Shown piece after piece: positions 1 through 64,000 of a stretch of DNA of 64,000 nt. The notes under the pieces are model-generated. The model was not told where the DNA came from. It did no database searches and was given only the letters and a program-made list of their open reading frames with translations. Made by a program: the position numbers and the translations under genes. This stretch comes from Hyphomicrobiales bacterium (GTDB lineage Bacteria; Pseudomonadota; Alphaproteobacteria; Rhizobiales; Rhizobiaceae), in assembly GCA_900472175.1 (NCBI GenBank), contig UCHD01000004.1, positions 588,726-652,725 on the forward strand. Direction: 5' to 3'. How positions within the stretch are numbered: the stretch's first letter is position 1; each line of letters starts with the position of its first letter.

Positions 1-436
1 CATCGAGACCGGTCAGGTCGCAGACCATCGTCTGGTAGTTCAGCAGAGCCTCGAGGCGGCCCTGGCTGATTTCCGGCTGGTAAGGCGTGTAGGCCGTGTA
101 CCAGGCGGGGTTTTCCAGGATGTTGCGTTGGATGACCGGCGGTGTGATCGTGCCGTAGTAGCCCTGGCCGATCAGCGACACGAGCTTCTTGTTGAGGTTT
201 GCCGTTTCGCGCATCTTGTCGAGCGCTTCACGCTCGGTCATTGCGGCGCCCCAGGCGAGTGGGGACTTCTGGCGGATCGACGGCGGAACGGTGTCGTCGA
301 TCATGGCGTCGAGGCTCGGATAGCCGACGACCTTGAGCATCGCCGTCATTTCATCGGGCGAGGGGCCGATATGACGCCGGTTGGCGAAGTCATACGGCTT
401 GTAGTCGGTAAAGGTGAAATCCTTCGTCATGCTCAT
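1..436 (-). CDS. gcvP: Glycine dehydrogenase (decarboxylating), P protein, N-terminal part only
   Basis: This is the first ~145 codons of GcvP, the pyridoxal-phosphate enzyme that decarboxylates glycine and loads the aminomethyl group on the lipoyl arm of GcvH. The reading frame runs off the left window edge, so the catalytic lysine is not visible. The start of the protein ([11 protein letters not shown], then ...[16 protein letters not shown] and [13 protein letters not shown]) is typical of the family. The first ATG at 436 overlaps the gcvH stop by one base (TGATG), and a second in-frame ATG lies at 430. Either start implies translational coupling to gcvH. It is the last gene of the gcvT-gcvH-gcvP operon. 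Confidence 0.95.
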
Positions 437-798
437 CAGGCGATAAGCTCCTTGTAAGCGGCTTCGTCGAGAAGGGCGTCGACGGCCGACGGGTCGGAGA
501 GTTTCAGCTTGAAGAACCAGCCGGCGCCCTGCGGGTCGCTGTTGACCAGAGCCGGATCATCGACGATGGCCTGGTTGCTTTCGACGATCTCGCCATCAAG
601 TGGACAATAGACGTCGGAGGCTGCCTTGACGGATTCGACGGTGGCTGCGGTTGCGCCCTTGTCGAGCGCGGTGCCGGATTCCGGCAATTCCACGAAGACG
701 AGGTCGCCGAGCTGCTCGGCGGCATGGGCGGTAATGCCGACGGTTGCGATATCACCCTCGATTTTCAGCCATTCGTGTTCATCGGTAAATTTCAGCAT
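436..798 (-). CDS. gcvH: Glycine cleavage system H protein
   Basis: A 120-residue lipoyl carrier protein that shuttles the aminomethyl group between GcvP, GcvT and the lipoamide dehydrogenase. The lipoylation motif VESVKAAS is present with Lys58 as the attachment site, and the length matches the family. The N-terminus (KFTDEHEWL) is standard. It sits 15 bases downstream of gcvT and overlaps gcvP by one base, so the three genes should be co-transcribed under the upstream glycine riboswitch. Confidence 0.97.
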
Positions 799-813
799 GG
801 GTTCAGCTCCTGA

Positions 814-1953
814 TCAGCGTTTGTAGGTCGGGGTAACGAAGGGAAGGGCGGACACGGTGATCGGCAGATATTTGCCCCGTACCTCCGCGAAAAGTTTTGT
901 GCCATTGGCGGTATGGGCCTTGTCGACATAGCCCATGGCGACCGGATGATCGGCACTCGGGCCAAAGCCACCTGATGTAACGGTGCCAGCCGGTACCTTG
1001 CCTTCAGCATCGGCAAACAGTGGCGCACCGCCACGAACCGGCGCCTTGCCTTCCGGCTTCAGACCAACACGGCGGCGGCCGGCACCTTCGGCGAACTGGC
1101 CAAGAATGACGTGGGCGCCGGGGAAACCGCCTTCGCGAGCGCCACCGGCGCGGCGTGCCTTCTGCATGGCCCATTCGAGGCCAGCCTCGACCGGCGTTGT
1201 GGTCGTGTCGATGTCATTTCCGTAGAGACAAAGGCCTGCCTCGAGGCGCAGGGAATCGCGGGCGCCAAGGCCGATCGGCATGACATCGGGATGTTCGAGA
1301 ATCCGGCGCGTCACGTCTTCGGCAGAGGCCGCCGGGATCGAGATTTCAAAACCGTCCTCGCCGGTGTACCCGGAGCGCGAGATGATGCAGGGAACGTCGT
1401 GCAGGGCGGCTTCCGCCACATCCATGAAGCGCATGGTGGCGATATCGGCCCAGAGTTCGGCGAGCACGGATTCGGCGCGCGGCCCCTGCAATGCGATCAG
1501 CGCGCGGTCATCCAGAAGGGTCAGTTCGCAGGTGTCGCCGAGATGCTTTTGCAGATGGGCGAAATCGGCTTCCTTGCAGGACGCATTGACGACGAGGAAG
1601 AGGTGATCGCCGCGATTGGCAACCATCAGGTCGTCGAGGATATGGCCGTCATTATCGGTAAACAGCGCATAGCGCTGACGGCCTTCGGCAAGACCCAGCA
1701 CATCGACCGGTACCAGCTTTTCGAGTGCCAGCGCGGCATCTTCGATCCGGCCGGACTTTGGCCGCAGGATGACCTGTCCCATATGTGAGACATCGAAAAG
1801 GCCGGCGGCGGAGCGGGTGTGAAGGTGCTCCTTCAGCACGCCGGCGGGATATTGCACCGGCATGTCGTAGCCGGCAAACGGCACCATGCGGGCGCCAAGC
1901 GACACGTGCAACGCATGCAGCGGCGTCTGTTTCAAAGGGGAATCTGTGTTCAA
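814..1953 (-). CDS. gcvT: Glycine cleavage system aminomethyltransferase, T protein
   Basis: A 379-residue tetrahydrofolate-dependent aminomethyltransferase that releases ammonia from the aminomethyl-lipoyl intermediate on GcvH and makes methylene-THF. The conserved segments LGARMVPFAGYDMPVQY, GLFDVSHMGQ and SGYTGEDGFEI are visible, and length is normal for the family. It is the first gene of the operon, about 75 bases downstream of a tandem glycine riboswitch, so expression should rise with glycine. Confidence 0.96.
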   Translation of the reverse strand: MNTDSPLKQTPLHALHVSLGARMVPFAGYDMPVQYPAGVLKEHLHTRSAAGLFDVSHMGQVILRPKSGRIEDAALALEKLVPVDVLGLAEGRQRYALFTDNDGHILDDLMVANRGDHLFLVVNASCKEADFAHLQKHLGDTCELTLLDDRALIALQGPRAESVLAELWADIATMRFMDVAEAALHDVPCIISRSGYTGEDGFEISIPAASAEDVTRRILEHPDVMPIGLGARDSLRLEAGLCLYGNDIDTTTTPVEAGLEWAMQKARRAGGAREGGFPGAHVILGQFAEGAGRRRVGLKPEGKAPVRGGAPLFADAEGKVPAGTVTSGGFGPSADHPVAMGYVDKAHTANGTKLFAEVRGKYLPITVSALPFVTPTYKR

Positions 1954-2024
1954 GTCCGGCCTCCAGGTCTGGCGCGACGCGCCGGCTCATCTCCACGGCG
2001 CATTGTGTGCGACGTATCCTCGAG

Positions 2025-2175
2025 CCCCCTCTGTCCCTTTGCCTGAGATTGTTATCCCTTCGGCGAGCGAAACCGCTTCTCTCCAGAGTCCTACCGGCAC
2101 CTTGCTGGTCCTTTGGCCTGAGAGTTTCCGGGGCGGTTGCTCCTTCGGCACCGGTGTTACCCGGATTCTCCCAAC
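2025..2175 (-). promoter_or_regulatory. Tandem glycine riboswitch upstream of gcvT
   Basis: Read on the minus strand, the leader holds two copies of the glycine aptamer signature. The first runs from GGGAGAATCCGG (2172) to CTCAGGCCAAAGGACC (about 2104). The second runs from CTGGAGAGA (about 2088), through a CGCCGAAGGG segment, to CTCAGGCAAAGGGACAGAG (about 2029). Two aptamers joined by a short linker is the classical cooperative glycine riboswitch that turns on gcv operons when glycine is high. The exact edges are approximate. Confidence 0.93.
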
Positions 2176-2344
2176 AAGATCGATGTCAGATAACGGCGAT
2201 GCCAGCGGCTTGGCAAGCGCAAAATGTCGCGCCCGAACAGATTTTTGTCGTCGCTGTTTCAGCCATCCGCGCTGGCGGAGAAAATCAGTCTTTGCATTTT
2301 CCCCGCCCAGCAGATAACGCATTTTCCGGAGACGGAGATCATCA

Positions 2345-2740
2345 ATGGCGAAAGCCTGGCGACAGATGCAGGTGACGGTGCGGGTGCTTTCAGCGCTCGC
2401 TCTGCTGTTTCTGTCCTTTGCCCATCAGCCTGTGTTTGCCCGCCAGATCACGCCATCGATGGCAGCCGACTATCTGCTGCCGGACGGCACCATCGGGGAC
2501 ATCTGTTTCGGCCTTGATGGCATAGACGGCAAGGGCCACGGTTCCTCGCATGAGGCAATGGCCCCTGTCTGTGACTATTGCCGGCTTTCGGGCTCCGTGC
2601 TTTTGCCGGAACCGGCGGGCGAGGGCTATCTCGTTATCCGCTCGGCATTTCTTGTTTCCGGCCAGTATGATTTCAAGACACGCTTCGTGTCGCACCCGCG
2701 CCTGCTGCCACAATCGCGCGCGCCTCCGATTTCGCTCTGA
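2345..2740 (+). CDS. Small exported protein, DUF2946-like
   Basis: A 131-residue protein with an N-terminal hydrophobic signal segment (residues ~12-32). A cysteine-containing core follows: IC near residue 54, His residues near 65-69, and a PVCDYCRLSGS motif near 74-84. This C...H...CxYC arrangement is typical of DUF2946 proteins, which are often found beside copper chaperone genes. It ends 106 bases before the YcnI-PCu(A)C gene on the same strand, supporting a shared copper role. The family assignment is by motif only; function is not established. Confidence 0.65.
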   Translation: MAKAWRQMQVTVRVLSALALLFLSFAHQPVFARQITPSMAADYLLPDGTIGDICFGLDGIDGKGHGSSHEAMAPVCDYCRLSGSVLLPEPAGEGYLVIRSAFLVSGQYDFKTRFVSHPRLLPQSRAPPISL

Positions 2741-2846
2741 CGACGCCGCCACCGGCGAATTTCTAAAACATCCAGAGCATTCAGCCGCCTGACGCGGCGT
2801 TGACCGTCCTGCCATACGTGGCCGGCTCCGGTCCGGAGACAGATCG

Positions 2847-3833
2847 ATGACACAGACCAGAACAACCCTTCTTGCACTCGCACTTTCGCTAAGCGCCGCC
2901 GCCTCGGCCCATGCACACGCCTCGTTCGAAACCGATGAAGTGGCGTCCGAAAGCAGTTTCAAGGCCGTGCTGCAGATCCCGCACGGCTGCGACGGCAAGG
3001 CCACCACCGAAGTGCAGGTCAAGTTGCCGGAAGGCTTCGTCTTCGCCAAGCCACAGCCCAAGGCAGGCTGGGATCTTGAGATCATCAAGGGTGACTATCA
3101 GAAGAGCTATGACAATCACGGAAAAACAGTGACATCCGGCCCGCTGGAAATCCGCTGGAAGAATGGCAACCTGTCGGACGACTATTACGACACGTTCGTC
3201 ATCAGCGGCAAAATCTCCGGCTTTGACACGGAAACGCAGATCGCCTTTCCTGTCACCCAGCTTTGCGGTGCCACGGACAAGGTCGTCTGGGACGAGATTC
3301 CCGCAGAAGGCCAGAGCGCCCATGCGCTGGAGCATCCGGCGCCGGCCGTGACCGTGACGCCCGCCAAGGCTGGCGGCCATGACCATCACGACATGGCGGC
3401 GATGACGGGCATGGGTGCTCCCGATGGCACACCGGTCAAGGCCGGTTCGCTGGAGATTTCCGGCGGCGCGGTCAAGGCGATGCTGCCCGGCGCCAAGGTT
3501 GGCGGCGGCGGCTTCGTCATCAAGAACGAAGGCGCTGAAGACGACACGCTGCTGTCGGTCGAAAGCGTGGCTGCGGGCCGTGTCGAACTGCATGAGATGA
3601 GCATGCAGAACGATGTCATGAAGATGCGCAAGCTGGACAACGGCATCACTGTTCCGGCCGGCGAAACCGTGACGCTTCAATCCGGCGGCCTGCACCTGAT
3701 GTTCATGGATGTGAAAAAGCCGTTCGCAGAGGGTGATAGCATTCCGGTAACGCTGACCTTCGAAAAGGCAGGCAAGGTTGATTACGTGCTTTCGGTTGGC
3801 AACGCCGCCGGTGGCACGCATAAGCACAAATAG
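2847..3833 (+). CDS. Fusion of YcnI-type (DUF1775) domain and PCu(A)C copper chaperone
   Basis: A 328-residue periplasmic protein. A signal peptide covers residues 1-23, and cleavage after AHA would leave His24 (HASFE) as the mature N-terminus, which is the copper-binding histidine in YcnI domains. Residues ~24-165 are the YcnI/DUF1775 domain, followed by a linker with GGHDHHDMAAM, rich in His and Met. Residues ~190-320 are a PCu(A)C domain with HEMSMQNDVMKM (His249) and HLMFM (His283, Met285), the expected H-M...H-x-M copper(I) site. The C-terminus is again histidine rich (GGTHKHK). The likely role is periplasmic copper delivery, for example to cytochrome oxidase CuA, or copper buffering. 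Confidence 0.9.
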   Translation: MTQTRTTLLALALSLSAAASAHAHASFETDEVASESSFKAVLQIPHGCDGKATTEVQVKLPEGFVFAKPQPKAGWDLEIIKGDYQKSYDNHGKTVTSGPLEIRWKNGNLSDDYYDTFVISGKISGFDTETQIAFPVTQLCGATDKVVWDEIPAEGQSAHALEHPAPAVTVTPAKAGGHDHHDMAAMTGMGAPDGTPVKAGSLEISGGAVKAMLPGAKVGGGGFVIKNEGAEDDTLLSVESVAAGRVELHEMSMQNDVMKMRKLDNGITVPAGETVTLQSGGLHLMFMDVKKPFAEGDSIPVTLTFEKAGKVDYVLSVGNAAGGTHKHK

Positions 3834-3856
3834 GATCTGCGCATTTTGAACGGATA

Positions 3857-3890
3857 GGTAACGGCGCAGGAAACTGCGCCGTTACCGTTT
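3857..3890. terminator. Strong hairpin terminator between convergent genes
   Basis: A perfect 13-bp stem (GGTAACGGCGCAG with CTGCGCCGTTACC) closes a GAAA tetraloop and is followed by GTTT on the plus strand. It lies between the end of the copper chaperone gene (plus) and the end of the small gene at 3904 (minus), so it can serve both. Confidence 0.85.
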
Positions 3891-3903
3891 GACCGGATGC
3901 GGA

Positions 3904-4242
3904 TTAGTGGCCGTCCGCTTCGTCGTCCGGGGTCAATGCCTCGTCGCTTTCATCGGTCTCCGGATCGTCCGGGCCGAACTCCATGTAGCGACGAACCGCT
4001 TCGCCGCGGGTGCCCTGGGGCAGGCGGCTGTTGTTGGAGTTCATCAGCATGAGAGACAATGATGTCGGGCTGCGAAGCGCAGCCACTGAAGCATGGGTGT
4101 TTGCGGCATCATCCTTTGGCCGGGCCGAGAGCAGGGTGATCGCCTCGTCGGCCGGGCCATCGCCGCTGACGCGGGCGGACGGCTTGACGGCTTGCGCCGC
4201 ATAAGCCGCCGTGTTGGCCGACATGGTAACGACGAGGGTCAT
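3904..4242 (-). CDS. Hypothetical protein, acidic C-terminus
   Basis: A 112-residue reading frame beginning MTLVVTMSANTAAYAAQ. The frame is open further up to 4329, but the ATG at 4242 follows a GGGCAG segment and gives an N-terminus with a short hydrophobic, possibly exported, segment. The C-terminal third is very acidic (DPETDESDEALTPDDEADGH). No domain was recognised. It ends just past a shared terminator, which supports it being a transcribed gene. Confidence 0.5.
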   Translation of the reverse strand: MTLVVTMSANTAAYAAQAVKPSARVSGDGPADEAITLLSARPKDDAANTHASVAALRSPTSLSLMLMNSNNSRLPQGTRGEAVRRYMEFGPDDPETDESDEALTPDDEADGH

Positions 4243-4411
4243 GGATAATCTGCCCTGCCGGGCGCTCCTTCGGATATGACAATCGATCGTTTGTAACCCG
4301 GCCGCCGTTTCACCGCGGTGAAATTGCACTGCTGTATTTGAGGCAAATCTTATCGATCATCCGAAGAAAAAGGGGGCGCAGACCGCCGGGGAAAGCGCGC
4401 GCCCCAAAGGG

Positions 4412-4690
4412 TCAGGCGTAGCGCCGCAGGGAAGTGTTGCGTGCCGTTGCGGCTGCCGTTGCCGGCATGCCGTCAAATTCGACGCATTTTCCGGCCGGTG
4501 CGCGGCATACGGCGCGCGCATCATGATTGCTTTCCTCATCGGCAAAATGCAGCGCCGCCGCTTCGCTGGCAAACAGCCCGCCGACCCGGCCCAACCGGTC
4601 ATGCACGACCCACCAGCCGTGATGGTCGCAGCCGACGGTGAAGCGCGGCGTTGCGGAATGCGTGTTTGAGAGAGGATGTCGACTACCCAT
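4412..4690 (-). CDS. Conserved small hypothetical protein
   Basis: A 92-residue protein whose middle (VGCDHHGWWVVHDRLGRVGG, then FASEAAALHFADEE) resembles the short beta-strand plus helix layout of DUF2188-like proteins, as does the gene at 22705. No catalytic motif is visible. The upstream bases (TACAAGGATC before ATG at 4690) offer a weak ribosome binding site. Function unknown. Confidence 0.6.
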   Translation of the reverse strand: MGSRHPLSNTHSATPRFTVGCDHHGWWVVHDRLGRVGGLFASEAAALHFADEESNHDARAVCRAPAGKCVEFDGMPATAAATARNTSLRRYA

Positions 4691-4753
4691 GATCCTTGTA
4701 GACTTTCGTGTTGTTAAGGGAGTGGTGTTGATGGTGTGTTGTGGTTCTGCGCG

Positions 4754-4948
4754 TCAGCGCAGAATCCAGCCTGCCAGAAGCTGAATAGTGCCGGCGCAGG
4801 CAAACACTGCGGCCAGGCGGAAGCCGGCGCCCGACAGGCTGCTGCGGCCTTGTGCCATCAGTCTCGCTGTCTGCCTGCTGGATGAAACTTGCCGCATGCC
4901 TGCTCTTTCCGTTGGAAGGTTTGCAATCGGTAAAGCCCTGATTGTCAT
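4754..4948 (-). CDS. Possible small membrane protein
   Basis: A 64-residue frame with a basic, polar N-terminal half and a single C-terminal hydrophobic segment (LAAVFACAGTIQLLAGWIL). The layout is plausible for a small tail-anchored protein, but the ribosome binding site is weak (GGGT) and no homologue is recognised. It may be a chance frame. Confidence 0.3.
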   Translation of the reverse strand: MTIRALPIANLPTERAGMRQVSSSRQTARLMAQGRSSLSGAGFRLAAVFACAGTIQLLAGWILR

Positions 4949-5010
4949 GATAAAATACCCATTCTATGATTGCCGTTCCATGCGTGGGGAGCGGCTTTGT
5001 TGTTAAAATC

Positions 5011-5937
5011 TCATAGGAATTGCCGCTGTGCCGGTTCCGGTTTGCACAGGACAGGAGCCAGCGCCATGCGGATTGCGGCGGTGGTTTCCGCGACGATCGG
5101 GGTCAACGGCAGCCGGACATCGTCGTGGATACCTCTGAGCAGGCTGAGACCATATTTGATCGCGGGCGGGCTGGGCTCGCGCTCCAGGGCCTGAAACAGC
5201 GGGCTGAGCCGCTCTTGCAGGCGCAACGCCGACTGCTGGTTTCCGGTTGCAAGCGCCTGGTGCAGCGCGACGGTCAGGCGCGGCACCAGATTGGCGGCAG
5301 ATGAGATGACGCCGCGACCGCCCATCAACGTAAACGGCATGGCCGTCAGATCGTGGCCGGAATAGAGCGCAAACCGTTGACGCAACGATGCGGGCATTGC
5401 CACAAGGCGTGCGATATCTCCCGTTTCATCGGCCATTGCTACGATAGCCCGTAGTGTTGCCAGCCGCTCCAGTGTCCGGGGCGAAAGATCTGCCGCCGTT
5501 TGCTGCGGTGAGATGCCGACAATGAGCGGCAGGTCGACGCGGCTGGCGATTGCCTGAAAGTGGCGGAACAGGCCTTCCTGCGCGGGTTTGCTGTAGTAAG
5601 GCGTCACCACATAGGCGGCATCGGCCCCAAGGTTTTTCGCCTCTGCGGTGCGGGCAACTGTTGTTTCGGTGCAGTTCGTGCCCGTGCCGGCGAAAACCGG
5701 GACACGGTTACAGGAGACGGCGACGGCAAGCCTGATCAATCGCATCCGTTCGTCATCACTCAAGGCCCACGGCTCTCCGGCCGGCCCGGCAACGAGCAGG
5801 CCCGAGATGCCGCTGTTGATCTGCCATTCGGCGAGTTCGGCGAAAGCCGATTCGTCCAGTTGATCGTCGCGAAAGGGGGTGACGAGGTCGCAGATTGCGC
5901 CTTGCGGCATGGTGTCGGTCCGGATTCGGTCACTCAT
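5011..5937 (-). CDS. DapA-family (dihydrodipicolinate synthase-like) protein lacking the Schiff-base lysine
   Basis: A 308-residue (beta/alpha)8 barrel of the DapA/NanA family. The start at 5937 is chosen because AAGGAATTT precedes it; a longer frame to 5964 exists. The family skeleton is clear (ICDLVTPF, VFAGTGTN, TPYYSKPAQEG). Several key residues are changed: GTTGE is GPAGE (residues 51-55), the NVPGRT stretch reads GISPQQT, and the segment that normally reads GIKEASGD reads AMADETGD, so Ala169 occupies the catalytic lysine position. The tyrosine pair of PYYSKP remains. It is probably not a lyase of the usual mechanism. The start overlaps the end of the upstream gene at 5930 by 8 bases. 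It is not the housekeeping dapA. Confidence 0.85.
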   Translation of the reverse strand: MSDRIRTDTMPQGAICDLVTPFRDDQLDESAFAELAEWQINSGISGLLVAGPAGEPWALSDDERMRLIRLAVAVSCNRVPVFAGTGTNCTETTVARTAEAKNLGADAAYVVTPYYSKPAQEGLFRHFQAIASRVDLPLIVGISPQQTAADLSPRTLERLATLRAIVAMADETGDIARLVAMPASLRQRFALYSGHDLTAMPFTLMGGRGVISSAANLVPRLTVALHQALATGNQQSALRLQERLSPLFQALEREPSPPAIKYGLSLLRGIHDDVRLPLTPIVAETTAAIRMALAPVLCKPEPAQRQFL

Positions 5938-6427
5938 TTTTAAATTCCTTTTGCACGGCTGCATTCGTCCGCTTCCCGCGCACGGGCGGCAGGGCCTTGC
6001 GGATGGCGCTGCTTAGAAGAGCGATCAACACGGCGGCCGGTGGATCGCGATGCTCGCCGCGTATCAGCTTGCGCCGCCGCGGCTGAGAAAGGACGCTGCG
6101 GACGCACAGGGCGGCTGCCCAGTGATCGCCATGCGGGTCGAGATCGCGGATATCGCGGGCCGGCTGGCAGGATTGCGCCAGCAACCGGAGAGCAGCGGTA
6201 AACGCTTCCTTTTCCATCAGCCGGCGAAACTCCGGCAATTGCTTGATGTCATCAGGCAGGCCGGCGATCTCCGGTAGAATGCGAACCGCTTCCCAGATAT
6301 GGTGCTCGCGCAGAACCCGCGCCGCGCAGACCCGGGCAATCAGGCTGGAGAGGGCTGGCGCAGGCTCCGAAGGGCGCGCGGCAATGATTACCGGTCGTGG
6401 CTGGTGCATTGAAGGTATCGTCCGCAT
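5930..6427 (-). CDS. Hypothetical protein coupled to the DapA-like gene
   Basis: A 165-residue soluble, mostly helical and Arg-rich protein with no recognised domain. Its stop overlaps the start region of the DapA-like gene by 8 bases, so the two are probably translated together. The N-terminus may start at residue 1 or at Met7. Because the neighbour has lost its catalytic lysine, the pair may form a unit with a non-enzymatic role, but nothing in the sequence proves this. Confidence 0.55.
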   Translation of the reverse strand: MRTIPSMHQPRPVIIAARPSEPAPALSSLIARVCAARVLREHHIWEAVRILPEIAGLPDDIKQLPEFRRLMEKEAFTAALRLLAQSCQPARDIRDLDPHGDHWAAALCVRSVLSQPRRRKLIRGEHRDPPAAVLIALLSSAIRKALPPVRGKRTNAAVQKEFKNE

Positions 6428-6436
6428 CGCACGATC

Positions 6437-6616
6437 TCAGGCGAAGATGCAGATAAGGCCAATGCCGGCCAGTGCCAGGACGATCGCCGCAGCATTCAAT
6501 CCCGCGGTGATGCGGGCGCGGCGTTGCCTGCGGGAGCGCATCGGCCTGTCCGCCTGCGAGCGCATACGCGGGGTGATCTTCGCTGCGGAAAAAGGCGACG
6601 GGTAAACGTGGAGCAT
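6437..6616 (-). CDS. Small basic single-pass membrane protein
   Basis: A 59-residue frame: an Arg-rich cytoplasmic-type N-terminus (RPMRSRRQRRARI) followed by one hydrophobic segment at the C-terminus (AAAIVLALAGIGLICIFA). The start at 6616 is the most plausible of several in-frame ATGs. It lies 9 bases upstream of the next gene at 6427 on the same strand, suggesting a three-gene unit with it and the DapA-like gene. Function unknown. Confidence 0.45.
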   Translation of the reverse strand: MLHVYPSPFSAAKITPRMRSQADRPMRSRRQRRARITAGLNAAAIVLALAGIGLICIFA

Positions 6617-6816
6617 GGGCATTCGGGCGGAAACCTGTTTCGAATGTCCGGATGCTAGGGCCGCGGCGCATTTGAAATCCATTCCGGGACAATGGTTGAG
6701 AGATAAAGGTTTCATAGGAGAACAATCCAACGGTGTGGCCGCCGGCCTTGCAACAGTCTTACTTGCGACACTTCTTAAATATGGGCACACTTCCCGCAAC
6801 CAGGGGGAGAGGGTGC

Positions 6817-7233
6817 ATGACGGACAGGGAAACACTGAAAGGCATTGTCAACACACTCTATGCGGCGCGCGCGATCAACGATGTCGGCGCAATGATGGCG
6901 CTCGCCGGCCCAGGTTTCAGCTTTCGCATGGTCGGCAGCGGGAGACTGGCAGCAATGACCCAGCAGGTCAGCGAACCGGCAGCCGTCGATGCGGCGGTGC
7001 AGACGTTGGTCGCGCACTGGGATATGTCCAAAGTCAGGACTACCCGCCTTTACATTGACGGCGACACGGTTTTCGCGCATCGGGCTGGACTGATCCGCTA
7101 CATGCCGAATGGCAAGGTGATCGAAACCGAGTTTGTCGACCGCCTCACCTTCAAAGATGGCAAGATCATCGACATGACCCAGTTCGTCGATACGCTGATG
7201 ATTGCTGATACGGTCGGATTGCTCGACGCGTAA
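6817..7233 (+). CDS. SnoaL-like / NTF2-fold protein
   Basis: A 138-residue protein starting at ATG 6817 behind GGGGGAGAGGG. The pattern MTDRETLKGIVNTLYAARAINDVGAMMAL followed by alternating strands, ending with FVDRLTFKDGKIIDMTQFVDT, is typical of the SnoaL-like polyketide cyclase/NTF2 fold. Members bind small hydrophobic molecules or act on them; the substrate cannot be told. It is an isolated gene, divergent from the small membrane protein at 6616. Confidence 0.75.
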   Translation: MTDRETLKGIVNTLYAARAINDVGAMMALAGPGFSFRMVGSGRLAAMTQQVSEPAAVDAAVQTLVAHWDMSKVRTTRLYIDGDTVFAHRAGLIRYMPNGKVIETEFVDRLTFKDGKIIDMTQFVDTLMIADTVGLLDA

Positions 7234-7535
7234 GCCATTGCTGGATCCGTTACCGCTCAACGGCAGCCCGCGAATTTCGGTGCGATATCCATTGCAGCGC
7301 CTGCTGGAGGCTGGGTCTTTCACGTAACGGCCCATCACGATGTGGTGACCAGACGGGAAACTTGATGCCGCAACCGCAGGGCACCGTTGGAAAGGGCTGC
7401 GATTGACGGCATAAGGACTGGATCCGAGTCCTCTGCGATGAAGCGGCGTGGCGTAATGCTTGATTGGCGAGCATGTAGTCCATTTCGTCCAGACGGGCCG
7501 GATACCATTGCTGAATAGCCAAATTGATGGGGCAC
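7234..7535. other. Intergenic stretch without a supported gene
   Basis: About 300 bases between the SnoaL-like gene and the YkuD lipoprotein. Only short overlapping frames in several phases are present, and no hairpin with a T run was seen. It presumably holds the promoter of the transpeptidase gene. Confidence 0.5.
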
Positions 7536-8234
7536 ATGACGACCGATCACAGTTTTTCCCGCCGCGGTTTTCTCGGCGTTCTCGCGGCCGGCACGCTTGC
7601 GGGCTGTACCACCTCGATGCCGGGCGGCCGTTCTGCTCCGACCCCGGCGCGAATGACCCGGCCGATCGGTCCGCCATCGGACGCCGAATTGCAGGTGATG
7701 TACGGCCCCGTCGAGGATGGTGGCTATCTGATCCCGGCCGTTCCCTACCAGCAGATCGATCCGAAATTTTACCGGCAGCGTGTCTCCGATCCGACTGGCC
7801 AGGCGCCGGGAACGGTCGTTGTCGATACGCCATCGCGTCTTCTTTATGTCGTTGAGCCTGGCGGCACCGCAATGCGCTACGGCGTCGGCATCGGCCGCGA
7901 CGGCTTCGCATGGCAGGGTGACGGCATCATCCACTGGCGCCAGCCCTGGCCGCGCTGGAAGCCACCGAACGAGATGGTGGCACGCACGCCGAGCCTTGCC
8001 AAATACTCGATCGCCAATGGCGGCATGGAGCCGGGCCTGAAAAACCCGCTCGGCGCCCGGGCGCTCTACATCTTCCAGAATGGCGAGGACACGCTGTACC
8101 GTCTGCACGGCAATCCGGAATGGAAGTCGATCGGCAAGGCCGTTTCGTCCGGCTGTGTGCGGCTGATGAACCAGGATGTCATTGACCTCTACAAGCGCGT
8201 CCCTGCCAAGGCGAAGATCGTCGTCTGGCAGTAA
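7536..8234 (+). CDS. L,D-transpeptidase (YkuD domain) with Tat-type lipoprotein signal
   Basis: A 232-residue envelope protein. The N-terminus has a twin-arginine signal (SRRGFL) running into a lipobox (LAAGTLAGC), so Cys24 is the likely lipidated residue. The YkuD catalytic signature is visible as His191 (LHGNPEW) and SSGCVRL with Cys207. Such enzymes form 3-3 crosslinks in peptidoglycan or attach proteins to it. The alternative start at 7527 adds three residues. It is followed by a second transpeptidase-type lipoprotein. Confidence 0.9.
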   Translation: MTTDHSFSRRGFLGVLAAGTLAGCTTSMPGGRSAPTPARMTRPIGPPSDAELQVMYGPVEDGGYLIPAVPYQQIDPKFYRQRVSDPTGQAPGTVVVDTPSRLLYVVEPGGTAMRYGVGIGRDGFAWQGDGIIHWRQPWPRWKPPNEMVARTPSLAKYSIANGGMEPGLKNPLGARALYIFQNGEDTLYRLHGNPEWKSIGKAVSSGCVRLMNQDVIDLYKRVPAKAKIVVWQ

Positions 8235-8399
8235 GATTTGAGAGGCGGGCGCATCCGCGCCTGCCTCCCGCAAGCTGCGTTGCGGATATTAACCCGACGC
8301 TAACCTCGATGTCCGATTCTTCGATGGTTGGGCGGATAGATGTTCCGATTTGAGACGTCCGACAAAACTTTGGCACGATTTCCAGCGATAGACGCATCC

Positions 8400-9452
8400 A
8401 TGAACCCTCTGCATGCCCTCTCCAGCGCCTCGATGCGCATCCGCTCTGCCCGCACGGTCCTGTCGCGGACATTAGCGGCGCTTGCGCTTGGCGTGGCGCT
8501 GTCAGGCTGCATGGCGCTCGACGATCTCTCGGAAGCACCGCCGAAACTGTCGGGCAAGATGATCGCGGAAATGTCGAAGAAGGGCATGAAGCCGGAAAGC
8601 CCGGTTCTGGTGCGCATCTTCAAGCAGGAGAGCGAGCTGGAAGTCTGGAAGGTTAACAAGACGGGCGCCTATGCGCTCTTGAAAACCTATCCGATCTGCC
8701 GCTGGTCCGGTGAGCTTGGTCCGAAGACGAAAGTTGGCGACCGCCGTGCGCCGGAAGGGTTTTATCATGTCTCGACGGGCATGCTGAACCCGAACTCACA
8801 ATTCTATGTTTCCTTCAATCTCGGTTATCCCAACAAGCTGGAATCGGCGCTGGGCTATACCGGAGAAGCGTTGATGGTGCATGGCGCCTGCTCGTCGTCG
8901 GGCTGTTATGCGATGACCGATCAGGGCGTCGGCGAAATCTATGCGATCGTCCAGAAGGCACTGTCGAGCGGCCAGGAAAAATTCCAGGTCCAGGCCTATC
9001 CCTTCCGCATGACGGCGCAGAACATGGCCAGCCATCGCGGTGATCCGAACATGCCGTTCTGGCGCACCATCAAGGAGGGCTATGACGCCTTCGAAGTGAC
9101 GCGCCGGCAGCCAAAGGTTTCGGTCTGCGAGCGCCGCTATGTCTTCAACAAGGAATTCGAAGGCGGGGAGCCGGCCGATCCTCTGGCTGCCTGCCCGCCG
9201 GTCGTCAATCAGCTCGAACCCCAGGCAATGGCCCGGATCGAGGCGGAGGAGCGCAAGCTCGATACAGCCATCACCGGCTCCATTCCCACAAGCTCGACCC
9301 TCAGCGCCTATTCCGATGGCGGCATGCATCCGAGTTTTCGCGCGCTGTTGAAGGCGCAGGGAGCGAAGAAGCTGGCGGCCAGCATTTCCGGCACCAAATA
9401 CCCGATCAGCCGCCCCGACGCCGCCCTGGCCGACCCGTTTGACGGGCGATAG
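8400..9452 (+). CDS. L,D-transpeptidase-family lipoprotein (YafK-like)
   Basis: About 350 residues, with a signal peptide ending in a lipobox (GVALSGC) and a catalytic segment MVHGACSSSGCYAM typical of the YafK/DpaA branch of YkuD proteins. In that branch related enzymes act as L,D-transpeptidases or as amidases that release Braun lipoprotein. The frame is open up to ATG 8340; the start at 8400 gives a normal signal peptide, and another in-frame ATG follows 11 codons later. The C-terminal ~100 residues after the catalytic core are low in recognisable features. Confidence 0.85.
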   Translation: MNPLHALSSASMRIRSARTVLSRTLAALALGVALSGCMALDDLSEAPPKLSGKMIAEMSKKGMKPESPVLVRIFKQESELEVWKVNKTGAYALLKTYPICRWSGELGPKTKVGDRRAPEGFYHVSTGMLNPNSQFYVSFNLGYPNKLESALGYTGEALMVHGACSSSGCYAMTDQGVGEIYAIVQKALSSGQEKFQVQAYPFRMTAQNMASHRGDPNMPFWRTIKEGYDAFEVTRRQPKVSVCERRYVFNKEFEGGEPADPLAACPPVVNQLEPQAMARIEAEERKLDTAITGSIPTSSTLSAYSDGGMHPSFRALLKAQGAKKLAASISGTKYPISRPDAALADPFDGR

Positions 9453-9629
9453 CATCTTCGATCCATAATTTGGCGGATGGGCGCCTGTGGTTTCAACGCC
9501 GTTTGCCCGGGCAACGCCGCTGCTTTATGCTATTCCATTCTTCACTGGCGTTCGGCGCCTTCCGGATGCTTGCTCTCGCACGCAGATGGCCTATCTTCAC
9601 AGTCACGACAACGCTTCGGCGGGAGCCCC

Positions 9630-10535
9630 ATGGCCAACGACCCCTACAAAACCCTCGGCGTAGCGAAAACCGCGACGCAGAAAGAAATCCAGAGCGCCTA
9701 TCGCAAGCTTGCCAAAAAGCTGCACCCGGACCTCAATCCCGGCGACAAAAGCGCCGAAGATCGTTTCAAGACGGTCTCCGAGGCCTATTCGGTGCTGGGA
9801 GACGAGGACAAGCGGGCCCGTTTCGACAAGGGTGAGATCGATGGTGCGGGAACCGAACAAGCCCCACGAAACTATTACCGCGAATATGCCAATGCTCCGG
9901 GCAACGATGCGCGCTACCAGAATAGCAGTGGATTTTCCGACTTTACCGACACCGACGATATTTTCTCCAGCTTCTTTTCAAGGCGGGGACCGATGCGCGC
10001 AAAGGGCAGGGATGTGCAGTTCTCCATGGAGGTGAATTTCCTCGATGCGGTCAACGGTTCCAAGGAAAAGATCACGCTGCCGGATGGAACCATGCTCGAC
10101 CTGCAGGTGCCGCCCGGCACCCAGGAGGGGCAGACGCTCAGGCTTCGCGGCAAGGGTGATCCCGGATCTGGCGGCGGTCCGGCAGGCGATGCGCTGATCG
10201 AAATTCATGTCAGGCCGCATCCGGTCTTCACCCGCGACGGCGACGATATCCGCATCGAAATGCCGGTCTCGCTGCGTGAGGCGATCCTTGGCGGCAAGGT
10301 CAATGTTCCGACGGTCTCCGGTAGCGTAGTGCTGACTTTGCCGCCGCATTCCAACACCGGCAAGACGCTGCGGCTCAAAGGCAAGGGCGTTGCCAAGCGT
10401 GGCGGCGGCAACGGTGACCAGTACATCACCCTCAAGATCATGCTGCCGGAGGCTGCCGATCCCGAACTGACGGCTTTCGCCACCAGTTGGGCGGCGGGCC
10501 AAGCCCACAATCCTCGAAAAGCCTGGGGAGATTGA
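9630..10535 (+). CDS. DnaJ-type co-chaperone without zinc finger (CbpA-like)
   Basis: A 301-residue protein beginning MANDPYKTLGVAKTATQKEIQ. The J domain occupies residues ~4-70 with the Hsp70-stimulating HPD motif (KLHPDLNPGD). A Gly/Phe-poor linker and the two beta-sandwich substrate domains follow (GRDVQFSMEVNFLDAV, then PGTQEGQTLRLRGKG). There are no CxxCxGxG zinc repeats, so it is CbpA/DjlA-like rather than DnaJ proper. The open frame upstream of 9630 is not supported. It is followed after one base by cbpM, its usual modulator. Confidence 0.9.
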   Translation: MANDPYKTLGVAKTATQKEIQSAYRKLAKKLHPDLNPGDKSAEDRFKTVSEAYSVLGDEDKRARFDKGEIDGAGTEQAPRNYYREYANAPGNDARYQNSSGFSDFTDTDDIFSSFFSRRGPMRAKGRDVQFSMEVNFLDAVNGSKEKITLPDGTMLDLQVPPGTQEGQTLRLRGKGDPGSGGGPAGDALIEIHVRPHPVFTRDGDDIRIEMPVSLREAILGGKVNVPTVSGSVVLTLPPHSNTGKTLRLKGKGVAKRGGGNGDQYITLKIMLPEAADPELTAFATSWAAGQAHNPRKAWGD

Positions 10536-10536
10536 C

Positions 10537-10854
10537 ATGGACCATCTGGAGTATTGCGAGCGTCTCAGCATCGTTTCCTCCACGCTGACACTATGGATCG
10601 ACCGTCAATGGATCATTCCGGAACTGACCGAGACGGAGGAGGCTTTTCGTGACGCCGACTTGGCGCGTGGGCTTCTGATCATCGATCTCTCCGAAAGCAT
10701 GGGCGTCAACCAGGACGGGATCGACGTGATCATGGCGCTGGTCGATCAGGTTCATGGCCTGCGTGCTAAACTGCATGCGCTGACCGATGCGATCCGCAAA
10801 GAGGACGGAGAGATCGCCGCCCATTTGGCAAAACGGCTTGAGGGCATGCGGTAG
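10537..10854 (+). CDS. cbpM: Chaperone modulator CbpM family
   Basis: A 105-residue MerR-fold-like protein. The pattern YCERLSIVSSTLTLWIDRQWIIPE matches the N-terminal helix-turn-helix-like part of CbpM, with a helical C-terminus (IDVIMALVDQVHGLRAKLHAL). In E. coli CbpM binds and inhibits the J domain of CbpA. The ATG begins one base after the stop of the CbpA-like gene, so the two are translationally coupled and should be made in fixed ratio. Confidence 0.8.
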   Translation: MDHLEYCERLSIVSSTLTLWIDRQWIIPELTETEEAFRDADLARGLLIIDLSESMGVNQDGIDVIMALVDQVHGLRAKLHALTDAIRKEDGEIAAHLAKRLEGMR

Positions 10855-10941
10855 CGGACAAGGGCTGGACTGTTAGGCGCGCTACAGAACGGCCGAAGGG
10901 TCGGCCGCGCGATGATATCAACATGACAGGAACATTTTGCG

Positions 10942-11343
10942 ATGCGCCACACCTATAGCCTCGACCACTTTGCCCTTCTGGTCAGCAACCTCGAACGCAG
11001 CGTCGCGTTCTACACCGATATCCTCGGCTTCACCCCGATCGAGCGCACCGGCAGCGCCAATGTGGCCTGGCTGACCATCGGCGGTCTCGATACGATCCAC
11101 CTGATCGAGGGTGATTTTGGCGCGACGCATCTGACCAAGGACACGCATTTTGCGCTGCGCATCGACGACCTCGATGCCTTCGTCGCCGATATCTCCGCCA
11201 AGGGCGTGACATTTTACGACTGGCCCGGCAATACCGGCCAGACCGGCACCCGCCGCGACGGGTTCCGGCAGGCTTATGTCCAGGATCCGGACGGGTACTG
11301 GATCGAGATCAATGATCATACGCGGCCAGGAATCTGGGGCTGA
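10942..11343 (+). CDS. VOC-superfamily (glyoxalase/dioxygenase fold) protein
   Basis: A 133-residue protein with the two beta-alpha-beta-beta-beta units of the vicinal oxygen chelate fold: LDHFALLVSNLERSVAFYTDI... and DPDGYWIEIND near the end. Candidate metal ligands are His9 and the Glu in WIEI, as in glyoxalase-type enzymes. It belongs to the virulence-type VOC group by overall look, but the substrate is unknown. It is alone on its strand. Confidence 0.85.
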   Translation: MRHTYSLDHFALLVSNLERSVAFYTDILGFTPIERTGSANVAWLTIGGLDTIHLIEGDFGATHLTKDTHFALRIDDLDAFVADISAKGVTFYDWPGNTGQTGTRRDGFRQAYVQDPDGYWIEINDHTRPGIWG

Positions 11344-11452
11344 GGTTCAGGCAAATATGGCTTTGACCGGCAACGTGGAAAACCTGAAACCGGCGCGCGG
11401 CAGTCCTGCTCGGTGCCGCGCATACAGAGTTAGCCAATGAGGAGAGCGGACT

Positions 11453-12232
11453 CTATTGTAACCCCGCCTTGCTCAGCCCGTCCAACCAATGGTCGCGCGC
11501 CGCGTCGTCGCCGTACCGGTAGTCAGCCGACTTCTGAAGCGTCCAGCCGGGCTCGATCCGGTTGAATTCGCCTAAGATTCGTCTTGCATCGTCGAGATGT
11601 CCAAGTTGCGCTTCGCTTGCAGCTTCAATGAGGCGGACATCGTTGGGCGGAGAGCTCATCCCCCGGATGGTCGTCAGCGCATCGTCATACCGTTTTGCCA
11701 TGTAATACGCACGGGCGCGGTTCCAGTCATGCCAATAGGCATGATCTGGATCGCGCGCTGCTGCGCTGTCGATCAGTGCGAGAGCCTGTACTGGATCACC
11801 GTAATATATGTACGCCTCCGCCATATCTGCCTCGAGGTCGGCCGTATCCTTGTCGATCCGATGCGGGTCGGTGATGAGGACGCGAGCAGCAGCAAACTCC
11901 TGAAAGCTTGTCTCGAAATCACCGCGGTTCCAGTACACCATCGCGCGGTACCAGCGGCCCCTGAAGTCATTGAGCCAGCCGCTGTGTGCATCATTGCTCA
12001 GAGCCACGGCTTGATCCGCCAGCCGTTCAGCCGCATCAAGGGAGGCCTCCCGATCCCGGGTCCATACATTCTGGTAGGCGCGGAGTTCGACATAGGAGCC
12101 TTCGGCATAGGCGGGCAGGTAGTTGCCGTCTTCCCTGATCGCCTTCGCATAACATTCCCTGGCCCTGTCATTCCCTTCCGGGGTCAAAGGCTGGTGTCTT
12201 CCTTCGTGGCAATATTCTCGGGCGGTCTGCAT
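11453..12232 (-). CDS. TPR protein, free-standing copy of the TPR half of the neighbouring adenylate cyclase
   Basis: A 259-residue protein starting at ATG 12232 behind AAGGGGGA. Most of its length aligns with the C-terminal ~250 residues of the cyclase at 12597: LTPEGNDRARECY with VTPEGNEEARQLF, RAYQNVWTRD with RAYQNGWSPD, SPPNDVRLIEAASEAQLGH with DPPNDVRLISAASEAQLGH, and HWLDGLSKAGL with HWVDGLRKAGL. No catalytic, FlgO-like or membrane segment is present, and there is no signal peptide, so it should be cytoplasmic. It looks like a partial tandem duplication that has since diverged. Confidence 0.85.
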   Translation of the reverse strand: MQTAREYCHEGRHQPLTPEGNDRARECYAKAIREDGNYLPAYAEGSYVELRAYQNVWTRDREASLDAAERLADQAVALSNDAHSGWLNDFRGRWYRAMVYWNRGDFETSFQEFAAARVLITDPHRIDKDTADLEADMAEAYIYYGDPVQALALIDSAAARDPDHAYWHDWNRARAYYMAKRYDDALTTIRGMSSPPNDVRLIEAASEAQLGHLDDARRILGEFNRIEPGWTLQKSADYRYGDDAARDHWLDGLSKAGLQ

Positions 12233-12534
12233 CCTGCTATCCCCCTTTTGGTCAATGCGATCGCGGCGCCAGCCGTTCACTGCGGTATGCGCGCATCACG
12301 TTCATACAACGTACAAGTCTGAAATCATGCCAAGTTTGAAGTTCTGAATTGTCGTCAGGTATTGTCTCTGACAACCTGTTCACGCTTGATGAATTTCACG
12401 TCTATAAGGACTCACTCGGGGTGGAAAGTCGCGTGTTCTGTAAAGAGCCTAAATCAATTTAGACCGTTATTGTTGATCCGAATGGAATTAATTTACGCTT
12501 GAACGTATGGTTGTCAACGTAACCAAAGCTGCCA

Positions 12535-12556
12535 AAATGTATATAATAATACATTT
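12535..12556. promoter_or_regulatory. AT-rich palindrome upstream of the TPR gene
   Basis: Arms AAATGTAT and ATACATTT are perfect 8-bp inverted repeats with a 6-base spacer. It lies in the 364-base gap between the cyclase stop and the TPR gene start, about 300 bases upstream of the latter. There is no GC stem or T run, so it is not a terminator. A related element occurs upstream of the cyclase. The remainder of the gap shows no gene. Confidence 0.4.
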
Positions 12557-12596
12557 AAAGTTGTATTTGTGCGATTGGTATTGATCTTTTCTCGCT

Positions 12597-14522
12597 CTAC
12601 TTTTCTCTCAACCCAGCTTTTCTCAGCCCATCGACCCAATGCTGTCGGTCGCTGTCCTTCCGGTAGTAATAGGCGGCTGACTGTTCGACTGACCAGTCCG
12701 GATCGACCTTGCTGAATTCCGTCATGATCGCCCGCGCTTTGTCGATATGCCCGAGTTGAGCCTCGCTCGCTGCGCTGATTAGCCGGACATCATTGGGCGG
12801 ATCGGTCATTGTTGCGATGGCATCGATTGCTTCCTGGTAGCGGCCGGCCATGTAAAACGCGCGCGCGAAATTCCAAGTGTACCAGAAGGGATAAAAGCGA
12901 TTGCGCAGCATCGCGCCTCTGATCTGTTCGATCGCCCTTTCAGGCTCACCGCCATAGACCAGCGCTTCGCCCATATCCGCGGCAAGATCCGGGTCGTTGG
13001 GGTTGATGTGGCGCGCCGTCTCATACTCCTGCAGGCTCTTGTCGAATTCTCCCTGGTTCCAGGCAACGACGGCGAGATTCCAGTGGCCGCCGAAATCGTC
13101 GTTGAGGCTCAGAGCCTTCTCGGCAAGTTGCTTAGCCTCGCGCAGGGAGGCTTTGCCGTCGGGGCTCCACCCATTCTGATAGGCCCGGACATGATAATAG
13201 GAGAGTTCCGCATAGGCGGACGAATAGAGTGGATCCAGCTTGATTGCGGCTTCGAATAGTTGGCGCGCCTCTTCGTTTCCTTCCGGCGTCACCTTGTCGG
13301 GATCCGACCAGATTGCCTTGCCCTTCAGGTAATAGTCATAGGCGTCCATACTTCCCGTCAATTTCCGGCCCGATCGCTTCTCTTCGGCCGCCGTCACCTG
13401 GACTGCAAGTGCTGTCACGATGCTTCTGGTGATATCTTCCTGAACGGTAAAGGTATCCCCCAGGACCCGGTCATAGCGCTCTGCCCAGACGTGGAAACCG
13501 GTTTCGGCATTGATAAGCTGCGCGTTGATGCGCAGCCGCTCCGGGGTTTTCTGCACCGTTCCTTCCAGCACATAACGAACACCCAGGGCCGTACCGATGT
13601 CCTGAACCTTTGTCGGCTTGTCTTTGAACGTCGATGCGGAGTTGTAGGCGATGACAAAGAGACCGGAGAATTTGGACAGATCGGTTGTGATATCGTTGGT
13701 CAGACCTTCACTAAAGTATTCGTGTTCGGGATCGCTGAGATTGTCGAGCGGCAGGACTGCGATCGATGGCAGTGTTGGAGGTGTGAGTTGCAATGATGAC
13801 TTTTTGCTGGCAGCCATGTCCGGCATGTAAATCCAGCCGACAGGGATCGCGACAATGGCTAGAAGTGCGGTTACCGCGGCTGCCAAGGACCACCGCTTAG
13901 AGCGCTTGCGGGCAGTGACGGCGCTTGCTCCCTTCACGGAATAAGCGTGCACCGGGGTCGGGATATTCTTCAACCGGCGTGAACCCAGATCGTGAAATCC
14001 GATGTTGGGCAGGTGTTTTACCTGCTCATAGAGGGTTCCGGACAGGCAGATACCACCCGGTTCGGACAGTCCTTCCAGGCGGGCAGCCACATTGACGGCC
14101 TCGCCATAGAGATTGTCCTGCTCGACGACGGCATCCCCGAGATTGAGGCCGACGCGGAACCGCATGCGCCAATCCTCGTCGAGTTTCTCATCCAGATGGG
14201 CCAGTTGGTTCTGGATTTCGACGGCGCAGCGCATCGCTTCAACCGGGCTTGGAAATTCCGCGATGCGGCTGTCGCCGGCGCCGCCGAAGACGCGGCCCTC
14301 ATGCACCCGGATGAGCTGTTCGATGATCGCAGCATGCTCCTTGAAGAGCGCAAGGGCAGCGTCTTCGTCCCTTGCGACCAGGCGGCTATAGCCGACCGCA
14401 TCCGTCGCCAGAATTGTGACTAGCCTGCGCTGCATCACCCCTTCCACTTCAGCCACGGTTGCGGCATTCGCCCCGGACGAGACATGCGCATCCGGGCGTC
14501 GGTTCGGCTCTGCAGAAAGCAA
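12597..14522 (-). CDS. Class III adenylate/guanylate cyclase with FlgO/TolB-like and TPR regions
   Basis: A 641-residue protein. Residues ~31-195 are a class III cyclase domain with both metal aspartates (ATDAVGYSRL, Asp41; GGAGDSRIAEF, Asp84) and the NVAARLEGL motif (Asn144, Arg148). One membrane helix follows at ~211-233. Residues ~250-375 resemble the FlgO/TolB N-terminal fold (PSIAVLPLDNLS, TALGVRYVLEGTVQ). From ~390 to the end there are TPR-like helices. This architecture is common and multi-copy in rhizobia. The start is TTG at 14522; an ATG at 14435 (MQRRLVTILATD) with GGAAGGGG just before it is an attractive alternative. The cyclase is expected to face the cytoplasm, with the C-terminal part sensing on the other side of the membrane. 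Confidence 0.9.
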   Translation of the reverse strand: MLSAEPNRRPDAHVSSGANAATVAEVEGVMQRRLVTILATDAVGYSRLVARDEDAALALFKEHAAIIEQLIRVHEGRVFGGAGDSRIAEFPSPVEAMRCAVEIQNQLAHLDEKLDEDWRMRFRVGLNLGDAVVEQDNLYGEAVNVAARLEGLSEPGGICLSGTLYEQVKHLPNIGFHDLGSRRLKNIPTPVHAYSVKGASAVTARKRSKRWSLAAAVTALLAIVAIPVGWIYMPDMAASKKSSLQLTPPTLPSIAVLPLDNLSDPEHEYFSEGLTNDITTDLSKFSGLFVIAYNSASTFKDKPTKVQDIGTALGVRYVLEGTVQKTPERLRINAQLINAETGFHVWAERYDRVLGDTFTVQEDITRSIVTALAVQVTAAEEKRSGRKLTGSMDAYDYYLKGKAIWSDPDKVTPEGNEEARQLFEAAIKLDPLYSSAYAELSYYHVRAYQNGWSPDGKASLREAKQLAEKALSLNDDFGGHWNLAVVAWNQGEFDKSLQEYETARHINPNDPDLAADMGEALVYGGEPERAIEQIRGAMLRNRFYPFWYTWNFARAFYMAGRYQEAIDAIATMTDPPNDVRLISAASEAQLGHIDKARAIMTEFSKVDPDWSVEQSAAYYYRKDSDRQHWVDGLRKAGLREK

Positions 14523-14578
14523 GGTGGGATCATTCGGCCATTGTGCGCCGAACGATCAGGAACATGTGCAAGCCGCCC

Positions 14579-14612
14579 CAATGTGTATATAGGAAATAGC
14601 TAATATACATTG
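14579..14612. promoter_or_regulatory. Imperfect inverted repeat upstream of the cyclase gene
   Basis: CAATGTGTATAT and TAATATACATTG flank a short spacer about 60-90 bases upstream of the cyclase start. The core AATGT...ATACATT is shared with the palindrome at 12535-12556, upstream of the TPR paralogue. It may be an operator or part of an AT-rich promoter. Confidence 0.4.
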
Positions 14613-14665
14613 AGCGCGATTGAGCGTTTTGGCAAGACTAGGTTTTACCGGGCGGACAAGACCAC

Positions 14666-15652
14666 TCAGGGCGCGTTCTTGGCGACACGAGGCATCGCGG
14701 ACGTGATGATCCGCTCAATCAATGCCCGGTATGGAAGGCCAGTCAGTCGCGCGAGTAGAGGTAAATCGGAGTCTTTGGGATGCAGCCCCGCTAGAGGGTT
14801 GGCCTCGAGAAAATTCACCTTACAGTCTGCATCGCATCGTATGTCGATGCGGCCTGCATCGCGACAGCCGAGGCCTCTCCAGGCCGAAAGCGCCAGTTCC
14901 GCGGCTGCAACACTACCGGTATCCGTTACCAAACGAGCCTCGACCCGTTCATCGAAGTGTTTTTTGTTCTCATAGGAGTATATCTCTGGCTCCGCTCCCG
15001 CCCGCACCTCCAGTTCCATGACGCCGAGCACCCTCGAGGCCGATCCTGTGCCAAGAATACCCACGGTGAATTCACGTCCCGGCAGATAACGCTCCACCAG
15101 GACCGGCTGGCTGTGACGCACCAGCAGCCTCTCGCATCCATGCGCTAGCTCAGTCGCGTCGCGGACTTTGGACGCGGCAGAAATACCCTTGCTGGTGCCT
15201 TCGGCGACGGGCTTTATGAACAGCGGAAAGGGTAGGGCGACGTTGCCGACATCGGCAGGAACCTCCACCAGCGCAAAATCGGCGGTACTGAGACCGAGAT
15301 CACGAACGACACGCTTCGCGGTCGCCTTGTGCAGCGTGACGGCGAGAGCGAGTGGATCGGAAAAGGTGTAGGGGATCCGATAGGCATCGAGAAGGGCCGG
15401 CACCAGGGCCTGGCGGCCAAAGCCGTGCATTCCCTCGGCAATATTGAAAACCAGTTCCCAACGTTCGCCATCGGTCAATCGCTTGAGAAGGGTGCGGACC
15501 TGACCGATCCGGTCGGTCACATGACCCAGCGAATGTAGGGCGGCCTCAATTGCCTCAATCGTATCGAGCTGATCGAACTCCGCGGTCTGTTCCTCATCGT
15601 ATCCCTGGAGCGCGTAATCTTCACGCAGATCGAACGTGATGCCAATCCTCAT
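14666..15652 (-). CDS. ATP-grasp enzyme, D-alanine-D-alanine ligase-like
   Basis: A 328-residue protein with the ATP-grasp core. FPLFIKPVAEGTSKGI gives the nucleotide-binding lysine loop, VLVERYLPGREFTVGIL the middle strand, and RIDIRCDADCKVNFLEANPLAGLHP the metal-binding end (Asp and Asn-x-Asn-type ligands). The layout is Ddl-like, but the gene is not in a mur/fts cluster, so it may ligate another amino acid or dipeptide instead of making cell wall D-Ala-D-Ala. It lies downstream of nrdJ, separated from it by a terminator hairpin. Confidence 0.8.
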   Translation of the reverse strand: MRIGITFDLREDYALQGYDEEQTAEFDQLDTIEAIEAALHSLGHVTDRIGQVRTLLKRLTDGERWELVFNIAEGMHGFGRQALVPALLDAYRIPYTFSDPLALAVTLHKATAKRVVRDLGLSTADFALVEVPADVGNVALPFPLFIKPVAEGTSKGISAASKVRDATELAHGCERLLVRHSQPVLVERYLPGREFTVGILGTGSASRVLGVMELEVRAGAEPEIYSYENKKHFDERVEARLVTDTGSVAAAELALSAWRGLGCRDAGRIDIRCDADCKVNFLEANPLAGLHPKDSDLPLLARLTGLPYRALIERIITSAMPRVAKNAP

Positions 15653-15723
15653 GTTCGGCCACCTCTCTGTGTTCTCAAAACGCTCAGAGGGCGCATCGAT
15701 CGCGCCGGGGCATTGCTTGTCCC

Positions 15724-15762
15724 TAAAACAGAAATTTCCGGGCGACAGGGCCGCCCGGAAAT
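15724..15762 (-). terminator. Terminator of nrdJ
   Basis: On the minus strand an 11-bp stem (ATTTCCGGGCG with CGCCCGGAAAT, plus-strand positions 15734-15762) is followed by TTTCTGTTTT, a rho-independent terminator layout, about 40 bases after the nrdJ stop. Confidence 0.8.
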
Positions 15763-15800
15763 CGGATGATGCAAGCTTGTGTTTTAGAAATCAATAATAT

Positions 15801-18800
15801 TTAGCTGCAGCCGCTCGTCGCACCGCAAGTATCGCACTTTTCGCATGTACCATTCCGCACCATCGTGAAGTTCTGGCATTCCGAGCACATGTTGCCCGTA
15901 TAACCTTGCGCGATCGAGCGGATGCGGCGTTCGGTTTCGATCTTCTTGGCGTCCGACTTGGCGGCGGCGGCTTCTGCTGCTGCCTTGTCGGAGAAAAGGG
16001 CGGTGACGTCGGGTCCGGCGTCGACCGTGTTTTCCTCGGCGATCTCCTCGGCCAGTTCAGCGGCGCGTTCCTCGTAGTCGCGCTTGAAGGCGACGATTTC
16101 GGAGGTTGAGATCGAGACGGCGGCAACCGTTTCGATCTTGCGGGCAGCGCTGCCGGAAAACGCGGTGACCGTTGCGCCCGACGATGCCTTGGCGGGAGCA
16201 GCAGTTGCCGATCCTTTCGGCTCGCCGGAGGTGCGGTCGATCTGGCCGCCGGAGACGAGCGTCGGCTTGTGGCCACGGGTCCAGCCGGTGGAGACGAGGT
16301 TGGTCTTGCCTTCCTGGATGCCCTTGCCGAGCGCGGTGTTGCCAAAGTCGGACGTATCGACATGGGCGAGGTCATGGCGGTTCAGGTAGGAGACGGCGAG
16401 TTCGCGGAACACGTAGTCGAGGATCGACGTGGCGTTCTTGATCGCGTCATTGCCCTGCACCATGCCGGCCGGTTCGAACTTGGTGAAGGTGAAGGCCTCC
16501 ACGTATTCTTCCAGCGGTACGCCGTATTGCAGGCCAAGCGAGATGGCGATGGCAAAGTTGTTCATCATCGCCCGGAAGGCAGCGCCTTCCTTGTGCATGT
16601 CGATGAAGATCTCGCCGAGGCGGCCGTCGCCGAATTCGCCGGTGCGCAGATAGACCTTGTGACCGCCGACGATCGCCTTTTGGGTATAGCCCTGGCGGCG
16701 ATTCGGCAGCTTTTCACGCTCGCGGGTGACCCGCTCGATGACGCGTTCGATGATCTTTTCAGTGACGGTGACGGCCTGGGCGGCGGCGGGCGCTGCCAGG
16801 AAATCCTCCATCGCATCCTCGTCATCATCGTCCTCGATCAGCGATGCGTTGAGCGGCTGGGAGAGCTTGGAGCCATCGCGGTAGAGCGCGTTGGCCTTCA
16901 GTGCCAGCTTCCAGGAGAGCATGTAGGCGGCCTTGCAATCCTCGACCGTCGCCTCGTTCGGCATGTTGATGGTCTTGGAGATTGCGCCGGAGATGAACGG
17001 CTGGGCAGCCGCCATCATGCGGATATGGCTTTCGACCGAAAGGTAACGCTTGCCGATCTTGCCGCACGGATTGGCGCAATCGAAGACGGGCAGGTGCTCG
17101 TTCTTGAGGAACGGTGCGCCTTCCAGCGTCATCGCGCCGCAGACATGCACGTTGGCTGTTTCGATGTCCTTTTTCGAGAAGCCGATATGCTCCAGCAGGT
17201 TGAAGCTCATGTCGGCGAGCTGTTCGTCGGAAACCTTTAGCGTGTCCTTCAGGAAGTCGACGCCCAGCGTCCACTGGTTGAAGACGAACTTGATGTCGAA
17301 GGCAGCCTTGGTGGCGCCGTTGATCGCCTCGATCTTCTCGTCGGAAAAACCCTTGGCCTTCAGCGAGCCGGGGTTGATGGCCGGCGCCTGGTTGATATTG
17401 CCGTGACCGACGGCATAGGCTTCGATCTCGGCGATCTGGCTTTCCGTGTAACCAAGCGTGCGCAAGGCTTCCGGAACGGCGCGGTTGATGATCTTGAAGT
17501 AACCGCCACCGGCCAGCTTCTTGAATTTGACCAGCGCGAAATCAGGCTCGATGCCGGTCGTGTCGCAATCCATGACCAGGCCGATCGTGCCGGTGGGCGC
17601 GATAACCGAGACCTGGGCGTTGCGGTAGCCGTGCTTTTCGCCGAGTTCCAGCGCCTTGTCCCAGGCGGCGGTTGCATGGGTGATCAGGTCCTGATCCGGG
17701 CATTCAGTGTGGATCAGCGCGACCGGATTGACCGACAGGCTTTCGTAGCCCTGCGTCTCGCCATGGGCGGCGCGGCGATGGTTGCGGATGACGCGCAGCA
17801 TCGATTCGCGGTTCGGTTTGTAGCCCGGGAACGGACCGAGCTTGGCCGAAATTTCGGCCGAGGTGGCATAGGAGACGCCGGTCATAATGGCGGTCAGCGC
17901 GCCGGCAATGGCGCGGCCCTCGGTGGAATCGTAGGGGATACCGGAGGACATCAAGAAGCCGCCGATATTTGCGTAGCCGAGGCCCAGCGTGCGGTATTCA
18001 TAGGAGCGCTCGGCAATTTCCTTCGACGGGAACTGCGCCATCATCACCGAGATTTCGAGCACCAGCGTCCAGAGGCGGACGGCATGCTCGTAGTCGGCGA
18101 TGTTGATGTTCTTGGTGGCGGCATCCTTGAACTGCAAGAGGTTGAGCGAGGCAAGGTTGCAGGCCGTGTCATCCAGGAACATGTATTCCGAACACGGGTT
18201 GGATGCGCGGATCGAGCCAGCGGCCGGCGAGGTGTGCCAGTCGTTCATGGTCGTGTTGAAATGCAGGCCCGGATCGGCCGATGCCCAGGCGGCGTGGGAA
18301 ATCTGTTCCCAGAGGTCGCGGGCCTTCAGCGTCTTCATCACCTTGCCGTCCTTGCGGGCGGTCAGGTTCCACGTCCCGTCGGCTTCGACGGCGCGCAAAA
18401 AGTCGTCCTTCAGCGAGACGGAGTTGTTGGAGTTCTGGCCGGATACCGTGAGATAGGCTTCCGAATCCCAGTCGGTATCATAGGTCTTGAACTCGATATC
18501 CTTGTAGCCCTGCTTGGCGAACTGGATAACGCGCTTGACGTAGTTTTCCGGAACCTGGCTCTGCTTGGCGGCCTTGATCTCGCGCTTGAGGGCAGGGTTC
18601 TGCTTGGGGTCATAGCAGGCGTCGTTTTCGGCCGAGCAATTGACACAGGCCTTCATGATCGCCGTCAGATGCTTGGCAACGATCTTCGAGCCGGTGACGA
18701 GGGCCGCGACCTTCTGCTCTTCCTTGACCTTCCAGTTGATGTAGGCCTCGATATCCGGGTGATCGATATCGACGACCACCATCTTGGCCGCGCGGCGGGT

Positions 18801-19619
18801 GGTGCCGCCCGACTTGATGGCGCCGGCGGCGCGGTCGCCGATTTTCAGGAAGGACATCAGGCCCGACGACTTGCCGCCGCCCGACAGGCGTTCGCCTTCG
18901 CCGCGCAGATAGGAGAAGTTGGAGCCGGTGCCGGAGCCGTACTTGAACAGGCGGGCTTCACGAACCCACAGGTCCATGATGCCACCTTCGTTGACGAGAT
19001 CGTCACCGACGGACTGGATGAAGCAGGCATGCGGCTGCGGATGCTCATAGGAGGATTTCGACTTCACCAGCTTACCGGTGAAGGGGTCGACATAGAAATG
19101 TCCCTGGCCGGGACCGTCGATACCATAGGCCCAGTGCAGGCCGGTGTTGAACCATTGCGGGCTGTTCGGCGCAACGCGCTGGGTGGCGAGCATGTAGGCA
19201 AGCTCGTCGCGGAAGGCGAGGGCGTCTGCTTCGGAGGCGAAGTAGTTGCCCTTCCAGCCCCAGTAGGTCCAGGTGCCGGCCAGGCGATCGAAAACCTGGC
19301 GGGCGTCGGTTTCGGAACCGTACTGCTCTTCTTTCGGCAGATCCCTCATGGCGGCAAGGTCTGCTTCCGAGCGCCACAGCCAGGACGGAACGGAGTTTTC
19401 CTCAACCTTCTTCAGGCGCGCGGGAACGCCGGCCTTGCGGAAGTATTTCTGGGCGAGAATGTCGGCCGCGACCTGCGAAAACTGCGCGGGCACGTCGATA
19501 TCCGCAAGACGGAACACGATCGAGCCATCGGGGTTCTTGATCTCGCTGATGGCCTTGCGGAACTCAATTTCAGCATAGGCCGATTGGCCCGGCTTGGTGA
19601 AACGACGTTCGATCTGCAT
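15801..19619 (-). CDS. nrdJ: Vitamin B12-dependent ribonucleotide reductase (class II)
   Basis: A 1272-residue adenosylcobalamin-dependent ribonucleotide reductase of the large rhizobial type, which makes deoxyribonucleotides without needing oxygen or a second subunit. Visible landmarks are [16 protein letters not shown] with an active-site region cysteine, the loop [13 protein letters not shown] with [24 protein letters not shown], and a C-terminal cysteine cluster (CSECQNF...[14 protein letters not shown]) for thiol transfer and zinc. Length and end match alphaproteobacterial NrdJ. Two NrdR-type boxes lie upstream and a terminator follows. It is the only reductase in the window. Confidence 0.97.
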
Positions 19620-19751
19620 CTGTCCCTAGTCCTTATCTTTGCCGCATGTCCGAACCTGTCCAGGCTCAGGGCACAATTGTTCCCGTCCGGCCACGCGGGA
19701 GTTGCGCAGCCAGTTCCGTTTTCCGTTCTGATGGGAAACCCGTTCCGGGAG

Positions 19752-19798
19752 ACCCTGTATCTTGTGCTGTTTATGACTGCAAACACTAAATGTAGTAT
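19752..19798. promoter_or_regulatory. Pair of NrdR-type boxes upstream of nrdJ
   Basis: ACACTAAATGTAGTAT (19783-19798) matches the palindromic NrdR consensus ACACTATATATAGTGT at 13 of 16 positions, and ACCCTGTATCTTGTGC (19752-19767) at 11 of 16. They are spaced 31 bases start to start, the usual three-helical-turn spacing of NrdR box pairs. They lie 130-180 bases upstream of the nrdJ start. NrdR would repress the gene when (d)ATP is sufficient. Confidence 0.7.
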
Positions 19799-20258
19799 CA
19801 ACAGCTTCTTTACGCCAGCGTTTTGTGACGTGTTTGGCGTCTGGGGAGATCACAAAAAATAACCGTCACGACCGATGGCTCATCCACCGGACAGTCTTGA
19901 AAACACAGACGATTTCTTCTGAGATGAACCGGCCTCGTTACTTTCCGGTCCCGCCGCCGCCGCAACGTAGAAACCATTAACGGTATTCGACCCGAGTCCG
20001 TCAAGGGCTGGTTTGTGTCGTAATTGCGAACACCAGATGTTGTGTGTGTGACCTGTGGAAAACGGGGACAGTGGGCATATCAAGCAAAATCAGATGCTTC
20101 GCCGATTTCCCTCCAGCACCGTCCGCGGCGGCAGGCAATTTTGCGAAATTTTGCGGGTGAAAAACCACACTATATTTACCCTGGTGCTGCCGGGGCATAG
20201 CCAAGACCGGGGAAATGTGGCGCCGGGTAAAACTGATTCGAATCGTCTGGCAGTTCGC
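19799..20258. other. Intergenic region upstream of nrdJ
   Basis: About 460 bases between the NrdR-type boxes and the end of the exported protein gene at 20259. No supported gene or hairpin terminator is seen; longer frames crossing it are shadows. It may hold further nrdJ promoter elements. Confidence 0.5.
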
Positions 20259-20849
20259 CTAAAGTGCATCGAGATTGATGCCAACCGTGATGGCGCCAAG
20301 CCGTTGTCCGGTCTGCGGATCGAACACGGTCAGGCTCGCCTGGGATTGCAGCGTCTGCGTCGATTCATCCTTTTCCGCCGCATCGACGAAAAGAGCCGGA
20401 GACCCCGTCATGTAGGTCTTTTGCCATTTCGGTTCGTCGCCCTGCCAATAGTCGGAACTCATCTCGCTTTCACCCACGGAAAGGCCCTTGGCGTCGATGA
20501 CGAAAATTTCGGTGACGACGCCACCCGAGGCGGCCTGTTTGTCCCTGAGGAACTTTGACAGCGGATTACCAAGGACCGTATCGATCAGCGGCCGGGAGTT
20601 GCCTACAAACTCCGTGCGCCATGTGGCGTCAAGCGCGTCGATTGCGGCCCGGGTGAGGTGGGCGTGCACTGCGTTCTGGTTTTTCAACGCGCTGATGATG
20701 ATCGGATCTTCGACCCACGCGCGTATGTTGGCGTCTATATAGGCAGTGACCGGCTCGACGTGAACGTCGCCGGCCCGTGACGGCGTGGCCGGAATCAGGC
20801 AGAGTACCATTCCGGCCACAGCGATGAAGTGCACTCGGCTCAAGACCAT
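20259..20849 (-). CDS. Exported protein with PDC/Cache-like sensor fold
   Basis: A 196-residue secreted or periplasmic protein. The start at 20849 (MVLSRVHFIAVAGMV) is chosen because GGGGGAAT precedes it and it yields a standard signal peptide ending SRA. The mature part (ALKNQNAVHAHLTRAAIDALDATWRTEF, then VTEIFVIDAKGLSVGESEMSSDYWQGDE and TGQRLGAITVGINLDAL) has the strand-helix pattern and DAKG...SDYW signature of single PDC sensor domains found alone in rhizobia. It lacks a signalling domain, so it may bind a ligand for a partner. The frame extends to 20930. Confidence 0.7.
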   Translation of the reverse strand: MVLSRVHFIAVAGMVLCLIPATPSRAGDVHVEPVTAYIDANIRAWVEDPIIISALKNQNAVHAHLTRAAIDALDATWRTEFVGNSRPLIDTVLGNPLSKFLRDKQAASGGVVTEIFVIDAKGLSVGESEMSSDYWQGDEPKWQKTYMTGSPALFVDAAEKDESTQTLQSQASLTVFDPQTGQRLGAITVGINLDAL

Positions 20850-21030
20850 CCATTCCCCCATGCGATCCGTCGAGAAAGGCCTGGGGACACTTTGTTCCGG
20901 CGCCTGTCTGCGCCGCATACCGCTGCGCAAGGTGGTTCAATCTAGCAGAGCAGGCTATTGTTTAAACTGAAATATTCATCATGGCTCATATGGAAGCGGG
21001 CGCTTGCTGCCCGCCCCACGAAATCCTGGC

Positions 21031-21528
21031 CTAGCCGCGCGATCCCTTGGCGATCGGCTCCTGGTAGGTAAAGCCCATATCCCATGGGAAATAGATCCAG
21101 GTGTCCTGGCTGACTTCGGTGACAAATGTATCAACCTGCGGCCGGCCCTTCGGCTTGGCATAGACGGCGGCGAAATGCGCCTTGGGCAGCATGGCGCGAA
21201 CCACGGCGGCTGTCTTGCCGGTGTCGGTGAGGTCGTCGATGATCAGAACGCCTTCGCCGCCATCGGCCTTCAATTCCTCCGAAATACCCTTGAGCACGTA
21301 CATCTGCCCCTGTGCATCATAGTCGTGATAGGAGGCAACGCAGACTGTTTCGATCAGCCGGATGTTCAGCTCGCGACAGACGATGGCCGCTGGCACGAGG
21401 CCGCCACGGGTGATGCAGACGATCGCCTTCCACTCGCCGCCATTGTCGGCGAGACGCCAGGCAAGCGCACGGGCGTCGCGGTGAAACTGGTCCCAGGAAA
21501 CGGGAAATGCTTTTTCAGGAAGTGACAT
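21031..21528 (-). CDS. gpt: Xanthine phosphoribosyltransferase
   Basis: A 165-residue type I phosphoribosyltransferase that salvages xanthine and guanine to their nucleotides. The PRPP-binding motif [13 protein letters not shown] is intact, with [15 protein letters not shown] as the pyrophosphate loop and IYFPWDMGF near the C-terminus, which fits Gpt. ATG 21528 has GGAG nine bases upstream; a TTG two codons earlier is less likely. Confidence 0.93.
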
Positions 21529-21567
21529 GCTCAAGCTCCAGTTGATCGAGGCATCCGGTTTCGGGAG

Positions 21568-21652
21568 TGGTGCGGACGACGGGGGTCGAACCCGTACAGA
21601 TCTCTCCGAGAGATTTTAAGTCTCTTGCGTCTACCAGTTTCGCCACGTCCGC
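21568..21652 (-). tRNA. tRNA-Leu (TAA)
   Basis: The minus strand reads GCGGACGTGGCGAAACTGG..., with a D loop, an anticodon stem AGAGA/TCTCT enclosing loop CTTAAAA (anticodon TAA), a long variable arm, a TTCGACC T loop and 3' CGTCCGC-A-CCA. The 85-nt length and long variable arm fit tRNA-Leu. CCA is encoded. Confidence 0.96.
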
Positions 21653-21835
21653 CTGCTTTTCCTTTCAAACACTCGCGCTTCAAGGTCAATAGGCTGTTTG
21701 GCAAAACACGATCGCGACGCCAGATTTGGGTCCGCGTTAAGCAAAAACATGAGATTTGCAAAAACCCCTCAAACCACAGGGTTATGTCCAACCGGCCGCG
21801 GGCTTATATTTTGATTCTGGAATTTAATCTGAGGT

Positions 21836-22105
21836 GTGGCCGCCGTGTTGCAAGAAATCCCATTGACGTGGAAACCAATCCGCAACCGCTCTTTCGCAGG
21901 CATGCTCGGCCAGCAGGAATTGGCCTACGTGTTGCAGCATGACGGCCAGACAAATTGGAAATGGATGGTTTCCGGTTGCAACGGAACGATACGATACGAT
22001 TTCCAGTCGGCTGAAACGCTGGATGATGCCAAAGCCGCAGTACAGGCCAGTGTCAATGAATGGTTCAGGTCGGCCGGCCTGTTAAACACGGCGGCGCCGG
22101 GGTGA
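21836..22105 (+). CDS. Small conserved hypothetical protein
   Basis: An 89-residue protein starting at GTG 21836 behind CTGAGGT, with a second GTG at 21845. The segment GQQELAYVLQHDGQTNWKWMVSG, followed by a helix (LDDAKAAVQASVNEWF), resembles the short DUF2188-like layout seen at 22705 and 4412. No catalytic motif. It is likely cytoplasmic. Confidence 0.6.
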   Translation: MAAVLQEIPLTWKPIRNRSFAGMLGQQELAYVLQHDGQTNWKWMVSGCNGTIRYDFQSAETLDDAKAAVQASVNEWFRSAGLLNTAAPG

Positions 22106-22250
22106 TTGGCGCTCTTTCAAATTGAGCGCTACGTAGCATGTATTGCCAAAAAAATCAACTAACGACATTAATCAGCAAGAACTTATAGTTGAATTACAAC
22201 AGTTGAATATTACTATGAGTACCGCAATCGTTGAAAAAATGAGGCTTCCG

Positions 22251-22400
22251 ATGCAGGACAAAACGCATGTCACGGATCTTCTACAGGCTGCAAAATTGCT
22301 GGCCGACGCTCAACAGAATGTGATGCTGAGCTATCTGATCTGCATGGCCATTTTAGAGGCCCGGCAGACTCCGAAGGAAAGAACCGCGAAGGCGGCATAA
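22251..22400 (+). CDS. 49-residue helical protein, copy 1 of a two-member family
   Basis: A small protein starting at ATG 22251 behind ATGAGGC. It has the core DLLQAAKLLADAQQNVMLSY then LICMAILEARQ, and a basic tail. The 49-residue protein at 49969 shares DLLQ-AK-LA-A----MLSYLI-MA-LEARQ with it and has the same length, which supports this start over the longer open frame to 22143. The shared core is amphipathic with a hydrophobic LSYLI-MA-LEA face, suggesting a helix hairpin that may bind a partner or itself. Unknown function. Confidence 0.65.
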   Translation: MQDKTHVTDLLQAAKLLADAQQNVMLSYLICMAILEARQTPKERTAKAA

Positions 22401-22581
22401 GGGGCAGAATCCCAGATAACTGGCCGCCGAAACCGGAAATGGTGGCGGGCATACTCTGAAAGACAAAAAACGTTGTCCGGTCGCCGCCTCTGACGGCGCG
22501 TCCGGCGATTAACCCTACCTGTGAAGGTTAACCAACGGTTTCAGTTGATCCCCCCAGCACAAGGACGCTTTAACCAGCGGT

Positions 22582-22608
22582 GCCGAGGGAGGGAAACTCG
22601 GCGTTTTT
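22582..22608 (+). terminator. Rho-independent terminator
   Basis: GCCGAG ... CTCGGC stem followed by GTTTTT on the plus strand. It is the likely end of the transcript carrying the 49-residue protein gene; a short non-coding RNA in the 22450-22608 interval is also possible. Confidence 0.7.
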
Positions 22609-22624
22609 CAGCACCAAACCATAA

Positions 22625-22650
22625 GCCCCTCTTCGGCGCCGGAGAGGGGC
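22625..22650 (-). terminator. Hairpin downstream of the DUF2188 gene
   Basis: GCCCCTCT and AGAGGGGC form an 8-bp stem about 55 bases past the end of the minus-strand gene at 22705. The U tract on that strand is weak (TTATGGTTT), so efficiency is uncertain. Confidence 0.5.
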
Positions 22651-22704
22651 ATTGCTGTTTTCGGTGTCGTGATGCCACTGCTGCGCAACTAGTGCGTTGC
22701 CGCC

Positions 22705-22947
22705 CTATTGATCCTCGACAGTGGCTTCCGGCCGGTCCCCGCCGTCTGCGTGTTCGAAATGCCATTGACCGCTTTGGTCCTGAAAGCTGATTTCCTCATC
22801 GTCGCCGCCGACCTGCTGTTCGGCCGCCGCGGCTTTCGCCGCCGCCACCGCCATGTCGCGGTTCGGGAAAGCTTCGGAAAACACGCCGGAAAGTTTATAA
22901 GCCCATCCGCCGTCATGCTCGACAATTGCATATACAACCTTGGTCAT
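22705..22947 (-). CDS. DUF2188-like protein
   Basis: An 80-residue protein from ATG 22947 with CAGGGAGT upstream. VVYAIVEHDGGWAYKLSGV...FPNRDMAVAAAKAAAAEQ matches the strand-strand-helix pattern of DUF2188. The C-terminus is acidic. The longer frame to 23187 has no support. It converges with the plus-strand small genes. Function unknown for the family. Confidence 0.7.
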   Translation of the reverse strand: MTKVVYAIVEHDGGWAYKLSGVFSEAFPNRDMAVAAAKAAAAEQQVGGDDEEISFQDQSGQWHFEHADGGDRPEATVEDQ

Positions 22948-23185
22948 TTCGTACTCCCTGGAGTGCGCCGCATTCCAATATCTCATGGAGCCGACGTGAC
23001 CGGACAGGAACGGCCGATTGGGGCAAACATTCCCATCGCCAAACCCGCGTTGCACGCTCTCGCTTTGCATCGCGGCGGCGAAAGGTAGCACGAAACCCCA
23101 GCGTTTTTCCACTTTTACTGCGGACGAGTGGGCGGCTTGGGGTTTTCGGTTCCCGCCAGTGTCACCACCCTTGGTGCACAAACGC

Positions 23186-23215
23186 AAAAAGGGCGACCTT
23201 TCGATCGCCCTTTTT
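23186..23215. terminator. Bidirectional terminator
   Basis: AAAAA-GGGCGA-loop-TCGCCC-TTTTT is symmetrical, so it can work in both directions. It lies 25 bases after the wrbA stop (minus strand). Confidence 0.85.
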
Positions 23216-23240
23216 GTCCGTCTAATGGGTCTGCCTAGTC

Positions 23241-23840
23241 TCAGGTCGAGAGTTTTGCCGCGATCTTGGCAACATGGGCGCCCTGGTAGCGCGCGGCTTC
23301 CAGTTCGATTTCCGACGGCTGGCGGGAGCCATCGCCACCGGTGATCGTCGATGCGCCATAGGGTGAGCCGCCCTTGATTTCATCGACACCCGTCTGCCCC
23401 TGGAAGGCGTAGGGCAGCCCGACGACGACCATGCCCTGATGCATCAGCGTCGGGATGAAGCCGAGAATGGTGGATTCCTGACCGCCGTGCTGGGTCGCAG
23501 AAGACGTGAAGACCGAGCCGACCTTGCCGACAAGCGCACCCTTCATCCACAGACCGCCGGTCTGATCGACAAAATTGCGCATCTGCGATGCGACAGTTCC
23601 GAAACGCGTGCCGGCGCCGAAGATGATGGCGTCGTAATCGCCGAGTTCATCCGGCTTGGCGATTTCGGCAGCCTGATCGACTTTGAAATAGGAGGCCTTG
23701 GCAACGTCGGCCGGCACGAGTTCCGGCACGCGCTTGACGGTGACGTCGGCACCGGCGGACTTGGCGCCTTCGGCCACTGCATAGGCCATGGTTTCGATAT
23801 GTCCGTATGCCGAATAATAGAGCACCAATACCTTAGCCAT
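23241..23840 (-). CDS. wrbA: NAD(P)H:quinone oxidoreductase, WrbA type
   Basis: A 199-residue flavodoxin-fold enzyme that reduces quinones by two electrons using FMN. The FMN phosphate loop [12 protein letters not shown], the FGAGTRFG loop and the WrbA-specific [12 protein letters not shown] and [12 protein letters not shown] segments are all present. Length is standard for type IV quinone oxidoreductase. It is monocistronic, with a terminator after it. Confidence 0.95.
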
Positions 23841-24004
23841 CGTATTCTCCTTTGACTTGGCAATTCCGCTTGATTGCCGCTGGAGATAGGATTTATCAGT
23901 TTACCTGTCCGTTGTCAGAAGCGAAGCGGGCGACAGACCGTTCGAGAATAAGAGACAATCGGATTTTTCGACTGAACGATCCCAGCGTTACACAGGACCT
24001 TCCG

Positions 24005-24760
24005 ATGACCAGCGAAAAAATCGTCACCGCCGCCATGCTCGCCATCGGCGACGAATTGCTTTCCGGCCGGACCAAGGACAAGAACATCGGCCATCTGGCC
24101 GATGTTCTGACGCTGGCCGGGATCGATCTGAAGGAGGTCCGCATCGTCGCCGACGATGAGGCGGCGATCGTTTCGGCACTCAACGGGTTGCGGGCTGAAT
24201 ACGACTATGTCTTCACATCGGGCGGGATCGGTCCGACCCATGACGATATCACCGCTGATGCAGTGTCACGGGCGTTCGGCGTCGCGTGCATTCACGACCC
24301 TGACGCGATGACGCTGCTCGGTGCAATGTACGAGCGGCGCGGCCTGGAATTTACCGAGGCGCGGCAGCGCATGGCACGCATGCCGAGCGGGGCACGGCAT
24401 ATTCCAAACGCCGTATCGACGGCGCCGGGGTTCATCATCGGCAATGTTCACGTCATGGCCGGTGTGCCGCAAGTTTTCCAGGCGATGCTCGACGCACTCC
24501 TGCCGCAATTGGAAAGCGGCACGATCGTCAAGTCGCGCACCGTGCGCTCTCCCTTTGGAGAAGGCGATATCGGCGGGCCGCTCGGCGAGGTGCAGAAGGC
24601 ACATCCCCTGACCAGCATCGGATCCTATCCGAAGTTCGACGGAAAATCGTTTTCGACGGATCTGGTGATCCGTGCCCGCGACGAGGCATTGCTCGATGCG
24701 GCGGAAGCCGATGTGAAGGCGATGATCGACACGATCGCGGCGTCGAAGAACAAGGCCTGA
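24005..24760 (+). CDS. MoaB/Mog-fold protein (CinA N-terminal type, COG1058)
   Basis: A 251-residue protein with only the molybdopterin-binding-like domain of CinA: TAAMLAIGDELLSGRTKDKN, VFTSGGIGPTHDDIT and PSGARHIPNAVSTAPGF. The pyridine nucleotide amidase domain of full CinA is absent. The start at 24005 is chosen because homology begins there; the open frame upstream to 23852 is unlikely to be translated. In related proteins this domain has ADP-ribose or FAD pyrophosphatase-like activity. Confidence 0.85.
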   Translation: MTSEKIVTAAMLAIGDELLSGRTKDKNIGHLADVLTLAGIDLKEVRIVADDEAAIVSALNGLRAEYDYVFTSGGIGPTHDDITADAVSRAFGVACIHDPDAMTLLGAMYERRGLEFTEARQRMARMPSGARHIPNAVSTAPGFIIGNVHVMAGVPQVFQAMLDALLPQLESGTIVKSRTVRSPFGEGDIGGPLGEVQKAHPLTSIGSYPKFDGKSFSTDLVIRARDEALLDAAEADVKAMIDTIAASKNKA

Positions 24761-24764
24761 ACGG

Positions 24765-25379
24765 TTACGGGGTTGGTGTCGCTGCGGCGATCGTAAATTT
24801 CTGATCGACGCTTGCGGATTTGCCGCTGTTCAGATCGTTGAAATGAAACCGCAGCACATAATCGCCGGCCGCCGCGCCGCTGACATCCGTTGTCAGCGTC
24901 GCGTAGATTTCCTGGTTGCGGAAGAAACTGGTGAATGTGAAATCGCCAAAAGCCTTCTGGTTGGCCAGAACCTCGCCGGAGGCACTGAGAATATCCAGGT
25001 CGACGGTAAAATGCGTCTGCATCTTGCCGGCAGTTGCCGCGGGCTTCCAGGTCAGGCCGATGGGTTCAACATAAGAGACGAGGGCTTCACCGGGCTTGAA
25101 CACCGGCTGCTGTTTTGGCTCGTACATCGCGTAGCCGATGGGAGGGGCCGCAACAAACACCGCCTTGCCGACGGAGAAGGGCAATGTCGCCGAAAATGCG
25201 CTGATGGCCGAGCGCATGATATCGTGGGCGCCCAGCGTATCACCGGAGGTTGCCAGCGCCTCGGCTTTGGTTGCCGCGTCTGTAAGTGGCCCGGCGAGGG
25301 CAGGCCCAACCAGCATCAACAGGACTGGAATTACACTGATTGTGCCCGTCAGACCGCTTCTTCGCTTGCTGGTGTGCAT
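24765..25379 (-). CDS. Exported hypothetical protein
   Basis: A 204-residue protein with a signal peptide (residues ~12-29, ending PALAGP). The mature part is largely beta, with EALVSYVEPIGLTWKP and AAGDYVLRFHFNDLNSGKSA suggesting an Ig-like or jelly-roll shape. It ends four bases past the CinA-type gene stop on the opposite strand. No domain recognised. Confidence 0.65.
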   Translation of the reverse strand: MHTSKRRSGLTGTISVIPVLLMLVGPALAGPLTDAATKAEALATSGDTLGAHDIMRSAISAFSATLPFSVGKAVFVAAPPIGYAMYEPKQQPVFKPGEALVSYVEPIGLTWKPAATAGKMQTHFTVDLDILSASGEVLANQKAFGDFTFTSFFRNQEIYATLTTDVSGAAAGDYVLRFHFNDLNSGKSASVDQKFTIAAATPTP

Positions 25380-25560
25380 TGTCTCTCCCCCGATCCTGCG
25401 CCGATGTGGATGTTCTGGATTTGCCAGCGGGAGTCAAGGCAGGCTCACGATCCTATAAAGATGATTATATTACTCCACTTATTGACGGATAACTGTGGTT
25501 TCGCCAGTCATGATGTGGCATAGGCACAGCGATACGAACCCGAACGAAAGATCGCATTCC

Positions 25561-26808
25561 ATGAAGCAGGACGTTGATAATGCCGTCGAGGCTTTGCGCG
25601 CGTTGTTCCCGGCAACGCCGCTGCAGCTCAACGAGCACTTGAGCGCACGCTACGGTGCGACGATCTATCTGAAGCGCGAAGACCTTTCGCCGGTGCGGTC
25701 CTACAAGATCAGGGGCGCCTTCAACTTTTTCCGCAAGGTGATAGCGGCCGGAGGAACCGGCAAGACCTTTGTCTGCGCATCCGCCGGAAATCACGCGCAA
25801 GGGTTCGCCTTCGTCTGCCGCTATTTTGGCGTGCCGGGCGTCGTCTTCATGCCGGTCACGACCCCGCAGCAGAAGATCGACAAGACACGGATATTCGGCG
25901 GCGAGTTCATCACCATCAAACTTGTCGGCGACTTCTTCGACCAGTGCTATCAAGCAGCGCGTGACCATGTGGAGCAGATCGATGGCGTCATGGTGCCGCC
26001 TTTCGACCATGCCGACATCATCGAAGGCCAGGCGACCGTGGCGGCGGAGATTGTCGAGCAATTGCCGGAAGGCATCGTTCCCGATCTGGTGATCATGCCG
26101 GTCGGGGGTGGTGGGCTTTCCGCCGGAATGACCGGCTATCTGAAAGATACCGTTCGGCCCGAAGCCTTCATTTTCTGCGAGCCGGAGGGCGCGCCGAGCC
26201 TGAGCCGCAGCCTCCAGACAGGCGCGGTGGTAACGCTCGATCAGGTCGACAATTTTGTCGATGGTGCGGCAGTCGGCCGGATTGGCGATCTCAACTTTGC
26301 AGCGCTCCAGCATTTTTCGACCGATCAGGTTCTGCTTCTGGCGGAAAACGCGATCTGCGTGACGATCACCGACATGCTCAATGTCGAGGGCGTCGTGCTG
26401 GAACCGGCGGGCGCTCTGTCGATCACCGCGCTGGAAGCACTGGGCCGCGATGCCCTTGAAGGAAAGACCATCGTCGCGGTCGTTTCCGGCGGCAATTTCG
26501 ATTTCGAGCGCCTGCCGGACGTCAAGGAACGGGCCATGCGGCATGCGGGCCTGAAAAAATACTTCATCCTGCGGATGCCGCAGCGCCCAGGCGCGTTGAA
26601 AGACTTTCTCGGCCTGCTTGGCGAGGAGGACGATATCGCCCGGTTCGAATACCTGAAGAAATCGGCGCGCAATTTCGGCTCCATCCTGATCGGCATTGAA
26701 ACCAAGCATCCGGAGAATTTTCCGCGGTTGAAGGCGGCCTTCGATCGCGCCGGACTGCATTATCAGGATATCACCAACAACGAGATATTGGCCAATCTCG
26801 TGATATGA
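25561..26808 (+). CDS. ilvA: Threonine ammonia-lyase (threonine dehydratase)
   Basis: A 415-residue PLP enzyme converting threonine to 2-oxobutanoate, the entry to isoleucine synthesis. The PLP lysine is in SYKIRGA (Lys49), the phosphate loop is PVGGGGLSAG, and a single short ACT-like domain lies at the C-terminus (KYFILRMPQRPGALKDFL). This fits the biosynthetic short IlvA form. The frame is open upstream to 25495, but ATG 25561 matches family starts. Confidence 0.93.
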   Translation: MKQDVDNAVEALRALFPATPLQLNEHLSARYGATIYLKREDLSPVRSYKIRGAFNFFRKVIAAGGTGKTFVCASAGNHAQGFAFVCRYFGVPGVVFMPVTTPQQKIDKTRIFGGEFITIKLVGDFFDQCYQAARDHVEQIDGVMVPPFDHADIIEGQATVAAEIVEQLPEGIVPDLVIMPVGGGGLSAGMTGYLKDTVRPEAFIFCEPEGAPSLSRSLQTGAVVTLDQVDNFVDGAAVGRIGDLNFAALQHFSTDQVLLLAENAICVTITDMLNVEGVVLEPAGALSITALEALGRDALEGKTIVAVVSGGNFDFERLPDVKERAMRHAGLKKYFILRMPQRPGALKDFLGLLGEEDDIARFEYLKKSARNFGSILIGIETKHPENFPRLKAAFDRAGLHYQDITNNEILANLVI

Positions 26809-26810
26809 TA

Positions 26811-27716
26811 TTATGTATTGATATCTGAGTGTTGATGGATTGATTTAAACCAATTCACGATATTTTTTGCGAGCCGGCCTGTCGTGTGAGGCGACAGGGC
26901 GTCGCCCGCAACAATATGGCTGTAGGGATCGCCGATTTCGCCGGGGTCGAGCATGATGGCCGGTCCGCCCCAGCGTGCGGCGACAGCAGCTGTTTGCCGC
27001 GCATCGACAACCTGATCTGCCGGAGATTGGATGATCAGCGTTGGGGTCGGTATCGATTCAAAGGGCAAAGCCCGGGTTTCTGCGACCAGCGATGCGACCG
27101 GCAGCAACGCATCTACCGGGTAATCCGTAGTCCAGCAGGCGGCATGAAGCGCGTTCAAGGGAACGAAGGAGCGTCTGCGGCCAAGGATGAGCCGTGCGCT
27201 GAGGCGGGCAGGCGGTGCCGTCAGGAGAAACGCGCCGCGTCCCCTGATCCTGAAGTTTGGCGACAGCAGCACGGCACCGTCGACGCGCGCGGCCCATTCC
27301 GGCCGCGAAAGCCCCCAGGTGGCGAGCGTTGCACCGGTCGATGTTGCGATGATCAGCGTTCTCTCACCAAGCAGCGCCGCTATATCAAGTGCTTCGTGCA
27401 GGTCGTCCCGCCAGTCTGCCACCGAGGCTTCTGCCATCGCATCATTGCTGCGGCCATGTCCGGCGAGCCGTGTGTAAAACAGGTTGGCACCGAGCGCCTG
27501 CGCTACCAGATCGGGCAGGGGCCGAACCTCCCCCTTGGATGCGGAAAATCCGTGGATGTAGACGATGGTTAACGCAGTCCGGCGTTTTTTGGCGGGATCG
27601 GCCCATACGACCTGCTTGGCCAAACCCGGCCTGATATCGGCGAAGGCCGATTCCCTGGCCTCGAGATAGGATTCGATCCCATCGATCGATCCGATTGCCG
27701 GAAAAACCGAGGTCAC
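26811..27716 (-). CDS. Alpha/beta hydrolase
   Basis: A 301-residue alpha/beta-hydrolase. The oxyanion region is VYIHGFSASKGEV, the nucleophile elbow ATSTGATLA carries the serine, the acid is probably in SPADQVVD, and the histidine in DPYSHIVAG. The substrate is unknown; the sequence resembles carboxylesterase/lysophospholipase-type hydrolases. The gene converges with ilvA with two bases between the stops. Confidence 0.85.
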   Translation of the reverse strand: MTSVFPAIGSIDGIESYLEARESAFADIRPGLAKQVVWADPAKKRRTALTIVYIHGFSASKGEVRPLPDLVAQALGANLFYTRLAGHGRSNDAMAEASVADWRDDLHEALDIAALLGERTLIIATSTGATLATWGLSRPEWAARVDGAVLLSPNFRIRGRGAFLLTAPPARLSARLILGRRRSFVPLNALHAACWTTDYPVDALLPVASLVAETRALPFESIPTPTLIIQSPADQVVDARQTAAVAARWGGPAIMLDPGEIGDPYSHIVAGDALSPHTTGRLAKNIVNWFKSIHQHSDINT

Positions 27717-27825
27717 GACTGCAGCAACGCCTTTGTCATCTCATTCTCCTGATACCAGCGCGCCGATTGCGGAAGGAAGAACTTAGCCTTTGACAGCTCT
27801 GTTTGCCATGAGTTAAGTCTTTCGC

Positions 27826-28143
27826 ATGGCTTCTTTTCTGTCAAAATTGTTCGGCTTTTCCAATGGCTCCGGCACCGAAACGGCTGCGTCTTCCGGCAAG
27901 ACGGAGACTTATGGTGACTGCCTGATCCGCGCCACGCCAATCCGCGAAGGATCGCAATTTAGGCTGGCGGGTTCGGTCGAAAAGGACGTCGAAGGGGTGA
28001 TCCGCGTTCGCACCTTCATCCGCGCCGACGTTTTCACGTCGGAACAGGACGTGATTGACGCCACGTTGCGCAAGGCGCATCAAATCATCGACCAGCACGG
28101 CCCGTCGCTGTTTGCCGACGATATTGCCTCGCGGCAGGTCTGA
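27826..28143 (+). CDS. HlyU-family protein
   Basis: A 105-residue protein starting MASFLSKLFGF, with the YGDCLIRATPIREGSQFRLAGSVEK core and FIRADVFTSEQDVIDATLRKAHQIIDQHG, the pattern of the PF10115 (HlyU) family. Although named after a Vibrio hemolysin activator, rhizobial members have no known target, and no toxin gene is adjacent. Confidence 0.75.
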   Translation: MASFLSKLFGFSNGSGTETAASSGKTETYGDCLIRATPIREGSQFRLAGSVEKDVEGVIRVRTFIRADVFTSEQDVIDATLRKAHQIIDQHGPSLFADDIASRQV

Positions 28144-28331
28144 TTCCGGACATTTTATACTGTTGAGTTTGAACTGCTATCTGCAGACGGCATTTCTGTG
28201 AGCCGACGGAAAACCCGCTTTTCAAGTGCGGCCAACGGCTCGTCTACAATGATCAGCGACAACACCCTAAACGTTTCTTTAAATTTGACGCTTATAGATT
28301 CGCACAGTGAAATCTGAGTGAATATCGGGCG

Positions 28332-29576
28332 ATGACCAATGTAGTGCTGTTTTTCTGCGAAGGCCTTGTCTACGTCGCAGTCATGGTCACGCTGCTGCAC
28401 TTGCGCCATCGACTGGGTCTTGGCGTGTTCATCGCAGCCCTTGGTGTCCTGCATTTCATCGAAACTTATCTTGCTGCCGTCTTCTATGTGCAATTGCCGT
28501 TCGGGGTAATCTCGCCGGGTTCGGCCGTGCTGTTTGCCGGCAAGCTGATGATGATCCTCCTTCTCTACGTGAAGGAGGATGCGGCAACTGTGCGCCAGCC
28601 GATTTATGGCCTTCTGGCGGGTAATTTTCTCACCGTCGCGCTGAGCCTGCTCTTGCAGATGCACCAGACCGTTTCGGCCGTTCCCAACCGCAGTGCCGAT
28701 CTCGCCTTCATCGACGAGATGGGCTGGCTGATGCTGTGGGGAACGCTGCTGCTCTATCTCGATTCGCTGCTGATCATCCTGCTCTACGAGCGGATCGGCC
28801 GCTGGATGCGGGGAATGCTCACCTTGCGCTTCCTCATCTGCGGCGTCGTGGTCCTGACCTTCGACCAGGCTGGGTTCTATCTCGCGCTGCATGCGCTCAA
28901 TGATGCACCGGCAGAAGTGTTCTGGGGCGGCTGGATTGCCAAGATGGGGGCGGCAGTCCTCTATTCGCTCATTCTCGGTGCCTATCTGCATTTTTCCAGC
29001 CATTCGGTGCTTGCCGTGCTGCGGCAACCGATTGGCGACATCTTCAACACGCTGACATTCCGGGAGCGTTATGAGGATTTGCTGTCGAAATCGGGACGCG
29101 ACATGCTGACCGGCGCGCTGGATCGCAGCCGTTTCGAGTTTGAAGCGCCGCGATTGATCCGCCACGCGGTTGCGTCGGGCAGCGTCATCAGTCTGATCAT
29201 GATCGATGCTGATCATTTCAAGAGCATCAACGATCGCTTCGGCCACCTCGAAGGCGACCGGGTGTTGAAATCGATCACCGACGCCATCCAGGCAGGCCTA
29301 CGCCCGAGCGATCATCTTTTCCGCTACGGCGGAGAGGAGTTCGTCATCCTGTGTGACGGTCTTGATCACAGCAGCGCCTTGTCACGGGCCGAACAGTTGC
29401 GGCAGCGCGTCCTGATGGGCGTGATGACGCCGGACGAATCTGCGGTTACCGTCAGCATCGGGATTGCCTCAACCCCGATTGATGGAACGACGACGCGGGA
29501 TCTGCTGGCGAAGGCCGACATGCGGCTGTACGAAGCCAAGCGCATGGGCCGTAACTGTGTCGTTGGAAATGCCTGA
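28332..29576 (+). CDS. Membrane-bound diguanylate cyclase
   Basis: A 414-residue protein. Residues 1-225 form six or seven membrane helices; the motif-rich start (RLGLGVFIAALGVLHFIETYLA) resembles the VUT/queuosine-uptake transporter fold more than common MASE domains. Residues ~255-410 are a GGDEF domain with GGEEF at 333-337, metal Asp292 (IDADHFK) and an intact product-inhibition site RPSD at 324-327, five residues before GGEEF. It should make c-di-GMP and be feedback regulated. The membrane part may sense a hydrophobic or small ligand. Confidence 0.9.
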   Translation: MTNVVLFFCEGLVYVAVMVTLLHLRHRLGLGVFIAALGVLHFIETYLAAVFYVQLPFGVISPGSAVLFAGKLMMILLLYVKEDAATVRQPIYGLLAGNFLTVALSLLLQMHQTVSAVPNRSADLAFIDEMGWLMLWGTLLLYLDSLLIILLYERIGRWMRGMLTLRFLICGVVVLTFDQAGFYLALHALNDAPAEVFWGGWIAKMGAAVLYSLILGAYLHFSSHSVLAVLRQPIGDIFNTLTFRERYEDLLSKSGRDMLTGALDRSRFEFEAPRLIRHAVASGSVISLIMIDADHFKSINDRFGHLEGDRVLKSITDAIQAGLRPSDHLFRYGGEEFVILCDGLDHSSALSRAEQLRQRVLMGVMTPDESAVTVSIGIASTPIDGTTTRDLLAKADMRLYEAKRMGRNCVVGNA

Positions 29577-29595
29577 CCAGCCTACCGCCGCCCCC

Positions 29596-30048
29596 TCAGA
29601 CGCCGACATTCGGCCGGTCGATGATTTCGCGTAGTGAGAAGCTGGAATTGATCTTGACCACATGGGGCAGGGCCGAGAGCCAGTCGCGATGGATGCGCTC
29701 ATAGTCCTCCAGATCCTTGGCGGCAACGCGCAGGATATAGTCATATTCTCCCGACATCAGGTAGCAGACCAGCACATTCGGACAGAGCTTTACCGCCGCT
29801 TCGAACTCGGTCAACGTCTTGGCAAACTGGCCTGACAGCGAGATGTGGACGATGACCATGATCCGGTAATCGAGAGCCTTGTGCGAGAGGCGGGCGTGAT
29901 AGCCGCTGATGACGCCGGATTTCTCAAGGATATCGACCCGGCGCGAGCAAGCGGATGCCGACAGGCCGACTTTTTCGGCCAGTTCGGCATTGGCGATCCG
30001 GCCATTTTGCTGGAGAATCCGCAATATCGCAGCATCAATCGTATCCAT
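29596..30048 (-). CDS. Lrp/AsnC-family regulator, probable activator of ald
   Basis: A 150-residue regulator with the winged helix-turn-helix at the N-terminus (ILRILQQNGRIANAELAEKVGLSASACSRRV) and the RAM/ACT ligand-binding domain after (YRIMVIVHISLSGQ...MSGEYDYILRVAAKDLEDYE). The start MDTIDAAIL at 30048 is chosen as the family-like start. It is divergent from the alanine dehydrogenase gene, the classic AldR-ald arrangement in rhizobia, where alanine would be the effector. Confidence 0.88.
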   Translation of the reverse strand: MDTIDAAILRILQQNGRIANAELAEKVGLSASACSRRVDILEKSGVISGYHARLSHKALDYRIMVIVHISLSGQFAKTLTEFEAAVKLCPNVLVCYLMSGEYDYILRVAAKDLEDYERIHRDWLSALPHVVKINSSFSLREIIDRPNVGV

Positions 30049-30069
30049 CGCTGCCAATCGAATATCCTT

Positions 30070-30112
30070 CGAAATTTTGAGATAAAATCGCAATAATCAA
30101 CGAAATATTACG
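30070..30112. promoter_or_regulatory. Candidate Lrp-type operators between aldR-like gene and ald
   Basis: Two imperfect palindromes stand in the divergent spacer: CGAAATTTT-gagat-AAAATCG (30070-30090) and CGAAATATTACG (30101-30112). AT-rich inverted repeats of this kind are usual Lrp-family sites. Assignment is inferred from position. Confidence 0.45.
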
Positions 30113-30212
30113 CCGTTTCCCCTCCGATTTGCAAGGACATGCGATAGCCTTTCTGGTTCGCTACGAAGGCAAAACAACACAGGCGTAAGCCGCATAGGAG
30201 AGGAACGCGAAG

Positions 30213-31331
30213 ATGCGTGTCGGTTGCCCGAAGGAAATCAAAAACCATGAATATCGTGTCGGTCTGACGCCCGGATCGGTGAGAGAGTATGTGGCACATG
30301 GCCACGAGGTGATCATCGAAACGAAGGCGGGCGCAGGCATTGGCGCGGAAGACGACAGTTATCGGGCAGCGGGCGCTAAAATTGTTGCCACTGCCAAGGA
30401 AGTCTTTGAAAAATCCGACATGATCGTCAAGGTCAAGGAGCCACAGCCCTCCGAATGGGCACAGCTTCGCGACGGTCAGATTCTCTACACCTATTTGCAT
30501 CTTGCCCCAGATCCAGAACAGACCAAGGGTCTGCTTGGCTCCGGCGTTACCGCCATCGCCTATGAAACGGTCACCGACGATCGCGGCGGCCTGCCGCTGC
30601 TGGCGCCGATGTCGGAAGTGGCAGGACGGCTGGCCATCCAGGCCGGTGCAACGTCGCTGCAGAAGGCCAATGGTGGCCGTGGTATCCTGCTCGGTGGTGT
30701 GCCGGGTGTTCTGCCTGCCAAAGTCACAGTCATCGGCGGTGGCGTCGTCGGGCTGCATGCAGCCCGCATGGCGGTCGGCCTTGGCGCCGATGTCAGCATT
30801 CTCGATCGTTCCATCCCGCGCCTGCGCCAACTCGACGACCTCTTCGCGGGCCGCGTCCACACCCGGTTTTCGACCATCGACGCGCTGGAAGAGGAAGTCT
30901 TTTCGGCCGACCTCGTCATTGGCGCGGTGCTGATTCCCGGTGCCGCTGCTCCGAAACTGGTGACGCGCGAAATGCTGTCCGGCATGAAGAAGGGCGCCGT
31001 CATCGTCGATGTCGCCATTGATCAGGGCGGCTGCTTCGAGACATCGCATGCGACGACACATTCCGATCCGACCTATGAAGTCGATGGCATCATGCATTAT
31101 TGCGTCGCCAACATGCCGGGTGCTGTTCCCGTAACCTCCGCCCATGCGCTCAACAACGCGACACTGTTCTACGGCCTGCAACTGGCCGATCGTGGCCTGA
31201 AGGCGATTGCGGAAGACCGGCATCTGCGTGCCGGCCTCAACGTCCACAAGGGCCGGGTGACCAACAAGGCTGTAGCTGAAGCACTCGGCTATGAGAGCCA
31301 TGCTCCGGAAGCCGCACTGAAGATCGCCTGA
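30213..31331 (+). CDS. ald: Alanine dehydrogenase
   Basis: A 372-residue NAD-dependent enzyme interconverting L-alanine and pyruvate plus ammonia. [20 protein letters not shown] is the standard start. Catalytic Lys75 (VKVKEP) and His96 (YLHLAPD) are present, and [17 protein letters not shown] is the NAD-binding loop. Length matches the family. The divergent Lrp-type gene is the likely regulator, and a strong terminator follows. Confidence 0.96.
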
Positions 31332-31356
31332 GCTTAGGCGGGAAACAAAATCAGAG

Positions 31357-31386
31357 ACGGGGCCGGGAATGTCCGCCCCCGTTTTT
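31357..31386 (+). terminator. Terminator after ald
   Basis: ACGGGG ... CCCCGT stem with a GC-rich loop, followed by TTTTT, starting 25 bases after the ald stop. Confidence 0.8.
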
Positions 31387-31856
31387 CATGCGTTTTCAAT
31401 GCGGCATTGGTAGCAATTGTTGCGCGCCGAGCGCACGTGAATATAGGCGATCTCGGTGCGGTCCAGCAGTTCTGCGGCACGCGCGCCGATATCGGCCACC
31501 GGAACGACAGAGCCGCTGCCGTAGACGATCCGGTTGTCCTCGCTATAGCCGCGCAGCAGGTAATCCTTGCTGGTCGTCAGGATCGGCGGAACGGCGCCGC
31601 CGCCGGCATAAGCTTCGCATTCTTCCGCATGCAGGAAAATCGGCCCGGTCTCCGCATAGGGCTGGAGTTCGGGAAAAGGACGATAGGCGAGGATGAGATA
31701 GCTATCCCCGGCCTTGATATTGGCGAGACAATGGCGGCAGGGCATGCCGATACCATCGGAGACATGGATTTCAGGTGTCAGGCCATACGCATCCGGCTCG
31801 CGGCGGCGATAGCGCGCGGCAAGGGCGCTTGGCATCGGTGTATAACGCAGTGGCAT
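31386..31856 (-). CDS. DUF1203 protein
   Basis: A 156-residue protein matching the DUF1203 pattern: MPCRHCLANIKAGDSYLILAYRPFP, GPIFLHAEECEAY and the final RSARNNCYQC. Conserved cysteine pairs (CRHC, CYQC) and the HAEEC histidine could bind a metal. It converges with ald. Function unknown. Confidence 0.85.
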   Translation of the reverse strand: MPLRYTPMPSALAARYRRREPDAYGLTPEIHVSDGIGMPCRHCLANIKAGDSYLILAYRPFPELQPYAETGPIFLHAEECEAYAGGGAVPPILTTSKDYLLRGYSEDNRIVYGSGSVVPVADIGARAAELLDRTEIAYIHVRSARNNCYQCRIENA

Positions 31857-31938
31857 CTCAAAGGTCCTCCGGCTTCAATGCCTGAGGAAATGCCATGCAG
31901 CAGCTAGATGCGACACCCGATTCTTGCCGATTCCAATG

Positions 31939-32514
31939 TCACAGGCTCTGGGCCAGCGCCAGAAGTTCGTCGTCGCCAAGGGGCTGCACTGTCGCATCAT
32001 GGGTCGAGACCGGGGAAAAGCCGAACCGCTGATAGAGTTGCAGCGCGCGGGGATGATCGAGCGTGTTGGTCGCAACGCGGACCGTTTTCGGATTTGAACT
32101 CCAGGCGGCATAGAGCGTCTGCAGAAGAAACCATTTGCCGAGCCCGAGGCCAAGCGCGTGTTCGAACATGCCGAAATGGGAGAGTTCGACCGTGTCTTCG
32201 TCCACCTGCAGCAGTTCGAAAAAGCCCGCCGGCGCACCGTTGACGTAAAGCACGGTTACGGCATTGCGCTTGTCATGCAATGCGGCCGTCAGGTCCGCAT
32301 CGCTCATCCGCAGCCGGTCGACCCAGTTCCAGCGTTTGCCAACCTGCAGATAGAGGAAACGATAAAAGGGAAGCGGGATTTCCGGCACGCGCATGATCGC
32401 AGTCTGGATGTTGACCGGCACCGGCAGGCTCTGCTTGGGCGGTGCGGTCATCTCCAGTTCAGTGACGCGAACGTCGAGTGATTCGGCTGCTTTGCCCTCG
32501 GTCATGCTGATCAT
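31939..32514 (-). CDS. GNAT-family N-acetyltransferase
   Basis: A 191-residue GNAT protein. The acetyl-CoA pyrophosphate loop region is ALGLGLGKWFLLQ, and TVRVATNTLDHPRALQLYQRFGF is the typical C-terminal signature. The ATG at 32514 overlaps the sseA stop by four bases (ATGA), so it is probably translated by coupling; a second ATG at 32505 is possible. It is the last gene of the cysK-alaX-sseA-GNAT operon. The acceptor is unknown. Confidence 0.85.
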   Translation of the reverse strand: MISMTEGKAAESLDVRVTELEMTAPPKQSLPVPVNIQTAIMRVPEIPLPFYRFLYLQVGKRWNWVDRLRMSDADLTAALHDKRNAVTVLYVNGAPAGFFELLQVDEDTVELSHFGMFEHALGLGLGKWFLLQTLYAAWSSNPKTVRVATNTLDHPRALQLYQRFGFSPVSTHDATVQPLGDDELLALAQSL

Positions 32515-33365
32515 TCTTTCCCGGTCACGACCGGCGTATCTGCCCGGCTGCCCCATTCGGACCAAGAGCCATCATAGAGCGTATTGTCCGTATGGCCCAG
32601 CGATTGCAGCGCCAGCATGATGATCGCCGCAGTCACGCCAGAACCGCAGGAGGTGACGACCGGCTTGTCGAGATCAATACCGGCCGCCTTGATCGTTTCG
32701 CGCAGAGCGTCGAGCGATTTGAGCTTGCCGCCGGTTGAAAACACACCGGAGGGCAGGCTTCTGGCGCCCGGCATATGGCCGGATCGCATGCCGGCTCTCG
32801 GTTCGGCTTCCTCCCCGGTAAAACGTGCAGCACCGCGCGCATCGGCAATCTGGCGGGAGCCGGTGGCGACGATGTCGCGCATTTGTGCAAACGAGGTCAC
32901 GGCTTCAGCATTGAACTTCGGATGGAATGTGGCAGGTGCCGGCTGCGGAACGTCAGTGGTGACCGGCCGCCTCTCAGCCTTCCAGCCATCAATACCGCCA
33001 TCAAGTACGAACACCGATTGGGCGCCCATTGTGCGCAGCAGCCACCAGACGCGCGGCGCCGTGAAGATGCCGGGGCCGTCATAGACGACGATCGTGTCGG
33101 TCTCGCTGATTCCAAGCTTGCCAAGAGATTCGGCGAAGGATTGCGGTGAGGGGATGGTATGCGGCAGACCGCTGGTCAGATCGGCGATGGCGTCCTGGTC
33201 GTAGAAGACGGCGCCCGGAATATGGCCGGCCGCATATTCGGCCTTAGGGTCCCGCTTCTGTGCCGGCAGATACCAGGCAGCATCGAGGATTTTGACGGAC
33301 GGATCGTTGAGGCGCTGCTCAAGCCAATCGGCGGAAACGACGAAGGCGCTTTTCTGTTCGGTCAT
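32511..33365 (-). CDS. sseA: 3-mercaptopyruvate sulfurtransferase
   Basis: A 284-residue double-rhodanese protein. The catalytic loop in the second domain is CGSGVTA with Cys240, which is the mercaptopyruvate type (thiosulfate types have CRKGVT). AGHIPGAVFYDQDAIAD in domain one and SGHMPGARSLP in domain two are the usual rhodanese signatures. The start MTEQKSAFVVS at 33365 fits family starts. It lies four bases after alaX, in an operon concerned with sulfur amino acids. Confidence 0.93.
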   Translation of the reverse strand: MTEQKSAFVVSADWLEQRLNDPSVKILDAAWYLPAQKRDPKAEYAAGHIPGAVFYDQDAIADLTSGLPHTIPSPQSFAESLGKLGISETDTIVVYDGPGIFTAPRVWWLLRTMGAQSVFVLDGGIDGWKAERRPVTTDVPQPAPATFHPKFNAEAVTSFAQMRDIVATGSRQIADARGAARFTGEEAEPRAGMRSGHMPGARSLPSGVFSTGGKLKSLDALRETIKAAGIDLDKPVVTSCGSGVTAAIIMLALQSLGHTDNTLYDGSWSEWGSRADTPVVTGKE

Positions 33366-33369
33366 CGAT

Positions 33370-34116
33370 TTATTCTCCCGTGGACGTAGCGTCCGGCGTT
33401 CCGAAACGGATACGAAAGCGCCGGTTTTCCTTGCCCTTCTTTTCAATCTTGGCGATGTAGATTGCGCCAACTTCCTGGGTTTCCGACACATGCGTGCCGC
33501 CGCAGGGCTGGCTATCGACCGACGCGTTGTCACCGATGCAGACCAGGCTGACGCGGCCAAGGCCCATTGGTGGGCGGACATTCTTCGATTTGACGATATC
33601 AGGATTGGCCGCGAGTTCGGCGTCGGTGATCCATTGCAGATAGACCGGGTGATTGCCATCGACCAGCGCCATCATCGCGGCGGTGACGGCGTCCTTGTCG
33701 ATGGTTTCGCTCATGTCGAAATCGACGCGGCTTTCGTCCTCGCCAACGGCTGCCCCGGTGATCGGATATTGGCAGACGACAGAGAGAAGATGGCAGGCCG
33801 TGTGCATGCGCATCAGCTTGTAACGGCGCGGCCAGTCGATATGCAGGACCAGCTTTTCACCGGCCAGCACGGATGGCTGATCGGCTGCCGGCACATGAAT
33901 GATGATGTCCTTGGTATCGCCGTGGCGGGTCGTTGCGATCTCGATGCGGCTGCCGTCGGCGCGCTCGAAAAAGCCGTTATCGCCGGGCTGGCCGCCCGAG
34001 GTTGCGTAAAAGCAGGTTTGATCGAGTTCGATGCCACCGTCTTCCCGTATTCCCGTGACGATCGCCTCCGTGGTTGAAAGGTAGAAATCGTCGCGAAAAA
34101 GGGCAGTCGTTGTCAT
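33370..34116 (-). CDS. Alanyl-tRNA editing protein (AlaX type)
   Basis: A 248-residue free-standing editing domain that removes serine (or glycine) from mischarged tRNA-Ala. The zinc site is complete: HTACH (His105, His109) and CGGTH (Cys205, His209). The N-terminal part (CFYATSGGQPGD) is like the AlaX-M class with an added beta-barrel. It lies seven bases after cysK and four before sseA, an unusual combination of tRNA quality control with cysteine metabolism. Confidence 0.92.
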   Translation of the reverse strand: MTTTALFRDDFYLSTTEAIVTGIREDGGIELDQTCFYATSGGQPGDNGFFERADGSRIEIATTRHGDTKDIIIHVPAADQPSVLAGEKLVLHIDWPRRYKLMRMHTACHLLSVVCQYPITGAAVGEDESRVDFDMSETIDKDAVTAAMMALVDGNHPVYLQWITDAELAANPDIVKSKNVRPPMGLGRVSLVCIGDNASVDSQPCGGTHVSETQEVGAIYIAKIEKKGKENRRFRIRFGTPDATSTGE

Positions 34117-34123
34117 GAGATGC

Positions 34124-35164
34124 TTATCCGGCGGGTTCGTATGGGACCGTTATTCCGGAGTTCCGGGTCAGCCAGGCCGGTACAGGAAGGCCCTTGGACT
34201 TCAGAAATGCCGGGTTGAACAGTTTCGACTGATAGCGGTTACCATAGTCGCAGAGGATCGTCACGATGGTATGTCCCGGTCCCAGATCTTTTGCCAGACG
34301 AATGGCACCGGCAATGTTGATGCCGGAAGAACCGCCGATGCAGATGCCTTCCTTTTCAACGAGATCGAACACCAGCTGTACGGCTTCGGCATCCGGTATC
34401 TGGTAGGCGAAATCCGGCGTAAAACCTTCGAGATTGGCGGTGATTCGCCCCTGGCCGATACCCTCGGTGATCGACCCACCAGACGATTTCAGTTCGCCAT
34501 GGGCATAAAAATTGTAGAGGGCTGCGCCTTCCGGATCGGCGATTGCGATCTTGATGTCCGGGTTTTTCGCCTTCAACCCAAGTGCCACGCCGGCCAAGGT
34601 GCCGCCGGAACCGACCGCGCAGACGAAGCCATCGACCTTGCCATCGGTATCGCGCCAGATTTCCGGCGCGGTGGTTTCGACATGGGCGTCGCGATTGGCG
34701 ACATTATCGAACTGGTTGGCCCAGATCGCGCCATTCGGCTCGGTCTTTGCCAATTCGGCGGCAAGGCGGCCGGACAGTTTCACGTAGTTGTTGGGGTTCT
34801 TGTAGGGGACGGCGGGAACTTCGATCAGTTCGGCTCCCAGGAGGCGCAGCGCATCCTTCTTTTCCTCGCTCTGCGTCTCGGGAATGACGATGACCGTGCG
34901 GTAGCCAAGCGCCTGGGCAACCAGCGCCAAACCGATACCGGTGTTGCCGGCGGTACCTTCTACGATGACGCCACCCGGCTTCAACTGGCCGGATTTTTCG
35001 GCATGACGGATGATCGACAGTGCGGCGCGATCCTTGACTGACTGGCCCGGATTGAGAAATTCCGCCTTGCCGAGAATGGTGCATCCGGTCGCTTCCGAAG
35101 CGCCTTTGAGACGGATCAGCGGCGTGTTGCCGATGGCTTCGAGAACTGAGGGCAGAACGGACAT
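34124..35164 (-). CDS. cysK: Cysteine synthase (O-acetylserine sulfhydrylase), CysK type
   Basis: A 346-residue PLP enzyme. The PLP lysine is Lys44 in GQSVKDRAAL, the substrate loop is EGTAGNTGIGLA, and VGSGGTLAG is the phosphate-binding loop. At 346 residues it is longer than standard CysK (~320) and carries a C-terminal extension, as in the second cysteine synthase of rhizobia. It is the first gene of a four-gene operon with alaX, sseA and a GNAT gene. Confidence 0.92.
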   Translation of the reverse strand: MSVLPSVLEAIGNTPLIRLKGASEATGCTILGKAEFLNPGQSVKDRAALSIIRHAEKSGQLKPGGVIVEGTAGNTGIGLALVAQALGYRTVIVIPETQSEEKKDALRLLGAELIEVPAVPYKNPNNYVKLSGRLAAELAKTEPNGAIWANQFDNVANRDAHVETTAPEIWRDTDGKVDGFVCAVGSGGTLAGVALGLKAKNPDIKIAIADPEGAALYNFYAHGELKSSGGSITEGIGQGRITANLEGFTPDFAYQIPDAEAVQLVFDLVEKEGICIGGSSGINIAGAIRLAKDLGPGHTIVTILCDYGNRYQSKLFNPAFLKSKGLPVPAWLTRNSGITVPYEPAG

Positions 35165-35401
35165 GAGCGAACCTCTTGGCTGCGGGTAATTGTCTCAGGC
35201 ACGAACAAACCTGAAGCTGATGACGACTTTAACAGGAAATGAGCAAACTGCGTCAACCAGACAGGCCCCACAGTTCAACATACCGAAATCATGCCGCCTT
35301 TTCGCGGCTCGCAGCCCTTGAAGCAAGAAATAGCGTTTCAACTCAGCGCCGGGATGGGCAAAAATCGACCCAAAAGTGGCGATGCGGTTTCACAACCGGT
35401 G

Positions 35402-35431
35402 TGATCCAATTCTTGACCCTTCGCGTAATGA
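35402..35431 (+). promoter_or_regulatory. ECF sigma (RpoE/ECF11)-type promoter upstream of the chrR-like gene
   Basis: TGATCC (35402-35407), exactly 18 bases, then TAATGA (35426-35431), about 65 bases before the ATG at 35496. The -35 hexamer and spacing match what is known for the singlet-oxygen sigma factor of Rhodobacter. The same arrangement precedes the photolyase gene. A sigma-70 reading (TTGACC with a downstream ATAGTT) is also possible. The rest of the 331-base gap between cysK and this gene holds no supported gene. Confidence 0.65.
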
Positions 35432-35495
35432 GGAGATAGTTTCCGCAGCGCTCATGCGACAAACACTCCTGCGGCAAAACAGGTAAATCAAATCA

Positions 35496-36143
35496 ATGGC
35501 TGACGGTCAGCTGGATACAGTCGATGCCTTGATGGCACGCTACGCTGCGGGCATTTTACCGGAGCCGGCGCGCGTACTCGTCGAAGCGCATCTGGAGATG
35601 CAATCCGTCAATAGATCAAAGGTCACAGCTTACGAAACGGTTGTCGGTGATGTCCTGGAACGCATGGAACCGGTTTCTCTGACATCAAGAGACGAAGCGC
35701 TGAGAGCCATTTTTTCGGCAGCTCCTCTTACAACGCCAGACACGGCACCAGTTCCGCCAGGAAACCCGTTTTTTCCCAAAGCCATTCGCGATTTTGCCGG
35801 GATCGATGCCGCTGAAATCCCCTGGAAAAGAAAACTGCCGGGGTTCAAGGAATATAGCCTCGGGACAATCGACGGCTGCGATGTCAGCTTCTTCTGGTTG
35901 AAGCCGGGCCGGGTGATTCCAGCCCACACGCATGAAGGCTACGAGCTTGCGCTTGTTCTCGACGGCGCCTTCAACGATACGCGCGGACGCTTTGCCAAGG
36001 GGGACATATCCGTGGCGGACGAAAGCATCGACCACCGTCCCATCGCAGAAGCAAAATGTCCCTGCATCAGCTTTTCCGTCTCGCAGGCGCCGGTCAAACT
36101 GACCGGATCATGGAGACAACTGCTCGGTGACATGATCGGCTGA
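35496..36143 (+). CDS. ChrR-like anti-sigma/cupin protein with degenerate anti-sigma zinc site
   Basis: A 215-residue protein of the ChrR family. The N-terminal anti-sigma domain keeps the ARYAAGILPEPARVLVEAHLE layout with His32, but the C-x-x-C pair that normally follows is replaced (Gln36, Asn39) and the first His ligand is absent. The C-terminal cupin keeps all expected metal ligands: His144 and His146 (AHTHEGYE), Glu150, His180, plus the Cys188-x-Cys190 pair. In Rhodobacter ChrR binds and releases RpoE in response to singlet oxygen. No rpoE is adjacent here, so its partner must be elsewhere or it may have lost sigma binding. Confidence 0.85.
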   Translation: MADGQLDTVDALMARYAAGILPEPARVLVEAHLEMQSVNRSKVTAYETVVGDVLERMEPVSLTSRDEALRAIFSAAPLTTPDTAPVPPGNPFFPKAIRDFAGIDAAEIPWKRKLPGFKEYSLGTIDGCDVSFFWLKPGRVIPAHTHEGYELALVLDGAFNDTRGRFAKGDISVADESIDHRPIAEAKCPCISFSVSQAPVKLTGSWRQLLGDMIG

Positions 36144-36205
36144 TGGCTCCGCCGAACATTGGCCAGAATGCGGGAACAAACTGCATTTCAATGCGTATTG
36201 TTTGG

Positions 36206-36235
36206 TGATCCCGGTTTCCGGGGTCCGCGATTGCG
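36206..36235 (+). promoter_or_regulatory. Weak third candidate ECF promoter upstream of the SDR gene
   Basis: TGATCC followed by 18 bases ending in CGCG, as in the other two sites, but the -10 reads ATTGCG, not TAA. It lies 18-47 bases before the SDR start. Low confidence; the SDR could instead be read from the chrR-like transcript, 109 bases upstream. Confidence 0.3.
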
Positions 36236-36252
36236 CAGTGAAAGGAGCTCCG

Positions 36253-37095
36253 ATGACCGATTTTGTCGCACACCCCGAAATGGGTCTGGCCTGGGTCACA
36301 GGAGCAAGTTCCGGTATCGGCCGCGCTTTGGCGCTCCGGTTGGCCAGCAACGGGTTTAACGTCGCCGTCACCGCGCGCAATCACGAAAAACTCGTCAAAC
36401 TGCAGCATGAATCCCCCGGGCCCGGCAGGATCATCGTGCTCGACGGCGACGTGACCGATCCCCGGGATATGGAGCGAGTTCTGGCAGCGATCGAATACGA
36501 GCATGGATCCATGGTGCTCGCGATCCTCAATGCAGGTGTCTACGTGCCGGTCCATGGGGAAGACATGCACCGCGAGGATTTCGAAAGGACCTTTGCGGTC
36601 AACCTGCATGGCACCGTCAACTGCCTGTTGCCGGCAGTGCGCCATATGAAGGCGAGGGGGCACGGCCAGATCGCCATCGTCTCGTCCGCCACCGGATATG
36701 GCGGCCTGCCGACAAGTGCTGCCTATGGGGCAAGCAAGGCGGCGCTAATCAATATGGCGGAGAGCCTAAAATTCGACCTCGACAAAACCGGTATCCGCCT
36801 GCAGATCATCAATCCCGGCTTCGTCAAAACGGCGGCTACGGCAACGAACGAATTTCCGATGCCGGCCCTTGTCAGCGCCGATGTGGCGGCCGAACGCGTT
36901 GCAGAAGGCCTGCAACGCAGCGGTTTCGAAATCACCTTTCCAAGGCGCTTCACCTATGCCTTGAAACTGCTCAACCTCTTGCCTTACGGGCTGTATTTCT
37001 GGCTCGTCAACAAAGCAACCGGATGGAAAACGCGGCCACTGGCCAAAGCGGCCCATTCCGTCGAGGCGTTGAAGCGCAATCCCCAGGCCGTGTGA
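36253..37095 (+). CDS. Short-chain dehydrogenase/reductase
   Basis: A 280-residue classical-type SDR with an NAD(P) loop (VTGASSGIGRALA), NAG motif (ILNAGVY) and catalytic YGASK, followed by a hydrophobic C-terminal stretch (LLNLLPYGLYFWLVNKATG) that suggests membrane association or a lipid-like substrate. The start at 36253 has AAAGGAG upstream. It follows the chrR-like gene and converges with cfa. In Rhodobacter an SDR is among genes of the RpoE core regulon, as I recall, so a role in lipid damage response is plausible. Confidence 0.88.
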   Translation: MTDFVAHPEMGLAWVTGASSGIGRALALRLASNGFNVAVTARNHEKLVKLQHESPGPGRIIVLDGDVTDPRDMERVLAAIEYEHGSMVLAILNAGVYVPVHGEDMHREDFERTFAVNLHGTVNCLLPAVRHMKARGHGQIAIVSSATGYGGLPTSAAYGASKAALINMAESLKFDLDKTGIRLQIINPGFVKTAATATNEFPMPALVSADVAAERVAEGLQRSGFEITFPRRFTYALKLLNLLPYGLYFWLVNKATGWKTRPLAKAAHSVEALKRNPQAV

Positions 37096-37113
37096 CCATC
37101 ACCAGCGGCAGGC

Positions 37114-38367
37114 TTATTCATAGACGATCTGACGGACGTCGATATTCCTGGCGCGGAAACCGGCTTCGCAATAGAACAGGTAAAATTCCCAGAGGCGCTT
37201 GAAGCGGATATCAAAGCCCAGCGGTTCAACCTTGTCCCAGACGTTCCAGAAACGCTCGCGCCATTCGGCCAGCGTGCGGGCGTAATCCAGTCCGAAACCG
37301 AAATCGCCGCTGATCTTCAAACCCACCTTGCGGCCGAGGTCGATCAGATGTTGCGGGGTTGGCAGCATGCCGCCGGGAAAGACATATTTCTGGATGAAAT
37401 CCGGGTTGGCGCGATATTCCTGATAGGCTTCCGGCTTGATGGTGATGATCTGAAGCCCGGCCTTGCCACCCGGCTTCAGGCAGCGTTGCAACTGCGAAAA
37501 GTAGGCCGGCCAGTATTTTTCCCCGACGGCCTCGAACATCTCGATGGAAACGATCCGGTCGTAAAGCCCTGTCTCGTCGCGATAATCCTGGAACTTGATC
37601 TCGACCCTGTCGGACAGGCCTGCCTTTTTCATCCGCTCGTTGGCGAAGGCCAGCTGTTCGCGGCTGATCGTCAACCCAGTCACCTTGCAACCGATCTCGC
37701 TGGCGGCGTACTCGGCGAAACCGCCCCAACCACAACCAATCTCCAGCACATGATGGCCGGCCTTGATGCCCGCGGCATCCGCCAAAGCCTTGTACTTGGC
37801 GCGCTGGGCCGATTGCAGGTCATTGGCGCCCGTCGAATAGAGCGCCGAGGAATAGGTCATCGTCGGATCGAGCCATTGCTTGTAGAAGGCATTGCCGAGA
37901 TCGTAATGGGCGGAAATATTCTTCTTCGAACCGGATTTCGTATTGGCATTCATCCAGTGCCGGAATTTTTCCACCAGCCGCAGCACGCCGCGTGCACCGT
38001 TGGAGTAGTTGCGGCCGACATCGGTGTTGACGAGAAAGAGTTCCAGAAATGCGCCGACATCCGGGCTGTCCCAGTCACCATCCACATAGCTTTCGGCAAC
38101 GGCAATGGTACCGCCGGTCAGCGCCCGTTGTAGCAGGTTCCAATTGTGCAGAGTGACGGAGGCGACTGGCCCCTGCGCCTTGCCCTTGACGACAACGGTA
38201 CGGCTGTCCGGCAGGGTGAGCTTCAGACAACCGGCTTGGATATGCACAAGACCACGCAAAACCATCTGAGCCTTCGCGGGTAAACCTTTGACAAAGCGCG
38301 ATAAATTTTCAGAAGAAAGACGCTCTCCGTCTTTCGGATCACAATAACCGGTACCTGCTGTGCTCAT
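37114..38367 (-). CDS. cfa: Cyclopropane-fatty-acyl-phospholipid synthase
   Basis: A 417-residue S-adenosylmethionine enzyme that adds a methylene bridge to unsaturated phospholipid acyl chains. The SAM loop is VLEIGCGWGGFAEYA (207-221). The lipid-binding N-terminal domain, NISAHYDLGNAFYKQWLDPTMTYSSA and the C-terminal FYLFYCEAGF segments are typical. A good ribosome site (GAGGATC) lies upstream. It is the last gene after phr and the DUF1365 remnant, all on the minus strand. In Rhodobacter cfaA belongs to the RpoE regulon. Confidence 0.95.
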   Translation of the reverse strand: MSTAGTGYCDPKDGERLSSENLSRFVKGLPAKAQMVLRGLVHIQAGCLKLTLPDSRTVVVKGKAQGPVASVTLHNWNLLQRALTGGTIAVAESYVDGDWDSPDVGAFLELFLVNTDVGRNYSNGARGVLRLVEKFRHWMNANTKSGSKKNISAHYDLGNAFYKQWLDPTMTYSSALYSTGANDLQSAQRAKYKALADAAGIKAGHHVLEIGCGWGGFAEYAASEIGCKVTGLTISREQLAFANERMKKAGLSDRVEIKFQDYRDETGLYDRIVSIEMFEAVGEKYWPAYFSQLQRCLKPGGKAGLQIITIKPEAYQEYRANPDFIQKYVFPGGMLPTPQHLIDLGRKVGLKISGDFGFGLDYARTLAEWRERFWNVWDKVEPLGFDIRFKRLWEFYLFYCEAGFRARNIDVRQIVYE

Positions 38368-38385
38368 GCGACAGATCCTCAGAAA

Positions 38386-38670
38386 TCATTGCTCGTGACA
38401 CAAAGTAACCTTATTCCGCCGGACCACCAACCCACGATTCTTGAGAAAATCATGACGGGTTTTTCGGCCGTCCCGCCAGGGGCTGGCCAGTTCCGGTGCT
38501 CGCAGCCGCGGCATGTAGCGGACGCCTTTGAGCCAGAGCTTCAACGCCTGCCAGTGAATCCCTGCGACAATCTTGAGTGTAAGATGCGGAATACGCGCAA
38601 CAAGACGCAAAATCTTGCCTGTTTGCAACGGGACCTGAAGGCCGGAGAAGGTTGCCGGGAAAAGAATGAG
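38386..38670 (-). pseudogene. DUF1365 C-terminal remnant
   Basis: The last ~80 residues read ATFSGLQVPLQTGKILRLVA, then HLTLKIVAGIHWQALKLWLK, the typical end of DUF1365 proteins (normally ~250 residues). The N-terminal three quarters are missing, because the photolyase gene ends at 38693 directly upstream. The frame is open to a GTG inside phr (38739), while an ATG overlapping the phr stop (38703) is in a different frame. A deletion that removed most of the gene is the simplest explanation; a short functional peptide cannot be excluded. Confidence 0.7.
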
Positions 38671-38692
38671 GATCGTGGGAAGAAAGGGGCGG

Positions 38693-40150
38693 TCATGCTG
38701 CGTCCTTAATCTTGTTATAGGCAGCAAGCGCCCGGTCACGCGCCTTCGCGTGGTCCACCAGCGGTCTTGGGTAGTTGTCCCCCAGCCTCAGACCGGCGGT
38801 ATCCAGAATGCTCTGTGGAGCCTCGAATGGCCGGTGAACGAATTTTGCGGGCAAGTCCGCCAATTCCGGCACGAAAGTCTTGACGTAGATGCCGTCGGGA
38901 TCGAATTTTTCGCCCTGCAGGACGGGGTTGAAAACCCGGAAGAAAGGGGATGCATCGGCACCGCTGCCGGCCACCCACTGCCAGCTTGCCGCGTTGGAGG
39001 CCGGATCCGCATCGACCAGCGTGTCCCGGAACCATGCTTCACCCTGGCGCCAGTCAATCAGAAGGTCCTTGATCAGGAAGGATGCCACGATCATCCGGAC
39101 GCGGTTGTGCATCGTCCCATGCCGCCACAATTGCCGCATGCCGGCATCGACGATCGGATAGCCGGTTTGCCCCTTTGTCCAGCGCTTGAAGTCGTCGCCC
39201 GTTCCAGCCCAGACAAAGGCATCGTATTTCCGGTTGAGGTTTTCGGTTGGCAATTGCGGGTTGTGAAAGAGTAGGTGGTAGGAGAAATCGCGCCAGACAA
39301 GTTCCTTGCGAAAGGTGATCACGTCCTCGGCCGGAACATCCTTCAATTTACGGGTGGCGTGCCAAATGCGGGCAGGGGAGATTTCCCCCATGGCCAGATG
39401 TGGAGACAGCCTCGATGTGCCATCGGTTGCCGGAAAATCCCGCCTGACCTTGTAGCCGGAGAGATCATCCTCGACGAACGCGTCCAGCCGTTCGAGCGCC
39501 GCTGCCTCGCCGGGTGTCCAGATTTCGGAAAACGTCTGCGACCAGTCTGGCGCGGTCGGCAAAAGCGCCCACGAAGCCAAATCCTCGCTGTCAGGCCATT
39601 CGGCCGGAGAGGCCAGTACATCTGGCCGGTCAAGCGGCTGGTCCGGCTCACCGGACGCCTCCAGCGCGCGCCAGAACGGGGTATAGACGCGGTAGGGCGT
39701 TCCCGAGCCCGTCTTCAAGCGCGTCGGTTCGTGGAGAAGCTGTCCGGCAAAACTCTTGACGGTTATTTCTGTGGAGCCCAGCGCGTCTTTCAGCGGCCCA
39801 TCGATGGCAATGCCGTTCGGATCGTAACGGCGGTTCCAATGGATGCTTGTCGCGCCCGTTTCCGACATCAACTTTGTCAGCACGATACCCGGCTCGCCAC
39901 TGCGCAGGATGAGCCGGCTTGCCAGCGCGTCGAGTGCGCTATCCAAAGATGTCAGCGAATGGTGCAGCCACCAGGCCTGGGCTGCACCCAGCGGCCCGGT
40001 CCCGTGGTGCAAAGGCTCGCGAATATAGACGGGAATAATCGTGCGGCCGGTTTGGGCCGCAGCATGAAGCGCATGATTATCGTCCAGCCGCAGGTCCTTG
40101 CGAAACCAAACGATGATAGGGGCTTCGTGGGAAAGGTCGTTGTTTTTCAT
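38693..40150 (-). CDS. phrA: Deoxyribodipyrimidine photolyase
   Basis: A 485-residue class I CPD photolyase, repairing UV dimers with FADH- and an antenna chromophore. The N-terminal Rossmann domain (IVWFRKDLRLDDNHAL), the FAD-binding region with TSRLSPHLAMGEISP and WRDFSYHLL, and the signature WRHGTMHNRVRMIVASFLIKDL are present. It is the first gene of a unit phr - DUF1365 remnant - cfa. An ECF-type promoter lies 29-58 bases upstream. The pairing with cfa and a ChrR-like gene matches a light/singlet-oxygen response. Confidence 0.95.
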   Translation of the reverse strand: MKNNDLSHEAPIIVWFRKDLRLDDNHALHAAAQTGRTIIPVYIREPLHHGTGPLGAAQAWWLHHSLTSLDSALDALASRLILRSGEPGIVLTKLMSETGATSIHWNRRYDPNGIAIDGPLKDALGSTEITVKSFAGQLLHEPTRLKTGSGTPYRVYTPFWRALEASGEPDQPLDRPDVLASPAEWPDSEDLASWALLPTAPDWSQTFSEIWTPGEAAALERLDAFVEDDLSGYKVRRDFPATDGTSRLSPHLAMGEISPARIWHATRKLKDVPAEDVITFRKELVWRDFSYHLLFHNPQLPTENLNRKYDAFVWAGTGDDFKRWTKGQTGYPIVDAGMRQLWRHGTMHNRVRMIVASFLIKDLLIDWRQGEAWFRDTLVDADPASNAASWQWVAGSGADASPFFRVFNPVLQGEKFDPDGIYVKTFVPELADLPAKFVHRPFEAPQSILDTAGLRLGDNYPRPLVDHAKARDRALAAYNKIKDAA

Positions 40151-40178
40151 TTTCTTCCGTGCATCGTGTCTACGTCAC

Positions 40179-40208
40179 AATTTACGCAAATGTGGACAAC
40201 GCGGATCA
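40179..40208 (-). promoter_or_regulatory. ECF sigma (RpoE/ECF11)-type promoter upstream of phr
   Basis: On the minus strand TGATCC (40208-40203), exactly 18 bases ending in TTTGCG, then TAAATT (40184-40179). The start codon lies 28 bases further on. The same -35, spacing and spacer end (GCG before TAA) occur at 35402-35431, in front of the chrR-like gene. Confidence 0.7.
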
Positions 40209-40326
40209 AAGGTTTCGTTGAGAAAGCTTTTTTATTTCATCGTTTTGCGAGGGAATACCGCTAACAGAATTCAAACTGCCGTCGTCACACGAAGCGGCAG
40301 TTACAGCCATTCGAGGCCGGAAGAGT

Positions 40327-40959
40327 TCAGCTCTTTTGAAAGGCCAGATGAGCCCCAAGGCCAACCAGCATGGTGCCGCCAGCGCGCTGCATCCAGCGTT
40401 GGGCCTGGGCGGAGCGGCGCAGCTTTGTCATCACCACGCCGGCCAGGAAAACACAGACGATGTCTGCCGACGAAAACATCAGATTGACGATCGTTCCCAA
40501 AATCGCCAGCTGCATCCAAACTGGAAAAGCGGCCGAGGCATCGACGAACTGCGGCAGAAAGGCCACGAAGAAAATCGCCGTCTTTGGGTTGAGAACCTCG
40601 ACCGTGACGCTTTCCAGGAAGGCACGCCGGCCGGATTTCGGCTCGATGCCGGGCAGGGCGGCATCGCCCTCGATCTTGGCACGGAACAGCGAAATGCCCA
40701 GCCAGACGAGGTAGGCGGCACCGGCGAATTTCACGATCAAATAGAGTGTCGGCACAGCATGAAACAGGATCGACAAGCCGGCAGCGGCGGCAATCACATG
40801 GGCATAGCCGCCAAGGTGAATGCCGAGTGCCGCCATAAGTCCCGACCAGCGGCCGCGCGCAATCGTCTGGGCCGCCGCATAGAGCATTGCCGGGCCGGGA
40901 ATATAGGCAAAAACTGCCGTCGTTGCGATGAAGGCGATAAGCAACTCGATTGATGGCAT
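40327..40959 (-). CDS. LysE/RhtB-family exporter
   Basis: A 210-residue inner-membrane protein with about six helices and the family signature FAYIPGPAMLYAAAQTIARG near the N-terminus, KFAGAAYLVWLGISLF in the middle and LNPKTAIFFVAFLPQFVD. Such proteins export amino acids or related metabolites, usually as homodimers. The gene lies 73 bases after the APH-type kinase gene on the same strand, with a long inverted repeat in between that probably controls it. A paralogue lies at 46517. Confidence 0.9.
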   Translation of the reverse strand: MPSIELLIAFIATTAVFAYIPGPAMLYAAAQTIARGRWSGLMAALGIHLGGYAHVIAAAAGLSILFHAVPTLYLIVKFAGAAYLVWLGISLFRAKIEGDAALPGIEPKSGRRAFLESVTVEVLNPKTAIFFVAFLPQFVDASAAFPVWMQLAILGTIVNLMFSSADIVCVFLAGVVMTKLRRSAQAQRWMQRAGGTMLVGLGAHLAFQKS

Positions 40960-40983
40960 GGGCTGCTCCTGATGGTGAGCCTT

Positions 40984-41031
40984 TTCTATACAACAGGATT
41001 TTCAGAATGTCGCATATCCTGTTGTCTACAA
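40984..41031. promoter_or_regulatory. Long inverted repeat upstream of the LysE exporter gene
   Basis: ACAACAGGAT (40990-40999) and ATCCTGTTGT (41016-41025) are perfect 10-bp arms 16 bases apart, 30-66 bases upstream of the exporter start. The outer parts also contain TTGTCTACAA (41022-41031), a GntR-type TTGT-NN-ACAA core, and the similar TTCTATACAA (40984-40993). This looks like a double operator for a GntR-family (perhaps MocR/PdxR-like) regulator encoded elsewhere. Confidence 0.55.
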
Positions 41032-41032
41032 C

Positions 41033-41851
41033 CTAACCCCAGGTCAAAGGGTCAAGACGCAAATAGAAATCGAGCCGCGCCCGGTCGGCAGGTGCGATCG
41101 CGTGCAGGTCGAACAGGCGATTTTGCGCCGCCTGCGCCTCCGCGGCCGAGCGCCACGTTTCGCGTGTGTTGCCGACAAGCAGGGCGAAATCCACGTAGCG
41201 GTCCGCTATGCCAAGTCGGCCGAGATCAATCATTCCCGTGCAGCGAAGCGTTTCCGGATCGATCATGAAATTGGGCATGCAGGCGTCGCCGTGGCAAACA
41301 ACCCGATCCAAGCTTTCCTGCCTGAGCCGCTCGGGCAGTTCAGCCCGGACCCGATCAAGCAGGGTTTCCGGCGATATGTCTTGATCGGCGGGATCGAGAA
41401 AATCCGGATTGACGCCATCGCGAGCAACCACGTCGGCTGCCCGGTCGAACATGGTCTGGAGGCCACGGTCGAACTGGCAATCGTTTACCGGAACGGCATG
41501 GAGATCGCGCACACGCGCCGCGATCGATGGCCATGCCTTGATCAGTTGCGCCGCTTCGAGTTGGTCTGCCGGAATACCGGGCACGGCACTTGTCACAAGG
41601 CATGCGACATCGTCTGACACCTGCCAGTCGAGGACTGTGGGAGATCCAAGCCTGAAGGAAGACAGCCACGCCGTCCGCCGCCGCTCGTCATCCAGCAGCA
41701 CCACGCCGCTGCCGGTGGAGACCTTGGCATAGGCGCTGCCGTCGCTGCGCCGATACAGCGCATCGCCCGATTCGCCATGGCGATAGGCGATCCACTGGCT
41801 GCCAAGAGAAAAGCCCGTCGCCCTGATTGCACCGGATCGATAATCAGTCAC
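41033..41851 (-). CDS. Aminoglycoside phosphotransferase family protein, APH(3'')-like
   Basis: A 272-residue kinase-like protein. The catalytic loop reads VCHGDACMPNFMIDP (Asp in HGD, Asn) and the metal-binding DLG is in GMIDLGRLGIADRYVDFALL. The C-terminal YLRLDPLTWG is the same ending found in APH(3'')-Ib (StrA). It therefore belongs to the streptomycin kinase branch and may confer intrinsic streptomycin tolerance. All catalytic residues seem present. No mobile element flanks it, so it appears to be a resident gene. Confidence 0.85.
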   Translation of the reverse strand: MTDYRSGAIRATGFSLGSQWIAYRHGESGDALYRRSDGSAYAKVSTGSGVVLLDDERRRTAWLSSFRLGSPTVLDWQVSDDVACLVTSAVPGIPADQLEAAQLIKAWPSIAARVRDLHAVPVNDCQFDRGLQTMFDRAADVVARDGVNPDFLDPADQDISPETLLDRVRAELPERLRQESLDRVVCHGDACMPNFMIDPETLRCTGMIDLGRLGIADRYVDFALLVGNTRETWRSAAEAQAAQNRLFDLHAIAPADRARLDFYLRLDPLTWG

Positions 41852-42005
41852 GCCTCATCCCCCTTGGCTCTCGTATAGCGAAGGCGGTTTTGCGCCCTGG
41901 CACGAGATAGAGATTGCGAAACGTGATTTCACCACCCCGGAGCGAAAAATCTCCGGCTTTTGGGCGGCCGGCCGTTTTTGCCAACGAAAGCGGGCGAGGG
42001 CAGGA

Positions 42006-42566
42006 CTACTTGCCGCGTTCGGCAAGAAATTCCTGAAGCCGCGATTCCACGTAGGGCAGAACCGGACCATCCGCCTCAAATCCCCACCAGAGCAACGAGC
42101 CCTGCCATTGCGCCAGCATCAGCCGGGCGGTCACGTCCGGCCGGCTGACCGTTGCAAAACACGCGCTGATGGCCTCGATGAGCACTTTGCTCCAGGCCGC
42201 TCCCCGGGCTCGCAGTATGGGATCACGAAAATCCTCGCGCAACAAGCGCAGACCATCGGCATAGACGGCGGCGCTGTCGCCGTAATTCTGCGACAGGCCG
42301 GCGAGCAGGGCGACTGCACCCTGCTGTGTCCTTGGGATTGACGCGCACAACCGCGCCGTCTCGGCATCCAGCTGATCCCAGGCATGCAGCAAAGCCTGGC
42401 GCAGCATCGCCGCCTTGGTTGAAAAACGCTGCACCAGCGTCGAGCCGGACAATCCGCTTGCCTTGGAGATAGCCGAGAACGTCGCCGCCTCCGGCCCCTC
42501 GGCGTGAACGAGCGTCAGCACCAGATCGAGAAGGTGCTGGTCGGACAGTGTGCGGCGTCGCGGCAT
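42006..42566 (-). CDS. TetR-family regulator
   Basis: A 186-residue regulator with the N-terminal helix-turn-helix (ATFSAISKASGLSGSTLVQRFSTKAAML) and a helical ligand domain. It is divergent from an SDR gene, and a palindrome (CGAACGTTCG) lies between them. Autoregulation and control of the SDR are therefore likely. The ligand is unknown. Confidence 0.88.
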   Translation of the reverse strand: MPRRRTLSDQHLLDLVLTLVHAEGPEAATFSAISKASGLSGSTLVQRFSTKAAMLRQALLHAWDQLDAETARLCASIPRTQQGAVALLAGLSQNYGDSAAVYADGLRLLREDFRDPILRARGAAWSKVLIEAISACFATVSRPDVTARLMLAQWQGSLLWWGFEADGPVLPYVESRLQEFLAERGK

Positions 42567-42598
42567 CGATTTTCCCTTGTATTGGATTTATTTATGAA

Positions 42599-42608
42599 CG
42601 AACGTTCG
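42599..42608. promoter_or_regulatory. Probable TetR operator between the regulator and SDR genes
   Basis: CGAACGTTCG is a perfect 10-bp palindrome inside GAACGAACGTTCGGTT, in the 93-base spacer between the divergent starts. TetR-type operators built on GAACG...CGTTC cores are common. Confidence 0.6.
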
Positions 42609-42659
42609 GTTATTATCAATCCGATTTTTGGCTCTGATTCCAGTCGAAGGGACAATGAC

Positions 42660-43574
42660 ATGACAGCTGATCTGCAAGGGAAAATCGCACTTGTGGCCGG
42701 GGGAACACGCGGTGCCGGCCGCGGTATCGCGGTAGAACTGGGGACTGCCGGTGCCACGGTCTATGTGACCGGCCGCACGACGCGGACGCAGCAATCGGAC
42801 TACGGCCGGCCGGAAACGATCGAAGAGACGGCCGAGATGGTCACTGCGGCCGGCGGCAAGGGGATTGCCGTGCGGGTGGATCATCTTGTTCACGCCGAAG
42901 TCGAAGCCCTTGTCGCCCGCATCCGCCACGAGGAATCACGGCTGGATATCCTCGTCAACGATATCTGGGGCGGCGAACATCTGACCGGGTGGAACAAGCC
43001 GGTCTGGGAACATTCGCTTGAAAACGGCCTGAAACAACTGCGGCTGGCGATCGATACCCATCTAATCACTGCCCATTACGCACTGCCGCTGATGATCGAA
43101 CGCCCCGGCGGCCTGTTGGTGGAGATGACCGATGGCACGGCGACGTACAATGACACCCACTACCGGCTTAGCCCGTTCTACGATCTCGCCAAGACCAGCG
43201 TCATCCGTATGGCTTGGGCGCACGCGCAGGATCTGGCGCCGCATGCGGCGACGTCCGTTGCCGTCTCACCCGGCTGGATGCGTTCGGAAATGATGCTCGA
43301 TATCTTTGGCGTACGCGAGGAGAACTGGAGGGAGGCGACGAAAGCCGAGCCGCATTTCGTCATATCTGAAACGCCACGCTTCACCGGCCGCGCGGTTGCG
43401 GCGCTGGCGGGCGATCCCGACCGGAGCCGGCTGAACGGCCAGTCGACATCCAGCGGCGATCTTGCCAAGATCTACGGCTTTACCGATCTCGACGGATCGA
43501 GGCCTGATTGCTGGCGATACCTAATTGAGGTGCAGGAAGCTGGAAAACCGGCAGATGCCAGTGGTTACCGGTAG
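42660..43574 (+). CDS. Short-chain dehydrogenase/reductase, regulated by the adjacent TetR protein
   Basis: A 304-residue SDR with VAGGTRGAGRGIAVELG as the cofactor loop, where the usual TGxxxGIG is GGxxGAG. The NAG site reads LVNDIWGG, and the catalytic Tyr-x-x-x-Lys is probably in FYDLAKTSV, reading YDLAK. The ATG at 42660 is preferred over upstream codons because homology starts there. The protein is ~50 residues longer than classical SDRs, with the extra in the C-terminal half (REENWREATKAEPHF). The substrate is unknown. Confidence 0.85.
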   Translation: MTADLQGKIALVAGGTRGAGRGIAVELGTAGATVYVTGRTTRTQQSDYGRPETIEETAEMVTAAGGKGIAVRVDHLVHAEVEALVARIRHEESRLDILVNDIWGGEHLTGWNKPVWEHSLENGLKQLRLAIDTHLITAHYALPLMIERPGGLLVEMTDGTATYNDTHYRLSPFYDLAKTSVIRMAWAHAQDLAPHAATSVAVSPGWMRSEMMLDIFGVREENWREATKAEPHFVISETPRFTGRAVAALAGDPDRSRLNGQSTSSGDLAKIYGFTDLDGSRPDCWRYLIEVQEAGKPADASGYR

Positions 43575-43602
43575 GAAGGTGGGGGCCGCTGTTGCTGAAA
43601 CC

Positions 43603-43634
43603 AAAAAGGCCTTGCTTTTCAGCAAGGCCTTTGG
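43603..43634. terminator. Bidirectional terminator after the SDR and tRNA-Asn
   Basis: AAAGGCCTTGCT - TTTC - AGCAAGGCCTTT is a perfect 12-bp stem with A/T ends in both directions, between the SDR stop and the 3' end of the minus-strand tRNA. Confidence 0.8.
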
Positions 43635-43638
43635 AAAC

Positions 43639-43713
43639 TGGCTCCCCGGGCCGGATTCGAACCGGCGACCTGTCGATTAACAGTCGAATGCTCTACCGCT
43701 GAGCTACCAGGGA
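43639..43713 (-). tRNA. tRNA-Asn (GTT)
   Basis: The minus strand reads TCCCTGGTAGCTCAGCGGTAGAGC..., anticodon loop CTGTTAA with GTT, TTCGAAT T loop and 3' CCGGGGA-G-CCA. 75 nt with encoded CCA. Confidence 0.96.
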
Positions 43714-43935
43714 TAATCTGCGGCGGTGTGTGCTGCAGAAGTGAGGCTGCTAATACAAATGCTTTTCCGATTTGCCAAGCGGTTTTTTCAAAAAAAGCGC
43801 ACATTCTTGTCTGATTGTGGACAACTCCCCATGTGAGAGCAAGAAGTACGTTCTTGATTTTCCGGGGTATAATCCCGCACGATCGCAGCAACTGCGGGCA
43901 TTGGCGCGCAGGAGACAGCCGGCAGGTGGAGTTTG

Positions 43936-44214
43936 ATGACAGAACCGCGCAAAACGAAAAAATTCGGCATCGATGCCCGCACGCATGAGCTCGTCATCGG
44001 CACATGGCGCATGCGGCTGCCGCAATCGCGTCTCCTGCGCATTTCCATCGGCGGCATGCTGATCTTCGGCGGCATTTTGGGTTTCCTGCCCGTCCTCGGT
44101 TTCTGGATGATACCGCTTGGCCTGATCGTCCTGTCGCACGACCTCGCCTTCGTCCGGCGAAAGCGGCGGCGGCTTTCCGTCTGGTGGGCCCGCAAATGGC
44201 CGGCTTCCAGCTAG
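43936..44214 (+). CDS. Small membrane protein, PGPGW-like
   Basis: A 92-residue protein from ATG 43936 behind AGGTGGAG. After a polar start it has two hydrophobic segments (RISIGGMLIFGGILGFLPVL and FWMIPLGLIVLSHD) and a basic end (FVRRKRRRLSVWWARK). The second helix and Arg-rich tail match the putative transmembrane PGPGW family. Function unknown. Confidence 0.7.
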   Translation: MTEPRKTKKFGIDARTHELVIGTWRMRLPQSRLLRISIGGMLIFGGILGFLPVLGFWMIPLGLIVLSHDLAFVRRKRRRLSVWWARKWPASS

Positions 44215-44537
44215 GAAGCTGGCATAAGATTCGCCGTCCTCCACCATCCTGACCCAATCAAGAACGCCTGCGTCGACTCGGCAGGCGATTGAGATTGACG
44301 AATCCGATTCGAAACCGGCCTTCGTCCAGAGGTGCTTGCGCCGGCATATTGCCCCGGTCCTTCGTGCCGGTCTACAGCGCCGTTACCAGATGTTACCAAA
44401 CGTAGCGGCGCGGTCCCTGGCCAAAATCGCACGTACCCGGTTGCCGTTTTAAAAATCAGCACCTCGGACGGCAGCATGCGGCTCTTGAAACGTGATCGAT
44501 TGTGTTGAAAACACTCGATGAATTTTAGGGACTTGCG

Positions 44538-44578
44538 GAACACATATGGAACAGATAGTGTTCGTTCTTGATTTGTTT
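44538..44578 (+). promoter_or_regulatory. SOS (LexA) boxes upstream of lexA
   Basis: GAACACATATGGAAC (44538-44552) is an exact GAAC-N7-GAAC direct repeat, the alphaproteobacterial SOS box read from the other strand. GTTCTTGATTTGTTT (44564-44578) is a near match of GTTC-N7-GTTC. They sit 23-63 bases before the lexA start, so lexA is autoregulated. The remaining 44215-44537 stretch shows no gene. Confidence 0.85.
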
Positions 44579-44600
44579 CTCGATTCTGGAGTGATCGTTC

Positions 44601-45311
44601 ATGCTGACCCGCAAGCAACAGGAACTGCTTCTGTTCATTCACGAAAGAATGAAGGAATCGGGCGTTCCGCCATCGTTCGACGAAATGAAGGATGCCCTGG
44701 ATCTTGCGTCGAAATCCGGCATTCACCGGCTGATTACTGCACTTGAGGAGAGGGGCTTCATCCGGCGCCTGCCCAACCGGGCAAGGGCACTGGAAGTGAT
44801 CAAGCTGCCGGAGGCTTACTCCATGAGCCTGCAGCCCAAACGCGGGTTTTCGCCAAGCGTCATCCAGGGCAGCCTCGGCGCTCAACCGGCGCCTCCAGCC
44901 CCCGTCAAGGCCGCCGCAAACAACGATACCGTCTCCATACCGGTCATGGGCAGGATTGCTGCCGGTGTGCCGATCTCGGCGATCCAGAACAACACGCATG
45001 ATATTTCCGTTCCTTTTGAAATGGTCGGGGCGGGCGAACATTACGCGCTTGAAGTGCGCGGCGATTCGATGATCGAGGCAGGCATTCTGGATGGCGACAC
45101 CGTCATCATCCGCAATACCAGCAGCGCCAGCCCTGGCGAGATCATCGTCGCCCTGGTTGATGACGAGGAAGCGACGTTGAAGCGGTTTCGCCGGAAAGGC
45201 GCCTCGATCGCACTGGAAGCCGCCAACCCGGCCTACGAGACGCGAATCTTTGGACCAGACCGGGTCAAGATACAGGGAAAACTCGTCGGTTTGATTCGCC
45301 GTTATCATTGA
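44601..45311 (+). CDS. lexA: LexA repressor
   Basis: A 236-residue SOS repressor. The N-terminal winged helix ([19 protein letters not shown]...[11 protein letters not shown]) is followed by a linker, the Ala121-Gly122 self-cleavage bond (RIAAGVP) and the latent protease domain with Ser156 ([14 protein letters not shown]) and Lys194 (ATLKRF). The length is the long alphaproteobacterial type. SOS boxes lie directly upstream and a terminator follows. Confidence 0.97.
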
Positions 45312-45396
45312 TCGGAAGGGGATCGTCTACGTCCTGCTTGCAGGACGCAGACCGGCTGCGTGATCTGTGGATGGACGGTTGGGAAAACGGCATTTC

Positions 45397-45418
45397 AAAA
45401 ACGCTCCATGGCGTTTTT
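45397..45418 (+). terminator. Terminator after lexA
   Basis: AAAAACGC - TCCATG - GCGTTTTT forms an 8-bp hairpin ending in five T, about 85 bases past the lexA stop. Confidence 0.6.
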
Positions 45419-45491
45419 CAGAAATATCCTCTTGCGGTTTTTCTAGGATCATTCTAAACCGCCGCCACAGTTCGATTATTTGAACTCGTGA

Positions 45492-45565
45492 GGCCTCGTG
45501 GCGGAGTGGTGACGCAGAGGACTGCAAATCCTTGCACCCCGGTTCAATTCCGGGCGAGGCCTCCA
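45492..45565 (+). tRNA. tRNA-Cys (GCA)
   Basis: GGCCTCGTGGCGGAGTGGT..., anticodon loop ACTGCAAAT with GCA, TTCAATT T loop, 3' CGAGGCC-T-CCA. 74 nt with encoded CCA. Confidence 0.96.
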
Positions 45566-45796
45566 AATTTCCCACATTGATAAAAGACATTATCAGGAAC
45601 ACGCACTGTCTTGTTGCTTTGAGGCATGGCTTTGCCGCGCGGTTCCTTCTGTTCGACCTGTTCGACGGTTTTTCCGGGTGTGCCCGACGGGATGGCATTC
45701 CCGTCTCTTGCGGACGCGAAAAGATAGGCCTACTGCAACGAACGATGGTGTTCGAACCTTCCGTAACAATGGTCGCGAAGCGGTGGCGGGGAGCGC

Positions 45797-46015
45797 TCAG
45801 TGATAGTAGAAGCAGGCACAATCCGCTTTGCAGTCATCCGGCGTATTCCAGACACGCACCGCCAGTTTCTTGGCCGTACCCGTCTCGTCCAACCGCAGCC
45901 CTAGCAGCGACACGGCCGCGAGCTTCGGATTGACCGCATCGATCTCGATCGTCGATCCGACCTGATGGACACCCTGTTTCGGGGTCCAGGTGAAAAACTG
46001 CACGCTGTAATGCAT
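45797..46015 (-). CDS. Small hypothetical protein with C-terminal cysteine cluster
   Basis: A 72-residue protein starting MHYSVQFFTWTP at 46015 behind GAAGGAGA. It is mostly beta and ends DDCKADCACFYYH, with three cysteines and a terminal histidine that could bind a metal. The longer frame to 46093 is not supported. No family recognised. Confidence 0.65.
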   Translation of the reverse strand: MHYSVQFFTWTPKQGVHQVGSTIEIDAVNPKLAAVSLLGLRLDETGTAKKLAVRVWNTPDDCKADCACFYYH

Positions 46016-46516
46016 TGCGTTCTCCTTCACCGCACGTTGCAGCCTATGAGCTGAATTGGTGAGCCGACGCTGCAACACGCTGGCCATGTGCATTCCACTG
46101 CTGAAGACCTACTCAATATGAAGGAGCCACGATAACACATTTTGGCAAGCGGCGAAACATTGCCGCCGTCATTTTGGCCGAATGGTCGCCGGGCGGCGTG
46201 CGATCCGCGCAACGCGGCGCCGTTGGCTGACACAAGGCCGACACGGCCCCTCTGAGACAGACTTGTGGCCTCCGCTTGCGAGGCTCCCATGGCTCATTTC
46301 CACCTGCAATCCGCAGCGATTACGGACATTACCCGGTAATACTCGGTTAACGCTGACCGCGGTTCGATCGCCCGTGGACGTCGAAATACGGCACCTGCCG
46401 TATGTCCCCGCATCCATCCTGAGCGCATTCCTCCCGGCGCAGATGACAGCATCGCGGCTTGACCGGGACGGCTTCATCAACACCGCCTTGAACAGGCAAA
46501 GCTTGGAGGAGCCGTC
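46016..46516. other. Intergenic stretch without a supported gene
   Basis: About 500 bases upstream of the second LysE gene. Open frames cross it on both strands, but none has a ribosome site or family-like sequence. No hairpin with a T run was seen. Confidence 0.5.
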
Positions 46517-47134
46517 ATGTTGCCGCTGGATCAATTGATGCCGTTCGCGTTTGCGACACTCGTTTTCGCCTGCATGCCGGGTCCTGCCATTCTCTATATG
46601 ACGGCACAGACGGTGGCGCATGGGCCACGAGCAGGGCTGATGGCAGCTTTTGGTATTCATTTGGGTTGTTATGTTCATATTGCCGCAACGGCACTGGGTT
46701 TGGCCGCGATCCTGAACCACGCCCCTTTCATTTACAGTATCGTCAAGTTCGCCGGCGCCGCTTATCTCGTCTGGCTGGGCGTGACCATGTTTCTCGGCCA
46801 CCGCCGGGGCGGCGGGGAGGCCGCCAATGCAGCGCCTGGCGTCCTGCGCGACAGCATCGTCGTCGAAGTCCTCAATCCGAAGACCGCACTTTTCTTCCTG
46901 ACTTTCCTGCCGCAATTCATCGACCCGGCACTGGCCACACCCGTGTGGCTGCAATTTCTCATCCTCGGCGTATTGGTCAACCTTGCCTTGTCCACGGCGG
47001 ACCTGGCGGCCGTCGGCATCGCGTCCTTTGCGCTTGGCCGCGTCAAGACGGGCTCTTCCAATTGGGTCGTTCCAAAGGCGTGCGGATCGATTTTGATCGG
47101 CCTTGGCATTGCCTTGGCGACGAAGGGTGCCTGA
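46517..47134 (+). CDS. LysE/RhtB-family exporter, second copy
   Basis: A 205-residue inner-membrane exporter with the signature FACMPGPAILYMTAQTVAHG, KFAGAAYLVWLGVTMF and LNPKTALFFLTFLPQFID. It is clearly related to the protein at 40327, sharing the same motif order and spacing, but is diverged. A ribosome site (GGAGG) precedes the ATG. It converges with the response regulator gene. The substrate is unknown. Confidence 0.9.
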   Translation: MLPLDQLMPFAFATLVFACMPGPAILYMTAQTVAHGPRAGLMAAFGIHLGCYVHIAATALGLAAILNHAPFIYSIVKFAGAAYLVWLGVTMFLGHRRGGGEAANAAPGVLRDSIVVEVLNPKTALFFLTFLPQFIDPALATPVWLQFLILGVLVNLALSTADLAAVGIASFALGRVKTGSSNWVVPKACGSILIGLGIALATKGA

Positions 47135-47175
47135 TCCAGCCGGTGTCTGGAATGAATGCAGCAGCCTGCCGTCCG

Positions 47176-47838
47176 TCAACCGGCCGACAGCCCCAGGCGA
47201 ATGGCATAGGCCGTCAGTTCCGCGCCGCTATGCAGATCCAGTTTCCGCATCAGGTTTTCGCGATGCTTGCGGGCCGTCAGGGGGCTTATGCCCAGGCGTT
47301 CAGCGATATCGCGCGTGCTCACGCCGTGCGGGATAAGCGCCAGAATCTGTTGCTCGCGCCGCGTCAGTTCGGCGGGAGATGCGATCGTGGTTCTGTGGGC
47401 AGGCGTTCCGGATGGCACGTCCTGCTGGTCGATGGCAAAACGGACCTCTTCGGCGACATAGCCATGATCCTGCCGCATAGCCTCGATCGCGGCCATCAGC
47501 TCGTTTGCATTCCCACTTTTCGTCAGGTAGCCGTCGGCACCTGCGTCGACGGCGGCGCGAACGGATCGCGGTTCGAGATTGGCCGTCATGATCAGGATCT
47601 TCAGGCTGGGCCAGGTGCTGCGAATGTTCCGGATAAACTGGAAACCGCCGACACCCGGCATTCCAAGGTCGAGGATCAGAAGATCCGTCTTGATTTCCTT
47701 CAGCAATCGCTCGACGGTGTCTCCGTCCGCCGCTTCGCCGACGACGGCAATCCCTTCGATCGTCGAAAGCAGCATTTTCAGTCCCTCGCGCACGATGGCA
47801 TGATCATCAGCAAGAAGAACGCTCGAAAGCCCGCCCAT
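47176..47838 (-). CDS. LuxR/NarL-type response regulator
   Basis: A 220-residue two-domain regulator: receiver domain with Asp12/Asp11 pocket, phospho-acceptor Asp57 (LLILDLGMP) and Lys107 (LTKSG), then a NarL-type helix-turn-helix (LTRREQQILALIPHGVSTRDIAERLGIS...KHRENLMRKL). It is divergent from the hybrid histidine kinase gene at 47913, 74 bases apart, and is the likely partner. Confidence 0.92.
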   Translation of the reverse strand: MGGLSSVLLADDHAIVREGLKMLLSTIEGIAVVGEAADGDTVERLLKEIKTDLLILDLGMPGVGGFQFIRNIRSTWPSLKILIMTANLEPRSVRAAVDAGADGYLTKSGNANELMAAIEAMRQDHGYVAEEVRFAIDQQDVPSGTPAHRTTIASPAELTRREQQILALIPHGVSTRDIAERLGISPLTARKHRENLMRKLDLHSGAELTAYAIRLGLSAG

Positions 47839-47912
47839 ATCGTCTACCCGTTTTTTAAAGTGAATTCCGAAAAGCGCCGCCTGGCGTGACCGGGAATCAG
47901 AATAGGATTACG

Positions 47913-49685
47913 ATGCTCCTCGAGCAACGATTGCAACCCCATCTTGTCGATCTGCTCTACCGCCAGTCCTACGCGGTGCTGTTTTCCAATTTCGTTATCC
48001 CTCTACCGGTGGCTTACATGCTGTGGGGGCCGGTCCAAAGCGGAATACTGCTGTCATGGGTCGGGGCAATCTATTGTCTCACCATCGCGCGGGTGGTGGT
48101 TTCGCGGCTCTATTTCAAACGTCGCAAGCGCAGGTCCGATCAGACCGCCACGAATCCGAACTCCTGGGCATGGGCCTTCACCATCCTGTCATGGGGGTCG
48201 AGTTCGCTATGGGGGCTGTTTGGATGGTTCGGTTTCCTGTCATCGCAACCCCAACTGCAAGCCTTCACCACCATCGTCCTGACGGGCCTGGTCTGCGGTG
48301 CCATTCCCTCGCTCTCGGCCTTTCCGATCGCCTATATCGGCTCGCTTGCCGCCATGCTTCTGCCCTTGGCGACCCGCGCCATCACGGGCGGCGGCGATAG
48401 CGACACTGTCTATCTGCTGTTCGTGGTCTGCCTTGCGGGCGTCAATCTCTACTATAGCCGCGTTTCGTACCGATCGATGGTCGAGACAGTTCAGCTGCGG
48501 TTTGAAAATCTCTCGCTGATCACGCAGCTGCAAACCGAACGCGACAAGGCGCAGGCTGCCGATCGCGCCAAATCCCGTTTCCTTGCCGCCGCAAGCCACG
48601 ACCTGCGCCAGCCGATCCATGCCCTCAGTCTTTTCAATTCGACGCTGGCGGCCTTGGGTGAACGGGGCGATGTCCGAAGCGCCGACGCCCGCAATCTGGC
48701 CGGCCGGGTGAAATCGATTACGGCCAATCTCAGCGGTCTGCTCAACGCCTTGCTCGATGTTTCGCGCCTGGATGCGGGCATCGTCATCGCCGCCCGGCAG
48801 CCGGTGGCACTGGCGCGCCTGTTTGACGATCTGCATGGGGAATTTCTGGGCAAGGCCGAAGAATATCGCCTCGATTGGACAATCGTCGATACCGGCATTT
48901 GGGTGGATACGGATCCGATGATGCTGAAACGCGTGCTCGGAAACCTTCTGACCAATGCCTTTCACTATACCGACCGCGGAAGGGTTTTGCTCGGGTGCCG
49001 GCGGCGGGGGCAAAATGTCGAAATCCAGGTTCTCGATACAGGCATAGGTGTACCATCCGACCAGCAGGACACGATATTCGACGAGTTCTATCAGTTGAAC
49101 AATCCCGCCCGCGACCGTGAAAAGGGCCTGGGGCTTGGGCTTGCGATCGTGCGCCGGACGGCAAATCTTCTTGGCCATCCCTTGAGACTGGTATCCGTCG
49201 AAGGGCGTGGCTCGCTCTTCTCGATTACGGTGCCGTCTATTGCTGCTCCAGCATCGATGGCAGCACCGGCATTCCAATTGCCGACCCCGGGTTCGATCCA
49301 CGTCGTCGTCATCGACGACGATCATGACGTGCTCGATGCGATGGACCGGTTGCTGACGGTACTGGGGTGCACGACCTATTCCGGAAAATCGGCAGGGGAC
49401 GTGATCCGGCTGCTTTCAGGAGCGGCGACCGGCGGCAGGCATCCGATCGATCTGATTATTGCCGACTACAGGCTGGAGAACGGCGCAACAGGCCTGGACG
49501 CCACCGATGCGTTGCTGACCTATCTGCAACGGCCCGTTCCGGCCATCATCCTCACGGGAGACACGTCGCCGACAGTCTTGAAGACGATTTCAGACAGCGG
49601 CCATCACCTGCTCAACAAACCGATCGACGGGGACCGTCTGCAACAGGCCATCAATGCGGTCTTGAGCCCCACCCATGCGACTTGA
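47913..49685 (+). CDS. Hybrid sensor histidine kinase
   Basis: A 590-residue kinase. Residues ~20-185 carry several membrane helices without a recognised sensor fold. HisKA has phospho-acceptor His229 (AAASHDLRQPIHAL), a form common in DctB/RpfC-like hybrids. The ATPase domain has VLGNLLTNAFHYT (N box) and GLGLGLAIVRR (G2 box). A C-terminal receiver has acceptor Asp518 (IIADYRLENGATG). ATG 47913 with AGGA upstream is preferred; a GTG at 47886 is in frame. It probably phosphorylates the divergent regulator; its own receiver may act as a phosphate sink. Confidence 0.92.
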   Translation: MLLEQRLQPHLVDLLYRQSYAVLFSNFVIPLPVAYMLWGPVQSGILLSWVGAIYCLTIARVVVSRLYFKRRKRRSDQTATNPNSWAWAFTILSWGSSSLWGLFGWFGFLSSQPQLQAFTTIVLTGLVCGAIPSLSAFPIAYIGSLAAMLLPLATRAITGGGDSDTVYLLFVVCLAGVNLYYSRVSYRSMVETVQLRFENLSLITQLQTERDKAQAADRAKSRFLAAASHDLRQPIHALSLFNSTLAALGERGDVRSADARNLAGRVKSITANLSGLLNALLDVSRLDAGIVIAARQPVALARLFDDLHGEFLGKAEEYRLDWTIVDTGIWVDTDPMMLKRVLGNLLTNAFHYTDRGRVLLGCRRRGQNVEIQVLDTGIGVPSDQQDTIFDEFYQLNNPARDREKGLGLGLAIVRRTANLLGHPLRLVSVEGRGSLFSITVPSIAAPASMAAPAFQLPTPGSIHVVVIDDDHDVLDAMDRLLTVLGCTTYSGKSAGDVIRLLSGAATGGRHPIDLIIADYRLENGATGLDATDALLTYLQRPVPAIILTGDTSPTVLKTISDSGHHLLNKPIDGDRLQQAINAVLSPTHAT

Positions 49686-49968
49686 GAAGCGATTTTCCCA
49701 CTGCTGATGCGGATGCAGTAGAACCCAACCTGCTCTTGCGTCAGGAAAGATACCTGCTTTGTAGAAGACCCAGTCCTGCTATTTGTCTGGATGGCGATAC
49801 CGCACGCATGCGCCACCGTTGTGGGCCGGCGCCTACCACTGATAGCTGGCGCCAAGTGCCGAACTGCCCCAAAAATGGCGCGTTGGCGGCTGGAAATCAC
49901 GGGGCGCCTATTAGGCTTTCGTTAACGACGCCGGAGCAGGCTTTCGACACCCGAAAGAGGAGTTGAGC

Positions 49969-50118
49969 ATGCAAATGGCAATCATTGATCTGCTTCAAAG
50001 CGCGAAGATTCTGGCCATCGCCAATGGTGACAGGATGTTGAGCTACTTGATCGAGATGGCACTGCTGGAGGCGCGCCAAAGCAGTGCCTCGGCTGTGACG
50101 GAAAAGAAGGCGGCTTGA
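49969..50118 (+). CDS. 49-residue helical protein, copy 2 of a two-member family
   Basis: A 49-codon gene starting at ATG 49969 with AAGAGGAG eight bases upstream, an excellent ribosome site. The core reads IDLLQSAKILAIANGDRMLSY, then LIEMALLEARQ, and a basic end EKKAA. It matches the protein at 22251 along the whole core. No membrane helix or signal. Conservation of length, core and basic tail between two distant loci shows that both are real genes. Function unknown. Confidence 0.75.
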   Translation: MQMAIIDLLQSAKILAIANGDRMLSYLIEMALLEARQSSASAVTEKKAA

Positions 50119-50224
50119 TTGTACTTGCACATTTGGGTGCGCCGCCCCCACGTCCAAGTGAACTGCCTGGGAAACCCGGACCATCTCGGAGATACCGCGA
50201 AAATATCTGATGCGGTGACGATGG

Positions 50225-50434
50225 TTACGGGCAGACGGCACCGACGGCACATGATCGCCGCGCCCCCTTGACCGGTTTTTCCGATGTCGTCGCACTAGAA
50301 AATCCTGCGTCACGCTTCACCGGTTGGTTCGGCGGCGAGACCAGAAGGAACAATGCCCATACGGCAAGGCCACTGAGAACCGCACAGATGGCAATGTAGG
50401 TATACAAAATCCGCACGGTGCTGCCAGCTATCAT
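50225..50434 (-). CDS. Possible small single-pass membrane protein
   Basis: A 69-residue frame from ATG 50434: MIAGSTVRILYTYIAICAVL followed by SGLAVWALFLLVSPP gives one strong membrane helix near the N-terminus and a basic, Ser/Lys-rich tail. The ribosome site is weak (GAGGC). The frame is open to ATG 50524. Possibly real. Confidence 0.4.
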   Translation of the reverse strand: MIAGSTVRILYTYIAICAVLSGLAVWALFLLVSPPNQPVKRDAGFSSATTSEKPVKGARRSCAVGAVCP

Positions 50435-50959
50435 GCCTCGGATCACCGCGTTGGCGCCAAGCGCGGTTTTAGGCGTTACGAAGCGTTGGGCGGGGCATGA
50501 CACTGCGGCGAAGCCAACTGCCATGCCCCTATGGCGTTCAAGGCCAACAATGCCTTTTTAATCCCATGCCTTCGCTCGCACAATTTCAACAAAAGGTGTC
50601 TAGGGCTAAGGCGTTTGGTTTAAAGCGGACTGAAGCCACCCACGGGGAGCGCATTGTTCTGTCTTGATCAGATCGGTACGGCTTTTGCAGCGCCCGTTCA
50701 TCACGGTGCTTTTCAGGCATGAGACAATGGTGAGTGGACTTTAATATAAGCATTGGCTAATTTCATATAGCCGTTACCTTGGTCGAAACCGGAATGGCAT
50801 TTAAAGCGAAAGCGTTTCTGGCATTACGTATTGTGGGGCTTTTTTTCAGCAATCTGTATTGTGTTCGGCGTAGGGGAACCCGTTGTCTTTAGCGATGACG
50901 GGTTCTTTCGCGCATGCAGCGCTGCCGGATTCAATATTCATCAGGATAAATTAAATTGA
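50435..50959. other. Intergenic stretch with a hairpin
   Basis: No supported gene. A hairpin with arms GAACCCGT (50876-50883) and ACGGGTTC (50898-50905) is followed by TTT, and T7 occurs at about 50841-50847. These could be termination signals for short transcripts, but no promoter was recognised. Confidence 0.35.
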
Positions 50960-51049
50960 TGGCGGAAGAGGTGGGATTCGAACCCACGGTACGGTCTCCC
51001 GCACGCCGGTTTTCAAGACCGGTTCCTTAAACCACTCGGACACTCTTCC
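50960..51049 (-). tRNA. tRNA-Ser (TGA)
   Basis: The minus strand reads GGAAGAGTGTCCGAGTGG..., anticodon stem-loop around CTTGAAA (TGA), a long variable arm, TTCGAAT T loop, 3' CTCTTCC-G-CCA. 90 nt with encoded CCA. Confidence 0.96.
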
Positions 51050-51632
51050 TGGTGACGGCCGTTGCGGCGATGGCGCCTCGACGCGGGGTGGTTGCCGCCC
51101 GGCGATTTGGACATCAGCCTGTCACGGATCGCTTTATAGCTCGCCGATCGGGAACGTCAACCGGTTCCGCAGCAAGCGCGGCGCTGGCTGTGTTCCGCCA
51201 GGCCAGAAGAGCGGGAGATTCCGCCGGCCGTTCCGAGGGCACGGCATCGGAATGAAATACCCATCCCGCATATCGACAGACCAGCAGTATTTTTCCACAT
51301 GTATTCGTGGCATCGATGGCGCTATTGCTGGCAACTGCGACGACATCATCGATTATGTCTGATAGGAGAACGTATTCTACTGAATACGAACTCTCATTGC
51401 CTATATTTCAGATGTCTTCCGCCGGATTTTCACGAATATCCCGCCGCTCTTCCGTTAACTATTCGTAAACCATGTTTTCAATTGTTTCATTCCGGCACGG
51501 TTAACCATTCGCATTTTCGCCACGTTGTTGTCATGATTAATCGACTGTTACGTTTCGTGACGCCGGTACTTTCGCGGAGGCAAATGCGGGAAAGTGCTGC
51601 GTACGGCTTTTACGAATGGCGATGTGGGGCAC
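51050..51632. other. Region upstream of rlpA without a gene
   Basis: About 580 bases with no supported gene. It contains the CtrA-like site at 51455-51470 and AT-rich sequence nearer rlpA, so it probably holds the rlpA promoter and regulatory sites. Confidence 0.5.
51455..51470 (+). promoter_or_regulatory. CtrA-type half-site pair
   Basis: TTAA-CTATTCG-TAAAC fits the alphaproteobacterial CtrA consensus TTAA-N7-TTAAC with one mismatch. It lies ~165 bases before rlpA, a septal gene that would make sense as a cell-cycle target. A weaker TTAACCATTCG follows near 51502. Confidence 0.4.
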
Positions 51633-52667
51633 ATGACTTCCAACCTGACTGCGGCTTTTTTCCTCAAGGGATTGCGCGTTGCCGCTATTCCGGTGCTTTG
51701 CGTCGGGCTGACGGCATGCGGTTCAACCAGCACCGTCAAGAACGGCAAGCCGCGCAGCAAGGAATATTTTGCCGAGTCGATCTATGGGGTGAAGGCCAGT
51801 CCGCGCGTTGTCGGCGAGGGAAAAGCCGTGCCGAAGGGCGGCGGCCGCTATCAGGTCGGCAAGGCCTATCAGGTCAAGGGCAAATGGTACCAGCCGAAAG
51901 AGGATTTCGGCTACAACAAAACCGGGATGTCATCCTGGTACGGTTCGGCGTTTCATGGGCGTCTGACGGCAAACGGGGAAGTCTACGACAAGTATCATCT
52001 GTCCGCTGCCCACCCGACATTTCCGTTGCCGAGCTATGCGCGCGTCACGAACCTGGAGAATGGCACGTCCGTTGTCGTCCGGGTCAACGATCGTGGTCCC
52101 TATGAATATGGCCGCATCATCGACGTTTCGTCCAAGACGGCCGACTTTCTCGACATGAAGCGCAAGGGTAGCGCCCAGGTTCGCGTTCAGTATATCGGTA
52201 AGGCACCGCTCGAGGGCAACGACATGCCCTATCTGATGGCTTCTTATGTCAAGAAGGGCGACCGCACGCCGAACGCCTTCCCAGAAGGCCAGATCGCCAC
52301 GGGCGTGATGGTTGCGTCGAACGAACCGCTGCGCAAGCAGGCAGGTAACCTCGGCACGCTGACGATCCCGGCCAAATCCAACCTGGACATGGGAGTGCCG
52401 GTGACGGCGCTTGCCGAAACAGAAACGCCGCGTGCGTCGCCTGCCGGGCTCGATGTGTTCGCGCTGCTACCGGAGATCGGCCCGATCCCGCGGGAACGGC
52501 CGGCCTATATCCCGATGCCGAATGGCAACATGGCCTATGCGGCCGCCTATGTCGAAGCGCGCGTCAGTGATTCCGAGACGGCTTTCGACGCCATTCTCGT
52601 TGACCAGAACCCGCTGACGCCCAATTCGATCGTCGAATACGCCAAGCGCAAGAGCGCGTTGCGCTAA
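51633..52667 (+). CDS. rlpA: RlpA-type septal-ring lipoprotein (lytic transglycosylase)
   Basis: A 344-residue protein. The signal peptide ends in a lipobox (LCVGLTAC). The double-psi barrel domain has the RlpA catalytic layout: MSSWYGSAFHGRLTANGEVYD with the acid Glu, the AHPTFPLPSYARVTN strand, and VVRVNDRGPYEYGRIIDVS with the Asp. It cleaves denuded glycan strands at division sites in known members. The start is chosen at 51633; the frame is open to 51594. It is the first of a run of co-directional genes. Confidence 0.9.
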   Translation: MTSNLTAAFFLKGLRVAAIPVLCVGLTACGSTSTVKNGKPRSKEYFAESIYGVKASPRVVGEGKAVPKGGGRYQVGKAYQVKGKWYQPKEDFGYNKTGMSSWYGSAFHGRLTANGEVYDKYHLSAAHPTFPLPSYARVTNLENGTSVVVRVNDRGPYEYGRIIDVSSKTADFLDMKRKGSAQVRVQYIGKAPLEGNDMPYLMASYVKKGDRTPNAFPEGQIATGVMVASNEPLRKQAGNLGTLTIPAKSNLDMGVPVTALAETETPRASPAGLDVFALLPEIGPIPRERPAYIPMPNGNMAYAAAYVEARVSDSETAFDAILVDQNPLTPNSIVEYAKRKSALR

Positions 52668-52735
52668 TCCCGATCCTTCGCGATTGATCACCGGTGGACC
52701 GGCTGCTATTGCCGGGGAAGGCACCGGAGTTTGGA

Positions 52736-53890
52736 ATGCATATACGACTGGTCTCTGTTCTCGTTTCTGTTGTCCTGATCGCTTGCGCGCCTTTGGTAGC
52801 ACGAGCCCAGACCTTTGAAACCAAGGCGAAGCAGGTCTACCTGATCGACGCCGAGACGGGCACGGTTCTGTTCGCCAAGGACGAGAATGCGCCTGTGCCG
52901 CCGGCGTCGCTTGCCAAGCTGATGACCATGGAAGTGGTCTTCGATGCGATTCGCAAGAACGAACTGACGCTCGACACCGAGTTTCCTGTCTCCGAGCATG
53001 CCTGGCGGACCGGCGGCGCGCCTTCGGGAACGTCGACGATGTTTGCGGCCCTGAAATCGCGCGTCCGTGTTGTCGATCTCGTTCAGGGGGTCACCGTCCA
53101 GCTTGCCAATGATGCCTGCATCATTCTGGGCGAGGGCATGGCGGGCAGTGAAGAAGCCTTTGCCAGGCGGATGACCGGGCGCGCCCATGAACTTGGGCTG
53201 ACCGCCTCGGTTTTTCACAACGCCACCGGCCTGCCTGATCCTGAAAACAAGACAACCATGCACGACATGGCACTGCTGGCGCAGCACATCCAGGCCAACT
53301 ATCCCGACCTGTTCAAGTATTATTCCCAGACCGAATTCGAATGGAACAAGATCCTGCAGCGAAACCGCACGCCGCTGATCTCGGCCAATATCGGCGTTGA
53401 CGGGTTTGCGACGGGATTTGCCGAAGGGTTCGGCTTCGGCATGGTTGCAACCATGCAGAAAGACGGACGGCGCGTCTTTCTGGCGCTCAGTGGCCTGGCC
53501 ACGGACAAGGAACGCGTCGAGGAGACGCGCAAGATACTGGACTGGTCGATGACCGCCTTTGAAAGACGAAGGCTGTTTGAAGCCGGAGAGACCGTCGGCG
53601 CGGCGAGTGTCTATGGTGGCGCGGCATCGCATGTGCCGCTCGTGACGCCAAACGCCGTCGATGTGCTGGTGCCGGTCAACAATCCGGAACGGCTTTCGGC
53701 CAAGGTGGTCTACCGCTGGCCGTTGGCGATGCCAGTCGAGGCGGGCAAGCAAGCGGGTACGTTGAAGATCTGGAGCGGCGAGCGGCTTTTGCGCGAAGTG
53801 CCGGTCGAAACCAATGCCGCCGTCGGGCAGGGATCACTCTCGACCCGAGCCATGGACGCGCTACAGGAACTGCTGTTCTTCTGGCTCTGA
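52736..53890 (+). CDS. D-alanyl-D-alanine carboxypeptidase-like protein with degenerate active-site motifs
   Basis: A 384-residue exported protein of the PBP5/DacA family. Signal peptide 1-24 (ending ARAQ). The first catalytic motif is intact (PASLAKLM, Ser58 and Lys61). The second motif, normally S-x-N in QSGNDA, reads QLANDA (Leu123), and the third, normally K-T-G, reads DGFATGF (Ala225). Both catalytic helpers are therefore lost, while the fold and the HNATGLPDPE and TTMHDMALLA segments remain. It may bind peptidoglycan without hydrolysing it, or use an altered mechanism. The gene is 68 bases after rlpA. Confidence 0.88.
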   Translation: MHIRLVSVLVSVVLIACAPLVARAQTFETKAKQVYLIDAETGTVLFAKDENAPVPPASLAKLMTMEVVFDAIRKNELTLDTEFPVSEHAWRTGGAPSGTSTMFAALKSRVRVVDLVQGVTVQLANDACIILGEGMAGSEEAFARRMTGRAHELGLTASVFHNATGLPDPENKTTMHDMALLAQHIQANYPDLFKYYSQTEFEWNKILQRNRTPLISANIGVDGFATGFAEGFGFGMVATMQKDGRRVFLALSGLATDKERVEETRKILDWSMTAFERRRLFEAGETVGAASVYGGAASHVPLVTPNAVDVLVPVNNPERLSAKVVYRWPLAMPVEAGKQAGTLKIWSGERLLREVPVETNAAVGQGSLSTRAMDALQELLFFWL

Positions 53891-54011
53891 GGAAATGCCA
53901 TCGCCAGCGGTTTCGCAGCCGGACACAATCAGTTAAACAGAGCCTCTATCATAGACAGGGACGCCCCGTTTGCGTGGGTACCCAATCGAAAATGACCTAC
54001 GGGAATTGCGC

Positions 54012-54710
54012 GTGTCAGTCGGAACAGGCTTGTTTGTTACATTCGAAGGCGGCGAGGGCGCTGGTAAATCCACCCAGATTCGCCTGCTCGCCGATGCCCT
54101 GCGCGAGCGCGGCCACACTGTCTTGACGACACGCGAGCCGGGCGGCTCGCCGGGGGCCGAAGCCGTGCGGCATGTGCTTCTGTCTGGCGCCGCCCAGGAA
54201 TTCGGTGTGCGCATGGAAGCGATGTTGTTTGCCGCGGCCCGCAGCGACCATGTCGAGGAAATCATCCGGCCGGCGCTGTTGAAAGGCACGGTCGTCATCT
54301 GCGACCGGTTCATGGATTCGTCACGCGTCTACCAGGGTGTCACCGGCAATCTGGAGCCCGGCTTCATCGAGGCGCTGGAGCGGGTTGCCATCAACGGGGT
54401 CGTGCCGGACTGCACAATCGTTTTCGACCTGCCTGCAGCCCTCGGTCTCGAGCGGGTGCGCAGACGGGCAGGGGTCGCTGTGGCGCAGACGGGCCAAGAG
54501 GTGGAGCTGGACCGTTTCGAGAAGGAAGAACTCGAAACCCATGAAAAGCGCCGCGAAGCCTTTCTCGATATCGCCGCTGCCGACCCCGGGCGCTGCCATG
54601 TGGTCGACGCCTCGGCTTCGGCCAGCGATATTGCCGCGCGCGTCCTGTCGATCATCGAACCCATGCTGCCCGGATCGGGCAGAGGGCCGGATACGGAAGC
54701 CGCACAATGA
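54012..54710 (+). CDS. tmk: Thymidylate kinase
   Basis: A 232-residue P-loop kinase that phosphorylates dTMP. Walker A is [11 protein letters not shown], with [28 protein letters not shown] and the lid region RVRRRAG. Start: GTG 54012 ([10 protein letters not shown]) with GGGA nearby; the frame is open to a TTG at 53970. The stop overlaps holB by four bases (ATGA). Confidence 0.95.
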
Positions 54711-55741
54711 GCAGCGACAGGTTCGACGTTCTCGACGGCGCCATTTCTCCGGCTGAAAACACGCGCCTGTTCGGCCACGCAGATGCCGGGCATTTTCTGG
54801 CGCAAAGCTACCGGTCTGGGAAGGGGCATCACGCTATCCTGATCGAAGGCCCGGAAGGGATAGGCAAGGCAACACTTGCCTTCCGCTTTGCCAATCATGT
54901 GCTCACCCATCCCGAGCCGGCGCAGGCTCCGGCCGAACTTGCCGATCCAGATCCGAACTCGATCGTCAGCCGGCAGATTGCATCGGGTGCCTCCCATAAT
55001 CTGCTGCATCTCACTCGCCCGGTCGATGAAAAGACCGGCAAGGTCAAGAGCGCCATCACTGTCGACGAGGTGCGCCGCGCCGGAAAATTCTTCTCACAGA
55101 CGTCCGGGACAGGCAATTGGCGGATCGTCATCGTCGATCCGGCCGATGACCTCAACCGCAATGCCGCCAATGCGATCCTGAAAATTCTCGAGGAGCCGCC
55201 AAAGCGTTCGTTGTTCCTGGTTTTGACCCATGCGCCGGGCAAGCTCTTGCCGACCATCCGCTCGCGCTGCCTGCCCTTGCAATTGAAGCCGCTTATGCCG
55301 GACGCGATGCGCAACGCCATGACCAATCTCGGCTTCGATCTTTCAGGACCGGATGGACAGAAGGTACTGGCGTCGGCCAATGGCAGCGTTTCTGAAGCCC
55401 TGAAGCTGATCAACTACGGCGGCCTCGATATCATGGCGACGTTCGAGGCGATCATTGCTGGCCAGGAGCCGGGCATCCGCAAGGACATGCACAAGCTTGC
55501 CGACGTGCTGGCCGGCAAAGAAAGCGAAACGATTTTCGCGTTCTTCCTGGCGCTGGTAATGGGTCATATGATGGACGAGGCGCGCCGCGCCGCCCATTCC
55601 GGCGATCTTGACAGGGCAGACCGGTTCGCGCGCCTTTCCAGCAGTGTGACCGAGCGGATTACCGTGGCGCAAGCTTACAATCTGGATCGGAAGCAAACGG
55701 TACTGTCGATTCTGGACGATCTTCGGGCAACGTCGCGATAG
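54707..55741 (+). CDS. holB: DNA polymerase III subunit delta prime
   Basis: A 344-residue AAA+ clamp-loader subunit. [17 protein letters not shown] is the P-loop-like start, [19 protein letters not shown] is the Walker B/sensor region of delta prime, and [12 protein letters not shown] follows. It loads the sliding clamp with DnaX and HolA. It overlaps tmk by four bases, a conserved order. Confidence 0.94.
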
Positions 55742-55874
55742 AATGAAAAGGCTTTTGCACATCATCAGGCGTAGCTGCGTGGTGCCGCTTTTCTAAGCGT
55801 GCACTGTTTCATCCCGCTGTTGGATGCGCTAATAGCCACACACCAAAAGATCAGAGACAGGCCGAAACCCGATC

Positions 55875-57425
55875 ATGACCGACACGTCCCCATTCTACAT
55901 CACCACCGCGATCTCCTATCCCAACGGCAAGCCGCATATCGGCCATGCCTACGAGTTGATCGCAACCGATGCTGTGGCCCGCTACCAGCGGCTGGATGGG
56001 CGCGACGTCTTCTTCCTGACCGGGACCGACGAACACGGCCAGAAGATGCAGCAGACGGCGCGCAAGGAAGGCATCAGCCCGCAGGAACTGGCCGACCGCA
56101 ACTCGGCGGAATTCCAGAGCATGGGTGCACTGCTGAACGCCTCCAATGACGATTTCATTCGCACGACGGAACCGCGGCATCACGAGGCTGTCAAGAATAT
56201 CTGGAACCGCATGAGCGAGGCGGGCGATCTCTACAAGGACAGCTATTCCGGCTGGTATTCCGTGCGCGACGAAGCCTACTACCAGGAAGGCGAAACCGAA
56301 GTGCGCGCCGACGGCGTACGCTATGGGCCACAGGGAACGCCGGTCGAATGGGTTGAGGAAGCCAGCTACTTCTTCAAGCTCTCCGCTTACCAGGACAAGC
56401 TGCTTCAGTATTACGAGGACAATCCGGACTTCATCGGCCCGGCCGAGCGCCGCAACGAGGTGATTTCCTTCGTCAAATCCGGCCTGCGTGATCTGTCCAT
56501 GTCGCGCACGACCTTCGACTGGGGTATTCCGGTTCCCAACGACCCGAGCCATGTCATGTATGTCTGGGTCGATGCCTTGACCAACTATATCACCGCGACC
56601 GGTTATCTCACCGATCCGGAAGGTCCCCGCGCCAAATACTGGCCGGCCAATATCCACATGATCGGCAAGGACATCATTCGCTTCCACGCCGTCTACTGGC
56701 CCGCCTTCCTGATGTCGGCCGGCTTGCCTTTGCCGAAGAAGGTGTTTGCCCACGGCTTCCTGCTCAACAAGGGCGAGAAGATGTCGAAGTCGCTCGGCAA
56801 CGTCGTCGATCCGGTCAATCTGGTCGAGCATTTCGGTCTTGATCCGATCCGCTATTTCTTCCTGCGCGAAGTCTCCTTCGGCCAGGACGGCAGCTATAGC
56901 GAGGAGGGGATTGCCACCCGCATCAACTCCGACCTTGCCAACGGCATCGGCAACCTCGCCAGCCGCTCTCTTTCGATGATCGTCAAGAACTGTGATGGGC
57001 AGATCCCTGTGTGCGGGCCGCTCACCGATGAAGACAAGGCGATGTTGGCTGCGGCGGATGCGCTGCACGCCTCGACCCGCGACGACATGAATGCGCTGAT
57101 GATCCACCGGGCACTGGCCTCGATCATCGCCGTCGTCTCCGAGGCAGACCGCTATTTTGCCGGCCAGGAGCCGTGGGCGCTGAAAAAGACCGATCCGGCC
57201 CGCATGGGAACCGTGCTTTACGTAACTGCGGAAGTGGTCCGCCAGATCGCCATCCTGTTGCAGCCGATCATGCCGGAATCGGCCGGAAAGCTGCTCGATC
57301 TCGTGGCCGTGTCTGCGGATAACCGCAGTTTCGCCTCGCTCGGCCAAACAGGACGCCTCACCGCCGGAACGGTGCTGGAGGCGCCAAAGCCGGTGTTCCC
57401 GCGTTACGTTCCGCCGGAAGTTTGA
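55875..57425 (+). CDS. metG: Methionine-tRNA ligase
   Basis: A 516-residue class I synthetase. HIGH is PHIGHAYE (residues 21-24) and KMSKS is at 302-306. There is no zinc knuckle cysteine set and no C-terminal tRNA-binding domain, so it is the short alphaproteobacterial form. [16 protein letters not shown] is the usual start. It follows holB by 133 bases. Confidence 0.97.
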
Positions 57426-57437
57426 GGACATCCAGCG

Positions 57438-58217
57438 ATGCTGATCGATACCCATTGCCATCTGGATTTTCCGGACTTTGACGCCGAGCGTGACGCGATC
57501 ATCGAGCGCGCCCGCGCGGCCGGCGTCGGCCAGATGATCACCATTTCGACGCGCGTGAAGAAATTCGATACGATCCTGGCTATCGCAGAAAACTATGCCA
57601 ACGTTTTCTGTTCCGTCGGTACGCATCCGCACAATGCCGATGAGGAACTGGATATCGAGACAGACGATCTGGTGCGGTTGTCGGCCCATCCGAAGGTCGT
57701 GGCGATTGGCGAGGCCGGGCTCGACTATTTCTACGATAATGCGCCGCGCGATGCCCAGGTAACCGGCCTGCGCCGCCATATCGCAGCCGCCCGGCAGACC
57801 CAGTTGCCACTGGTCATCCACAGCCGTTCGGCCGACGACGACATGGCCGCGATCCTGACCGAGGAAACGGGGAAGGGGGCCTTCCCTTTCCTTCTCCATT
57901 GCTTTTCTTCCGGTCCTGAACTGGCAAGGATTGGCGTCGAGCTTGGCGGCTACATCTCTTTTTCCGGCATCCTGACGTTTCCGAAATCGGAAGAGCTGCG
58001 CGAGATCGCCAAAACTGTGCCGCATGACCGGATGATCGTCGAAACCGATGCGCCGTATCTGGCGCCAAAGCCGTTCCGGAGCAAGCGCAACGAGCCGGCC
58101 TATGTCGCGCATACCGCGCAGGTTCTGGCCGAAACGATCGGCGTTTCGACGCAAGAGATTGCGGAAATCACCACCGATAACGCTTTCCGCGTTTTTTCTA
58201 AAATGCCGAGACTGTGA
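57438..58217 (+). CDS. TatD-family metal-dependent hydrolase
   Basis: A 259-residue TIM-barrel deoxyribonuclease-type hydrolase. Metal ligands appear in LIDTHCHLDFP, IGEAGLDYFYDN, LPLVIHSRSADDD, PFLLHCFSS and IVETDAPYLAPKPFRSKRNEP. It starts 12 bases after metG and ends one base before the next gene. The metG-tatD-MBL order is conserved in alphaproteobacteria. Confidence 0.94.
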   Translation: MLIDTHCHLDFPDFDAERDAIIERARAAGVGQMITISTRVKKFDTILAIAENYANVFCSVGTHPHNADEELDIETDDLVRLSAHPKVVAIGEAGLDYFYDNAPRDAQVTGLRRHIAAARQTQLPLVIHSRSADDDMAAILTEETGKGAFPFLLHCFSSGPELARIGVELGGYISFSGILTFPKSEELREIAKTVPHDRMIVETDAPYLAPKPFRSKRNEPAYVAHTAQVLAETIGVSTQEIAEITTDNAFRVFSKMPRL

Positions 58218-58218
58218 G

Positions 58219-59049
58219 ATGGCGGTGAGGCGGGTCTTCACCATTCTTGGCTGTGGTTCGTCTCCGGGCGTGCCGCGCATCAATGGCGACTGGGGCGCCT
58301 GCGACCCCACCAATCCTAAAAATCGCCGTACGCGCGCCGCCTTGCTGATCGAGCAAACTGGCAATGATGGCGGCACGACCACGGTCGTCATCGATACCGG
58401 ACCTGATTTTCGCGAGCAGATGATCGCGGCGAAGGTCAAGAATATCGACGCCGTCTTCTATTCACATCCGCATGCCGACCACATCCACGGCATCGATGAC
58501 CTGCGCGGCTATGTTCAGTATACCGGCAGACGCATGCCGATATGGGCCGACGCGCTGACGATGGACCGCATCCGCGAAGGGTTCCGCTATTGCCTGGAGA
58601 CGCCGGAAGGCAGCGGCTATCCGCCAATCGTCGAGCCAAGGATCATCGATCCGTCACTGGCGCCCGTGGCGATTAGCGGCGCGGGCGGCACGATCCTGTT
58701 CCAGCCGGTCCTTCAACACCACGGCAGCATCATGTCATTGGGCTTTCGCATCGGCGATTTTGCCTATTGCAGCGATGTCAGCGATTTTCCGCCGGAGACC
58801 ATCGGCCAGCTTGCCGGGCTGGACACGCTGGTGATAGACACGCTGCAATACAAGTTTCATCCGAGCCACCTGTCGCTGGAACAGGCGCTCGGCTGGATCG
58901 GACGTTTTTTGCCGAAGCGCGCCGTGCTCACCCATATGCATACACCGCTCGACTATGACACGGTGATGCGCGAGACGGCAGATCACATCGAGCCGGCCTA
59001 TGACGGCATCCGGTTTGAGTTCGATGTCAGCGGCGAGGCTGCCGGTTAA
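58219..59049 (+). CDS. MBL-fold metallohydrolase (PhnP-like)
   Basis: A 276-residue metallo-beta-lactamase-fold enzyme starting at ATG 58219. The metal motif SHPHADHIHG begins with His83, and further ligands lie in VLQHHGSIMSLGFRIG, FAYCSDVSD and LTHMHTPLDYDT. The early GCGSSPGVPRINGDWGACDP segment is typical of PhnP-like phosphodiesterases. It is coupled to tatD by one base spacing. The substrate may be a cyclic phosphate. Confidence 0.9.
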   Translation: MAVRRVFTILGCGSSPGVPRINGDWGACDPTNPKNRRTRAALLIEQTGNDGGTTTVVIDTGPDFREQMIAAKVKNIDAVFYSHPHADHIHGIDDLRGYVQYTGRRMPIWADALTMDRIREGFRYCLETPEGSGYPPIVEPRIIDPSLAPVAISGAGGTILFQPVLQHHGSIMSLGFRIGDFAYCSDVSDFPPETIGQLAGLDTLVIDTLQYKFHPSHLSLEQALGWIGRFLPKRAVLTHMHTPLDYDTVMRETADHIEPAYDGIRFEFDVSGEAAG

Positions 59050-59066
59050 CCGGTAGCCAGGATCGA

Positions 59067-60020
59067 TCAGCTGAAATAGGGCTGCAGATTTTTCCGGATT
59101 CGATCGAGAACGGTGGCGCCGGATAGATCGGCGATGAAACGCTTGCCGGTGATCGTCTCATAGGCCTCGATATAGACTTTTGAGGTCTGCTCGACGAGAT
59201 CGGCTGGGATTTCCGGAATCGGATCCTTGTAGGGATCGCAGCGTTCGGTCACCCAGGCGCGGACGAAATCCTTGTCAAAACTCTTTGGACGCGCGCCGGA
59301 GGCAAAACTCTGTTCGTAGCTCCCAGCAATCCAGTAACGGCTGCTGTCCGGCGTATGGATCTCGTCGGCAAGAACGATGCGACCGTCCTTGTCCGTGCCA
59401 AATTCATATTTGGTATCGACGAGAATGAGACCGCGCTCGGCAGCGCGCTCCTGGCCGCGCGCAAACAGCGCCAGAGCATAGCGCGAGACGGTTTCCCATT
59501 GTGCAGGCGTCAACAGCTTCTGCGACAGGATTTCATCGGCCGAAAGCGGCTCGTCATGGCCTCCGTCAAAAGCCTTGCTGGTTGGCGTGATGATCGGCTG
59601 CGGCAGCTTCTCATTGTCCTTCATTCCGTCCGGCAGGCGGATGCCGTACATATCGCGCTCGCCATTGCGGTACTTGGTCAGGATCGACGTGCTGGTCGTA
59701 CCGGCCAGATAACCGCGCACGACAATCTCGACCGGCAGGATATCGAGCCTCGTACCGATGACGACATTGGGATCCGGATAAGACACAACGTGGTTCGGGC
59801 AGATATCGGCAGTTTCTTCAAACCAGTAACGGGCCGTCTGGGTCAGCACCTGGCCTTTGAACGGGATCGCGGTCAGGATGACATCAAAGGCGCTCAGCCG
59901 GTCTGTCGCGATGATGATGCGATTGCCATCCGGCAAGTCGTAATTCTCGCGCACCTTGCCATTATAGCGTCCTGGCAGTTCAGGAATGAAAGCATCTGAA
60001 AGAATGCGCAAATCGCTCAT
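59067..60020 (-). CDS. purC: Phosphoribosylaminoimidazole-succinocarboxamide synthase, long form
   Basis: A 317-residue SAICAR synthetase of purine synthesis. [42 protein letters not shown]-type (here [14 protein letters not shown]) and [13 protein letters not shown] are diagnostic. It is ~65 residues longer than the usual bacterial PurC (~250), so it is the eukaryote-like long type; rhizobia often have both. It stands alone here, not beside purS/purQ/purL, so another purC may exist elsewhere. The 286-base upstream gap holds no gene. Confidence 0.92.
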
Positions 60021-60306
60021 CGGGTCCGGTCTTTCGCTGACGGTGGAGACCGCTATCGCTTAAGCCTTGGAACTGGGTTTGGTCAAGGCAGGACAGGCCG
60101 GTATGCAGGTGTTTGGCTGGTTTCACATCTCTTATTGTTCCATAATCTATCTTATGTGATCTACGTATGAGCCGGGGTGGGTTCAAGGATGAAGTGCGAC
60201 TTGCGAATGATACAAATGACTTTGCTTTGGAGGTTTTAGCTTGCCCCCTTGCCATTCGCCTTACGCATTCTGATCGCCGACGCCTGCCTCAAGGCGCGCG
60301 GCGCAT

Positions 60307-63300
60307 TCAACGGAATCCGAGCGCTTTTTCGAGAGCGCTGATATCGCCTCCTCGAGTGCCTGCCAGCATCTGCTCGGTAAACATCGGCGCCAGGCGTGGT
60401 TCGAACCCGTGATCTTCCGGTCCACGCGGCTGGGAAAGATGCCCACTGAAACTGTCCAGGCGGATTGCGTAGTCAATCACCTGCCCGTCACGCTGAACAA
60501 CCGACAAGATGAGATCGACGGCACCTGAGGCTGCGTCAGGATTACCGGCGAAAGACCGTGGGCCGAGCTGTCTGAGCCAGGATGGCGGCGGAGCGCCGTT
60601 CTCACCATGCAGACGATAGCTGAGTATGTCACTTTCGCCACCGCCCTGGTATTCTTCGAGAACCTGCAGATAGATGACGCCTGAATGTTTCACGGAATCG
60701 ATCCGGATTTTCTCGTCGCCCGCCCCCGGCCGCTCGATCACGATGGTGGAGGATCCTCCGAGAAAGGTCGTAAGCGCGAACTTCGCCTGCGGCTCGAAAT
60801 GGTTGCTGACAACGGCATCGACCGACAGCCCGGACAGATCGGCGAGATCGTTTAGCCCGTCCAGACCACGAACCGCCTCCACGACTGCGCCATCGACGTT
60901 GTCAGGGTTGTAATCGAAATCTGGCTCAACCGGATAATCCGGCACATCGTCGTCGTGTCTCGGGACAAAGTCGTCGACTGGCTGGATCGTTATGAACAGC
61001 CTGGCCTGCCCTTCTCCCCCCTCTCCGTCCGAAGCGCTGTACAGGATAACGGGAACCGGCCCGTCGTAATTGGGTGCCGGAACGAAGGTGAAGCTGCCAT
61101 CTGATTGAAGCGTGATGGTGCCGACGCCCGCGATCGCTGCCGTCTCGCCGGGAAGATAATTGGTCGGATCGCCATCAACGCTGAAGCCGGTCACCACGAG
61201 CGGGTCATTGTCCGGGTCGCTGTCGTTGTCCAGCACATTGCCGGAGATTGTCGTGTCCTCGTTTCCGGACGCATGGTCGTCGACGAGCACCGGAGGATCA
61301 TTGACGGGCGTGATCGCTATGTTCAACGTGGCGGTGTCTGTACCTCCGTTGTCGTCCGCCAGCGTATAGGTCACCGTTGGAACGGCCCCGTTGAAGTTCA
61401 AGGCCGGGCCGAAGGTATAGCTGCCATCGGCGTTGATCACCAGGGTGCCAACTCCATTCAGTGTCGCCGTCTGTCCGGCCAGATACGTATTACCCCCAAC
61501 GACGAACTGGCTTATGGAGATGGGATCGCCATCGGGATCGTTATCGTTGGAAATGACAGTCCCAGTGAGGACAGTGTCTTCGGGGCCGCTGACAATGTCG
61601 CCAGCCGCGATCGGCGGTGGGTTAATCACGATCCATCGGAACGTCTCCGTCGTTGACGCTCCTGACGCATCGGTGGCGGTGACGACGACCGTGTAAGGGC
61701 TCTGCTGGCTGGCATCGTTCGGAAGCGTTCCCGTGATCAATCCGGACACGGGGTCGATCGAGAGACCGGCGGGAAGACCCGATGCAGCGTAGGTCAACAC
61801 ATCTCCATCAACATCGGAGAAGTGATCAGACACATCGACTGGCGTCACCGTATTCGCGTCAAGGCTGACCTGATTTGGAATATCGGTCCCGGCTGGCGGA
61901 TCGTTTACCGGGGTAATGCTGATGGCCAGAACGGCGGAATCCGTCCCCCCCGCTCCGTCAGACACCGTATAGGTGGCAAGCGGAACCGGGCCATTGTAAT
62001 CGAGCGCCGGGGCAAACGTGTAGCTGCCGTTGAGATGAATGGAGAGCGTCCCGACGCCGGCGATCGTCGCTGTCTGTCCTGCGATATACGTCGTCCCGTC
62101 AACGGTGAACTGCGTGACCCGCAGCGGGCCGCCGTCAATATCGGTGTCATTTTCCAGGACATTGCCCGTAAGTGTCGTATCTTCCGGAGTGACCCCGATG
62201 TCGGGATTGGCGATGGGCGGATCGTTCACTGGCACCATGATCAGCGTCAAGGTCGAGGTATCCGTGCCCCCCGCACCGTCTGACACGGTGTAGGTAGTCA
62301 CCGGTACCGGACCGTCATAGTCGGCGACTGGCACGAAGGAGTAGCTGCCGTCGGCGTTGATGGTCAGGTTGCCTACCCCGTCGATCAGATAGGCGCTTCC
62401 GACCACGAATGGACCGGTCTCGCCGGCGATCGTGAAGGCCGAGACGCTGGGAGGGCCGCCATCGACATCCGTGGTGTTCGCCAGCAGACCGGATGCTGGC
62501 GGCACCGTGAGAGCCGTATCCTCGACCACCGAGTTCGTTTCGTTGCCATCTATTGGCGGATCATTGACCGGGATCATCGCCAAGGTCAGCGTCGAGGTGT
62601 CACTGCCGCCCGCTCCATCGGAGACTGTGTAGGTGATCACTGGGATCGCACCGGCGTAGTCGGCTGCGGGTGCGAAGGAATAGCTGCCATCGGCGTTGAT
62701 GGTGATCGTGCCGACGCCTGCTATCAGGTAGCCGCTGCCGACCGTGAATGGACCACTCTGGCCTGCAACGGCGAAGGAGGAAACGCTTGGCGGGCCGCCA
62801 TCGATATCGGTGGTGTTGGCAAGCAGGCCCGAGGCCGCCGGTACCGTCAACGTCGTGTCCTCGATGACCGAATTGGTTTCGTTGCCGTCTACAGGCGGGT
62901 CGTTGACGGCCGCTATGTTGAAGGCGAAGTGGTTGGGGCTCTGATCGGTATCGACGCCACCATTGGCGGTGCCACCGTCGTCCACAACCTGGAAAGTGAA
63001 CGCACCGATGCCATTGCCGTTCACATCGGCGGCCGGCTGGAAGGTAAGGCTGGGAATCTGCGACAGCGGGATGACCTGACCTGCCGTCACCGGTATGCCA
63101 GACAGAAGCAGCGTGCCCTCGGTCGCCGGTGGTAGCGTTGTTATGATCACCGCCTGCAGCGCATTCGCGGGTGTGTCGTTCGGATCTGTGAAGCCGAAAT
63201 CCCCCGCGGCAAAGGTATAGGCCGTATCTTCGTTGATCGTCACCGTATTGTCAGATCCCGCAGGTGCGTCGTTGACGGGCGTGATGGTGAGCGTCAGCGT

Positions 63301-64000
63301 CGAAGTATCGCTACCGCCGGTGCCGTCCGAGACGGTGTAGGTGATCACTGGAATAGCACCGCTGTAGTTCGCGGCCGGTACAAAGCTGTAGGAGCCGTTG
63401 GCATTGATGGTGATCGTGCCGACCCCTGCAATCGGCACCGGAACGCCGACGGGACGCGGGCCGATCAACCCCGCAATCGTATAGCCGGTAATCGTCAACG
63501 GGTCGCCTTCGACATCGGTGGCGTTGTTGAGCAGATCGCCCGTTGCACCATCCGTCACCGTCAAGGTCGTGTCTTCGGTAACGGTGTTGGTCTCGTCACC
63601 ATCGACAGGCGGATCGTTGACCGGCGTGATCGTCAGCGTCAGCGTCGAGGTATCGGTGCCGCCTCTGCCGTCCGAGACGGTGTAGGTGATCACCGGGATC
63701 GCACCGGTATAGTTGGCGGCCGGTGCAAAGGAATAGGAGCCATCGGGATTGATGGTGAGCGTGCCGACCCCTGCTATTGCCACCGGGCTGCCGACCGGCT
63801 GCGTGCCCGCAACACCGGCGATCGTATAACCCGATATCGTCAGTGGGCCGCCATCGATATCACTGGCGTTGACAAGCAGGCCGCCCGCGGCCGGAACCGT
63901 CAGTGTCGTGTCCTCGATCACCGTGTTGGTTTCATCACCGTCAACCGGCGGATCATTGACAGGGACCATTGTCAGCGTCAGCGTCGAGGTATCGCTACCG
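60307..64000 (-). CDS. Giant repeat adhesin, C-terminal part (cut by the right edge)
   Basis: Over 1230 codons are visible and the frame continues past the right edge, so the start is not seen. From the visible end inwards it has nine repeat domains of ~100-125 residues followed by a ~220-residue C-terminal region. Seven repeats are cadherin-like Big_9/VCBS-type (NDPPVDGDETN...EDTTLTV...YTVSDG.GG.DTSTLTL.I.PV). One is a variant (ITINEDTAYTFAAGDFGFTDP) and one is a He_PIG-type (DGDVLTYAASGLPAGLSIDP). The C-terminal region (FVPRHDDDVPDYPVEPDFDY, then VVSNHFEPQAKFALTTFLGG) lacks the glycine-rich RTX nonapeptides. Probably a secreted or surface adhesin of type I secretion kind. Confidence 0.85.
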   Translation of the reverse strand, partial: GSDTSTLTLTMVPVNDPPVDGDETNTVIEDTTLTVPAAGGLLVNASDIDGGPLTISGYTIAGVAGTQPVGSPVAIAGVGTLTINPDGSYSFAPAANYTGAIPVITYTVSDGRGGTDTSTLTLTITPVNDPPVDGDETNTVTEDTTLTVTDGATGDLLNNATDVEGDPLTITGYTIAGLIGPRPVGVPVPIAGVGTITINANGSYSFVPAANYSGAIPVITYTVSDGTGGSDTSTLTLTITPVNDAPAGSDNTVTINEDTAYTFAAGDFGFTDPNDTPANALQAVIITTLPPATEGTLLLSGIPVTAGQVIPLSQIPSLTFQPAADVNGNGIGAFTFQVVDDGGTANGGVDTDQSPNHFAFNIAAVNDPPVDGNETNSVIEDTTLTVPAASGLLANTTDIDGGPPSVSSFAVAGQSGPFTVGSGYLIAGVGTITINADGSYSFAPAADYAGAIPVITYTVSDGAGGSDTSTLTLAMIPVNDPPIDGNETNSVVEDTALTVPPASGLLANTTDVDGGPPSVSAFTIAGETGPFVVGSAYLIDGVGNLTINADGSYSFVPVADYDGPVPVTTYTVSDGAGGTDTSTLTLIMVPVNDPPIANPDIGVTPEDTTLTGNVLENDTDIDGGPLRVTQFTVDGTTYIAGQTATIAGVGTLSIHLNGSYTFAPALDYNGPVPLATYTVSDGAGGTDSAVLAISITPVNDPPAGTDIPNQVSLDANTVTPVDVSDHFSDVDGDVLTYAASGLPAGLSIDPVSGLITGTLPNDASQQSPYTVVVTATDASGASTTETFRWIVINPPPIAAGDIVSGPEDTVLTGTVISNDNDPDGDPISISQFVVGGNTYLAGQTATLNGVGTLVINADGSYTFGPALNFNGAVPTVTYTLADDNGGTDTATLNIAITPVNDPPVLVDDHASGNEDTTISGNVLDNDSDPDNDPLVVTGFSVDGDPTNYLPGETAAIAGVGTITLQSDGSFTFVPAPNYDGPVPVILYSASDGEGGEGQARLFITIQPVDDFVPRHDDDVPDYPVEPDFDYNPDNVDGAVVEAVRGLDGLNDLADLSGLSVDAVVSNHFEPQAKFALTTFLGGSSTIVIERPGAGDEKIRIDSVKHSGVIYLQVLEEYQGGGESDILSYRLHGENGAPPPSWLRQLGPRSFAGNPDAASGAVDLILSVVQRDGQVIDYAIRLDSFSGHLSQPRGPEDHGFEPRLAPMFTEQMLAGTRGGDISALEKALGFR
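60973..64000 (-). repeat. Array of cadherin-like repeats in the adhesin gene
   Basis: Approximate repeat bounds on the minus strand: 63619-63969, 63274-63618, 62905-63273 (variant), 62566-62904, 62227-62565, 61906-62226, 61624-61905 (He_PIG type), 61303-61623, 60973-61302. Copies 1 and 2, and copies 4 and 5, are the most alike within pairs, suggesting recent duplication. Confidence 0.75.

Follow-up and report, generated by a model that had tools for sequence, protein, structure and literature searches.

We find that a photolyase unit and a chrR-like gene in the window (the whole 64-kb stretch of DNA analysed) probably belong to a split ECF11 system, in which a cupin anti-sigma-like protein, ChrR-A, would bind an ECF11-like sigma factor, RpoE-A, through an apparently zinc-free anti-sigma domain, would answer to a photo-oxidative or related signal, and would close a loop of negative feedback only. 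The order of the genes, their promoter motif, the co-occurrence of chrR and rpoE, the loss of the zinc-site cysteines and the separation of the two genes are all read from the sequences of this genome and its relatives. The content of the regulon and its promoter are already known, being those of the core ECF11 regulon. For a split or zinc-free ChrR, no description was found among the titles and abstract beginnings listed by searches of open-access PMC papers, where absence proves little. The features concerned are as follows.

35402-35427, + strand: predicted ECF11-type promoter of chrR-SDR (-35 TGATCC at 35402-35407, N16, -10 CGTA at 35424-35427)
35496-36143, + strand: chrR-A, cupin anti-sigma-like protein of 215 aa by family profiles; HxxxCxxC absent, cupin ligands kept
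36253-37095, + strand: SDR-family dehydrogenase by family match, probably cotranscribed with chrR-A
37114-38367, - strand: cfa-like SAM-dependent fatty-acyl methyltransferase (CMAS family), probably UfaM and not a housekeeping cyclopropane synthase
38506-38691, - strand: DUF1365 (UfaO-family) remnant, C-terminal part only (profile positions 179-232 of 235)
38693-40150, - strand: phr, photolyase/cryptochrome-family DNA photolyase of 485 aa by family profiles
40183-40208, - strand: predicted ECF11-type promoter of phr (-35 TGATCC at 40208-40203, N16, -10 CGTA at 40186-40183)
40191-40216, - strand: trace of a second, overlapping ECF-type phr promoter (GAAAC at 40216-40212, N17, CACA at 40194-40191)

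The initial annotation had placed TGATCC, an 18-base spacer ending in GCG, and TAA before the chrR-like gene (35402-35428, + strand) and before phr (40208-40182, - strand), and both sites are present as described. By itself this form is weak evidence, since the pattern is not rare: TGATCC-N16-20-TAA occurs four times in the 64-kb window against 1.42 expected, a count reached by 6 of 100 shuffles, and a whole-genome scan (5.46 Mb) for TGATCC-N17-19-TAA returned 52 matches against 6 for a reversed control pattern. From the comparison of relatives, the conserved core of the predicted promoter is TGATCY-N16-CGTA. TAA was rejected as the -10 core in favour of CGTA, because the base after CGTA is variable and TAA is not required. 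The exact form TGATCC-N16-CGTA occurs in the window only before chrR and phr, where 0.09 sites are expected and a single shuffle of 100 reaches two, and eight times in the whole genome, where the reversed control gives none. Besides those of chrR and phr, all six genomic sites overlap ORFs, which were called mechanically; one (L209) lies near the start of its ORF. The exact pattern, on which this estimate depends, thus gives no support to a wide regulon in this genome. Sixteen other genomes hold 2-12 exact sites each, inspected for chrR and phr alone; in one of the 16, the split-type G080, the motif was not found before chrR.

Conservation of the motif carries more weight. TGATCY-N16-CGTA lies upstream of chrR in all 80 named relatives (as TGATCT in three), kept from 118 confirmed relatives in a scan of the named genome collection, and also in all 29 loci L049-L077, of which 15 are the same records as in the named set. 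It precedes phr in 58 of the 63 named relatives with phr inside the fetched DNA and is missing in five. A control set of 30 Rhizobiaceae with no match to ChrR and no close match to RpoE includes 11 photolyase-bearing genomes, none of which has it before phr. In three further families of the order, eight loci keep the gene order cysK-chrR-SDR, with rpoE absent within 1.5 kb, and the motif stands before chrR in six of them and is missing in two. Finally, the ECF11 consensus obtained by ChIP-seq in P. syringae, TGATCC-N16-CGTA, is identical to the motif of the window (PMC5507510). Taken together, these observations support the proposal of one regulon whose target genes share an ECF11-type promoter.

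The motif is short, and the phr promoters of relatives also bear an overlapping GAAAC-N16/17-CGT element, both of which would allow the sites to be chance occurrences or to be read by another sigma factor. We regard this as highly improbable, given the conservation of the motif across genera, its absence from the 11 control phr promoters, its identity with the ChIP-seq consensus (PMC5507510), and its presence in linked rpoE-chrR operons, 23 of 26 of which have it ahead of rpoE (it is spaced by N15 in two, and lacking in one). The second phr element reads CACA in the window and CGTA at that place in most relatives; the 58 phr-side sites in this comparison differ from the 58 motif-bearing phr loci in that L147 is added and L195 absent. 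On the other side, 64 of the 80 chrR promoters contain TTGAC within the spacer; as a guess, this may be the -35 element of a housekeeping promoter that keeps the anti-sigma factor at a basal level.

Absence of an ECF11 sigma factor from the genome would, by the initial annotation, have told against the proposal; an ECF11-like one is present. Among 15 Sigma70_r2 matches is one RpoE-like sigma gene, rpoE-A (G000:C3:21281-21850), whose product has R. sphaeroides RpoE as its best solved relative (149 bits; the next scores 63.6), as expected of the ECF11 group. In the RpoE tree, in which one row (L126) consists mostly of empty columns, RpoE-A groups with the linked rpoE genes, and two other ECFs from the genome fall outside (99/94). 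No anti-sigma gene was seen adjoining rpoE-A at its locus, and its nearest genes lie on the opposite strand. The gene upstream of it, which is divergent, has homologues in 30 of 30 rpoE loci, and the convergent one downstream has them in 27 of 30, with orientation read among the loci listed. We tentatively take the neighbours of rpoE to be IalB-like, DUF1232 and rlmN-like genes. In 1.5 kb searched upstream of split-type rpoE, TGATCY-N16-CGTA was found at none of 30 loci; the gene has its own conserved upstream block in 25 of the 30.

To compare the two arrangements, ChrR and RpoE were each searched in the same 297 Rhizobiaceae genomes, counting matches of at least 26% identity (E 7e-10) for chrR and at least 37% (E 2e-33) for rpoE, and excluding weaker rows; we set the limits of the split class at identities of at least 43% for chrR and at least 50% for rpoE. 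The split type comprises 61 chrR and 61 rpoE genes, both present in 59 genomes, and in none of 61 cases does chrR lie beside its rpoE. The pair shares one contig in six genomes, at a distance of 1.1-2.7 Mb, and is divided between different contigs in the other genomes. Linked operons of other Rhizobiaceae have the same promoter type as the window, but their 76 chrR genes (in 75 genomes) all lie within 1.5 kb of rpoE. Fisher's exact test on the split and linked classes gives p ~3e-57, which is no true probability because relatedness among the genomes makes the co-occurrence counts phylogenetically dependent. The 80 named chrR loci (13.7-20.7 kb) contain no rpoE. Two genomes of the window's own genus (G103 and G175) carry both systems, and their linked promoters are spaced by N15, not N16. 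The split type forms one branch in both the ChrR tree (100/100; 38 versus 26 rows) and the RpoE tree (100/99), each with a long-branch warning. This type of chrR is also present in Rhizobium johnstonii 3841 and other relatives of R. leguminosarum, where chrR alone was looked at. We would give about an even chance to the broader reading that these genes reflect a lineage-wide and apparently old rewiring of ECF11 in the order, with separated genes, a polar, zinc-independent anti-sigma domain, sensing by the cupin only, and the negative arm alone.

ChrR-A has the architecture of the ChrR family, with a helical anti-sigma domain at the N-terminus and a cupin at the C-terminus (Cupin_7, 43.4 bits), and scores 121.4 bits against TIGR02451, just below the family cut-off of 124.5. 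Where the anti-sigma domain would have its HxxxCxxC zinc motif, the window reads HLEMQSVN, and the motif occurs in none of 117 split-type rows (102 distinct). The four positions of the HHCC zinc set are D7-H32-Q36-N39 in ChrR-A; the split type has D or N at 7, an invariant H32, K, Q or R at 36, and mostly N at 39. Because the set reads this way, the anti-sigma domain is probably zinc-free and, judged by its residues, probably works without zinc. The cupin zinc ligands H144, H146, E150 and H180 are kept in 37 of 37 sequences. Since the zinc motif is missing, rpoE is not linked and the score falls below the family cut-off, we did not file ChrR-A as a canonical ZAS ChrR; a copy of the canonical rhizobial RpoE-ChrR is ruled out by a chrR without adjoining rpoE and without CxxC. 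Cysteine loss and gene separation are not strictly tied in the sequences sampled, as CxxC is kept in 23 of 26 linked ChrRs and wanting in part or whole in the other three.

R. sphaeroides ChrR reportedly requires anti-sigma-domain zinc for its inhibition of sigma-E (PMC6852236), so the loss of ligands in ChrR-A could mean that sigma binding has been lost. ChrR-A would then be a stand-alone cupin sensor or enzyme and a member of the regulon, with RpoE-A controlled otherwise, by transcription or proteolysis. The absence of the zinc motif from all 102 distinct sequences would fit such a role, as would the solitary rpoE-A with its own upstream block. A mirror-tree comparison points the same way, in that the cupin and the anti-sigma domain track RpoE distances about equally well (0.59 and 0.61, by permutations that ignore the tree), so that the signal is not domain-specific. 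Nevertheless, the anti-sigma domain is conserved, with a mean majority frequency of 0.70 versus 0.78 for the cupin, and forms four helices in the structure model of ChrR-A. Anti-sigma domains independent of zinc do exist, RseA and RskA being examples (PMC7406223).

Four genomes have only one of the split genes. Completeness is 81-88% in three of them; G250, the last, is rated 100% complete and gives no RpoE match at E 1e-15. In its ChrR the initial MIHEQI runs into the linker, so that the anti-sigma domain (about residues 7-60) is lost in frame, and the promoter and the cupin remain. Loss of this domain in a complete genome without RpoE-A, although a single case, argues against a stand-alone cupin, which we consider unlikely. 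As we infer the direct binding of ChrR-A to RpoE-A, it is also conceivable that RpoE-A has a different, unlinked anti-sigma factor and that ChrR-A modulates that pair indirectly. This is more doubtful still, with only one full ChrR-family protein in the genome and ChrR-A and RpoE-A occurring together in 59 genomes.

In the split system that we favour, the unlinked, monocistronic rpoE-A would supply the ECF11-like sigma factor, and ChrR-A would probably keep it inactive. A photo-oxidative, peroxide or related signal, read via the cupin, would inactivate ChrR-A, and the freed RpoE-A would transcribe two units from TGATCC-N16-CGTA, chrR-SDR and phr-(ufaD-ufaO-)ufaM. The predicted products are the photolyase, the fatty-acyl methylase, the SDR and more ChrR-A, the last of which would shut the response off. 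With the promoter present before the anti-sigma gene but not before the sigma gene, the feedback in this loop would be negative only. The SDR at 36253 had been offered as a possible further member of the regulon, and this agrees with its position directly after chrR, on the same strand and less than 400 bp downstream, in 80 of 80 named loci.

The RpoE-ChrR system of R. sphaeroides (ECF11) shares with the window genome the sigma family, a two-domain ChrR and the cupin zinc ligands, and its core regulon likewise includes phr, cfa and an SDR (PMC6852236, PMC5507510). In that species, however, a single autoregulated rpoEchrR operon encodes an anti-sigma domain with the HHCC zinc set, whereas in the window genome the genes are unlinked, CxxC is missing, rpoE lacks the promoter, and the cassette is without UfaO and UfaD. 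The parallel with Rhodobacter drawn in the initial annotation thus does not extend to the arrangement. P. syringae PSPTO_1043/1042 has the same promoter consensus and the phrB locus among its targets but, unlike the window genome, its sigma and anti-sigma genes are adjacent and autoregulated, and it has many more binding sites (PMC5507510). A light-damage response whose switch and putative sigma genes lie far apart, and whose switch lacks the zinc cysteines, appears common to many relatives. It offers a natural test of the role of anti-sigma-domain zinc in singlet-oxygen sensing, a question that PMC6852236 leaves open, and the split and autoregulated versions allow two feedback designs of one regulon to be compared.

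The photolyase-cfa unit had been proposed as the second arm of the regulon. A cfa-like gene does lie downstream of phr (38367-37114, - strand), but the unit is probably a decayed operon for photolyase and furan fatty acids. A close relative (L130) carries the whole cassette, comprising phr, an Amino_oxidase flavoprotein, a full DUF1365 protein, cfa, and MFS_2 and SMR transporters. UfaO carries DUF1365, and UfaM, UfaD and UfaO make up furan fatty acid synthesis, described for R. sphaeroides and R. palustris (PMC7380195); by family match, the L130 cassette is alike, its proteins fitting UfaD, UfaO and UfaM, and the window retains only a UfaM-like gene and the UfaO remnant. The DUF1365 fragment between phr and cfa had been missed in the initial annotation. 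Of the 80 named loci, 54 have a ufaD-like gene; among the rest, some are cut off early or may hold it elsewhere.

In the window and in a sister genome (L129), ufaD and most of ufaO are missing, about 1.9 kb. No UfaD-like gene, the flavin oxidoreductase gene that relatives have ahead of ufaO, occurs in the 64-kb window, and DUF1365 has no match in the genome besides the remnant; a complete operon of UfaM, UfaD and UfaO was thus not found, with UfaD sought within the window. The furan-fatty-acid branch, as read from these genes, seems to have been cut down to UfaM in this strain. The genome has two further homologues of the cfa-like gene, which makes a housekeeping cyclopropane synthase less likely; the gene is probably ufaM of the furan-fatty-acid operon, going by its family and its neighbours in relatives. 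Identity to the sister genome is 92.4% for phr and 91.6% for chrR, and 99.5% for cfa despite the loss of ufaD and most of ufaO, so cfa is probably still in use.

At the phr gene, overlapping its TGATCC promoter, a second sequence of the form GAAAC-N16/17-CGT[AC] was present on the phr side in 50 of 58 relatives among loci L129-L208, against a chance expectation of 0.01 from shuffling. None of 80 chrR promoters carried it. This element is a predicted second ECF-type promoter of phr. In two loci, L164 and L169, the GAAAC and CGT halves have both moved 2 bp and remain 17 bp apart, and one of the 11 phr genes without a TGATCC motif (L255) has GAAAC-N16-CGTA. The window holds the following counterpart:

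40191-40216, minus strand: GAAAC-type element of phr, with CACA as its -10

Since the -10 there reads CACA, this promoter has probably been lost in the window.

A further element lies between chrR and the SDR gene:

36173-36197, plus strand: GGAAC-N16-CGTA

It is similar to the EcfG general-stress promoter, GGAAC-N16/17-CGTT, and GGAAC-N15-18-CGT occurs in the chrR-SDR gap of 28/81 loci. The cluster of another relative, L178 (G003:C1), has extra TGATCC-N16-CGTA sites, one 59 bp upstream of the SDR gene and one close to the far end of the locus. In the close relative L130, MFS_2 and SMR transporter genes (11584-13675) are placed between cfa and SDR; both are missing from the window, where the cfa-SDR interval is 37095-37114.

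Two genomes of the window's genus, G103 and G175, possess the split pair together with a linked rpoE-chrR operon. The linked promoters (L096 and L097) read TGATCC-N15-CGTA, not N16, a spacing that could help to keep the two systems apart. Ahead of split-type rpoE, a conserved block, GGCARSAGTTTGAC, was observed in 25 of 30 loci (L099-L128), about 80-140 bp upstream of the rpoE match, and may represent an rpoE promoter or regulator site. The window's genome contains another ECF gene (G000:C7:33008-33753), adjoined by a possible zinc anti-sigma gene with a weak match (17 bits) to the ChrR family profile TIGR02451.
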